48,843 nucleotides of DNA, from assembly GCA_012519315.1 (NCBI GenBank), contig JAAYQM010000013.1, positions 1 to 48,843 on the forward strand, written 5' to 3'. This document shows positions 1 to 48,843 of this stretch, piece after piece. A program made the position numbers and the translations under genes. How positions within the stretch are numbered: the first letter of the stretch is position 1; each line of letters begins with the position of its first letter. The stretch comes from Clostridiales bacterium (GTDB lineage Bacteria > Bacillota > Clostridia > Oscillospirales > CAG-272). Under the pieces are notes generated by a model, which was not told where the DNA came from, made no database searches, and saw only the letters and a list, made by a program, of their open reading frames with translations.

Positions 1-272
1 GCAATATTTACAGCCGTAGCGATGACGGAGACGTCTACACCGCTGTACTTATAAGCATTAAGGATGAAAATCTTGACAAGGCCTATGCCTTCCGTGCATA
101 CTGCATCATTGAAGATGAGGCGGGGGAGAGAACTGTTTTGTACAGCATGATGAAGGAAAAGAGCATCTATGATGTTGCAAAGCTTGCCCTTGCCGATGAG
201 GACAATGGTCTGAATGAGGAGCAACAGGCTTATCTTCAGAGCATTGTAGCTCTTGTGGAAGGCGAGATTTAG
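1..272 (+). CDS. C-terminal fragment of a hypothetical (probably secreted) protein, truncated by window start
   Basis: Open frame from base 3 (NIYSRSDDGDVYTAVLISIKDENLDKAYAFRAYCIIED...VEGEI*) to TAG at 270-272; not in ORF track because the start lies outside the window. Confidence 0.65.
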   Translation, partial: NIYSRSDDGDVYTAVLISIKDENLDKAYAFRAYCIIEDEAGERTVLYSMMKEKSIYDVAKLALADEDNGLNEEQQAYLQSIVALVEGEI

Positions 273-306
273 CCGGCAACAAATTATGAGAGGGAGGATT
301 TTCGAT

Positions 307-429
307 ATGAAAAAAGATTATGAAAGCCCCTGCGTGGAAATTGTAGAATTTTTGTCGCAGTCACATGTCACAACGAGTTTTACTATTGATGAGATGGATG
401 ACGGTGGATTTTACAACGATAAATGGTAA
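307..429 (+). CDS. 40-aa small peptide MKKDYESPCVEIVEFLSQSHVTTSFTIDEMDDGGFYNDKW, unknown function
   Basis: ATG at 307, TAA at 427-429, strong GAGGGAGG RBS just upstream; below the ORF-track length cutoff. Confidence 0.65.
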   Translation: MKKDYESPCVEIVEFLSQSHVTTSFTIDEMDDGGFYNDKW

Positions 430-638
430 GATTAACAGCCGATGATTAAGCGGATCTTTATCGGGGCTTTACTGTCCGGTTTGATATTTCTGCGTTTAAT
501 ATCGGCGGGAAAAAACATATAATATACAGAACATATAAGGGTTGAATAGAATAATTCAACCCTTATTGTTTCGTTAGGGACTATTTTTACGATAATTGAT
601 TGGTGATTACTATTCATGAAAAACTAGGAGTTATTTCC

Positions 639-2582
639 ATGAAAAAGACTGCGAAGAGAAGCGATTGTTTTTTTGGACTGCATTTTGACTTTCATGCAGT
701 TAGTGGCGATGTTATCGGCCTTGATACAAACAGAGAGGCTATAGCCAAAGCCCTGGATCTTGTCCGTCCCGATTATGTTCAGTGCGATACAAAGGGGCAT
801 TCCGGGCTTTCCTCCTATCCGACAAAAACGGGAATCCCCGCCAATGAAATAAAGGTGGATATCCTCAAGTTATGGCGGGAGCTTACAGAGGAAAGAGGTA
901 TCGCGCTTTATGCGCATCATTCCGGCCTTTACGATATGGCCTGCGCCGCAGAGCATCCGGATTATGCTATTGCCGATGAAAAAGGGAATATAAGTACTCG
1001 CATTATGTCGGTTTTTTCACCATATGCCGATGAGTTTTTAATTCCTCAGCTGCTTGAGCTGGCACTCGATTACCGGCTTGACGGCGTTTGGCTTGACGGC
1101 GAGTGCTGGGCGACAGACGTTGACTATTCTGTGCACGCAAGGCGGGCATACAGGTTAAAGTTTGGCAGGGAGCCGGCCAAAAAAGGGGAGGATGGCTATG
1201 AGGAATACCGGGAGTTTTGTCGTCAGGGGTGGCGTGAATATTCTGCCCACGTTATAAATAAGGTTAAGGAAAAGGCGCCCCATTTTCAGATGACCAGCAA
1301 CTGGCTTTATTCGGCATATGTGCCCGAAAAACCGCAGATTTCAGCGGATTATCTCTCAGGTGATGTCACTCCGATCCAATCAATCGACAGCGCACGCTCA
1401 CATTCCCGTTATTTTATGAATCAGGGCATCGCATGGGATGTAATTTCATGGGGATTTAATTCGGCAAACACCTGGACAGCGCAAAATCGAACGAACAAAA
1501 CGGCGGTCCAGCTCTGTCAGGAGGCTGCATATATTATTTCGACGGGCGGAGGCTGGCAGCTCTATAATTATCAGCAGGGATGCGGCGGCACGTTACAGGA
1601 ATGGGCAATACCCGAATGGGTAAAGGTGGCGGAGTTTTGTCGTGAGCGGCAGCATTTGTGTCATAAGGCAAAATCTATCCCTCAGGTGGGGGTTATTTTC
1701 TCTACGGCGGGGTCGATTGCCGGGCGATCCAAGCTTTTTACCCTTGGAAATGAGGTGAACTCTGCCAACGGTTGGCTCTATGCAACCCAGGATGCCGGAT
1801 ATACCAATGAAATACTGATGACCCATTATGCTCTTGACACAGACCTTCAAAGGTTTGGTCTGCTTATTCTGCCTGATATTACAGTTATTGAAAATGCCCT
1901 TCTAGAAAAGCTGAAGGAGTATGTTAAAAAAGGGGGAAGCCTTATTCTAGGCGGACCGGAGGCAATCGGTCATTTTGATGATATCATCTCCTGTCGTGTA
2001 CAAAAGACGGACAGCATAAAACTGTATCATGTTGAAGGGGGCGGCGCCCTTTCGGCAGTGGAATCGAATTTTGCCCTCCTTGACGAAGGTAACGGGGAAA
2101 TAGCAGCCCGCTATTACAAAGATAATTATTTCACAGACAAGTCTTACATTGCGGCGGTATATGAAACCTACGGCAGCGGTACCCTCTGCGCTATTGCCTT
2201 TGATTTTGGAAGTGTTTATGCAAAAAACAGAACGGCATCTCTTTGTGAATTTTGTGCGGAAAAACTACGCCGTTTGTTCCCTGAACCTATTGTAAAGGCT
2301 GAGGGGAGCAGGTATTTACACATTACCCTGATGGAGAAGGACGGAAAGATGATAATAAACCTGCTGAATTACGCAGGACCACATAATGATCCGTATAACC
2401 GTAGCTTTGACGAGATTCCTTCTATCGGGCCGATAAAGGTGGCTGTCCGTTGCAAAAAGCGCCCAAAATCGGTAACTCTTGAACCGCAGCAAGTCTCATG
2501 CCCCTTTGAATACGAGGGCGGCAGACTTGTATTTACCGTTGATAAGGTTGATATTCATAGCATTGTTGTTATAGAGAATTAA
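639..2582 (+). CDS. Putative glycoside hydrolase (GHL6 / alpha-L-fucosidase-like TIM barrel with C-terminal beta-galactosidase-trimerisation-like region)
   Basis: Translation (YAHHSGLYD, DGVWLDGECW, QMTSNWLYSAY...); ATG at 639 has AGGAG upstream, so a better start than 600. Confidence 0.65.
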   Translation: MKKTAKRSDCFFGLHFDFHAVSGDVIGLDTNREAIAKALDLVRPDYVQCDTKGHSGLSSYPTKTGIPANEIKVDILKLWRELTEERGIALYAHHSGLYDMACAAEHPDYAIADEKGNISTRIMSVFSPYADEFLIPQLLELALDYRLDGVWLDGECWATDVDYSVHARRAYRLKFGREPAKKGEDGYEEYREFCRQGWREYSAHVINKVKEKAPHFQMTSNWLYSAYVPEKPQISADYLSGDVTPIQSIDSARSHSRYFMNQGIAWDVISWGFNSANTWTAQNRTNKTAVQLCQEAAYIISTGGGWQLYNYQQGCGGTLQEWAIPEWVKVAEFCRERQHLCHKAKSIPQVGVIFSTAGSIAGRSKLFTLGNEVNSANGWLYATQDAGYTNEILMTHYALDTDLQRFGLLILPDITVIENALLEKLKEYVKKGGSLILGGPEAIGHFDDIISCRVQKTDSIKLYHVEGGGALSAVESNFALLDEGNGEIAARYYKDNYFTDKSYIAAVYETYGSGTLCAIAFDFGSVYAKNRTASLCEFCAEKLRRLFPEPIVKAEGSRYLHITLMEKDGKMIINLLNYAGPHNDPYNRSFDEIPSIGPIKVAVRCKKRPKSVTLEPQQVSCPFEYEGGRLVFTVDKVDIHSIVVIEN

Positions 2583-2619
2583 AATTCAGGATCCCCCTTC
2601 AAGCTGTTCTGATAGAAAA

Positions 2620-2664
2620 AACCTCATAAAAAAAGCCGCAATTCGCGGCTTTTTTTATGAGGTT
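2620..2664. terminator. Bidirectional intrinsic terminator, 20-bp perfect stem
   Basis: AACCTCATAAAAAAAGCCGC-AATTC-GCGGCTTTTTTTATGAGGTT between convergent genes. Confidence 0.9.
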
Positions 2665-2669
2665 CAATT

Positions 2670-4145
2670 CTAATTTTCAAGAATTTTTTTGATATCTGCA
2701 TCCATCATCTTTTTTACAACTCTTTCCACAGTTGCATATTTTGATGCAAAGGTGTTTTCCCCGGAAACCATGATGCTTGATATCATCGAGGAGAGAGATC
2801 CCCAGTTGTAGATGTACCCTAAGTCATAGACGAGACTGTCAAGGATAATATCCAGCATTTCTTTGGATTCCTCATCGCGGATGTCCCTTTGTGTCAGAGT
2901 CTTGTCGTAATAGGCGACTGTAAGTGTATCAACCGATTTTGCTGCCATAGCCTCAAGCAAAAAACCTGTTGTTTCAAGGTCTTTGTTAGTAACAGGAATG
3001 CAGTTAACCGAGGCGGCGTAGTTGAGGTAGTTGTAATAGCGATCCTGATCCTCGGAGAGCTTCGGCCACGGAATGATACCAAAGGGGATCTCCATGTTTC
3101 GGATTCGAGCCACACACTGCATTACCTCACCGTAGAAGAGGGCATTACCCTTTTCAAAAATCGATTGAATAACCGCAGGATAAACACCCATGCGCGCCGT
3201 TATCGCAGTGAGATTGGGATCGGATACAATTTTGCTGGCATTTTCAAAAACGGTGTGGATTCTTTCAGTATTAACGGTTAAATAGGGTAGATCGTCGTTA
3301 TCTTTTTTTATAATGCGCTCGCCGGAGCTGTAATAAAGAGCGAATTGTGTGTCCGGCGTTGTTGCAAGACCGAACCGGTCGTCAATAGTCATGTTGTTGT
3401 CTTGATTGAGATCGGCATTGACGGCTTGCATCATCTCGTACATTTTGTCATTAACCCATTTGTTTTCATGAACAAGGTCATAGGGAGATTCAAGGTTGAA
3501 ATCTTCTATCATATCCTTGTTGAACATGAGAATCCAGGTTGCGTCATTATCCGAGATGCTGATATCCCCTGTTGCATAATAAATTTTGTTGGCGATGGAT
3601 GTTTCCTTTGTCAGGTTTTGGTCCCAATAAGGCTTTGACAGATCAAGGTGATCCACCTCGTATAAATCTATAAGTTGCTGGTCGCTTATAAAGGAAGGGG
3701 TGTAGCGCAGAGGCATAACAATGACATCAAATTCGTCACTGTCTGACTGGATTGCATTCTTAGCGACATTGGCAACGTTTGCAACCGGGTTGTGCTGGAT
3801 AACGATGTCGTATTTATCCTGAATATACTCGTTTCTCCAATAGACCGCGTTATTAATAACATCGGCGTTAATGGTATCAGCATAGATATCTACAGTATTC
3901 CAAAGTTCACTGTAGGTTGAGTCACCGCTCCCGCGAGTGATAAAGCGGACGACCGCACCGTCAAAGGTCAAATCTGGCAGGTCCGGTGCATTTGGGTCCT
4001 TAGTCTCACTTGAGGGAGATGTGGTTTGTTTGGTAGAGTCGCCATTGTCTGTCCGCTCGCCGCATGCAAAGAGGAGGGGAATGGTCAGCAGCATGACAAA
4101 CAAAAGGCAGGTTGCTTTTTTCGCAAGACTAAAATTCATATTCAT
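2670..4145 (-). CDS. Extracellular solute-binding lipoprotein (sugar ABC type)
   Basis: Lipoprotein signal LLTIPLLFAC, then a family-1 SBP-like body. Confidence 0.8.
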   Translation of the reverse strand: MNMNFSLAKKATCLLFVMLLTIPLLFACGERTDNGDSTKQTTSPSSETKDPNAPDLPDLTFDGAVVRFITRGSGDSTYSELWNTVDIYADTINADVINNAVYWRNEYIQDKYDIVIQHNPVANVANVAKNAIQSDSDEFDVIVMPLRYTPSFISDQQLIDLYEVDHLDLSKPYWDQNLTKETSIANKIYYATGDISISDNDATWILMFNKDMIEDFNLESPYDLVHENKWVNDKMYEMMQAVNADLNQDNNMTIDDRFGLATTPDTQFALYYSSGERIIKKDNDDLPYLTVNTERIHTVFENASKIVSDPNLTAITARMGVYPAVIQSIFEKGNALFYGEVMQCVARIRNMEIPFGIIPWPKLSEDQDRYYNYLNYAASVNCIPVTNKDLETTGFLLEAMAAKSVDTLTVAYYDKTLTQRDIRDEESKEMLDIILDSLVYDLGYIYNWGSLSSMISSIMVSGENTFASKYATVERVVKKMMDADIKKILEN

Positions 4146-4190
4146 ACCTCATCTTAGTACCTCATCAGTTTGTCGATGGGGGGAGGGGAG

Positions 4191-5564
4191 TTATCTTTCT
4201 CTCTTCTTCCTGAAGATAGCATAGGATGAAAGGGAGAGAGCCGCGCCCGAGACAACAAGAGCTATCGGGTCGAAGGTTGTGGGAGCGGTTGTAGTTCCGT
4301 CGGGAGCAGTTGTTGTTGCGGTTGTATCGGGTACCGTTGTTTCAGGTGCTCTGCCGTACGCTTCATCTTCAGATGCATAAATACCGATTTTCTTGATGTA
4401 CATGGTGTCGCCAGCTTTGATGGGCGTTCCAGAGGATAAGAGTGCGTCAATACGGAGTTCTATGAGATATCCGTTCTTAAAGACCGATTCTGTCAGATTT
4501 CCGCCGACAAGATTTGCATCCTCAATGTTGAAAACATAGGTTTTCCATTCGGCCTTGTTCGGTTCGATGGAGGCTGTAAGGCGGTGCTTGGCAGCAACAG
4601 GAATCGGGTCGCTTGTGGAGGTCATGTACCATTCAAAGGTATCGGCGGGGCTGTCGTTGTAAATGGTGACGGCAACCCATTTATGATATTCGAAATTAAC
4701 AGGTGTGTTGTTGAATAGGGTGGTGTCTACATAGGCGCGGCAGTCGGTATTGGTAGCTTCCCACTTTACCGAACCTTCGGGGCTGATGGTTGTATCATAG
4801 CTGTAGTTAAGATTAGACTTTGAATGCAGTCTGGAAATTGTTTCCTCTTTTGTAAAGTCAATAATTGCTGCAGAATAAGGGGGTGCAAGATTCGGCATTT
4901 TGTCGTCCAGCGCAATGGTTGCACCGCTTGCGGCTGCCTGAGCGGCTGCCTTTGTGGGATAAAAGGCAATGTATTCTATGAACATTTCGTCGCCTAAACC
5001 GATGCCGCTGGGAGAGTACATGGCGTCAAGCCGGAGAGAAGTTATTTTGCCGGTTTTCCAGGTAGAGGGTCTGGCCTTTGTGAACATATTCGCTCTTGCG
5101 GCGCCTTCGAGGTTTGCGGTAGGCAAGTGAGCAATGTAGGTCTTCCATGTGTCAGAATTCTTATCAATCGGGAATTGAGTGGTGGTTGCCTTGGTGAAGC
5201 TACCGTCATCTATTGCATAGTGCAGCTCAAAATAGTCGGCATTAGAAAGATTCTTAATATTGACTACAATCCATTGATATTGGTTGCCGTCAATGCCACC
5301 GGTGGAGGAGAACATGGTTTTTGTGTTGAGTATAGCGTAGGGATCGTTTCCGGTAGCCATTATATTGAGGCTTCCGGTTGAAAGTTCATCGGTGTCATGG
5401 AGAAAGGCTGCGCGTGTAATGTTGGTTAATGAGTTGACAACCGACTCTTTCGAGAAATCGATAACATGGTCTGCTGTCGGTGCTGCTGCAAATGTCGAAA
5501 TGGGGATAAGCGCTAAGGAAAGTATCAGGACACAAGCCAAAGAAATAAAACTTAGTCTTTTCAT
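4191..5564 (-). CDS. Secreted surface protein with two related beta-sandwich-like domains, Thr-rich linker and C-terminal TM anchor
   Basis: Signal peptide; VIDFSKESVVNSLTN... and IIDFTKEETISRLHS... repeats; TTVPDTTATTTAPDGTTTAPTTFDP then hydrophobic segment and KKRER tail. Confidence 0.65.
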   Translation of the reverse strand: MKRLSFISLACVLILSLALIPISTFAAAPTADHVIDFSKESVVNSLTNITRAAFLHDTDELSTGSLNIMATGNDPYAILNTKTMFSSTGGIDGNQYQWIVVNIKNLSNADYFELHYAIDDGSFTKATTTQFPIDKNSDTWKTYIAHLPTANLEGAARANMFTKARPSTWKTGKITSLRLDAMYSPSGIGLGDEMFIEYIAFYPTKAAAQAAASGATIALDDKMPNLAPPYSAAIIDFTKEETISRLHSKSNLNYSYDTTISPEGSVKWEATNTDCRAYVDTTLFNNTPVNFEYHKWVAVTIYNDSPADTFEWYMTSTSDPIPVAAKHRLTASIEPNKAEWKTYVFNIEDANLVGGNLTESVFKNGYLIELRIDALLSSGTPIKAGDTMYIKKIGIYASEDEAYGRAPETTVPDTTATTTAPDGTTTAPTTFDPIALVVSGAALSLSSYAIFRKKRER

Positions 5565-5630
5565 AATTATTCCTCCTAATAAAATTTATATTTTTTGGAA
5601 CTTACTACATTATAGCACTGCATGGCCGAT

Positions 5631-5676
5631 TCTAAAATGACCGGTTCCGACTTGAGTATATCAATTTCTTACCTTA
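5631..5676. promoter_or_regulatory. Candidate AraC-type operator (site B) upstream of the 5564(-) gene
   Basis: CCGGTTCCGACTTGAGTATATCAATTTCTTACC matches site A at 9381; ATTATA (-10 on minus strand) at 5609-5614. Confidence 0.5.
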
Positions 5677-6529
5677 GTTTCGAATTGCCTATTAATTCTT
5701 GACGATACTCGTTTGGAGTTTTGCCGGTCTTGTCGCGAAAAAGCTTGTAGAATTGGGTTTTATTTGTAAAACCTGACAATTGTGCGATCATATCAATGTT
5801 GTAGACCTCATATCTTAGCATATCGATTGCATTTTCAATTTTTCTTTCATTAAGATAATCTACGAAATTGATATTAAAGTAATTTTTAAAGGCGCGGCTG
5901 AAATAGTCGGCATTGTAGTGGTATTTTTGCGCTATATCACTGAGCATGATTCCCTTAGTATAGTTGCTGTTGATATAGTCAAGCACCTCGGGCATAACGG
6001 TGTCGATATCCCTGTATCTTGATTTTTCCTTGGGAGTTGTAATTGTGCGCTTAATATAGGAAACTAAAATGTCAAAGTAATGCCTGCTTATCTGCTCATA
6101 ATCACACTGTCTTTTTTCATATTCATTTAACATATTTCTTACGATTTCATTGATTACGATTCGGTTGGAGCCGCTGAAATTGATAGCCTGATCCAGTCTG
6201 CTGTTTGAGGTGTTAAGGCCAAGCTCCTCGGTAAGGAAGGAGGAGAAGCTTTGTGTGCTGAAATAGTCGGGAGATATAAGTAAGTCTACATAATCTGACT
6301 TGTCATTTGCTGTGATGATAGAATGAACTTGCTCAAGCTCGACAAAGAACAGACTGCCATCCCTTATTTCATACTCAACACCGTCAATGATATTAACACC
6401 GGCTCCGCTAAAGAAATATGTGAACTCGATAAATTCATGTTTATGAGGCTTTGAATATTTGCTGTTCTGCTTCATCGGTCGCAGTTTCTCGCCATTGATA
6501 AGGAAATGCTCTTTTTTAAATATATTCAT
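5669..6529 (-). CDS. AraC-family transcriptional regulator (N-terminal cupin, C-terminal double HTH)
   Basis: IAQLSGFTNKTQFYKLFRDKTGKTPNEYRQE is a clear AraC HTH signature. Confidence 0.92.
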   Translation of the reverse strand: MNIFKKEHFLINGEKLRPMKQNSKYSKPHKHEFIEFTYFFSGAGVNIIDGVEYEIRDGSLFFVELEQVHSIITANDKSDYVDLLISPDYFSTQSFSSFLTEELGLNTSNSRLDQAINFSGSNRIVINEIVRNMLNEYEKRQCDYEQISRHYFDILVSYIKRTITTPKEKSRYRDIDTVMPEVLDYINSNYTKGIMLSDIAQKYHYNADYFSRAFKNYFNINFVDYLNERKIENAIDMLRYEVYNIDMIAQLSGFTNKTQFYKLFRDKTGKTPNEYRQELIGNSKLR

Positions 6530-6583
6530 ATCAACTTCCTCAGTAATTAAAAGACCGGACTATATGGCGCTTAGCAGAATATA

Positions 6584-8269
6584 TCAGCTCTCGGGTGACC
6601 AGGGCAGGGGAATTGTAATGATTGTATCTGCTGCCAAGTGAACCTCTTTTACGGTATCAAGAGAAAGGAGGAACATATTTTCCGGTCTCTTTTTTGCAGA
6701 TTTATAGGTATTGTTCCCGGCCGGCCAAAGAACGACCGAGGGCCTTACCAGCTCATAAAGCTGGGGTGTAGCGGCATTGAAGCTGCCGTGATGGGCAAGT
6801 TGAACAAAATCGCTTTTCAGTCCCTCGCGATACATCTTAACAAGCAGGTTGCAGACGTTTGTATGGGCGTCGGTAAGAAACAGGAGCCGTTGTCCCTCAA
6901 TTTTGACAGAGAGGACAAGGGAGGTCTCGTTAAAGTCGGCAAAGGAGGCGGGGCGCAGGTCGTCCAAGGTATAGAGGATATCAATAACAGCATTTTTCAT
7001 AAAGAACTTCTGACCGGTATGCACCTTTATCACCTTTGCATCAGGGAAATGCCTTAGGTGTGAGAAGACACTGTCGGTGATGTTTTTTTCGTCGGTAAAG
7101 CCTTGGGCGAGAGTTTCGGTGGTAGAGGGGAAGTTTAGGATAAAGGTTTCTACCTTAGCTACTCCCGAATATTTTGTGGCAAATTTTTCAAATCCGCCTA
7201 CATGGTCGGAATGCGCATGACTTAAAAACCATCCGGTGATTGTAATGTTGTTCTTATCGGGAGCTTTTTCCCGCAGCACATTATATATTCGGTCGGCGTC
7301 AATGTCCCGGTTAAAGCCGCCGTCGATGATGATAAAGCTGCCGTCGCTCAGTTGGATAACATAGGAAAGTCCGCCAACGGCGAGGTTTCCATTCGCCATG
7401 GGGAATTCTAGTCCGATTTGGGTGATGGAGCTATCAACCAGCTTGTCATACACATTGTCCTTTTCAAGACTGGGAAGTGCTCCGCGAGTCTCAATGGTCA
7501 GCCTCACCGATTGGTCAAAGTCGGCATAGGTGGCGTGGAGGGTGTATTCATCGTTGACAAAGGTTTTGGACAGGTTGTTTCCGATTGTGTTTTCGGTGTA
7601 CAGTTCAAACCCTTTTTTCTTCAATTCATTGGCATATTGCTCAAACTCATCCTTGCTGCTCTCCCCGACATGTAAGAGATAGCAGCCGTTACCACAGTTG
7701 ATGATCTGAGTCGGCTCACCGCCGGTATAGGCAGGCAGTGCGGCAACCGTCTTTGATTGGGTGCCCGTTATTTCAAGATCGGCAGGCATAGATAGATTAT
7801 TTCCCTCCGCTTGCTTTCTTATTTGTCTGACAAACTGCTGAACAGCTACTGTCAGGGATTCACCGTACCATGAGGTGACAACGATTTTATTCTCGATCAA
7901 ACGTATTGCATATTCGGCGTAGCCTATACTGCTCTTAACACTTGTGGTTTGCCGGTGTTTTGTGTTTCCTACAAGAATCTCAAGGGCGGCATCGTCATAT
8001 TCGCCGGTTTTCGACCAATCCGATTCTAATTTAACAGGGGAACTTGCGATCTTCTCAAGCTCGGTTTTTATAGATTTTGCAAGGTTGACGGTTGCTGCAT
8101 CGGCACCATCAGGGTAAACAACGGTGTAGTCGCATTTTCCTGCCTTAATCAGCTCAATCATGGGGGGGACGGTCGTTGTCTCGGTACTGGTGTCGGGCTG
8201 ATCCTTCTGACAATTTGTCAGCATTAGAATCAAAAGAAGGGGTATTATAAACAAAATGGTTTTCTTCAT
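6584..8269 (-). CDS. Lipoprotein with metallo-beta-lactamase-fold domain fused to an N-terminal glycosidase-associated-like domain
   Basis: Lipobox LMLTNC; HAHSDH zinc motif (GWFLSHAHSDHVGGFEKF), AHHGS. Confidence 0.75.
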   Translation of the reverse strand: MKKTILFIIPLLLILMLTNCQKDQPDTSTETTTVPPMIELIKAGKCDYTVVYPDGADAATVNLAKSIKTELEKIASSPVKLESDWSKTGEYDDAALEILVGNTKHRQTTSVKSSIGYAEYAIRLIENKIVVTSWYGESLTVAVQQFVRQIRKQAEGNNLSMPADLEITGTQSKTVAALPAYTGGEPTQIINCGNGCYLLHVGESSKDEFEQYANELKKKGFELYTENTIGNNLSKTFVNDEYTLHATYADFDQSVRLTIETRGALPSLEKDNVYDKLVDSSITQIGLEFPMANGNLAVGGLSYVIQLSDGSFIIIDGGFNRDIDADRIYNVLREKAPDKNNITITGWFLSHAHSDHVGGFEKFATKYSGVAKVETFILNFPSTTETLAQGFTDEKNITDSVFSHLRHFPDAKVIKVHTGQKFFMKNAVIDILYTLDDLRPASFADFNETSLVLSVKIEGQRLLFLTDAHTNVCNLLVKMYREGLKSDFVQLAHHGSFNAATPQLYELVRPSVVLWPAGNNTYKSAKKRPENMFLLSLDTVKEVHLAADTIITIPLPWSPES

Positions 8270-8307
8270 AAGTATCTCCGGGGATCTATTGAATATAAGG
8301 TCACGGT

Positions 8308-9237
8308 CTATTCTTCAAAGCAATTGTACTGTTCAAGCATATATTTTCCCATATCGTACAGTAAGACCCTAACCTTATGGTCGATGTCGGCAGGTGCCAA
8401 AAGCAGCTTGTTTACTTTCTCCCCCTTGTATATAAAATTCTTTCTGTTGATAGCGCGGATCTCATAAACCTCATATGTGAAGTATCCTTGATAGTTAATA
8501 TCGAGAAGTCCTTGAATCACCGCATCGAAGTTTACGCCGCCGGTAAAGGGCATACCGTGCATATCTTGGCGGGATGGCTTGTGTTTCACATCAAAGCCGC
8601 CCATATTGTCGTGTATATGTAGACCTTTCAGGTGATGTCCGAGGGCAAGAATGCTGTCATACTGGTCAGCATCGGCAATGTTACCGTGACCGGTATCCCA
8701 ACAGGCGTGTACAAGGGGATGATTTACATATTCGATAAGCTCTCTTAGCTTATGCCCGTCATGGATATAATAGGGATCCTGCCAAGTTCCGATGTTTTCG
8801 ATCAAAACATTTACGCCCGTTTTTTCGATTATCGGGAAGAATTTCTCGTAAAATGCCTTGTTTTTGTCAAAAAAGTCCTGCTTTGAGATACCGTCATAGG
8901 CGCCGGGGTGGATAACAATTTGTGGAATATCAAGAAGGGCGCAGCACTCAATAGCACGCACTGTGCGATTGAAGAGAGGCTCCGCCTCTGCTTCAATTAA
9001 AGGGTTGCCGCCGGGAGAATGTGCCTGGATGGCGCGGATGCCCGTCTCGGACAGAACACTCTTTATGCTTTCGATTTCCCTTTGCCAATCTTTCTGCATG
9101 AGGGGCGATTGCTCATTGAGATGCCAAAAATCATAATCTATATAGCGAAAGTTTGTTTTGGCGACCCTGCGGATTCTCTCTTGATCGGTTTTATAGTAGT
9201 TTCTCCAGGTTCCTGCGATTGTAGTGGCGAGTTTCAT
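8308..9237 (-). CDS. Sugar phosphate isomerase/epimerase (xylose-isomerase-like TIM barrel)
   Basis: IVIHPGAYDG, VLIENIGTW, ACWDTGHGNIAD, LKGLHIHDNMG motifs. Confidence 0.85.
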   Translation of the reverse strand: MKLATTIAGTWRNYYKTDQERIRRVAKTNFRYIDYDFWHLNEQSPLMQKDWQREIESIKSVLSETGIRAIQAHSPGGNPLIEAEAEPLFNRTVRAIECCALLDIPQIVIHPGAYDGISKQDFFDKNKAFYEKFFPIIEKTGVNVLIENIGTWQDPYYIHDGHKLRELIEYVNHPLVHACWDTGHGNIADADQYDSILALGHHLKGLHIHDNMGGFDVKHKPSRQDMHGMPFTGGVNFDAVIQGLLDINYQGYFTYEVYEIRAINRKNFIYKGEKVNKLLLAPADIDHKVRVLLYDMGKYMLEQYNCFEE

Positions 9238-9286
9238 AGGGAATTCTCCTTTGCTTTAAGGGGGAAACGAATAGATTTTTGCATCA

Positions 9287-9310
9287 TATTCACCGTATTA
9301 ATGGTGAATA
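9287..9310. promoter_or_regulatory. Inverted-repeat candidate operator TATTCACC-N8-GGTGAATA
   Basis: 8-bp perfect arms in the divergent intergenic region. Confidence 0.4.
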
Positions 9311-9349
9311 CGAAGTTATGTTGCTTTGTGTAAAGTTGTTGTCACCTTA

Positions 9350-9416
9350 ATTATAGCATTGGTGGCTATTTTTTAAATAACAGTTTCCGATTATATTGTA
9401 TCAGTTTCTGACATTG
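9350..9416 (-). promoter_or_regulatory. Promoter (-10 TATAAT on minus strand, + coordinates 9350-9355) with AraC-type direct repeats CAGTTTCCGA / CAGTTTCTGA (21-bp period, site A)
   Basis: Repeats at 9381 and 9402; companion at 5641. Confidence 0.5.
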
Positions 9417-9601
9417 GGGAAATTATGCAATTTTTTTAACTACATATATAATATACCCTCAATTTTTTTATAGAATATATTAACTAAAAATTAATTAATT
9501 AAACGTTATAGCAAGTTTGGTTCTTATTCTGTTAACGTTTTGTTCATAACAAATATGATATACTGCAATTATTAGGACATCTGTGTCGGAGGATGATAAT
9601 T

Positions 9602-12115
9602 GTGAGCATATATTGCACAGAGTTAAGATGCGAATATCAAAAAGAACCGGTGGGAATTGACAATAATATCCCCAGATTCTTTTGGAAAATAAGAGGGGAT
9701 TCTGAAGGAGTCGCCCAAAGTGCGTACGAAATTATTGTAGAAGATGTATGGTCAAGCGGCAGAGTAGAGAGCGACAGCAGTGTGCAAATATGCTATGGCG
9801 GCAAGCCCCTTAAGCCCTTTACCCGATACAATTATTCTGTTCGGGTATGGGATGCCGAGGGGAATTGCTCCGATTTTGCCCATTCTTTTTTTGAGACGGG
9901 AATTCTTTCCCCTAAGAATTTTCTCGGATCATGGATAGCCTGTCCGTCATCCTTTGAGGGCACAATATTCCGTCACGAGTTTGAAATTGATGCAAAAGTT
10001 ACAGAGGCTCGTCTCTATATCACCGCCTATGGCGTTTACGAGGCTGAGCTTAACGGGGCTCGTGTCGGTGATCTTTGGCTGACGCCGGGGTATACCGCCT
10101 TCGATGATAATTTACTCTATCAGACCTACGATGTGACCGATCTTCTTAAAAGGGAAAATACCATCTGCATCACCCTTGCCAAGGGGTGGCACAGTAGCCG
10201 AATCGGAAAAAGAAGCAATCACAAACAGCAAACCCAGGGGATTCTGGCTATGTTGAGAATAAAAAAGGAGAATGGCGAGGTTTGTGTTGTTACAACGGGG
10301 GAGGGCTGGAGGTGTCGTTCCGGCGCCTGTCTTTTTTCCGATATATACGACGGAGAGATCTATGATGCCTCCCTTGATGATAAAAGGTGGAGGCACTTCG
10401 GCTTTGACGATTCAGATTGGCATGCTGCCAAGGTGGTGAATCTCCCGAAGGATAATCTGACATATCAGATTAATGAACCGATACGTATAAAGGAGACGGT
10501 TTTGCCAATCTCCATTTTTGTTTCGCCGAGGGGAGAAAGAATTCTTGATTTTGGACAGAATCTGGTGGGATGGGTAGAGTTTCGGGTGAAGGGACGCCGA
10601 GGCGAGCGGGTTGTTCTTTCTCATGCCGAGGTGCTGGATAGAGACGGAAACTTTTACACAGACAATATGCGTAGCGCCAAAAACAAGGTTATTTATTACC
10701 TGAGCGGTGAGGGGGAGGAGGTCTTTCATCCCCGTTTTACTTTTCAAGGCTTCCGGTATGTGCGGATTGATGAGTATCCGGGAGAGCCGAGAATTGATGA
10801 TTTTGTCGCCATCGTCATTTACTCAGACATGGAAAGCACAGGGAGCTTTGAGTGTTCGAACCCCGCGGTAAACAAGCTTTTTGCCAATGCTTTTTGGAGT
10901 CAAAAGGGTAACTATGTTGACATTCCCACTGACTGTCCGCAACGAGATGAGCGTCTCGGATGGACAGGGGATGCCCAGGTTTTCATTAAGGCAGGCGCTC
11001 TGAATATGAATGTTGCGCTGTTTTTCACCAAGTGGCTACGGGATCTTGCTGCCGAACAAGAAAAGGAAGGCGGCGCCGTACCAAATATTATTCCCAACAC
11101 TTCAAAAACGCAGGTTTCGGCTGCATGGGGAGATGCGGCGGTTATCTGTCCTATCGAGCTTTATCACGCATACGGGGACAGACAGCTTCTCTCCCGACAG
11201 TATAAAAGCATGCGGGATTGGGTGGAATACATTCGTTCCTGTTGCACGAAGGATAGGTATCTTTGGAATACCGGAACCCATTTTGGCGATTGGCTTGGGA
11301 TAGATGCTCAGGAAGGGTCCTACAAGGGAGCAACAGATCAATATCTTATTGCCACCGCCTTTTATGCTTATTCTTCAAGGCTTTTATCTTTGGCTGCCAA
11401 AATTCTCGGCTTTGAAGAAGATGCTGATAAATATAAGGAATTAAGCGAAAATGTTGCTAAGCGATTTAAAGAAGAATATTTGATTGAGGGCGCCCTGCCT
11501 AAAACGTTGACACAAACGGCTTGTTCGATAGTTCTTCGGTTTGGATTGACAGACGATAATGCAAAAACGGCGGCCGCCCTTGCAAGGCTTGTGGAGGAGA
11601 ACAACTACCATTTAACAACCGGATTTGTGGGCACACCTTATCTTCTATATGCCCTTTCGGATAACGGATATCCTGATCATGCATATCGTCTTTTGTTGCA
11701 GAATGACTATCCCTCATGGCTTTATTCGGTAAATGCGGGAGCAACTACCATATGGGAGCACTGGGACGGGATAAAACCGGACGGCAGCTTTTGGAGCGAG
11801 GATATGAATTCCTTCAATCACTATGCCTATGGTGCCGTTGTCGATTGGATGTATACAAGAATAGCAGGAATCAATTGCACAACCGAGGCGCCCGGGTATA
11901 AGAAGAGTGTGATAAGGCCTTTGGTTACCCAGCGACTCTCCTATGCCAAAGCGACTGTCATGACGCTATACGGCGCTCTTTCCAGCAAATGGACGAGGGA
12001 TAAGGAAGGAAATTACATCTATGAGGTCACCATTCCGAACAATACCGTGTCCGAATTCATTTTTCCGGACGGTCGCCGCATAGAGCTGAAGCCGGGAACC
12101 CATATCCTCTGTTGA
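9602..12115 (+). CDS. Alpha-L-rhamnosidase, GH78 family
   Basis: GH78 hallmarks (ECSNPAVNKLFANAFWSQKGNYVDIPTDCPQRDERLGWTGDAQVF, GATTIWEHWDGIKPDG); GTG at 9602 is better spaced from GGAGGA (9588-9593) than ATG 9593. Confidence 0.93.
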   Translation: MSIYCTELRCEYQKEPVGIDNNIPRFFWKIRGDSEGVAQSAYEIIVEDVWSSGRVESDSSVQICYGGKPLKPFTRYNYSVRVWDAEGNCSDFAHSFFETGILSPKNFLGSWIACPSSFEGTIFRHEFEIDAKVTEARLYITAYGVYEAELNGARVGDLWLTPGYTAFDDNLLYQTYDVTDLLKRENTICITLAKGWHSSRIGKRSNHKQQTQGILAMLRIKKENGEVCVVTTGEGWRCRSGACLFSDIYDGEIYDASLDDKRWRHFGFDDSDWHAAKVVNLPKDNLTYQINEPIRIKETVLPISIFVSPRGERILDFGQNLVGWVEFRVKGRRGERVVLSHAEVLDRDGNFYTDNMRSAKNKVIYYLSGEGEEVFHPRFTFQGFRYVRIDEYPGEPRIDDFVAIVIYSDMESTGSFECSNPAVNKLFANAFWSQKGNYVDIPTDCPQRDERLGWTGDAQVFIKAGALNMNVALFFTKWLRDLAAEQEKEGGAVPNIIPNTSKTQVSAAWGDAAVICPIELYHAYGDRQLLSRQYKSMRDWVEYIRSCCTKDRYLWNTGTHFGDWLGIDAQEGSYKGATDQYLIATAFYAYSSRLLSLAAKILGFEEDADKYKELSENVAKRFKEEYLIEGALPKTLTQTACSIVLRFGLTDDNAKTAAALARLVEENNYHLTTGFVGTPYLLYALSDNGYPDHAYRLLLQNDYPSWLYSVNAGATTIWEHWDGIKPDGSFWSEDMNSFNHYAYGAVVDWMYTRIAGINCTTEAPGYKKSVIRPLVTQRLSYAKATVMTLYGALSSKWTRDKEGNYIYEVTIPNNTVSEFIFPDGRRIELKPGTHILC

Positions 12116-12158
12116 TTCAATGAATGGAGTAATTTAAACAATTAAACGCGAGGATATA

Positions 12159-12193
12159 TTGACAAACTTATCTGTGTATGATATAAGTTGTCA
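12159..12193 (+). promoter_or_regulatory. SigA-type promoter TTGACA-N17-TATAAG overlapped by inverted repeat TGACAAACTTAT...ATAAGTTGTCA
   Basis: Direct reading upstream of the DUF4091 gene. Confidence 0.6.
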
Positions 12194-12252
12194 TATAAGC
12201 TGGTAATAAAACGAAAAAAACATTGTTTCTTACAGAGGGAGAAATAGGTAAA

Positions 12253-13920
12253 ATGGCCGATGTTATTTATAAAGCAAAGCTGCTGCATTCACTGGTAAAG
12301 GTTTTTAGTGACGAGGAGCCGAAAAGCGAGCCGATGTGCAATAGGTTTACCTCTCTCAAAAACGAAACAGTTTCCTTTCAGATTGCCCTTAGCAAAAACG
12401 GGAAGCGCTCCGAGCGCCTTTTTGTGGAGGTTGAATACGAGCTTAAAGAATGCCTGCATATTCGCACGGTGGAAAATGTTCCTGTCCAGTATCCGGCGCA
12501 TCCGAAGTTTGATGACAATTATCTGCGCACCGCTCCCGGACTTTACCCCGATATTCTGCGTGAGCTTTGGCAGAACACGGTATTGGTTGTCCCCGGACAG
12601 TGGCGGGCTCTTTGGATAGATGTGGAGATCTCCCCTCATGCGGATGCGGGAACCTATCCAATCTGTATCTCCTTCTTTGACAGCAATTCGGAGATGGTAT
12701 GCAGCGTGTCAGCCGAGATTACCGTCTATGATGCTGTGTTGCCCGAGCAAAAATTGATTCAGACACAATGGTTTCATTGCGATTGTCTTGCCGAATATTA
12801 CGGTGTGGAGGTTTTTTCTGAGGATTTCTGGGAAATTGTTCGGAATTTTATAAAAACGTATGTGAAGCGGGGATTCAACATGATACTGACCCCCATTTTC
12901 ACCCCGCCCCTCGACACGGCGGTGGGAGGGGAGCGCAAAACGGTTCAGCTTGTTCAGGTGAGAGTGTCTGATGGTGTCTACCATTTTGATTTTTCCAATC
13001 TTAAGCGATGGGTTAACCTCTGCCGGGAAAATGGTATCAAATATTTTGAAATGTCCCACCTTTTTACCCAGTGGGGGGCTGCTCACGCACCTAAGATTAT
13101 GGCAACGGTTGACGGGGAATACAGGCGCATTTTCGGATGGGAAACAAATATTCAGGATGGAGAGTACGCCGCATTTTTAGACGCCTTTCTGCCTCGGCTT
13201 ATCGCCTTTTTAAAGGAGGAAGGGATTGCTCAGGACACCTACTTCCATATTTCTGATGAGCCGAATCTTGAGATGCTTGAGTCCTATGCTGCGGCCAAGA
13301 GCCTTGTTGCCCACCACCTCAGGGAATTTAAAATAATCGATGCCCTCTCCGAATATGACTTTTATGAGACAGGACTGTTAGATCGGGTTGTTTGCGCCAA
13401 CAATCGTATCCACCGCTTTCTTGATAAAAATGTCGAGAATATGTGGGTTTACTATTGCACCTCTCAATGGAAGGATGTGAGCAATCGCTTTATCTCAATG
13501 CCCTCGGCGAGAACACGGATTTATGGAATACAGCTTTATCGCTATAACATTGAGGGAACCCTTCACTGGGGCTATAATTTTTATAACAGTCAACACTCCC
13601 GTTTTGCTATTGATCCATATCAGGTTACCGATGCCGGTTGTGCCTTTCCTGCGGTGGATCCCTTTATCGTCTATCCCGGGGCGGACAAAAGACCGGAGGA
13701 GTCCCTGCGTCTTATGATTCTGCAAGAGGCTGTTTGTGATCTGCGTGCCCTTCAAATGCTTGAGTCCCTTACTTCAAGGGAGTATGTGATAGGTCTTATC
13801 GAGGAGGATCTGTCGGAGCCGTTGACCTTCTTAAGCTATCCGAAATCGGACTGGTATATTCTTTCTTTGCGCAATAAGGTTAATAAAGAAATTGCACAAA
13901 GGATAAATGCAGCCCTCTAA
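12253..13920 (+). CDS. DUF4091 domain-containing protein (glycoside-hydrolase-like)
   Basis: YFHISDEPN, WVYYCTSQ, GYNFYNS, DPFIVYPG; ATG at 12253 preferred to TTG 12223. Confidence 0.8.
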   Translation: MADVIYKAKLLHSLVKVFSDEEPKSEPMCNRFTSLKNETVSFQIALSKNGKRSERLFVEVEYELKECLHIRTVENVPVQYPAHPKFDDNYLRTAPGLYPDILRELWQNTVLVVPGQWRALWIDVEISPHADAGTYPICISFFDSNSEMVCSVSAEITVYDAVLPEQKLIQTQWFHCDCLAEYYGVEVFSEDFWEIVRNFIKTYVKRGFNMILTPIFTPPLDTAVGGERKTVQLVQVRVSDGVYHFDFSNLKRWVNLCRENGIKYFEMSHLFTQWGAAHAPKIMATVDGEYRRIFGWETNIQDGEYAAFLDAFLPRLIAFLKEEGIAQDTYFHISDEPNLEMLESYAAAKSLVAHHLREFKIIDALSEYDFYETGLLDRVVCANNRIHRFLDKNVENMWVYYCTSQWKDVSNRFISMPSARTRIYGIQLYRYNIEGTLHWGYNFYNSQHSRFAIDPYQVTDAGCAFPAVDPFIVYPGADKRPEESLRLMILQEAVCDLRALQMLESLTSREYVIGLIEEDLSEPLTFLSYPKSDWYILSLRNKVNKEIAQRINAAL

Positions 13921-13941
13921 CGACAAATATTGACAAAAAAT

Positions 13942-13989
13942 AAAAAAACAAGGACCGATACGCGATATTCGTAAGGTCCTTGTTTTTTA
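13942..13989 (+). terminator. Intrinsic terminator
   Basis: AAAAAACAAGGACC...GGTCCTTGTTTTTT. Confidence 0.85.
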
Positions 13990-14065
13990 TTGATATACTC
14001 GCTTTGCTGTGTGAATATTTTTGATTATTATGCTATTGAAAATATCAAATCGGAGGAGGGCTTAA

Positions 14066-15700
14066 TCAACCGTTATGCATAAACAGCTCTATATCCGAGC
14101 CGACCGTTCCGATTCCGGCGATGCCGAATTTTTCGACTAGAACCTTTGCAACATTTGCAGACAGGAATCCGGGCAGTGTTGGACCGAGATGAATATTCTT
14201 AACACCCAGATAAAGCAGCGCCAAAAGAACAATGACAGCCTTCTGCTCATACCAGGCGATATTGAAGGCGATGGGCAGCTTGTTAATGTCGTCAAGATCG
14301 AATATCTCTTTGAGCTTTAGCGCGATGACTGTCAGTGAATAAGAATCGTTGCACTGACCGGCATCGAGAACCCTTGGAATTCCGCCGATATCGCCGAGAT
14401 TTAGCTTGTTATAGCGGTACTTCGCACAGCCTGCGGTGAGAATAACCGTATCTTTAGGAAGCTTTTCGGCAAATTCGGTGTAGTAGGCTCTTGACTTCAT
14501 TCTGCCATCGCAGCCCGCCATTACAAAGAACTTTTTGATAGCTCCGGATTTTACGGCATCGACAACCTTGTCTGCCAGAGCTACAACCTGATTGTGAGCA
14601 AATCCGCCCACAATAGAGCCTGACTCGATTTCATCGGGAGCAGGAAGGGTTTTTGCCAGGGCAATGATCTCAGAAAAGTCTTTTTTCCCGTTTTCGTCGG
14701 CTGTGATATGCTTACAGCCCGGATAACCGGTAGAGCCTGTTGTAAAGATCCTGCTTCTTATTTCCTCGCTTCTCGGCGGAACTATGCAGTTAGTTGTAAA
14801 CAAGATGGGACCGTTAAAGGGTCCGAACTCGTCTACCTGCTTCCACCATGCGTTTCCATAGTTGCCGGCAAAATTGTCATATTTCTTGAAAGCGGGATAA
14901 TAGTGGGCAGGCAGCATCTCGCTATGGGTATATACATCTACCCCCGTGCCTTTGGTCTGCTCCAATAATTGCTCAAGATCAGTAAGATCATGACCGGATA
15001 TCAGGATTGCGGGATTCTTTCTGACTCCGATGTTAACCTGGGTGATTTCAGGATTGCCGAACCGTGAGGTATTGGCCTCATCCAGTAATGCCATTGCCTT
15101 AACGCCATACTCGCCGGTTTTCAGTGTCAGCGCGACAAGATCGTCAGCGGTAAGGGAGTTGTCCAGAGTTGCGGCAAGAGCTTCATATATAAAGGCGTTG
15201 ATCTCCGGATTTTTCTTGCCTATATTGTTAGCATGCTCGGTGTATGCGGCCATACCCTTCAGACCGTAAGTAATCATCTCGCGAAGGGAGCGGATATCCT
15301 CGTTTTCTGTTGCCAGTACACCTACAGAAGCGCTTTTCTCCAGCATGGAATCCCTTGAGTCCACAGTGAAGGTTGCCGCATCGTGCAGGCTTTCAAGCTT
15401 AAGTGATTTTCTTAGCTCGTCCCGAATGGCAATCATTTTTATAATCTGATTTTCAATCGAGTTGTCGTCAAAATTTGCATTGGTGATAGTTATGAAAAGA
15501 CTGTTAAGTACTTCGTAATTGGTCTGACCGAGGCTCTTTATATCCAGCTTTCCCTTAATAACGATTTCGGAAATGCCCTTTAAGGTGTAAATCAAAAGAT
15601 CTTGAAGCTTTGCAACCTCTTCGGTTTTTCCGCAGACACCGCGTATTGTGCAGCCCTTGCCGCCCGCAGTTTCCTGACATTGATAACAAAACATGCTCAT
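14066..15700 (-). CDS. hcp: Hydroxylamine reductase / hybrid cluster protein
   Basis: [25 protein letters not shown] (CX2CX8CX5C), [42 protein letters not shown]. Confidence 0.96.
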
Positions 15701-15718
15701 CTGAAAAAAATCCTCCTT

Positions 15719-15883
15719 TTATTCATCAACAACCTCAAACTCGTCCTTGCCGACAAAGCAAATCGGGCATTGCCAATCGTCGGGGATATCCTCAAAGGCT
15801 GTGCCGGGAGCAACCCCGTTATCGGGATCACCCTCCTTTGGGTCGTAGATATACCCGCAGGGAATACAACGATATTTTTTCAT
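15719..15883 (-). CDS. Rubredoxin
   Basis: [54 protein letters not shown]; start inside the longer ORF, with RBS. Confidence 0.95.
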
Positions 15884-16129
15884 ATTAGTGCCTCCTTTTA
15901 TTATATATAAAATTTTTATATCACATTTTATATCGCAGTCTTTGCATAACACTCATATATCAGGATAAAATGTAATTTATACTATTTTACTACATATTTG
16001 TGCAATATACAACGTATACTTGATAAATTTTATTATTTATTCAAAATTTAAATTATAAGTCAATTATTCGCTGTGGTTTCGGGGGTAGTCGATTATATAT
16101 GATATAATGAATCTAAGATGATGTAACGC

Positions 16130-16206
16130 AATTCGCCGCTGGCGAATTTAGAAATTTGCCGCACTATGTAGCGCACATCGGTGTATTACTGCAAATTTAT
16201 GAATTA
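16130..16206. repeat. Structured repeat-like element (AATTCGCC-GCT-GGCGAATT hairpin and CTGCAAATTTATGAATTA box)
   Basis: Related box CTGCAAATTTATGCATTA at 20583-20600 (17/18 identity). Confidence 0.35.
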
Positions 16207-16242
16207 ACAACGATATGACAGATAAGGATATGGTAAAAAGCC

Positions 16243-16271
16243 TTGCTGTTTGCGGACAGATTTGGTATAAT
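16243..16271 (+). promoter_or_regulatory. Promoter TTGCTG-N17-TATAAT for the GntR-RCK_C gene
   Basis: Direct reading. Confidence 0.6.
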
Positions 16272-16308
16272 ATAATTAAATTATAAAAAGATAAGGAGTT
16301 AGAAAAAT

Positions 16309-16947
16309 TTGAATTTTGATACAATGATCATAGCTCCTGTATATTCTCAAATTGCATTGGACATTGCATTGCGGATATCGCGCGGAGAATTGAAAGAGAA
16401 CACAAAGATATACGGACGATCTGTCATGGCGTCGGAGTATGGGGTATCTCCTGAAACGATCCGGCGTGCCATGAGCCTTTTGGAGGATACCGGAATTGTT
16501 GAAATTCGTCAAAACAGCGGTACGATAGTTGTCTCTGCCGAAAAAGCACGCGAATATGTTAAGAAATTTGGCGAACGTAATGAACTCCGCACCTACAGGC
16601 GCAAGCTCAGGGATCTCTTGGGAAAGCAGAAGGCACTGTCCCGGGACATTTCCGAAACTGCGGAAATGCTTATAAGCGTGAGCGAACGCTTTTCGCAAAC
16701 AACTCCGTTTCCCAATTATGAGACGGATATTCCTCCGGAGTCCCCCCTTATAGGGCGTACGTTGGGAGAGCTTCGCTTCTGGCAGCAGACCTCAGCTACG
16801 GTGATTGCGATTCGGCGGAATAGTCAAATTATATTGTCTCCCGGACCTTATGCTGTTATTACAGCCGGAGACACACTTATTTATATCGGGGATATCAAGT
16901 GTATCGATGCGGTAAGAGACTTTGTACATGGCAAAATAAATGAATAA
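16309..16947 (+). CDS. GntR-family regulator with C-terminal RCK_C/TrkA-C domain (BusR-like, probable c-di-AMP sensor)
   Basis: wHTH YGRSVMASEYGVSPETIRRAMSLLEDTGIVEIRQNSGTIV; RCK_C SPLIGRTLGELRFWQQTSATVIAIRRNSQIILSPGPYAVITAGDTLIYIG; TTG start with AAGGAG. Confidence 0.85.
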   Translation: MNFDTMIIAPVYSQIALDIALRISRGELKENTKIYGRSVMASEYGVSPETIRRAMSLLEDTGIVEIRQNSGTIVVSAEKAREYVKKFGERNELRTYRRKLRDLLGKQKALSRDISETAEMLISVSERFSQTTPFPNYETDIPPESPLIGRTLGELRFWQQTSATVIAIRRNSQIILSPGPYAVITAGDTLIYIGDIKCIDAVRDFVHGKINE

Positions 16948-16993
16948 AATCAGCCGCAGACTGGATTTGACAGTCTGCGGCAATTTCTTTCCC

Positions 16994-17065
16994 TTGACAA
17001 CTGACAACTTATTCTGTATAATATAGGTTGTTAATCTGACAATTTGACAAAAATATAAAGTTGTC
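16994..17065 (+). promoter_or_regulatory. Consensus promoter TTGACA-N17-TATAAT with four TGACAA half-sites and inverted GTTGTC
   Basis: -35 16994-16999, -10 17017-17022; TGACAA at 16995, 17002, 17037, 17045; GTTGTC at 17060. Confidence 0.7.
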
Positions 17066-17084
17066 GATTTATCGGAGGAAATTA

Positions 17085-18212
17085 ATGATATCATTTAAAA
17101 ATGTCACTAAAAGCTATGGCTAAAAAAAAGTACTGAAAAACCTCACCTTCTCGATAGAAGCGGGGAAGTTTATAGTTTTAATCGGTCCTTCCGGGTGCGG
17201 AAAAACCACTACGCTCAAGATGATCAACCGTCTGTTAGAACCGGATAGCGGTGAGATAAGTATTGACGGGGTGAATATCCGCAGCAAAAATCCCGTTGAG
17301 CTGAGGAGATCGATTGGTTATGTGATTCAGCAGATTGGTCTGTTTCCGAATATGACTGTCGAACAGAATATTGCCGTGGTTCCAAAGCTTCTGAAAATGC
17401 CGAAGGAAAAATGGAGGCAGATTGTCCTTGAATTGCTGGAGCTTGTGGGAATGCCCTATGAAGAATATGCAGATAAATATCCGTCTGAGCTTTCAGGAGG
17501 ACAGCAGCAACGGATCGGCGTTTTGCGGGCGCTGGCCGCTTCTCCGCCCATTGTTTTAATGGATGAACCTTTCGGCGCCCTTGATCCTATTACGAGGGAT
17601 TCACTGCAGGAGGAGGTCCGGAAGCTTCAGAAAAGGTTGAAAAAAACAATCGTTTTTGTGACCCATGATATGGAGGAGGCGCTGCGGTTGGCAGATATAA
17701 TTGTTTTTATGAATGAGGGGGAAATCGTGCAGATGGCCTCACCGGAGGAAATGCTCCATAATCCCGCAAGCGATATGATTCGTGATTTTATGGGTCGTCA
17801 TACCGGCCGGAACAACGGACAGCCGATGCTTTTTGCGGAGGATCTGATGCGCACAAATGTCTTAAAGGTGCCCTATTCATTAAACACGCTTGAATCAATT
17901 GACAGAATGAGCAGGCGTGAGGTAAATTCGGTTATCGTCCTTGATGAAGATGACACGTTTATGGGAACGGTGACCCTTGATACCGTTCGGGAAAGGGGCA
18001 AGGCCGGACGTAAAATCGGCGAGCTTGCGGGGGATAATGTTCCGTTAATTGATCGTCGTATGCCCGCACAAGAAGCATTTGACCTGCTTATTGGCAGTAG
18101 GGCAGACTATCTTGTGGTACTGAATGAGGATCGAACCGTAGCGGGAATTGTCACAAAAACCAGCATGGCAAAGGCAATGGGTGATGCATTGTGGAAGGCG
18201 GTGCTGTCATGA
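17085..18212 (+). CDS. Osmoprotectant ABC transporter ATPase (OpuCA/OsmV-like, two C-terminal CBS domains), interrupted by in-frame TAA at 17121-17123
   Basis: MISFKNVTKSYG*KKVLKNLTFSIEAGKFIVLIGPSGCGKTTTLKMINRLLEPDSGEI...; Walker A lies upstream of the ORF-track start at 17220. Confidence 0.85.
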
Positions 18213-18853
18213 CGCTGATTTCCTTCATGGATGAAAATAAAGCGGTAATTCTTAAAGCTTTGGCACAGCATGTTTATCTGGTGTTTTTTTCGGTTTTGCT
18301 AGGTATCATAATCTCCATACCGGCCGGTATTTTTTTGTCCCGTCACAAGAGGATAGCCTCTGTCGTGCTTGCGGCGGTTGGCATTGTTCAGACTATTCCG
18401 GGGCTTGTAATGCTGGGAATAGCGCTGATTGTTCTGGGAACGGGAACCAAGACCGCTATGGCGGTTCTTGCGATATATTCTGTTCTTCCGATTCTGCGCA
18501 ACACCTACACCGGCATTACCGAAATTGATTCCGGAATAAAAGAAGCAGGGCAGGGTATCGGTATGACAAAGGGGCAAATGCTTTTCAGCGTTGAGCTGCC
18601 CCTGGCAACCCCGTCCATCGTCGGCGGTATTCGTATATCGACGGTGTATATTGTAAGCTGGGCAACACTGGCGGGACTTATTGGTGCCGGCGGTTTAGGG
18701 GATTTGATTTGGACCGGACTTGCAACCTATAATACAAAATACATACTGGCGGGGGCGCTGCCCTCTGCCGTTCTCGCGTTTGTGTTCAGCGGCATCATCG
18801 GTCTGTTTGAGCGCTTGTTGACACCGCGTGGGCTGAAAGGAGGGAAAGCATGA
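18209..18853 (+). CDS. Osmoprotectant ABC transporter permease (OpuCB/CD-like)
   Basis: BPD permease EAAxxxG-type loop (IKEAGQGIGMTKGQMLFSVELPLATPSIVGGIR); ATG overlaps upstream TGA. Confidence 0.9.
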   Translation: MTLISFMDENKAVILKALAQHVYLVFFSVLLGIIISIPAGIFLSRHKRIASVVLAAVGIVQTIPGLVMLGIALIVLGTGTKTAMAVLAIYSVLPILRNTYTGITEIDSGIKEAGQGIGMTKGQMLFSVELPLATPSIVGGIRISTVYIVSWATLAGLIGAGGLGDLIWTGLATYNTKYILAGALPSAVLAFVFSGIIGLFERLLTPRGLKGGKA

Positions 18854-19449
18854 CTGATCTGTTACCTTTAATAGGTGAGCATCTGTTAATTGTATTCATT
18901 GCCACTGTTATTGCCGTGATTATCGGGCTTGTACTTGGGGTAATGTCCTATTGGATGCGATTTGCCGCACCGATAATTATCTGGTTTGCCGAGGCTCTTC
19001 AGACGATTCCCTCCCTTGCGCTACTCGCGCTTTTGATGATTATTTTCGGGCTGGGAAATGCTACGATTATTGTGGGATTGGTCCTGTATGCATTGCTGCC
19101 GATTGTACGTAATACCAATACGGGGCTTTCCACAGTTTCTCCGGCGATCCGTGACGCAGCCCGCGGAATGGGAATGTCCCGTTTGCAGCGGCTGCTGAAG
19201 GTTGAGCTGCCCTTGGCCTTTCCACTTATATTTTCCGGAATCAAGATCTCAATTGTCAATTCGCTGTCGATTGCGGTTATGGGTGTGTTGATCGGTGCGG
19301 GAGGGTTGGGATACCCAATTTACCGGGGGATTCAGACACAAAACTTTGCTGCAATCATGCGTGGCGCGATACCGGTTATGGTGATGGCCGTCTTGTTCGA
19401 TTTTGTGATGTCGAGTATCGAAAAGCGTCTGGTAAAATGGGCGAAATAA
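18850..19449 (+). CDS. Osmoprotectant ABC transporter permease (second subunit)
   Basis: IRDAARGMGMSRLQRLLKVELPLAFPLIFSGIK; ATGA overlap. Confidence 0.9.
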   Translation: MTDLLPLIGEHLLIVFIATVIAVIIGLVLGVMSYWMRFAAPIIIWFAEALQTIPSLALLALLMIIFGLGNATIIVGLVLYALLPIVRNTNTGLSTVSPAIRDAARGMGMSRLQRLLKVELPLAFPLIFSGIKISIVNSLSIAVMGVLIGAGGLGYPIYRGIQTQNFAAIMRGAIPVMVMAVLFDFVMSSIEKRLVKWAK

Positions 19450-19483
19450 TTTTGTAGAAATTACTTATAAGGAGAATTATCTT

Positions 19484-20383
19484 ATGAAAACAATGAAGAA
19501 ATGGCTTTTGACTCTGGCACTGCCTCTGATTTTGATACTGCCATTATTGCTGGGCAGTTGCGGCTCCGGGAATACCATAACCATCGGATCGAAGGATTTT
19601 AGCGAAAACATTCTTTTGGGCGAAATTTTTGCACAGCTGATTGAAGCTAAAACCGACCTTAAGGTAAATCGGAAGCTGAACATGGGGGGAACCTTTGTCA
19701 ATTTTGAGGCGATAAAAAACAATCAGATTGACATTTACCCTGAATACACCGGTACCGCATTGACCGCTCAACTTGGCATGGAGGTTATTTCCGACCCTGA
19801 TGAGACCTATAATGTTGTGGCGGAGGAATTTGACAGCCGATTCGGTATTAAATGGCTGGAGCCGCTGGGCTTTAACAATACATATGCGATTGCTGTCACA
19901 GAAAAGATTTATCAGGAAACGGGTGCAAAAACAATAAGTGAGCTGATCTCAGCGGCCCCTGAACTGATTTTTGGCGCCGAGCACGAGTTTTTTGACAGGG
20001 AGGATGGCTTTGACGGGCTGATCGCCACCTATGGTCTGAACTTTAAAGGGGATCCGCTGAAAATGAACGTTTCTCTTAAATATCAGGCAATGGACAACGG
20101 CGATATTGACGTTACCGACGTATTTGCCACCGACGGAAACATAATGAAGTATAATCTGAAAATTCTGGAGGACGATAAAGGCTTTTTCCCGCCTTATTAT
20201 GCCGCTCCGATAATCCGAAACAAAACGCTGGAAAAATATCCTGAACTTGAGGAAATTTTGAATTCCCTTGCCGGACTTTTCGATGACGAGACCATGACCG
20301 CCCTCAATTATAAAATTGACGTTGAGGGTATGGATATCGCCGCGGTTGCAAAAGAGTTTCTTGAGGAAAACAATCTGATCTGA
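19484..20383 (+). CDS. Glycine betaine/carnitine/choline-type substrate-binding lipoprotein (OpuCC/OsmX-like)
   Basis: Lipobox LLLGSC; TIGSKDFSENILLGEIFAQLIEAKTDLKV, DIYPEYTGTAL. Confidence 0.92.
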   Translation: MKTMKKWLLTLALPLILILPLLLGSCGSGNTITIGSKDFSENILLGEIFAQLIEAKTDLKVNRKLNMGGTFVNFEAIKNNQIDIYPEYTGTALTAQLGMEVISDPDETYNVVAEEFDSRFGIKWLEPLGFNNTYAIAVTEKIYQETGAKTISELISAAPELIFGAEHEFFDREDGFDGLIATYGLNFKGDPLKMNVSLKYQAMDNGDIDVTDVFATDGNIMKYNLKILEDDKGFFPPYYAAPIIRNKTLEKYPELEEILNSLAGLFDDETMTALNYKIDVEGMDIAAVAKEFLEENNLI

Positions 20384-20617
20384 CACCTGAAAATCGCCAT
20401 TTCAAGCGTAATTGAACAATAGCCGGAAGTAAAAAGGCTCAGCAAAACAAAAGGTTAACAAAATCGGTTCCGCAAGGAAAGGACTTATTACCTTGCCGTC
20501 TGTTTGTTCACAGTTGCCTCAAGAGTTCATATTATGTAATGAATACAGATTAAAGAGGGAGAATGCACATCCTTCTTTAATGCTGCAAATTTATGCATTA
20601 TATAAGGAGAAAACGCA

Positions 20618-21058
20618 GTGAACAACCGTCGAATTGAAGGCGACAGACGTGATTTAGGTCCGAATCCATTAGTTGTAAACATCAACAGGGCCGCCAGGGC
20701 TAATCCATTTTACCGAAGTACATTATGGACGGGAGACCATCTTCAGGTAACCTTAATGAGTATAAAGGTTGGAGGGGATATCGGTCTTGAGGCTCACCCG
20801 AATCTTGATCAGTTTATACGGGTTGAAAGCGGATTCGGACTTGTTAAAATGGGAACAAACCAAAACCATCTGGACTATCAGGAAAAGATTGACGGCAATT
20901 TTGCCGTTGTCATTCCTGCCGGTACGTGGCACAATATTATCAATATCGGAAACAGACCCTTAAAGCTCTATTCAATCTATGCACCGCCTGCCCACCCCTT
21001 CGGAACGGTACACGAAACAAAGGAAATCGCCGAAGAAGCAGAGGATCATTATCATTAA
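20618..21058 (+). CDS. Cupin domain-containing protein
   Basis: GGDIGLEAHPNLDQFIRVESGFGLVKMG...VVIPAGTWHNIINIGNRPLKLYSIYAPP. Confidence 0.88.
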   Translation: MNNRRIEGDRRDLGPNPLVVNINRAARANPFYRSTLWTGDHLQVTLMSIKVGGDIGLEAHPNLDQFIRVESGFGLVKMGTNQNHLDYQEKIDGNFAVVIPAGTWHNIINIGNRPLKLYSIYAPPAHPFGTVHETKEIAEEAEDHYH

Positions 21059-21095
21059 AACTTAGTAAAGAGATTGCCCTTGAGTGCCGGCAATG

Positions 21096-21142
21096 AAAAG
21101 ACAACCTCCGAGTTAACCAGGTTAACTCGGAGGTTGTCTTTT
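21096..21142. terminator. Bidirectional intrinsic terminator, 22-bp perfect stem
   Basis: AAAAGACAACCTCCGAGTTAAC-CAG-GTTAACTCGGAGGTTGTCTTTT. Confidence 0.92.
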
Positions 21143-21224
21143 CAGATAATTTATACAAAATTTGCATGAGATCGCAGCAGTCAATCTATGGGAAGGGGAA
21201 GAGCCTCTCTAAAATGGGGGGAAA

Positions 21225-22112
21225 CTAGTCGATATCCTCGATAACCGTTTCAGGCGGCGTGTCAAGCACTCCGGGATTGAGTAAATATCGCTTTAATATT
21301 TTAAAGGCCGAGGCGTAGTAATAGCCGTCGCAGATTCGCTCATCGGTGACAATGGTAAAATCGACATAGGTTTTTTTCTCCGGTTTCCCGTCGGGGGTGA
21401 GAATGGTCTGTGTTCTTTTTGCACCGTATGAAAAGAAAATCGGCAGATTTCCAAAATCGTAGAGATGGTGGTAGATCGGAGGTATACCCAAAGAGCCCAT
21501 GCTGGTGATGATTAGAGAGCCGTGAAAAGGGCTGACTTTTGTAAGGAAACGGGGCAGCAGGCCAAAGTAGTCAAGCAGATCTAAGAACCATATGGTAAAC
21601 TTGAGAAACAGCCCCGGTATGTAGTTAAGCAGCTTTGCGGTATTGTCAAAGTCGCTTTCATCCTTGTAGCCGATATTTTTCTCAACCAATTCATTGAATT
21701 TTTCATATACCTCGGTCAGGGTATCGGTCGGGGAGAAAAATGCCTTGATAATAGTATCCGGGGCACTTAGGGACATCTCCTTTTTTATGACCATAACCAC
21801 TTCTATATTGTTGCGGGCATAGATTTTTTGCCCGCTGATAAAGCGGTTGATGCCCGGCCGTATGGCAACGGTGCGAACATAAGCGGCCAGGATGATGTGA
21901 AGTATGCCAATATTTTTATAGCCTTCGGCTCTTTTCTTTTTAATCAGGCGCTCTGCTTCGGTAATATCAAAGCTGTCTCTGAAGCTGTTTTGTGCATCAG
22001 ACCGTCTTTTCATTATATAAGGCGAAATACGGCTCATAGGGTGGATGCTGCGAAGCTTTCTTCCGTCCTTTCGATCACCAAAGCGTCGTCTTCTTTTGTT
22101 TTTTTGCATCAT
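21225..22112 (-). CDS. 2-oxo-acid dehydrogenase E2 catalytic-domain-like protein (stand-alone, degenerate)
   Basis: GSLIITSMGSLGIPPIYHHLYDFGNLPIFFSYG and VDFTIVTDERICDGYYYA (cf. DHRxxDG). Confidence 0.65.
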   Translation of the reverse strand: MMQKNKRRRRFGDRKDGRKLRSIHPMSRISPYIMKRRSDAQNSFRDSFDITEAERLIKKKRAEGYKNIGILHIILAAYVRTVAIRPGINRFISGQKIYARNNIEVVMVIKKEMSLSAPDTIIKAFFSPTDTLTEVYEKFNELVEKNIGYKDESDFDNTAKLLNYIPGLFLKFTIWFLDLLDYFGLLPRFLTKVSPFHGSLIITSMGSLGIPPIYHHLYDFGNLPIFFSYGAKRTQTILTPDGKPEKKTYVDFTIVTDERICDGYYYASAFKILKRYLLNPGVLDTPPETVIEDID

Positions 22113-22308
22113 AATTTCCTTTCATGAAATGTGACGTCAAAAATTTAGGAATGCACTGATAAAGATATGTAAATATATTGCGAATTTTCAACACATTTAT
22201 ACAGAAATTATACACTAAATTATGTATTAAATCAAGTAAAATTTTTAATGTTGTTAAAGAAAAGTGCATGAATTGTTTATAAAAGGGTAAAAGATGTCCG
22301 GCCATTTG

Positions 22309-22337
22309 TTGACATGCAAAGGAGGGTATGATATCAT
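22309..22337 (+). promoter_or_regulatory. Promoter TTGACA-N17-TATCAT
   Basis: Direct reading upstream of 22414. Confidence 0.55.
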
Positions 22338-22413
22338 AATATCATATTATTAAGGGATTCCTAGGCTGCCTCAAAATCGTCGACTAAAAATTTTACAAAA
22401 CAGAGGAAATTTT

Positions 22414-23100
22414 ATGGACAAGGATAGGAACGAAATGTTGGCAAAGGATAATGTCGAAGCCGAGCCGGATGCCGGAAATGTCCGAAAGACAAAGCGTCTC
22501 AGGCGAACGCAGATTGTTTTATCCTGTGCATTGGCCCCCCTCTTAATTTCTCTTGCAATTGCAATATATAATATGGTCATTTATTTTTCTGGTGCTCGCA
22601 AGGATTTTTGGTTTGTCATTGGGGTGATGCTTTTGTATCTTCCCGGCTGTGTATTCGCTTTGCTTGCGATTCTGTTTGATCTTCGGGTTACGATGTTAAA
22701 ATATACTCTCGAAGCACCGCTTGAGAAGGGGATGAAAAACAAGAGATACTTAAGGGTGATATCAATCATTATTCATGTGCTGTTAATTATTATGATGTCG
22801 ATTTTCGTTCTTTGCTCTTTGCTGTTGCTGTTGGGGAATGTGCATATAGCTTATATTATGCCGGCTTTGGGTCTTTTGTTTGTATTTGATTGGGTATTAA
22901 TATTTAATATTTTAGTTTTTATATCGATAACAGTTTTTCATATCCTCTATCGCAGATCCGCTCTTGCCAATATCTCGATCGAAAAAGAAAACAAGCCTTG
23001 GAAATTCCCCCTTCTCTCCTTTTCAATAGCGATTGTCATGATCTTGTTTACCACATCGACTTTGTATATTTATCTTGTTGAGATCAGCCGGTCTTTTTAG
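22414..23100 (+). CDS. Multi-pass membrane protein, unknown function
   Basis: Several hydrophobic segments. Confidence 0.6.
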   Translation: MDKDRNEMLAKDNVEAEPDAGNVRKTKRLRRTQIVLSCALAPLLISLAIAIYNMVIYFSGARKDFWFVIGVMLLYLPGCVFALLAILFDLRVTMLKYTLEAPLEKGMKNKRYLRVISIIIHVLLIIMMSIFVLCSLLLLLGNVHIAYIMPALGLLFVFDWVLIFNILVFISITVFHILYRRSALANISIEKENKPWKFPLLSFSIAIVMILFTTSTLYIYLVEISRSF

Positions 23101-23189
23101 GCTATGAATAAGTGCTGCAATGACAATCCGGTTTGATGGTTTGTTTTAAATTCAGTTTTTGATTATAAAAAAAAGATAGAGCCTTCCTG

Positions 23190-23223
23190 CCGAAAGACGG
23201 CAAGGAGGCTCTTTAATCTTTAA
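23190..23223. terminator. Hairpin terminator between convergent genes
   Basis: GAGCCTTCCTGCCG-AAAGA-CGGCAAGGAGGCTC, flanked by A/T runs. Confidence 0.6.
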
Positions 23224-23224
23224 T

Positions 23225-23857
23225 TTAGGAAGCGATCTCGGATCTCGAGGTAACTTTTGCGTATTTTTTGAGATCTCCTTTATAAATCACGTCCCCTTTG
23301 ATGTTGGCCAGGGTCTGCGGCCGGATCAGGCTGAGGGATTGATTGAAATTGGCGATACCGCTCTCATGCAGAATATATGCCACAAACTTTGAGCAGGTAA
23401 AGCGGTTTTTGCTGTTTATACTGATGTTGAAAATATTGCCGAAAAAGCCGCGCATATCATATTTATAAAGTTTTTTTTGGGAAAACATTATATTGACAAG
23501 TCTTTTTGCTTTCTCGTATTCATCGCGCGTCAATGAAATCTTTATAACCAGACCGGGAAGATATTGACACCTTTTCAGAAATCCCGAATCAAACCGCTCA
23601 CAGGAAAGACGTCCTAAAAAGGGGTAGTAGCTCCACTTGCGTGAAAAGCTGTACATCTCGGAGAGGCAGCTGCAGAATGAAATTGCGGCATGGGTATATG
23701 TGTCTCGTGTGTAGAACTGAATTATTTTTGCGACAATGGAGCGCGGACGACTGAGCACCACATACAGGCAATATTCCTTGGGAGCTGTAGAACAGTTTAT
23801 AGTATTAGCCGATGTTTTTGATTTGAATTTAAACCAATTGTAAGAGAATATTTTCAT
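23225..23857 (-). CDS. YiiX-like permuted papain/NlpC-P60-type hydrolase
   Basis: TRDTYTHAAISF (His) before FTCSKFVAYIL (Cys): permuted order. Confidence 0.6.
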   Translation of the reverse strand: MKIFSYNWFKFKSKTSANTINCSTAPKEYCLYVVLSRPRSIVAKIIQFYTRDTYTHAAISFCSCLSEMYSFSRKWSYYPFLGRLSCERFDSGFLKRCQYLPGLVIKISLTRDEYEKAKRLVNIMFSQKKLYKYDMRGFFGNIFNISINSKNRFTCSKFVAYILHESGIANFNQSLSLIRPQTLANIKGDVIYKGDLKKYAKVTSRSEIAS

Positions 23858-23995
23858 AAAGGGCAGAATCCTTTCGGATGAGTTGCTGGTTTCGGAGAAG
23901 GTTGTTTGCTTTTCTAATAGTTTAACATATATTTATAAAATTGTAAACACAGTAATTTATAGCGAGGGAGCGGGTATATTTTTTGGGGGTTAGCT

Positions 23996-25561
23996 CTATG
24001 AGTCGGGCAGACTGTCGGGCGCCCTTTCAATATACGGAAGTTCAAACCAGAAAGTGCTGCCCAAACGGGGGATGCTCTTAACGCCAAAGGGAACTCTGTG
24101 AAGCTCTAAAATGTTTTTAACGATAGAAAGCCCAAGCCCTGTTCCGACGGATGCCCGACGGTGGATCTTGTCAATTTTATAGTATCTGTCCCAAATATAT
24201 GGCAGATGATCGGCAGGAATGCCTTCACCGGTGTCCGAAATTTCAATTCTTGCCATATTTTCACGTCGATATAGGCGAACTGTTACCTTTTTGTCCTCTC
24301 CGGTGTAATTGACGGCATTGTTTATCAAATTGTAGATTACCTGCGAAATCTTTCCACGGTCGGCAAAAACGGTGAGATTTATCGAGCAGTCGAAAACAAA
24401 CTGATAGCCCTCCGCCTCGGTCATTTTTTGATATCTCGCGATCGTTTCATTAAGCAGATCGGTGAGGTTAAAGGGGGCAGGGGAGAGGGTTACCGAACCC
24501 GATTGATGCTTTGATAGCTCCAGCAGATCATTGACAAGCAAGTTGAGCCGTTTGGCATCGTCGATGATTACCTGTATATTTTCGGGAGTATTCTCGCCGG
24601 GGATATCCCGCATGGCCTCACTATATCCCGTAATCATTGTGAGGGGGGTGCGCAGGTCATGGGATACGTTGGCAATAAGCTCCCGGCGCAGCTTTTCAAC
24701 CTTTGAAAGCTCGTGGGCGGCATAATTGAGGGTATCGGACAGCTCGGAAATTTCCTTGTATCCCTCCCCTGAGAAGCTCGTTTCATAGTTGCCGGCTGCC
24801 AGAACCTTAGCCGACTGATTAATCTGTACAATCGGGCGTGATATTCTGCGTGAAATCAGCAAGGCAAGCAAAAGGGATGCTGTAACAAGCAGGACAGAAA
24901 TAACAGCAAGCTGAACGGTTAAGGTGCGGGTAACTGCGGCAACGGGTGAGATGGCGCAGTCAAACATGATAATTAGGCTTTGCCCTTCGGGGTTGGTGGC
25001 GATTTTTGTATAGATCAGACGGTCTACAATTCCCCTTGACAGGGATGTATTGTTTTTCGGTTGATAGGGGGATGCTTCCCATTCTGTTTCTGATTGAGGG
25101 GGAAAGCGGTCGATAAAATCCAGCTTGAAATGGGTGATTGACTCGCCGCCTCCCTCTAGCGCGCTGTTGTAGAATCGGTTGAGGGCGGAGGAATCCAGCC
25201 GGTGCAGGATCCCGCTGCTTAAAAAATCCACCGACGCTAGTAGCTTGCCTGAGGTAAGGTAGACCAGAATATTAATCTCATTGTCCACGGCGGTTTTCTC
25301 GGCGGCAGACTGGATTTGTTCCGACTCCACCTTTGAAAGGGAGGCGGCTGCGCTCTTCAGGCGGTGGACGGTTATCCTATAGTAAAAATCATCGAGAAAG
25401 ACAATTTGACCGATCCAGAGCAGAATGATAACAAAGGCACAAAAGCCCGCAAGGTAGAAAAACAATTTCCGCTTGAGGCTTAGGTTCGGTCTTTTTTTTG
25501 CCGTTCTTTTGAATAGTCGGGTTATTTTATTTGTTGTTTTCATTTCAGCGCGGCGCATCAA
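23996..25561 (-). CDS. Sensor histidine kinase (HAMP, HisKA, HATPase_c)
   Basis: NVSHDLRTPLTMITGYSEAMRD; NLINNAVNYT; DTGEGIP; GTGLGLSIVKNI. Confidence 0.95.
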   Translation of the reverse strand: MMRRAEMKTTNKITRLFKRTAKKRPNLSLKRKLFFYLAGFCAFVIILLWIGQIVFLDDFYYRITVHRLKSAAASLSKVESEQIQSAAEKTAVDNEINILVYLTSGKLLASVDFLSSGILHRLDSSALNRFYNSALEGGGESITHFKLDFIDRFPPQSETEWEASPYQPKNNTSLSRGIVDRLIYTKIATNPEGQSLIIMFDCAISPVAAVTRTLTVQLAVISVLLVTASLLLALLISRRISRPIVQINQSAKVLAAGNYETSFSGEGYKEISELSDTLNYAAHELSKVEKLRRELIANVSHDLRTPLTMITGYSEAMRDIPGENTPENIQVIIDDAKRLNLLVNDLLELSKHQSGSVTLSPAPFNLTDLLNETIARYQKMTEAEGYQFVFDCSINLTVFADRGKISQVIYNLINNAVNYTGEDKKVTVRLYRRENMARIEISDTGEGIPADHLPYIWDRYYKIDKIHRRASVGTGLGLSIVKNILELHRVPFGVKSIPRLGSTFWFELPYIERAPDSLPDS

Positions 25562-26234
25562 ATCGATAGCCCACCCCTCTCAATGTAACAATCAGGCGGC
25601 TGTATTCACCAAGGGACTTGCGGAGCAGCTTTATATGGGTGTCAAGTGTGCGGTCTCCTCCGTAAAAATCATAACCCCAAACCTCGCAGAGCAACTTCTC
25701 ACGGGCCAGGGCGATGTTGCGATTTCTGATTAAATAAAAGAGAAGATCGTATTCCTTCGGGGAGAGATTGACCTGCTGCCCGTCTATGTAGACAATACGA
25801 GCGGTAAAGTCGACACGCAGGCCGTCTATCTCAAAGATTTCGTGTTTTTTGTGAGTGTCGGCGGGGCTCGATTTTGTTGCCCGCTTTGTAATAGCCTCAA
25901 TGCGGAGCATCAGCTCTTTTGGTGAGAAGGGCTTGACCACATAGTCGTCGATGCCAAGTTCAAAGCCGTTGATTTTATCGTATTCTTCACCGCGGGCGCT
26001 AAGCATGATGATAGGAACGTCGGAGAACCGGCGTATTTCACGGCAGGCAGAGAAGCCGTCAAGCTCCGGCATCATAATATCCATGATGACAAGATCGTAG
26101 GGATATTTTTTGCACATTCTGATAGCCTCAAGACCGTCCCCTGCCTCGTCTACCGAGTGCCCCTCGAAAACGGCATACTTGCGTATCAGCGCGCAGATTT
26201 TTTCTTCGTCATCTACAACAAGAAGTTTTAGCAT
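25545..26234 (-). CDS. OmpR/PhoB-family response regulator
   Basis: VVDDEEKI, DLVIMDIMMPELDG, GGDRTLDTHIKLLRKSLGEYSRLIVTLRGVGYRF. Confidence 0.95.
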   Translation of the reverse strand: MLKLLVVDDEEKICALIRKYAVFEGHSVDEAGDGLEAIRMCKKYPYDLVIMDIMMPELDGFSACREIRRFSDVPIIMLSARGEEYDKINGFELGIDDYVVKPFSPKELMLRIEAITKRATKSSPADTHKKHEIFEIDGLRVDFTARIVYIDGQQVNLSPKEYDLLFYLIRNRNIALAREKLLCEVWGYDFYGGDRTLDTHIKLLRKSLGEYSRLIVTLRGVGYRFDAPR

Positions 26235-26368
26235 CGATCTCCTCCGATTTTAAGTATTTCCTCATGGATTTATAAATGAATGTCCCTGCGTGGACGGGCG
26301 CAGGGACATCGGCATACACTCTAAACAATTGGGGATATTCGGATGTGCGCCGAATGAGAAGGGAGATG

Positions 26369-27631
26369 TCAGGATTGATTCTCAAAGGGGATTTCCTTGC
26401 CTTCCGGCACCTTTTCATAGCAGGTCACATTTACTTCCACCAGCTTTTGCTGTCGGGATACCGTTACCTTTAAGATATCGCCCACCGAATGTTTTGAGAG
26501 GATTTTTTTGATGTCGGCAGGGCTGGAAATCTCAACATCGTCGATAGCTGTTATGCGGTCTCCGGGCTTCAGCTCGGGATTAAGGGAAGAGGATACAACA
26601 TATACACCGAGGGTACTTACACGGTAGGCAAGCGCCTGAGAATAATCGCTGATATAGATGGTTTCAATCCCGAGGAAGGGTCTGCCCTTGACGTAGCCGT
26701 ATTCAAGGATTTGCTCAACGACCGAATAGACCATGTTAATAGGAATGGCGAATCCAAGACCCTCAATGTCGGTGCCCGATGATTTTGCATTGACAATTCC
26801 GACAAGCTCGCCATAGAGATTAAACAGACCGCCGCCCGAGTTTCCGGGGTTGATGGCTGCATTGGTCTGCAGCAGGGTCATTGTGTCCCCGTCAATGGTA
26901 ATTTCCCGGTCAAGAGCGCTGATAATGCCGTTTGTCACCGTTCCCCCAAGCTCGCCGAGGGGATTGCCGATGGCTACAACATCTTGACCGACAACCAGCT
27001 TTGTGCTATCCCCGATCAATACGGGAGAAAGGTCGGATGCATCAATTTTTATAACGGCAACATCTGTTTCCGAATCGGTTCCGATGACGGTAGCCGTATA
27101 TTCTTTATCGTCATTTGTGCGGACGGTGATGGTGTCGGCACCGTTTATCACATGATGGTTGGTAACGATATAGCCGTCTGCTGAGAGGACAACACCGCTG
27201 CCGGCGCCGCCGGAGATATACTGCTGGAAGTAGCCGCCGGTTTTCACTGTTTCGGTCCTGATCTCGACAATTGAGGCGGCAACCGAGGCGGCGACCGTCG
27301 CGATATCACTCATCGGCGTGGTTGTGTCGATATTGACCGATTTATAAAATACAGGAGTATGGGTTGCCCCGCGGTCCTTAGTGCCAAGGTCCTGCTTTTG
27401 CATAAGATAATTTCCGAGAAAGGCGCCGCCAAGACCGGCTGCACCCGATGCTATAATACAGAAAGAAAGAATGGCGGCTATAATGGGAGTACGATCGATT
27501 TTTTTCTTTCTTTTTTCGGGAGGCGGCGAATAGACCGGCGGCAGATTGCTCGGATTTGGCTGATAATAGTTGGGATTTTGGGATTGAAAATTAATATGAT
27601 ATTCATGTTGTTCATGATTGAATTCTGACAT
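26369..27631 (-). CDS. HtrA/DegP-like trypsin-type serine protease with TM anchor and PDZ domain
   Basis: VTNHHVI, SETDVAVIKI, TNAAINPGNSGGGLFN; PDZ PGDRITAIDDVEISSPADI. Confidence 0.93.
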   Translation of the reverse strand: MSEFNHEQHEYHINFQSQNPNYYQPNPSNLPPVYSPPPEKRKKKIDRTPIIAAILSFCIIASGAAGLGGAFLGNYLMQKQDLGTKDRGATHTPVFYKSVNIDTTTPMSDIATVAASVAASIVEIRTETVKTGGYFQQYISGGAGSGVVLSADGYIVTNHHVINGADTITVRTNDDKEYTATVIGTDSETDVAVIKIDASDLSPVLIGDSTKLVVGQDVVAIGNPLGELGGTVTNGIISALDREITIDGDTMTLLQTNAAINPGNSGGGLFNLYGELVGIVNAKSSGTDIEGLGFAIPINMVYSVVEQILEYGYVKGRPFLGIETIYISDYSQALAYRVSTLGVYVVSSSLNPELKPGDRITAIDDVEISSPADIKKILSKHSVGDILKVTVSRQQKLVEVNVTCYEKVPEGKEIPFENQS

Positions 27632-27778
27632 AAATAGCTGCACCTCCGTTGTTCTCAATGCTTTTTTATCTTTCTATTGTTAGTATAATCGCCAAATGTG
27701 ATGAGTTTATGATGGTTATTAAAAAAAAATGAAAATCTTTGATGTGCAGCATAACAGTCTTGACGATTACATTTCCAA

Positions 27779-28216
27779 TTATTCGGACTGCTTTTGGCAG
27801 GCGGGGGAGTCCAGATAGTTTTGGAGTATAATTTGGGCAGAAAGAGTATCAACACGTGCCTTCCTCTTTGCCCCTCTTGTGTTGGTCAGATTAAGAAGCT
27901 GATGAGCGGCGGCGGTGGAAAGGCGTTCATCAAAGAAAACAATCTCTGCACTTGTCAACGGGGCAAGAAGGGCTGCAAAGGCGCGCACGACGGCGGCACG
28001 CTCCCCCTCCGAACCGTTCATGTTTTTCGGCAGACCGATCACAATAGTCCCTACATCTCGCTCATCCGCCTCCTTGGCCACTCGCTCGGCTGTGTTTCTC
28101 ATGCCGCCACAGGAGATATAGCCGATGCCTGAGGCAAGAATGCCCATCGGATCAGATATGGCAAGTCCGGTGCGGACATCGCCGTAATCGACGGCCATAA
28201 TTCGTTTTCTTATCAT
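27779..28216 (-). CDS. ruvX: Holliday junction resolvase RuvX (YqgF)
   Basis: MAVDYGDVRTGLAISD; VIGLPKNMNGSEG; FFDERLST. Confidence 0.92.
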   Translation of the reverse strand: MIRKRIMAVDYGDVRTGLAISDPMGILASGIGYISCGGMRNTAERVAKEADERDVGTIVIGLPKNMNGSEGERAAVVRAFAALLAPLTSAEIVFFDERLSTAAAHQLLNLTNTRGAKRKARVDTLSAQIILQNYLDSPACQKQSE

Positions 28217-28273
28217 GTATTATCCCACTTTTTTGTATTTTTAACGTTGGTTTTTATTGCATTTTTTGCAAAA

Positions 28274-29359
28274 TTAATAGATGAACATAGCATCCCCAAA
28301 GGAGAAAAATCGGTATTTTTCGGCAATAGCCGCCTTATAGGCATCAAGTATTCTCTCCCGTCCGGCAAAGGCGGAAACCAGCATAAGGAGGGTGCTTTCG
28401 GGCAGGTGAAAATTGGTGATGAGGGCATCTACCGCCTTGAATCGGTAGCCGGGGTATATAAAGATGCCGGTATCTCCCGATATCGGAGATATTCGCCCGC
28501 TGTCGTCCGATACAGTTTCAAGAACGCGGCAGGCCGTTGTGCCGACGGCGATAATTCTTCCCCCCGCCGCCTTTCGGCGGTTGATTGTCTCCGCGCTTTC
28601 CGGCGAGACCGAAAAATATTCTGAGTGCATATGATGCTTGGCGAGGGAGTCAACCTTAACCGGTCGAAAGGTACTCAGCCCTACATGGAGCAAAACCGGA
28701 ACAAGGGCGCAGCCCTTGTTTTTAATGCGGCAGAGCAGCTCTTCTGTAAAATGGAGACCTGCTGTCGGGGCGGCCGCCGAGCCCTCCTCTCTTGCGTAAA
28801 CGGTTTGATAGCGTTCGGCATCCTTTAATTCTTCGGTGATATAAGGGGGGAGGGGAAGGGTGCCAACCTGTTCAAGCAGAGTGTAAATATTCCCCTCCGC
28901 GGGATTGTATTCAAAGCGAAGCAGGCGGTTGCCCTCCTCGACAATATCAACAACCTCCGCCATAAGGCAACCCTCTCCGAAAATAAAGCGGGTACCGATC
29001 TTTGCATGCTTTCCCGGTCGGGATAGGGATTCCCAAAGATCCTTTCCTCTCTGACGCAGCAGAAGAAACTCAAGCACACGATTCGGGTTATTCTCTGCCA
29101 CTCCCATAAGACGAGCGGGAATTACCTTTGAATCGTTGATTACAAGGGTGTCCTCCGGGCGTAGCATCTCGACTATTTCGTAAAAACGATGATGGCTGAG
29201 AACCCCCTTTGACCGATCAAGGGAGAGGAGCCGTGATTCATCCCGCTTTTTTGCGGGATGCTGGGCGATCAGCTCAGAGGGTAGATCGTAATAAAAATCG
29301 GAGGTTTTAAGTGAGGTGTTGATACGGGGATTGTTTATAATATTTTGCTGCATAGTCAA
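28274..29359 (-). CDS. queA: S-adenosylmethionine:tRNA ribosyltransferase-isomerase
   Basis: [56 protein letters not shown]. Confidence 0.95.
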
Positions 29360-29470
29360 ATCCAGTTTCTTTTATTTCGTCATAGGGCGGGCGGTGAGAT
29401 TGGGGCTTGTGGCATCTTTCGCCCGATAATGTTGATTACAAAGATATTATAGTATAAATTGCGTATGAAA

Positions 29471-31201
29471 TCAACCGTTTTTGCCACCGCTACGGGTGAA
29501 GCCTGATTGTTTTTTATTATATTCATCAAGATAATCGTTAACAACTCTTGACACATCTGAAAGACTGCCACGCTCAAAGGGGGAGGGTAGACGGGCGGAC
29601 ATACAGAGCTGGACAAAGGTTTTGGTGCCCCCCGCATTAACAAAGGCGAGGTAACGCTGCCATGCATCCTTATAATCCTTTTGAGATAACGCGAAAAACT
29701 TAAGCGCCACTGTTTGGGCAAGACAGTAGTCAATATAATAGAATGGATAATGATAGATATGGAGCTGTCTTTGCCACCCTCGTCCCTCGGCATAGAAGGG
29801 GGTGGATTGCAGGCTTAAATAGGGGCGATAGATTTTCTCAAGTCTTGCCCATTCTTCGTGCCGCTGCTCCGGAGTGAGGCTCGGATTGTCGTATATAATA
29901 TGCTGAAAGTGGTCAACCATACATCCGTAGGGAATGAAGACAAGGGCGGATGAAAGGTGGGCAAAGCGTGCCCGTTCGGCATCCTTCCCGTAGAATAGCG
30001 AGAGCCATGGCCATGCCATAAACTCCATGGTCATGGAGTGCACCTCGCACGCCTCAATCGTCGGAGAGGAAAGTTCAAGCAGCTCATAATTGCTGCTTTT
30101 GTAGCTGGCGAAGGCATGACCGGCTTCGTGAGTGAGAACGTCCACATCCCCGGATGTGCCGTTGAAGTTGGAAAAAATGAAGGGTGCGTTATAGTCGGGC
30201 AGGGAGGTGCAGTAGCCTCCTACCGCCTTACCCTTTTTCGCCTCCACATCGAAAAGCTCGTTTTGATACATGAAATTGATGAACTTGGCCGTGTCGGGAG
30301 ACATTTCCTCATACATTCTCTTCCCGGCGGCTAAAATATCTGCGGGAGTGCCGACAGGCTTCGGATTTCCTTCAGCAAAGATGAAGGGGTCGTCGAAAAG
30401 GTTTAATTTCCCCTCAGGTGCGCCGATTCTCTCCCTTTGCATTTCCTTTATTTTGGTTACGATTGGGACAAGATCATCAATAACCTGACGGCGGAAGGCG
30501 GCAACCTCTTCCGGCCCGTAGCAGTTTCGGCAGCGCCTCAGGTAGCCAAGCTCGGTAAAAGATTTGTATCCCAGCTTTTTTGCCATAGTTGTACGGATCT
30601 TTACAAGATCGTCAAAAAGCATATCAAGCTTATCGGATATAGATTGGTAGAATTTCCCCTCCGCTTCATAGGCGGCACGGCGTAAAGCACGGTCGGGATT
30701 CACTTTATAGGCGCCCAACTGGGATAGATTGCACATCTTTCCGTCAAAATCGATTTGTGCCGAGGCAATCAGCTTTTGATATTCGCTGACTAGACGGTTT
30801 TCCTCGGTCAGTTCGGGAATAATATCAGGGGAGAAGGATTTCAGCTCAAGCTCAATATTGGTAAAAAGGAGGGAGCCGTATTTTTCTGCCACCGCGCTTT
30901 GATAGGTGCTGTTTATCAGAGTGAGCATAAACCTTTGGGACGCCTCCTGATAGCGGGGCTCCGCCTCATCATAGTAACTGTTTTCCTTATCGTAAAAGGA
31001 GTCGGTTGTGTCAATGCTATGCCGGATATAGGCCAATGCACGCATGGTGGAGAAATTGCGCAGCAGCTTTTCATGCTTGAGGATGGCCGAGAAAACCTCC
31101 TCTGCATCGGCTGCGTTTTTTAAATCTTCGGTAATTTTTTCGTATTGTCTGCATATCTCGTCAATATTCGCCCTTGTATAAGGAATGGTGCTGAATTTCA
31201 T
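29471..31201 (-). CDS. M3 family oligoendopeptidase
   Basis: HEAGHAFA zinc motif; GGYCTSLPDYNAPFIFSNFNGTSGDV. Confidence 0.92.
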   Translation of the reverse strand: MKFSTIPYTRANIDEICRQYEKITEDLKNAADAEEVFSAILKHEKLLRNFSTMRALAYIRHSIDTTDSFYDKENSYYDEAEPRYQEASQRFMLTLINSTYQSAVAEKYGSLLFTNIELELKSFSPDIIPELTEENRLVSEYQKLIASAQIDFDGKMCNLSQLGAYKVNPDRALRRAAYEAEGKFYQSISDKLDMLFDDLVKIRTTMAKKLGYKSFTELGYLRRCRNCYGPEEVAAFRRQVIDDLVPIVTKIKEMQRERIGAPEGKLNLFDDPFIFAEGNPKPVGTPADILAAGKRMYEEMSPDTAKFINFMYQNELFDVEAKKGKAVGGYCTSLPDYNAPFIFSNFNGTSGDVDVLTHEAGHAFASYKSSNYELLELSSPTIEACEVHSMTMEFMAWPWLSLFYGKDAERARFAHLSSALVFIPYGCMVDHFQHIIYDNPSLTPEQRHEEWARLEKIYRPYLSLQSTPFYAEGRGWQRQLHIYHYPFYYIDYCLAQTVALKFFALSQKDYKDAWQRYLAFVNAGGTKTFVQLCMSARLPSPFERGSLSDVSRVVNDYLDEYNKKQSGFTRSGGKNG

Positions 31202-31338
31202 TATATAATTTCCCTTTCGATAATTGATCATGAAGTGCTTCGTTTGTTATTTTCTTATTCAAATTATACCTTATATTGCCTATTGTTACAACAGATTTTG
31301 GACTATATTCTGAATATTTTTTTAAAAGTCAAATATAT

Positions 31339-31367
31339 TTGACAATAGTAACAAAATGTAGTAAAAT
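31339..31367 (+). promoter_or_regulatory. Promoter TTGACA-N17-TAAAAT for the transketolase operon
   Basis: Direct reading. Confidence 0.6.
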
Positions 31368-31381
31368 TTATACGTTAATAA

Positions 31382-31489
31382 TGTTGCGTCACAGACGTAA
31401 AATCAGGCCTTTCATCGCAAGCTGGATACGCCTTTCGGCTTAAATCACCGCTGGAGGTCATACCAAGAAAGCGAACAGGCAACAGGAGG
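31382..31489 (+). ncRNA. Candidate structured 5' leader of the transketolase operon
   Basis: Closing stem TGTTGC (31382-31387)/GCAACA (31479-31484) adjoining GGAGG; internal CGCT/AGCG enclosing GGT/ACC. Confidence 0.3.
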
Positions 31490-31494
31490 ATCTA

Positions 31495-32319
31495 ATGGAT
31501 ACTGCAAGGTTAAATGAGCTCAAAGAAATCGCAACCGAGATTCGAGTCGGTATTATCGAAGCGGTATACAGTGCCAGCTCCGGGCATCCGGGCGGATCTC
31601 TTTCAATCGCTGAAATACTGACCTATCTTTATTTCGAAGAAATGCGAATAGACCCGAAAAACCCGAAATGGGAGGACCGAGACCGCTTTGTCCTTTCAAA
31701 GGGACATACCTCTCCCGGACTTTATTCGGTTCTGGCTGAGAGGGGCTTTTTCCCGAAGGAAGAGCTTAAAAACTTCCGTCAGGCGGACAGCTTTCTCCAG
31801 GGTCATCCTGATATGAAGGGTACCCCCGGTGTTGATATGACAACCGGATCCCTCGGACTTGGTTTTTCTGCCGCTTGCGGCATGGCTCTTTCTGCAAAGA
31901 TTAAAGGGGCGGATTATCGCACCTATGCTGTCCTTGGCGACGGCGAATCCCAGGAGGGACAGATTTGGGAGGCGGCCATGTTCGCCGCGCATTATAAGCT
32001 GGACAACCTCTGTGCGGTTCTCGATTTTAACGGACTTCAGATAGATGGCGCCGTTGTAGATGTCATGAATCCCACCCCTCTTGACGAAAAGTTTAAGGCC
32101 TTCGGTTGGCACGTCATCTCCTGCTGCGCGCATGATTTTGAGGGTCTGGAGAGAGCGTTCAATGAGGCTAAAACGGTCAAAAACAAGCCCTCTATTATTA
32201 TTGCTGATTCTATTAAGGGCAAATGTGTCTCATATATGGAAAATCAGGCAGCCTGGCACGGATCCGCGCCGAATGCCGAACAATATGAGAGAGCGATAAG
32301 CGATCTTCGCGCTTTATAA
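31495..32319 (+). CDS. Transketolase, N-terminal subunit
   Basis: ASSGHPGGSLSIAEILTYLY, DRFVLSKGHTSPGLYSVLA, VLGDGESQEGQIWEA. Confidence 0.95.
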   Translation: MDTARLNELKEIATEIRVGIIEAVYSASSGHPGGSLSIAEILTYLYFEEMRIDPKNPKWEDRDRFVLSKGHTSPGLYSVLAERGFFPKEELKNFRQADSFLQGHPDMKGTPGVDMTTGSLGLGFSAACGMALSAKIKGADYRTYAVLGDGESQEGQIWEAAMFAAHYKLDNLCAVLDFNGLQIDGAVVDVMNPTPLDEKFKAFGWHVISCCAHDFEGLERAFNEAKTVKNKPSIIIADSIKGKCVSYMENQAAWHGSAPNAEQYERAISDLRAL

Positions 32320-32422
32320 GCAACCGGAGTTTTGTGCGAAAATTTAAAATATGAGAAAAGGATAGAACAACAAGACCGGATGCTAAGCTATCCTGGATGA
32401 TCTGTTGTTCGTGGAGTTTATA

Positions 32423-33364
32423 ATGGCAGAAAAAATTGCAACAAGAGAAGCTTATGGTAATGCCCTTGCTGAGTTTGGCGACAGATATGATATTGTTGTA
32501 CTTGATGCCGACCTTGCAAAGGCAACCAAAACTGAAATTTTTAAGAAAAAGTTTCCCCATCGATTCTTTGATTGCGGTATCGCGGAAGGAAATATGATCA
32601 GCGTAGCTGCCGGGCTTGCTGCCGCCGGTCAAATTCCCTTTGCCAGCACCTTTGCTATGTTTGCCGCCGGACGTGCCTTTGAGCAGATCCGCAACTCAAT
32701 CGGCTACCCGCATCTTAATGTAAAAATCGGAGCGACCCATGCCGGTATCACCGTCGGTGAGGATGGCGCTACCCATCAGTGCAACGAGGATATTGCCCTT
32801 ATGCGCACCATTCCCGGCATGACCATCATTAATCCGGCAGATGCCGTTGAGGCATGTGCCGCTGTGGAGGCAGCTATTCTGTATAACGGTCCTGTTTATC
32901 TGCGTTTTGGCAGAATGGCGGTACCGGTGATTTTCGACAGCAGCTATCGCTTTGAGCTGGGTAAGGGGGTTAAGATGGCCGACGGAACCGACCTAACCAT
33001 TATATCAACCGGTATTATGGTGGATATGGCGCTGACCGCTCGTGACCTGCTTGCCAATGAGGGTATCTCCGCCCGCGTGATTAATATTCACACCATCAAG
33101 CCTCTTGATACAGAGATCGTCATTAACGCAGCTAAAGAAACAGGCGCCATTGTTACCGCTGAGGAACATTCGATAATCGGCGGGCTTGGGGGGGCTGTCT
33201 GCGAGACATTGGCCGAGAGCTGTCCTGTCCCCGTTTGCAGGGTCGGTATCAATGACACCTACGGCCGGTCCGGTAAAGTTCCGGCTCTGCTTGAGATTTA
33301 TGGCTTGACCCCGGCGAAAATTGTAGAAAAAGCAAAGACCGCAATTGCTCTGAAAAAAGCATAA
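32423..33364 (+). CDS. Transketolase, C-terminal subunit
   Basis: DIVVLDADLAKATKT, RFFDCGIAEGNMISVAAGLAA, HAGITVGEDGATHQCNEDIALMR, VTAEEHSIIGGLGGAV; ATG 32423 preferred. Confidence 0.95.
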   Translation: MAEKIATREAYGNALAEFGDRYDIVVLDADLAKATKTEIFKKKFPHRFFDCGIAEGNMISVAAGLAAAGQIPFASTFAMFAAGRAFEQIRNSIGYPHLNVKIGATHAGITVGEDGATHQCNEDIALMRTIPGMTIINPADAVEACAAVEAAILYNGPVYLRFGRMAVPVIFDSSYRFELGKGVKMADGTDLTIISTGIMVDMALTARDLLANEGISARVINIHTIKPLDTEIVINAAKETGAIVTAEEHSIIGGLGGAVCETLAESCPVPVCRVGINDTYGRSGKVPALLEIYGLTPAKIVEKAKTAIALKKA

Positions 33365-33396
33365 AAAGCGATTACTTCAAACCTAAAATAGAATAC

Positions 33397-33439
33397 AAAA
33401 AAGGCAGAATATTAACATATTGATTATTCTGCCTTTTTT
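33397..33439 (+). terminator. Intrinsic terminator
   Basis: AAAAAAGGCAGAAT...ATTCTGCCTTTTTT. Confidence 0.85.
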
Positions 33440-33633
33440 TGTGTTCATATCTTTTCGCTGTACAGGACAACCTTGTTGTCATTCTCGCACATAAAACTTG
33501 CAAACTATAAATAAAAAATAGACATAAGGCACAATAAACAAATTACAAAAATAGGATTTATTAATAATTTGTTACTTTAATTTTTTTACAAAATATGTTA
33601 GTATATAGTAGACAATAATATTTATGAAAAGAG

Positions 33634-33867
33634 TTGAGTTGTTTGACAGGAGATTTTGTTTTATTAACTGTTCTTGCCCTGTTAAGTATTATTATGTACA
33701 CGATACCTACTGTTATTGCTTGCGAGGGTGATCATCCTAATAGAAAAAAGATTGTTTTAATCAATCTTTTTTTCGGATGGACAGGTATCGGATGGTTTTT
33801 CGCATTATTCTGGTCCTTAAAATCAAGAGAGGGCAATTACTTTTTTTTCGATCATACTCATAAGTAG
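33634..33867 (+). CDS. Superinfection-immunity-like small membrane protein
   Basis: YTIPTVIACEGDHPNRKKIVLINLFFGWTGIGWFFALFWSL resembles the Imm_superinfect family; start codon uncertain. Confidence 0.75.
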   Translation: MSCLTGDFVLLTVLALLSIIMYTIPTVIACEGDHPNRKKIVLINLFFGWTGIGWFFALFWSLKSREGNYFFFDHTHK

Positions 33868-33870
33868 CAA

Positions 33871-33960
33871 AAAAGCAAACATTAATAGGCGGACTGCCCG
33901 AAAGGCTAGGCCGCAAAGCTCAGGAGTCTAACCAGTTTTCGTATGACTGGCCGGCTGCAT
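33871..33960 (+). ncRNA. Cyclic di-GMP-I (GEMM) riboswitch-like aptamer
   Basis: AGGCGGACTGCCCGAAAGGCTAGGCCGCAAAGCTCAGGAGTCTAACC core (GAAA tetraloop, GCAAAGC, CTAA), then hairpin CCAGT-N9-ACTGG. Confidence 0.65.
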
Positions 33961-33986
33961 ACTCATGTTGAGTTGCAGCCGGTTTT
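33951..33986 (+). terminator. Intrinsic terminator overlapping the 3' side of the GEMM-like aptamer (expression platform)
   Basis: CCGGCTGCA-T-ACTCA-TGT-TGAGT-TGCAGCCGG-TTTT. Confidence 0.8.
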
Positions 33987-34019
33987 ACTATAAAGCGTAT
34001 CAAAGCAAAAAAGGATAGA

Positions 34020-34062
34020 AAAAATAACCTTTGCTTCCTTTGATGGGGTAAAGGTTATTTTT
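34020..34062. terminator. Bidirectional terminator between riboswitch region and pheT
   Basis: AAAAATAACCTTT...AAAGGTTATTTTT. Confidence 0.8.
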
Positions 34063-34079
34063 CGATAATTCTTTAGCAT

Positions 34080-36470
34080 TTATGAGCGAATATTGATATT
34101 AAGCTCACGCTGTAGTGCGGCAAGAATTTTTGCCGTCGCCTTATCGGCCTCCTCGTCGGTGAGGGTGCGTTCAGGGGAGCGAAGGCTGATTCTGAAGGCG
34201 ACGCTCTTCTTGCCCTCGGCGACCTGTTCGCCGCGATAGATGTCAAAGAGCCTGACATCCTCCAGCAGCTTAACGCCCGCACTTCTGATCACTCTTTCGA
34301 TGGCGCCCACTTCAAGGGTCTCGTCACAGACAAAGGAGAAGTCGCGAGCGGATGCAGGGTATTTTGCAAGAGGGGTGTATTGCGGCTCAGGACCGATTAA
34401 GCTGTAGAGCAGCTCAAAATCAAGGACGGCAGCATAAACAGGAAGGTCAAAATCATAGTTTTGAGCCACAAGGGGGTGGATCTCTCCAAGAATTCCGATT
34501 TCTTTACCGCAAGGGGAGGTGATTATAGCGCACTTTCCGGGATGGAACGCGGGATTTTCGGTATATGCCGAGTATTGGCATTTCCCGATGCGGGATTTTG
34601 TGATGATGTTCTCGCACATGCCCTTCAGGGTGTAGAAATCGCCGTTTTGATAAAAGCCTATGACGATAGTTTTGCGCTCGTGTGGAAGCTCGTCCTCACC
34701 CTGCGGTATATAGACGGTGGCAATTTCATAGAGAGCAGCACGGGGATTTGAGTGATTGTTGTTGCGCGCCAGGGTATCCAGCATGGAGGGGAGAGCGGTC
34801 GTTCGCATAATGCTGGTGTCCTCCCCCAAAGGATTTAAAAGGGTGATTGAACGGCGGGCGGCATCCTCCTCAGGTATGCGGATACGGTCATAAAACTTCG
34901 GAGAGATGAAGGAAAAGGTGCAAATCTCATCAAGTCCCATACCGCACAAAAGATCGTGCATTGACTGTTCATATGCCTGCTTCGGCGTGAGTTTCCCCTG
35001 GGTAATATTTGCTCTGAAGTGTGCGGATTCGATATTATTGTAGCCATAGATGCGGGCGATTTCCTCGGCAAGATCGGCCATACCCTCCACATCGCCACGC
35101 CAGGAGGGAACGGTTACCGTGTCCCTTGCGACGGTAAAGCCAAGAGAGGTCAGCACCTTTGCCATATAGTCGGTTGAAAGGTCGGTGGCTAAAAGCCTAT
35201 TAATCTTCTCGACTTCAAACGGGAGTACACGGGCATCTCTTTTGCCGGGGTATATATCGGCAATTCCGGGCAGAACATCGCCGGCATCAAGCAAATTCAC
35301 CAGCTCACAGGCACGTTCCAGAGCGGGCAGGACATTTTCGGGATCAAGCCCCTTTTCAAAGCGGCTTGAGCTCTCGGTACGCATTCCCTGCTTCTTTGCG
35401 GTGACTCTGACCGAGGCGCCCAGGAAGTTGGCGCTTTCAAAAACAACGGTCTTTGTGCTGTCGGTGATTTCGCTGTTGGCGCCGCCCATAATGCCGGCAA
35501 GGGCTACCGCCTTGTTTTTATCGGCGATAACCAGCATATCTGAGGTAAGCTTATGGTCAACATCGTCAAGAGAACGGAAGTTTTCACCTTCCTTTGCGTT
35601 GCGCACGATAATGCTCGAGCCATCAAGGCAGGCATAATCAAAGGCATGCATCGGCTGACCGTACTCCAGCATGACATAGTTTGTAATGTCCACAATATTG
35701 TTGATGGGGCGAACGCCGGCGGCACGCAGCCGCATTCTCATCCAAAGAGGGGAGGGCTTTATGCGGACATTCTTTACCACACGGGCGGCATAACGGGGAC
35801 ATAGGTCAGGGGCGTCGATTTGAACCGAGAGATAATTTTCGATGCGATCTCCATCGTTAAGAACGGTTGGCTTTGGTTTGGGAATGTTAAAGGGGCGGTT
35901 AAAGGATGCAGAGGTCTCTCTTGCAAGCCCGATAACCGAGAGACAGTCGGGGCGGTTTGAGGTTATCTCAAATTCCACGGTGGTATCCCTCAGCATCAAG
36001 GCGTCCCGAATATCGGTGCCCGGCGCATGGGAATCATCAAGAATGAGGATTCCGTCTTCATCGGCAAAAGGCATATCATGGGTATCAAGTCCGAGCTCTG
36101 AGATGGAGCAAAGCATGCCAAAGGACAGCTCCCCTCTCAGCTTGCCGGCTTTAATAGTTTGCCCGGTGGGTAGCTTCGCACCGTTAAGGGCAACGGGAAC
36201 ATAGGCGCCAGCAAAAACATTGCCTGCCCCGGTAATGATTTGAACGGGAGCCTCCGTTCCGACATCCACAGAGCAGATGGTTAGCTTATCGGCGTTGGGA
36301 TGCTTTTGAAGTGTGGTGATTTTGCCGACAACCACGTTATTGATATTATCGCCGCGGCATTCGTAGCCCTCCACCTTTGAGCCGGTGTTGGTCATGCGGT
36401 CACAATAGTCTTTGATTGAAATATCGTCAATGTTTATATAATCTTGTAGCCAATTAAGTGATAGTTTCAT
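34080..36470 (-). CDS. pheT: Phenylalanine--tRNA ligase beta subunit
   Basis: MKLSLNWLQDYI, VGKITTLQKHPNADKLTICSVDVG, RPDCLSVIGLARE, C-terminal anticodon-binding domain. Confidence 0.97.
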   Translation of the reverse strand: MKLSLNWLQDYINIDDISIKDYCDRMTNTGSKVEGYECRGDNINNVVVGKITTLQKHPNADKLTICSVDVGTEAPVQIITGAGNVFAGAYVPVALNGAKLPTGQTIKAGKLRGELSFGMLCSISELGLDTHDMPFADEDGILILDDSHAPGTDIRDALMLRDTTVEFEITSNRPDCLSVIGLARETSASFNRPFNIPKPKPTVLNDGDRIENYLSVQIDAPDLCPRYAARVVKNVRIKPSPLWMRMRLRAAGVRPINNIVDITNYVMLEYGQPMHAFDYACLDGSSIIVRNAKEGENFRSLDDVDHKLTSDMLVIADKNKAVALAGIMGGANSEITDSTKTVVFESANFLGASVRVTAKKQGMRTESSSRFEKGLDPENVLPALERACELVNLLDAGDVLPGIADIYPGKRDARVLPFEVEKINRLLATDLSTDYMAKVLTSLGFTVARDTVTVPSWRGDVEGMADLAEEIARIYGYNNIESAHFRANITQGKLTPKQAYEQSMHDLLCGMGLDEICTFSFISPKFYDRIRIPEEDAARRSITLLNPLGEDTSIMRTTALPSMLDTLARNNNHSNPRAALYEIATVYIPQGEDELPHERKTIVIGFYQNGDFYTLKGMCENIITKSRIGKCQYSAYTENPAFHPGKCAIITSPCGKEIGILGEIHPLVAQNYDFDLPVYAAVLDFELLYSLIGPEPQYTPLAKYPASARDFSFVCDETLEVGAIERVIRSAGVKLLEDVRLFDIYRGEQVAEGKKSVAFRISLRSPERTLTDEEADKATAKILAALQRELNINIRS

Positions 36471-36539
36471 ATAGCTTCATCCATTTGTTCATGAAAAGCA
36501 GGAACAAATATCTCCATTCGATTTTATTTGATGGCAGTA

Positions 36540-37553
36540 TCAGAACTGCGACAAAAAGCGAACATCATTTTCGTAGAGCAGGCGCATATCGTCAATGTTG
36601 TATTTGAACATGACGACGCGTTCAATTCCGAGTCCAAAGGCAAATCCGCTATAGACATCAGGATCAATGTTGCAGGTGCGGAGCACGTTCGGATGAACCA
36701 TACCGGCGCCTAAAATTTCGATATAGCCCTCGCCCTTGCAGAGGCGGCAGCCCTTTCCGTCACAGTTAAAGCAGGAGACATCTACCTCGGCCGACGGCTC
36801 TGTAAAGGGAAAATAATGAGGACGGAATCGTATTTTTGTGTTTCCGCCAAACATATTTTTGGCGAAAAGCTCAAGCATTCCTTTCAGGTCAGCGAAAGAG
36901 ATGTTTTTATCCACAACCAGTCCCTCCAGCTGATGGAAGAGGGGGGAATGGGTAGCATCAACGGCGTCTGAGCGGTAGACCCGTCCGGGGGAAATGATGC
37001 GGATTGGAGGCCTTTGCTTTTCCATGACCCGGACCTGAACCGGGGAGGTCTGGGAGCGAAGCAGAATCTTGTCATTGATATAAAAGGTATCCTGCGTATC
37101 CCGTGCCGGGTGGTTTTCCGGGATGTTTAGGGCTTCGAAGTTGTAGTAGCCGTACTCCACTTCGGGACCTTCTGCGATCTCAAACCCCATGCCGATAAAA
37201 ATTTGCTCCAGCTTCCGTTGGATTATCGAGAGGGGATGGCGCCTTCCCACCGGGATTTCGGCACCGGGAACGGTGACGTCAATGCGCTCTTTATTGAGCT
37301 TTTCCAACAGCTTTGCATAGCGCAGCTCTTCCTGTTTTTCAGCAATCGCCGATTCAATGTATTGGCGTATCTCGTTGGCAAGCTGACCGATTATAGGACG
37401 CTCCTCGGCAGAAATTTGCCCCATGCCGCGTAAAACAGCGGTAAGGGCGCCTTTTTTGCCCAGATATTTAATTCGGACAGCCTCAATATCGACATTGGCA
37501 TCGGACAGGCTCTCGGCCGCCTCCGCCTTGATTTGTAGAAGCGTATCTTTCAT
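36540..37553 (-). CDS. pheS: Phenylalanine--tRNA ligase alpha subunit
   Basis: [64 protein letters not shown]. Confidence 0.97.
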
Positions 37554-37616
37554 TTTTATCTCCTTTTGGATATGGATTTCTCCGGTTGTAGTTGCAGTAT
37601 GTTTTTGTGATCAGAA

Positions 37617-37850
37617 CAAAAAAAGACCCGTCCATGGAACATGGGACGAGTCGTTAGAACCCGCGGTACCACCCGCATTTCGGCAAAAATGCCGACACTT
37701 TCATATGCTGTAACGGGCATCCCCGTGACCGACTACTGATCCTTCACCGGTCATGCTCCAAAGTGAAATGCTCCTCCGTGCCGCCGGTCGCTCGCAGCCA
37801 AAGGCGACCTTCTCTGTATGCGGTGATACGGTATCGCTGACTTTATCATA
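37617..37850 (-). ncRNA. T-box leader upstream of pheST
   Basis: Minus strand GGGTGGTACCGCGGGTT (T-box) followed by GACTCGTCC...GGACGGGTCTTTTTTT; UUC in GCATTTCACTTTGGAGC fits a Phe specifier. Confidence 0.92.
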
Positions 37851-37979
37851 GCATTTTTAAAATGTAAAAATGGGTTATTATCGATGCAATATTCTATATT
37901 ATACAGCATTAGAATAAAAATTGCAAGTACAAATCAGGATTTTATAAAACCGAGGGCTTGCGACCGATCTTTATAAATA

Positions 37980-39437
37980 TTAAGAGTATTTATATTTCTG
38001 TTCTGTTTCTTTTGAGATCTGGCGCAGCACCCGAATGGTGTAAAGCGCCCACACAAGAGAGAGGAGAAGATAGTACAGCCAAAGCAATTCAATCTCAGGA
38101 TAGTAAGCGTATGTCGGCTCGATATATGGATTCTGTATGAAGACGCTGTAGGTTCTGGCTTTTAAGATAACATATAAGATAGAACCAATGGCGGCGGCCA
38201 CTCCGTAGCCAAAGCTGATATACAGCCGTCTTGAGAGCAGTTTTGCGACAGACATTGATTGACTGTCAGAGAGATGGTTAATGTTATCCCCCTCGTATCC
38301 TGTGTGTCTGTGTGCCAGATCGGAGAAGGCACGTGCGATGAAAAAGAGCAGGACACAGAGAATGGCGGCCTCAACAATGGTAAGGGCGGTTAGTATTCGA
38401 TAAGCCACCCTAGCCTCCTCGGATTTTTCGAGAACCTCGTAGGCAAAATTGTCGATAAAATAGATTGATGTTGAATAGGTTGCAAGGGAGGAGAGAAAAT
38501 ATAACGCCGAAAGAGGAATGACCGGCTTTGCACTGGCGGTATACTTAACCAGCATCAGCGCACCAATGAAGAAGAAAAGGGCAGAGGCAGCGTCTGGGAG
38601 CAGATTGACATCACTGACAAACAAATCAGGTGCAAGACCGAAGGCAATACAAAATATGATAGTGATAGAGTTGATTTTTCTCTTGATGATAAAGCCCTCG
38701 CGGGAGACGACCTGGTTTTTATAGGCTTCGGTGATTTTATCAATAAAGGGCTTGTCACGCAACACATTTCTGAAATAGCGAACAAAGCGGTAAAGCCAGA
38801 TGACGCCCAGAACAAGAACAATGAAGGCAGTGATGATAATCAGCGGATTTTTATATCGCTCAAGAGCGTAGCTGCTCGGATCAATTATTCCGTAGGGATT
38901 ATCTATACGCAGATACATCAGGTAGGGAACGCAGGGCAATAAGAGCTTTGCGAACATGAAAAAGAACGTGTAATACTTCAGCCGAGAAACCGGCTTTGAC
39001 TTGCGGGCATCTGCCCTTCCTTTTGGAAGACGAAAGACGCTGCCTGAGTCATAGCGGCTTCCAAGATAGGTCAACCCTTCGAAAAGCTCAGAAAAAGCAC
39101 CCGGCAGATAAATCAGCTCAACAACAGCGTACGCGAAGGTTAAAACCAGAACAGTGGTTTGTTCATCTATCGCGCTTGATACAATTCGCATCATGATAAA
39201 GAATGCGGGAATGCGGGAAAGGTTGATATAAATCAGCTTTAGGAAGCGTTGCCTTGCTTCCGAGAGATGCATATTGATATCGGCGACAGCCGAGATACCG
39301 GTGATAATAAAGATATATCCGATAAAATCGGGAAGGATGTCAAGGATGTTAATGTTTGGATTAAAAAGAAAAAAAGTACCGGTTATAACAGAGCCGAGGC
39401 CGAGATATTTTGCATTGCTTTTCATCATTGACATCAT
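37980..39437 (-). CDS. Multi-pass membrane protein, unknown
   Basis: Many hydrophobic segments; N-terminus resembles the next gene. Confidence 0.65.
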   Translation of the reverse strand: MMSMMKSNAKYLGLGSVITGTFFLFNPNINILDILPDFIGYIFIITGISAVADINMHLSEARQRFLKLIYINLSRIPAFFIMMRIVSSAIDEQTTVLVLTFAYAVVELIYLPGAFSELFEGLTYLGSRYDSGSVFRLPKGRADARKSKPVSRLKYYTFFFMFAKLLLPCVPYLMYLRIDNPYGIIDPSSYALERYKNPLIIITAFIVLVLGVIWLYRFVRYFRNVLRDKPFIDKITEAYKNQVVSREGFIIKRKINSITIIFCIAFGLAPDLFVSDVNLLPDAASALFFFIGALMLVKYTASAKPVIPLSALYFLSSLATYSTSIYFIDNFAYEVLEKSEEARVAYRILTALTIVEAAILCVLLFFIARAFSDLAHRHTGYEGDNINHLSDSQSMSVAKLLSRRLYISFGYGVAAAIGSILYVILKARTYSVFIQNPYIEPTYAYYPEIELLWLYYLLLSLVWALYTIRVLRQISKETEQKYKYS

Positions 39438-39498
39438 ATCGGGCTTTTGTGCCCGCTCCTTTCATGATAAAACTAATGCTTAATGCAGATTCTAAGGT

Positions 39499-40185
39499 TT
39501 ATTTAGAGCGTTTTTTCTTGCTATGTTTCAGTTTTTCTGCCAGCTTGCGTCCCTGTTTGTGAGCTTCCTGCTCTTTTTTGTCCTCTATTCTGCGAAAGAA
39601 GTTGACAAATGCATATTTTGACTCCTTTATGGTCATTTCTTCATCGCCCTCAAGGCAGATCCAGATATAGCAGGAATAGATCAGCACGGCATTTAGCACC
39701 ATCCAGACAAGACCGAAAAGCCAAACGGGAGCGCTGAAATATTTGTACATATCATTGATAATCGGATGGTTGATAAGCATGATGATATTCAGCAGATAGT
39801 AGACAGCACCGAGAAAAAGATTGCGGACAGCCCGATCGGCAAGATGGTGCAGACCGGTTTCAACAGCGATTGCCCTGATGCCCGAAAGGGCGAAGTAAAG
39901 AAAGACCGCCTCAAAAAGCATGGTAATAGGAAGAATGTAAGTGGCGGCACTTTCTAAAGAGGCGTTGTTGATCTTCAAAAAACGGATGATTTCAAGAGCC
40001 AGGGAGGCAAGCCCGATTGCAAAAAGAGAAAAAAGGAGATACTTTGCCCCTTTGAATTGACGGTTGTAGACCGATAATTTAGTGATTCCCGCAAACATCA
40101 AAAGATATGCGAAAATATCGGTAAAACCAGGAAAAATGAAATTGATGCTCAGCAAAAAGCCTGTAAAGAGGAGCCCGAAACCCAT
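39499..40185 (-). CDS. Multi-pass membrane protein, unknown (related N-terminus to the 37980-39437 protein)
   Basis: ATG at 40185 has GGAG at good spacing; ORF-track start at 40218 lies in a hairpin loop with no RBS. Confidence 0.6.
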   Translation of the reverse strand: MGFGLLFTGFLLSINFIFPGFTDIFAYLLMFAGITKLSVYNRQFKGAKYLLFSLFAIGLASLALEIIRFLKINNASLESAATYILPITMLFEAVFLYFALSGIRAIAVETGLHHLADRAVRNLFLGAVYYLLNIIMLINHPIINDMYKYFSAPVWLFGLVWMVLNAVLIYSCYIWICLEGDEEMTIKESKYAFVNFFRRIEDKKEQEAHKQGRKLAEKLKHSKKKRSK

Positions 40186-40273
40186 AATAACTCCATATCG
40201 CTCCGCCAAAGCCTGCATTGAGGCTTTGGCGGGGAATTTTTCTGTTTATTTTTTATAGCGGACAATATGTCAA

Positions 40274-43027
40274 TTATTGACCGGATGCCCCCTTGTTCTG
40301 TCCGCAGCAGTTTTTGTATTTCTTGCCGCTGCCGCAGCTGCAAGGGTCGTTTCTGCCGATCTTTTCGGATTTTTTAACAACCGTTTTTGTTGCGGGAGGT
40401 CTGCCTCCCTCAAAGCCCTCTATCAGGGGCTTTGCTACTTCAACACGCTTAATAGGCTGTGGCTGCGGCTGGACGGTGAGAACCATGCGAACGGTTGATT
40501 CCCGGATATCGGCGATCATTTCATCAAACATTTCAGAGCCTTGAATGCGATATTCGCTGACCGGGTTGCGCTGCGCATAGGCATGGAGGCCGATGCTATG
40601 TTTTAATTCCTCCATGGCATCCAGGTGGTCCATCCACTTTTCGTCAACATTGCGCAGCAAAATTACACGCTCCACCTCACGCATGACATCGGCAGAGCCG
40701 AAAATGGCCTCCTTTGATTCATAGATAGCAAGGGCACGGTCGGTAAGCTTTTCTATAATGTCCTCACGAGTGAGGGAATCTAGCTCTTCCTTAGAATATC
40801 GGAGATCGTCGTCCGTGATAATGATGCCCTTGAAGTGCTCGTGCATTCCCTCAAGATTCCATGCGTGCTTATCCTCGTCGGCGGTGTAGAAATTGACGGT
40901 GTCCGCTATGCTGGAGGTGATCATGTTGATTATCTTGGACTTCAGGTCAACACCGTCAAGCACTTCCTGCCGCTGCTTGTAGATGACGGCACGCTGTTGG
41001 TTCATAACATCGTCATAGGTGAGCACGTTTTTACGGCGGTTAAAGTTTTGGTCCTCAATGCGTTTTTGTGCGGATTCGATAGAGTTTGACAGAATCCTTG
41101 CATCGATTGGAGTGCTGTCGTCAAGGCCAAGCCTGTCGACAAGCCCCATTATTCGATCGGCACCGAAAAGACGGAGCAGATCATCTTCAAGAGAGAGGAA
41201 AAAGCGGGATTCTCCGGGGTCGCCTTGACGACCGGAGCGTCCGCGGAGCTGGTTGTCGATACGTCGGCTCTCATGTCGCTCGGTGCCGAGAACAAAGAGA
41301 CCGCCGGCTGCGCGAACCTTATCCGCCTCGGGCTTTATCTGATCTTTATATTTTTCTAACAGCTCATTGTAGAGCTTGCGCACCGAAAGAACCTCTTCGT
41401 CCTCTGTCTCCGAAGTGCCGGTGGCAAGGGCGATGAGATCTTCGTCAATCCCCTGCTTGCGCATTTCATTTTTTGCCAAAAAGAGGGGGTTGCCTCCCAG
41501 CATAATGTCGGTACCGCGTCCGGCCATGTTGGTTGAGATGGTGACGGCCGAGGGCTTGCCTGCTTGGGCAATAATCTCCGCCTCTTTTTCGTGGTATTTT
41601 GCGTTAAGCACGGTGTGAGGAATGCCTTGTTGCTTTAGCTTTTTGGATAGTTCCTCCGATTTTTCGATGGATACGGTACCCACAAGAACAGGCTGCCCTT
41701 TTTCGTGGCATTCTATTATCTGCTCGATGATGGCTGCCATCTTGCCGGCTTTGGTTTTGTAGACGCAGTCCGGCCAATCATTTCGAATCATCGGCATGTT
41801 GGTGGGAACCTCTACAACATCAAGGTTGTATATCTCACGAAACTCGTTCTCCTCAGTTAGGGCTGTTCCGGTCATGCCCGAAAGCTTTTGGTACATTCTG
41901 AAATAATTCTGAAAGGTGATGGTGGCAAGGGTTTTTGATTCCTTTTCGATTTTTACCCCTTCCTTAGCCTCTATAGCTTGGTGCAGACCGTTGGAGTAGC
42001 GGCGCCCGGGCATGAGACGGCCGGTAAAGCTGTCAACAATGATGACGCTACCGTTCTTGACAACGTAATCAACGTCGATATGCATAATACCATGGGCGCG
42101 GATCGCCTGGTTGATATGATGGACAAGGGTGGCATGCTGCGGATCGGAGAGGTTTTCGATATTGAAGTACCTCTCGGCCTTTTTGATGCCGTTTTGAGTC
42201 AGGATAACGTTTTTTGCCTTTTCATCTACGATATAGTCTTCGCTTATGTCGTCGTTGGACTCCTTGTCGTCAAGCTCTCGGATAACATATTTCGAGCAGG
42301 AGCGAGCGAATTTGTCGGCAAGGTAATAAAGCTCGGTAGACTTGTCACCCTCGCCTGAAATAATAAGGGGGGTTCTCGCCTCGTCAATGAGAATGGAGTC
42401 CACCTCGTCTACAATAGCAAAGTTGTGTCCCCGCTGAACCATTCTTTCTTTATATATGACCATGTTGTCCCGCAAATAGTCAAAGCCAAATTCATTGTTT
42501 GTACCATAGGTGATATCTGCGGCATAGGCCTTCTTCTTTTCTTCATGTCTTTGTCCGTGGACGACAAGTCCGGTGGTAAGACCGAGAAAGCCGTAAACCC
42601 TGCCCATCTCCTCGCTGTCACGGCGGGCGAGATAATCGTTAACAGTAACGATATGTACCCCGCGACCGGTCAGAGCGTTCAAATAGGCGGGCATGGTGGC
42701 AACAAGGGTCTTACCCTCGCCGGTTTTCATCTCTGCAATGCGCCCCTGATGAAGAATGATACCGCCAAAGAGCTGAACACGGAAGGGACGCTTGCCGAGA
42801 ACCCTATCGGCGGTCTCTCTTACAAGAGCGAATGCGTCCGGCAAAATGTCATCCAGTGTCTCCCCGGCAGCAAGTCTCTCTTTCAGCTCGGCGGTGACAG
42901 AGGACAGCTCCTTGTCACTCATCTTCGCATACTTTGGGGCAAGGCTTTCTATTTTATCAACGATTGGAACGAGTTTTTTGATTTGCTTTTCGCTGTACGT
43001 TCCGAAAATTTTTGTCAATATGCTCAT
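40274..43027 (-). CDS. secA: Preprotein translocase subunit SecA
   Basis: AEMKTGEGKTLVATMPAYLNALTGRGVHIVTVNDYLARRD; SEC-C motif GRNDPCSCGSGKKYKNCCG. Confidence 0.98.
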   Translation of the reverse strand: MSILTKIFGTYSEKQIKKLVPIVDKIESLAPKYAKMSDKELSSVTAELKERLAAGETLDDILPDAFALVRETADRVLGKRPFRVQLFGGIILHQGRIAEMKTGEGKTLVATMPAYLNALTGRGVHIVTVNDYLARRDSEEMGRVYGFLGLTTGLVVHGQRHEEKKKAYAADITYGTNNEFGFDYLRDNMVIYKERMVQRGHNFAIVDEVDSILIDEARTPLIISGEGDKSTELYYLADKFARSCSKYVIRELDDKESNDDISEDYIVDEKAKNVILTQNGIKKAERYFNIENLSDPQHATLVHHINQAIRAHGIMHIDVDYVVKNGSVIIVDSFTGRLMPGRRYSNGLHQAIEAKEGVKIEKESKTLATITFQNYFRMYQKLSGMTGTALTEENEFREIYNLDVVEVPTNMPMIRNDWPDCVYKTKAGKMAAIIEQIIECHEKGQPVLVGTVSIEKSEELSKKLKQQGIPHTVLNAKYHEKEAEIIAQAGKPSAVTISTNMAGRGTDIMLGGNPLFLAKNEMRKQGIDEDLIALATGTSETEDEEVLSVRKLYNELLEKYKDQIKPEADKVRAAGGLFVLGTERHESRRIDNQLRGRSGRQGDPGESRFFLSLEDDLLRLFGADRIMGLVDRLGLDDSTPIDARILSNSIESAQKRIEDQNFNRRKNVLTYDDVMNQQRAVIYKQRQEVLDGVDLKSKIINMITSSIADTVNFYTADEDKHAWNLEGMHEHFKGIIITDDDLRYSKEELDSLTREDIIEKLTDRALAIYESKEAIFGSADVMREVERVILLRNVDEKWMDHLDAMEELKHSIGLHAYAQRNPVSEYRIQGSEMFDEMIADIRESTVRMVLTVQPQPQPIKRVEVAKPLIEGFEGGRPPATKTVVKKSEKIGRNDPCSCGSGKKYKNCCGQNKGASGQ

Positions 43028-43289
43028 TTTTTCAGTGCGCCGGCAGGCGCTCCCCCTGATTAAAGTGATTATTGTAAGTTCATCAAAATATTATACAATA
43101 AATTAACCAACATTGCCAGAATATTTTGTAAATTTATTTCGTATGGCGGAAATATCGCCGGTTTTTATGGAAAAAAGAGAAAATTTATCAGTTTTGGCTC
43201 TTTTCCTTTTGCGGTCTGTATTGCATTTGAGCGGATGTAGAGGTATAATAACTTGTGATAATTCAGAAAAAGATAGTAAAAGGTAATAT

Positions 43290-43793
43290 ATGAGCAGCAT
43301 AAATATTGTTCTTCACCAACCGCAGATTCCACAGAATACCGGCAACATTGCCCGCACCTGCGCCGCTACAGGAGCCTCACTTCATTTGATCGGGCCTCTC
43401 GGCTTTACGATAGACGATCGCAAGCTGAAGCGTGCCGGGCTTGATTATTGGCATAGTCTGGACATTGCTTTTTATGACAGTCTTAAGGATTTTTACGCAA
43501 AAAACCCGGATGCCCGAGAAAACACATACTATTTCACAACAAAGGCTAACCGCACCTATGCGGCGGCAGATTATCCGAAACGGGTTTATCTCATGTTCGG
43601 CAAGGAGACGGCGGGTCTGCCCGAGGAGCTTTTGCGGGAGAAATATGAGTTTTGCGTGCGAATTCCGATGCGGGAGGGGCAGCGCAGCCTTAATCTGTCA
43701 AATACCGTTGCAATTGCCGTCTATGAGGTGTTGCGCCAGCATAATTTTCCCGGACTCTTAAACGAGGGTAGACTGACAGGCTCGCCCGAATGA
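43290..43793 (+). CDS. trmL: tRNA (cytidine(34)-2'-O)-methyltransferase
   Basis: IVLHQPQIPQNTGNIARTCAATGASLHLIGPLGF; MFGKETAGLPEELL; RSLNLSNTVAIAVYEVLRQ. Confidence 0.92.
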   Translation: MSSINIVLHQPQIPQNTGNIARTCAATGASLHLIGPLGFTIDDRKLKRAGLDYWHSLDIAFYDSLKDFYAKNPDARENTYYFTTKANRTYAAADYPKRVYLMFGKETAGLPEELLREKYEFCVRIPMREGQRSLNLSNTVAIAVYEVLRQHNFPGLLNEGRLTGSPE

Positions 43794-43872
43794 TAAAATA
43801 CAGGCTCGATAGGTTTATCGTCAATGTTGAGAAAGCTTAAAGGCGAAAGGATCTGTTCCAAATCAATAAAAT

Positions 43873-43912
43873 AAAAAACGCCTATGAAAAGGGATTTTTA
43901 CAGGCGTTTTTT
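43873..43912. terminator. Bidirectional terminator
   Basis: AAAAAACGCCT...AGGCGTTTTTT between convergent genes. Confidence 0.85.
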
Positions 43913-43937
43913 GCTTTTGCGGTTATGAGTTTTTGTT

Positions 43938-45683
43938 TTATTTAGAGTTGTCATCAAGTGCATAGGCCTCTCCGCAGACTATATCATAGGTGAGAAGATC
44001 AAAGAGAGGGATACTGTCTGTCGAATCGTCCGCATTTGTCGAATAAAGGGGATTTGATTCAAATTGGCTGAGGATTGCCGTATTTACCTTGGATAATGGG
44101 GCGCCTGCTGATTTTAACACAAGACCGGGAAGGTAGAATTCTGAGAAAATTCGGCTTGTGTCAATGTCGGGGCGCTCTTTATTGCTGTAGACGATGAATT
44201 GCTGCTTGTAAAGAATTTCGCAGTTTGAGGCATTCAGACCTAAATTCTCATAAAACAAGCTCTCACTTGAGAAAAAGGGAAAGTGGTCGCCAACAAAGAC
44301 GAGAATAGTCTCCTCCTCAAATTTTTCAAGCCAGAGGACGAAATCGTGTAAAGCGTCGGAGGATGTCTTGATTGCATTTAGATAAACCTCAAATTCCAGG
44401 GTGTCGTCCTCGCTGATATATGGCTGATGGTTTTGCATAGTGGTGGTGAAAATATAATTTGGCGCATTGTCCTTCCTCAATAGAATGGACTTGATGGCGT
44501 TATAGGCGGTACTGTCGTTGATATAGTCGCCGTAATATTCGGGTGTAATGCCGAGGTCATCAAAATCGGTGTCAAAAATCAGCTCATGAAAACCATAGCG
44601 AGGGTAAAAATCGTCCCGATTGTAAAAGCTTTTGCTGAAAGGGTGAATATAGCTGGTATAATAACTTGCATCGGATAGAGAGCGCGCAATGCTGTAAGTC
44701 TTTTTTGTATCCTTTATGAGATAGTGAGGGATGGTGGCATTTTGCAGGCTTTTAACAGGAAGACCTGTGATAAGCTCAAATTCTGCACGGGCGGTATAGC
44801 CGCCAAAGGTGGGAGAAAAGAGGTAGCCGGTTGCGGTCGTTTCCATATTTGTCACTGCATCAAAGCCGCGATAGACATCGCTGTCTATCTCTAAAGAAGG
44901 AAAGCAGCGAAAGTCACTGAAGGACTCGCAAGCAATGAAGATGATATTCGGACGCTTGCCTTGATCGGAAGGGGCAAACTTCTCTGTAAGGGAGTTTATG
45001 GCGTTTGCGTTGTAATTATCAGGCTCCGAAACAATACTTGCGATCGATTCGGCAGAGGATTGGAGCAGGTTGGCAAGGAAGCTGTTATTCGCGTATTTTT
45101 CGTTGGCGGCAAAGCTGTTTGTGGAGGGTCGTGTGTCCACATCAAAGGCGCGGTATAGGTACCCCGATATTCTTGGAGACAGAATAATCCAAAAAGCGGC
45201 TACCATTATAAGGATGCCTGAGATCCGAAGGGAAAGCGGCTTGCTTTCGATTCTTATTTTAAGGCGCGCGCAGGCAACCGCATAGGAGACAAGAGTGATT
45301 AAATTAACAACCATCCAGATGTGAATGCTGATATTCGCAAATCTGGCGATATCTGCCGCATTGCCGACCATGGTGATATCGGTGATGAGGAAGTGGCTGG
45401 AGCTTACCGAATGCTTAAAATATTCTACAAGGGAGAGAATGTAGAGAAGACCGCCGACTATAATTATTGAAATATACAGCTTTTTAAAAAGGATGGTGAG
45501 AGAAAAAAGAAGCAGGGAGATAAACAGAAGATTAAAAATTATCACCGTTGGACGACGAAGTATGAAGGTCAGCGTATCATTGAGGCTTTGGGTGCTGTTT
45601 ATTTCAGCTAAAAATACGATGTAAAAGGGTAGCAGAGCGATCAGTATGATTGATACCCACTTATTTGTTAATGTAATTTTCAA
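43938..45683 (-). CDS. LTA synthase family / sulfatase-like phosphoglycerol transferase
   Basis: N-terminal TM segments, PNIIFIACESFSDFR, TFGGYTARAEFELITGLP, FVGDHFPFF. Confidence 0.88.
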   Translation of the reverse strand: MKITLTNKWVSIILIALLPFYIVFLAEINSTQSLNDTLTFILRRPTVIIFNLLFISLLLFSLTILFKKLYISIIIVGGLLYILSLVEYFKHSVSSSHFLITDITMVGNAADIARFANISIHIWMVVNLITLVSYAVACARLKIRIESKPLSLRISGILIMVAAFWIILSPRISGYLYRAFDVDTRPSTNSFAANEKYANNSFLANLLQSSAESIASIVSEPDNYNANAINSLTEKFAPSDQGKRPNIIFIACESFSDFRCFPSLEIDSDVYRGFDAVTNMETTATGYLFSPTFGGYTARAEFELITGLPVKSLQNATIPHYLIKDTKKTYSIARSLSDASYYTSYIHPFSKSFYNRDDFYPRYGFHELIFDTDFDDLGITPEYYGDYINDSTAYNAIKSILLRKDNAPNYIFTTTMQNHQPYISEDDTLEFEVYLNAIKTSSDALHDFVLWLEKFEEETILVFVGDHFPFFSSESLFYENLGLNASNCEILYKQQFIVYSNKERPDIDTSRIFSEFYLPGLVLKSAGAPLSKVNTAILSQFESNPLYSTNADDSTDSIPLFDLLTYDIVCGEAYALDDNSK

Positions 45684-45872
45684 CCTAATGCCTCCAGAAT
45701 AATGGTTTGAGATATTTATTTGTTAAAGCATTGATAAACTATTCTTTAGTTCGTGCATCATGTAGTGAGAAATAATTTTATCAGCTTTATTATACTCTTT
45801 TTTCTCGCTATTGTAAAGACTTATTGCCATTTTTAGAGACAGAGGATGACACAGACTCCCAATACTCGGCAA

Positions 45873-45908
45873 AGGAATGTCCGTACGTAAAGTCGTACGG
45901 ACATTCCT
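45873..45908. repeat. Perfect inverted repeat, 15-bp arms
   Basis: AGGAATGTCCGTACG-TAAAGT-CGTACGGACATTCCT. Confidence 0.85.
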
Positions 45909-45959
45909 ATATATGGAGGGTTGGTATGATTTGCAGCTTTTATATTATTATATACCAGA

Positions 45960-46610
45960 TTATATACCAGGAAGAATGCAATCATTCTTTTTTGCGAATA
46001 TTTTTGCATATTCGACGATAACATCGGCCGTTCCCTCAATGCCGAGAACTGAGCTGTCAATGGAAAGATTGTAGTTTTCCCGCAATCCCCATTTTCGCCC
46101 GGTATAAAAATTGTAATAACTTATGCGGCGGCGGTCGACCTTATTCATCATATCAAGAGCTTCGGTTGAGGAGACATTGTTCTGCTGTATGACCTGCTGC
46201 TTTCGAAACTCGGTATTCGCGTATAGGAAGACAGAGATTCGACCCGGATGCTCCCGCAGCACATAGTCGGCGCATCTGCCGACTATCACGCAGGGCGCGG
46301 TCTTTGCAAGATTTTTTATAATATCCGATTGGGTGATGAATAGCTGATCGTTGATCGGAAGAAGATTGCTGAGGGTCGAGTTGCTGGCATAGATTGATGA
46401 GCCGAGAGCAAGGGTGTAGAGCAGGCTGTTTGGCGCTTTTTCGTCGGCACTCATCAGCACATCCGGACTCATTTCCTTGATATTTGCCGACATTGTAATC
46501 AATTCTTTATCATAAAGATCAATGCCGAGCTTTTTTGCAATATGTTGTCCGATGGCGCGACCGGCACTTCCGTATTGACGGGCGATGGTGATGACAACGT
46601 GATGGCTCAT
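45960..46610 (-). CDS. Cytidylate kinase-like family protein
   Basis: VVITIARQYGSAGRAIGQHIAKKLGIDLYDKELI; CVIVGRCADYVL. Confidence 0.85.
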   Translation of the reverse strand: MSHHVVITIARQYGSAGRAIGQHIAKKLGIDLYDKELITMSANIKEMSPDVLMSADEKAPNSLLYTLALGSSIYASNSTLSNLLPINDQLFITQSDIIKNLAKTAPCVIVGRCADYVLREHPGRISVFLYANTEFRKQQVIQQNNVSSTEALDMMNKVDRRRISYYNFYTGRKWGLRENYNLSIDSSVLGIEGTADVIVEYAKIFAKKNDCILPGI

Positions 46611-46732
46611 TTTTTTACCTCTGATATTCGAAGATTTATAAATCCCTTATCTTAAATAGTTTATAGCACTATTATATCAAAAAACTGATATTTGTAAATA
46701 GTTTTTGTTAAATATTAATAAAAATTTTAATT

Positions 46733-47674
46733 TCACACAAATTCAGTCATGATTATTTTATCGCAGTATTCAGGAGAATATCTCCATTTATCGATATGGG
46801 TTGTTGTTGTAGTGTCAATAAAATATTTTGGTGGGCGAATGGGAAGCTCCTCTTTATGGGTATCGATGATAACAAGCTTTATTTTCATGCGCTCGGGAAT
46901 GATGTTTTTAATATAAACGGCAGCCGTTTGCCCCGGGGAGATGCCGGGGCGCAGCTCTGCAAGACCTGCCAAATTTGGCGTAAGCTCTACAAAAATGCCA
47001 TAGCTCTCGATACTTCGTACTATCCCGGCAACCGTCTGCCCCGGTGAAAATAGAACGGCATTTTCCTCCCATGTTCCGAGAAGCTCCCGATGGGTGACAA
47101 AGATTCTCTCGCTTGCAGAATCGATGCTTTTAATAACAACTTTTATGTATTCGCCGATTAAAAAGCGGTCTCGGGGATGAGAGATGCGTGATACAGAAAT
47201 GCAGTCGACCGATAAAAGGGAGATAATACCGCATCCGATGTCCACAAAAGCGCCAAATTGCTCCATGTGGGTGATTTTTGCCGGAATTATGTCTCCGCAT
47301 ATAAGAGAGGAGATGTAGTTCATGGTGCATTCGTTTTGTGCGGCCCGCCGGGAGAGAATCGCGCGTAGCTGCCCGTCCGGCGCTCGCTCAAAGCCGATCA
47401 CCTTAAAGCAAACGGCCTTTCCTACCCTTGTGATGATGGCGATATCCTTAATTTCCTCTCCTTTCCCACATTTTTGAACCTCGTTTTTAGGCATAATGCC
47501 CTGCATTCCGTATAAATCAATATGCAGATTCAGCTCTTCGTCGCACATAAGAGCTGTGGATTCCAGTATTTTTCCCTGCTGCATTGCGCGCTCAAGTCCG
47601 GTAAGACTTGATATGTACTCTCTGTTTTCCGGGGTCTGTATAAGCATTCCTTCAGGTTTGTACAAGTTTGCCAT
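46733..47674 (-). CDS. S1 RNA-binding domain protein (RpsA-like)
   Basis: CGDIIPAKITHMEQFGAFVDIGCGIISLLSVDCIS...; second S1 motif PGQTVAGIVRSIESYGIFVELTPNLAGLAEL. Confidence 0.82.
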   Translation of the reverse strand: MANLYKPEGMLIQTPENREYISSLTGLERAMQQGKILESTALMCDEELNLHIDLYGMQGIMPKNEVQKCGKGEEIKDIAIITRVGKAVCFKVIGFERAPDGQLRAILSRRAAQNECTMNYISSLICGDIIPAKITHMEQFGAFVDIGCGIISLLSVDCISVSRISHPRDRFLIGEYIKVVIKSIDSASERIFVTHRELLGTWEENAVLFSPGQTVAGIVRSIESYGIFVELTPNLAGLAELRPGISPGQTAAVYIKNIIPERMKIKLVIIDTHKEELPIRPPKYFIDTTTTTHIDKWRYSPEYCDKIIMTEFV

Positions 47675-47786
47675 ATTTTTACCTCCGCTCCGAGTTTTTA
47701 AATGATGTTATTTCACTTTTGCTAAGATATTACTGTAACATCATATGGCCGGACAGAGAAAATTATGACAAGCCGTCCTAAAAAGG

Positions 47787-47836
47787 ATATAGTCAGAGAA
47801 ATTAAGCGGCTTTTTATGCTTAATTCTCTGACTATA
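47787..47836 (-). terminator. Probable terminator hairpin (20-bp stem with one bulged A)
   Basis: ATATAGTCAGAGAaATTAAGC...GCTTAATTCTCTGACTATAT; on the minus strand followed by CCTTTTT. Confidence 0.5.
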
Positions 47837-47905
47837 TTTATTATGGTTCGGTTATAGGATTGTTGCCAATATTGCGCTTGCGCACAGGTGAAAACAGGTA
47901 TATGT

Positions 47906-48843
47906 CTATATCAGCTTTAAATAGATGCTCTCCCCGCGCTTGCGCGGAAATGTGTGTAAGAGAAGACTAAGCAGTGTAAAGAGGATTGCAATAGCGATAA
48001 GGACAATATCGGCTATTTCAGTTTTGATAAATCCGATGCCTATTGCTCCTGCAAAGCCGACCGTCATAGGTACAAGCACCCCGAATATGGACGCCATGGA
48101 TTGCTTGACAACAGAAACCTCGCTTGTCCATTTGAAATTAGGGAATAGAAGGTTTACGCATATACCGAAAAGGGCGGTTAAGAAACAAAAGAGCAGCGGG
48201 ATCAGGAAGGTCATTATGCTTTTAAAGAGATCCAGCTTAAGGGCAAAAATAACCAGCGGCGCATTAATCAGAACGGTCGGAACGGTAAGTGTAAGGGTGA
48301 AAAGTATTTTTGCGCTAAAGACGGTCATTGCCGAGACCGGAAGGGATTTCAGCAAGGGGAAGGCCTTTCCCTCCATGGAGAGAGAGATGGCGGCGGGGTT
48401 TGTCATTCCGACAATTGACGCTATGAGCAGGGGAACAATGGCGCCGATTTTTTGTGATACTTCGGGAATTTTGAACAGCTCATCGAGCATGGCGTTTCCG
48501 CCGAAAAGAAGGACGACGGATAACAAAAAGACCATGACCACCCCGACAATTGTATTCACAACATAAATAGGAGAGGCGAAATATCGGCGAGCTTCCTTGA
48601 GATAAAGGGTATGGAGTGCGGATTTTGTCCTTGTCTGTTTTGCGTACCCTTGGTTGATATCGAATTTGCTTCGGGTGGCGGTGGTAGTGAGATAGGTGCG
48701 AAAAGTTCGAAAAACCTTTGTTACGATCAGGGCAAAGAGGGCAAAAGGAGCTACGGAAAGCAGGAAAAACGCAAAGAACGCTAAAAGATTACCCTTAGAT
48801 GTGGCAGCGACAAAGAGGGCTGCCGGGGGATACATTCTGTTGA
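47906..48843 (-). CDS. ABC transporter permease (ABC-2-like), truncated at window end
   Basis: Multiple TM segments; frame stays open past ATG 48835 to the window edge. Confidence 0.7.
   Translation of the reverse strand, partial: NRMYPPAALFVAATSKGNLLAFFAFFLLSVAPFALFALIVTKVFRTFRTYLTTTATRSKFDINQGYAKQTRTKSALHTLYLKEARRYFASPIYVVNTIVGVVMVFLLSVVLLFGGNAMLDELFKIPEVSQKIGAIVPLLIASIVGMTNPAAISLSMEGKAFPLLKSLPVSAMTVFSAKILFTLTLTVPTVLINAPLVIFALKLDLFKSIMTFLIPLLFCFLTALFGICVNLLFPNFKWTSEVSVVKQSMASIFGVLVPMTVGFAGAIGIGFIKTEIADIVLIAIAILFTLLSLLLHTFPRKRGESIYLKLI

Follow-up and report, generated by a model that had tools for sequence, protein, structure and literature searches.

The element described here is compared with the c-di-GMP-I riboswitches (RF01051), of which orphan and convergent examples are already known. 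The merRNA of Bdellovibrio bacteriovorus is an orphan c-di-GMP-I RNA of 445 nt that is massively expressed (PMC3627812). A computational survey counted 152 antisense against 2,554 sense c-di-GMP riboswitches and also reported riboswitches facing transposases or pseudogenes through chance insertion (PMC9943018). Antisense-acting riboswitches, such as the SAM riboswitch of ubiG-mccBA and the cobalamin riboswitch of pocR, point towards a convergent gene no more than 500 nt away. Within the c-di-GMP-I aptamer, A23 and C44 (Vc2 numbering) are highly conserved bases in a published survey, and it is the C44-G83 contact that makes P2 and P3 pack in parallel (PMC3764141).

The element lies in a stretch of DNA of 48,843 nt, referred to here as the window, from a 1.99-Mb draft genome of 128 contigs. 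It shares with the c-di-GMP-I riboswitches a covariance-model match, the ligand-contact bases, a GNRA tetraloop with its receptor and an overlapping terminator, but differs from them in having neither a downstream gene nor a promoter, in the replacement of A23, A24 and A43, and in a weak P3. On balance it is probably an orphaned and decaying c-di-GMP-I riboswitch, whose promoter and target gene were lost by local rearrangement. Read in this way, the locus offers a checkable picture of riboswitch death, with promoter and target gone, the junction drifting and a hairpin left as a terminator, and it is a reminder that a covariance match may exceed the cut-off without proving that the switch works.

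The first-pass annotation had called the element a GEMM-I riboswitch, and an RF01051 search (cmscan, window) bore this out with a match on the + strand at 33878-33962 that spans the full model (1-87) and reaches 39.2 bits, the gathering score being 35. The E-value was 2.9e-4 in the window search and 2.8e-6 in the genome search, and since 14 control genomes gave no RF01051 match at E <= 0.001, the match is not a chance one. Judged from its sequence, the element is a member of RF01051 by descent, and a divergent one: it ranked last by score among the 39 RF01051 matches of a 60-genome survey, and it is the weakest of six matches above the cut-off in the source genome, the other five scoring 55.2-76.0 bits. 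The ligand-contact bases are retained (G20, 33888; A47, 33915; C92, 33958), as is the GAAA tetraloop of P2 at 33900-33903, and the receptor CUAA/UAUG, with which it would dock in P3, is present in the sequence. The 5' strand of P1, which had earlier escaped identification, amounts to two pairs at most (T33882-A33959 and A33881-T33960). The 3' end of the aptamer runs into a terminator, as had been proposed; this hairpin of 14 bp (9 bp, one bulged U and 5 bp; 33951-33982; -20.1 kcal/mol) is followed by UUUU to position 33986, and its 5' arm is formed by the 3' strand of aptamer P3 together with C92. The same terminator/aptamer architecture was found in the sibling copies of the source genome. 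Together, the retained G20, A47 and C92, the tetraloop, receptor and terminator, and the score above the cut-off leave room for a functional element.

Upstream of the element lies imm (33634-33867, +), an ORF for a small membrane protein of 77 aa which, as the first-pass annotation had it, ends with the stop codon at 33865-33867 and is a superinfection-immunity gene; its product matched PF14373 (Imm_superinfect) with 62.5 bits against a cut-off of 27.9. The start codon is TTG and is uncertain. The element had been placed in the 3' region of this gene, and it does adjoin the 3' end, lying outside the coding region. The GC content of imm is 33.8 %, compared with 45.5 % for the window, and the fact that it is AT-rich and was found in just 2 of 59 relatives suggests that it was acquired. 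A search of GTDB contigs with the imm protein gave a single distant match, in an alphaproteobacterial MAG (46 % identity). A phage or plasmid source for the imm-riboswitch block was considered and rejected, neither the phage nor the plasmid collection having given a match. The block was carried by none of 295 family genomes, among which only the aptamers of two genomes, G030 (71 %) and G110 (77 %), matched.

Downstream, the + strand holds no ORF of note before the convergent gene pheT (34080-36470, -, with its stop at 34080), which upholds the orphan status given earlier and leaves the element without a same-strand gene to control. The gene pheS (36540-37553, -) accompanies pheT, and a T-box leader (108 bits) is located ahead of pheST at 37639-37858 (-). 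Between the element and pheT stands another hairpin, rich in A and T (34020-34063; -19.8 kcal/mol), also anticipated by the first-pass annotation; it is expected to be the terminator of pheT and, being bidirectional, would also halt + strand read-through ahead of that gene. The genes that follow pheT and tktC differ in every relative examined, so that the order tkt-imm-element-pheT appears to be specific to this lineage and a local rearrangement is plausible. A metagenome-assembled contig that wrongly joined the riboswitch to pheT, hiding the real target, would give the same picture, and both the draft state of the genome and a gene order unseen in relatives would agree with it. This is nevertheless very unlikely, as no near-identical repeat that could cause such a mis-join was found, and the absent promoter and the core changes described below are independent of the join.

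Promoters were scored by one scheme for all copies, assuming sigma-70 sites, over 140 nt upstream and against 200 shuffles. No promoter-like site was found within 140 nt upstream of the window element, the best score being 6.3, which was equalled or exceeded by 99.5 % of shuffles. In four of the five siblings a near-consensus, TTGACA-16/17-TATAAT-like site stands 64-114 nt ahead of G20, with scores of 9.5-10.1 that none of the 200 shuffles equalled; the fifth (contig C52) has a good site, scoring 8.8, and the copy in genome G030 scored 9.5. A consensus scan gave a single weak + strand site (9/12) within imm, no more than the number expected by chance, and the promoter of imm itself is weak by consensus (7.3, matched or beaten by 72 % of shuffles). 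Without a promoter, the element could be transcribed only by read-through from upstream, forming the 3' end of that RNA. This bears on the proposal that the element is an antisense riboswitch controlling pheST by convergent transcription. The distance from the element's end (33986) to the pheT stop codon (34080) lies inside the 500-nt limit used for antisense riboswitches, and c-di-GMP riboswitches showed the strongest antisense tendency in the survey (PMC9943018). Unlike the ubiG-mccBA and pocR cases, however, the window element lacks its own promoter and shows no apparent metabolic link between its ligand and the opposing genes, the hairpin at 34020-34063 stands before the pheT stop codon, and pheST is already under a T-box leader; regulated antisense transcription into pheST, one of the options first raised, is thus highly improbable.

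The core was compared in a gapless alignment (over the conserved ends) of 34 aptamers from 16 genomes. Positions 23 and 24 are A in all 33 other aptamers and G in the window element, where the J1/2 strand (positions 23-25; 33891-33893, +) reads GGA in place of the AAA found in 33/33 relatives; position 43 is A (28) or G (5) in the others and C here, so that the J2/1 strand (positions 42-44; 33910-33912, +) reads GCC. The conserved internal loop of P2 (A23, A25, G42 and C44, with the C44-G83 contact) is thereby altered by A23G, A24G and A43C. In the predicted fold, G23 and G24 pair with C44 and C43, that is, 33910-33912 pairs with 33891-33892 in two G-C pairs that capture C44. On this folding model, the replacements leave a plain helix in place of the P1b/P2 internal loop, and the G-C pairing could tie up C44 and remove it from the C44-G83 contact. 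P3 is affected as well. In its nearest relatives P3 carries an apical stem of the CGA/UCG type. The window element lacks this stem; instead, alignment and fold prediction show CCAGT (33932-33936) pairing with ACTGG (33946-33950) in a hairpin at 33932-33950 (+) that breaks P3. This CCAGT-N9-ACTGG motif had been taken for part of the GEMM core, and it is better described as a competitor of P3. The penalty for imposing the canonical core was 9.5 kcal/mol in the window element, the highest of the 34 copies, although G057c, a presumably working copy which precedes a gene, comes close at 8.8 kcal/mol.

The paired G-C/G-C change at the junction could be compensatory, and the three substitutions jointly create two G-C pairs, as might be expected if the GGA/GCC junction were a deliberate change of ligand or affinity. 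The aptamer seems a most improbable candidate for such rebuilding: it is a single instance for which no homologues with a GGA/GCC junction were found, its ligand-contact bases are canonical, and it scored only 34.7 bits with the c-di-GMP-I-GGC variant model (RF03167), below the cut-off of 59. Among 399 genomes of the phylum, the pattern GGCGGA-N6-GNAA-N6-GCCGCAAAGC had a single occurrence, in the source genome itself, and it had none in viral contigs, where the canonical aptamer pattern was found in 60 stretches. Look-alikes of the GGCGRA pattern in viral contigs were dismissed as chance matches and not riboswitches, and looser versions of the pattern gave chance sequences only. The related proposal, that an aptamer with a rebuilt and fully paired P1b-P2 junction has kept its response to a cyclic dinucleotide and determines where the imm mRNA ahead of it ends, so acting on the preceding gene, is given little credence.

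Of the four options listed in the first-pass annotation, the best fit is a relic of a deleted target gene. A small RNA and regulated antisense transcription both suffer from the missing promoter, and 3'-UTR control of the immunity gene is only weakly possible, given an aptamer that has changed where 33 relatives show no variation. The lack of a promoter and a core altered at otherwise unvarying positions make a leftover the most likely reading. The ancestor would have been a c-di-GMP-I riboswitch whose promoter and target gene were lost in a local rearrangement, and the decaying aptamer would no longer adopt its normal fold. The hairpin at 33951-33986 would then form by default at any level of c-di-GMP and end the imm transcript or protect its 3' end, and any leak past 33986 would meet the bidirectional hairpin at 34020-34063 and stop short of pheT. 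That the hairpin is intact while the aptamer drifts is consistent with its retention as a terminator, although recent orphaning would look identical. A working conditional terminator in the 3' UTR would instead have c-di-GMP shift the 3' end of the imm mRNA from 33986 to about 34063, altering the stability of the mRNA or its overlap with the pheT 3' UTR. If the ligand were bound, this would be a rare riboswitch located after the gene that it affects. The aptamer/terminator overlap resembles that of the siblings, the ligand-contact bases are kept, and four GGDEF-domain matches in the source genome indicate that c-di-GMP is probably made there. Such control is still unlikely, because J1/2 and P3 are damaged, the promoter of imm is itself weak and the coding region would be intact with either 3' end.

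The probable relic differs in its surroundings from the five sibling copies of the source genome (about 55-76 bits), all of which sit ahead of same-strand genes. A tandem pair precedes a gene for a CBM2-domain protein, and the contig that carries this pair also has a single copy; one sibling precedes flgB-, flgC- and fliF-like genes (recognised by their sequence and not with a profile), and another a gene for a coiled-coil-like protein. The tandem GEMM-I elements (L045:1936-2321, G000:C56) each have a promoter and a terminator-like hairpin and stand before a CBM2-domain protein of secreted type. By simple alignment, the four aptamers most like the window copy are those of G110, G009, G023 and G030. 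The aptamers of G030 and G023 precede a VTC-domain gene (identified by profile in G030 and by resemblance in G023) followed by a membrane-protein gene, and no VTC-domain gene was found in the source genome. A lost VTC operon as the former target is accordingly a lead and not a proof.

The window copy is not the only one of the 34 surveyed without a same-strand target, there being at least three more. Two of these, G043c (L172; IS66) and G039b (L063; DDE_Tnp_1), face transposase genes and were probably orphaned by insertion. The third, G043a, is convergent to a gene for a DHH/DHHA2/CBS (pyrophosphatase-like) protein. This copy (L050/L171; G043:C1:58090-58174, -) has an intact aptamer of 78.7 bits with a terminator-like hairpin and a TTGCAA-N17-TATAAT-like promoter, and no same-strand gene. 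It has the features to be expected of a working orphan, which the window copy does not, and is far more promising as an orphan or antisense riboswitch. The window element shares with merRNA the character of a c-di-GMP-I element with no conserved ORF downstream (PMC3627812), which is what would suggest a c-di-GMP-binding small RNA or sponge of that kind; it differs from that massively expressed RNA in having no promoter-like site, and with its damaged core and the promoter-bearing G043 orphan as a better example, that role is hardly to be expected.

A further observation concerns the ligand-contact position G20, which is occupied by A in the aptamers of G030 (L057), G043b (L064) and G001b (L070), the first of which precedes the VTC-domain gene; this is the change known for cGAMP-sensing GEMM-I variants.
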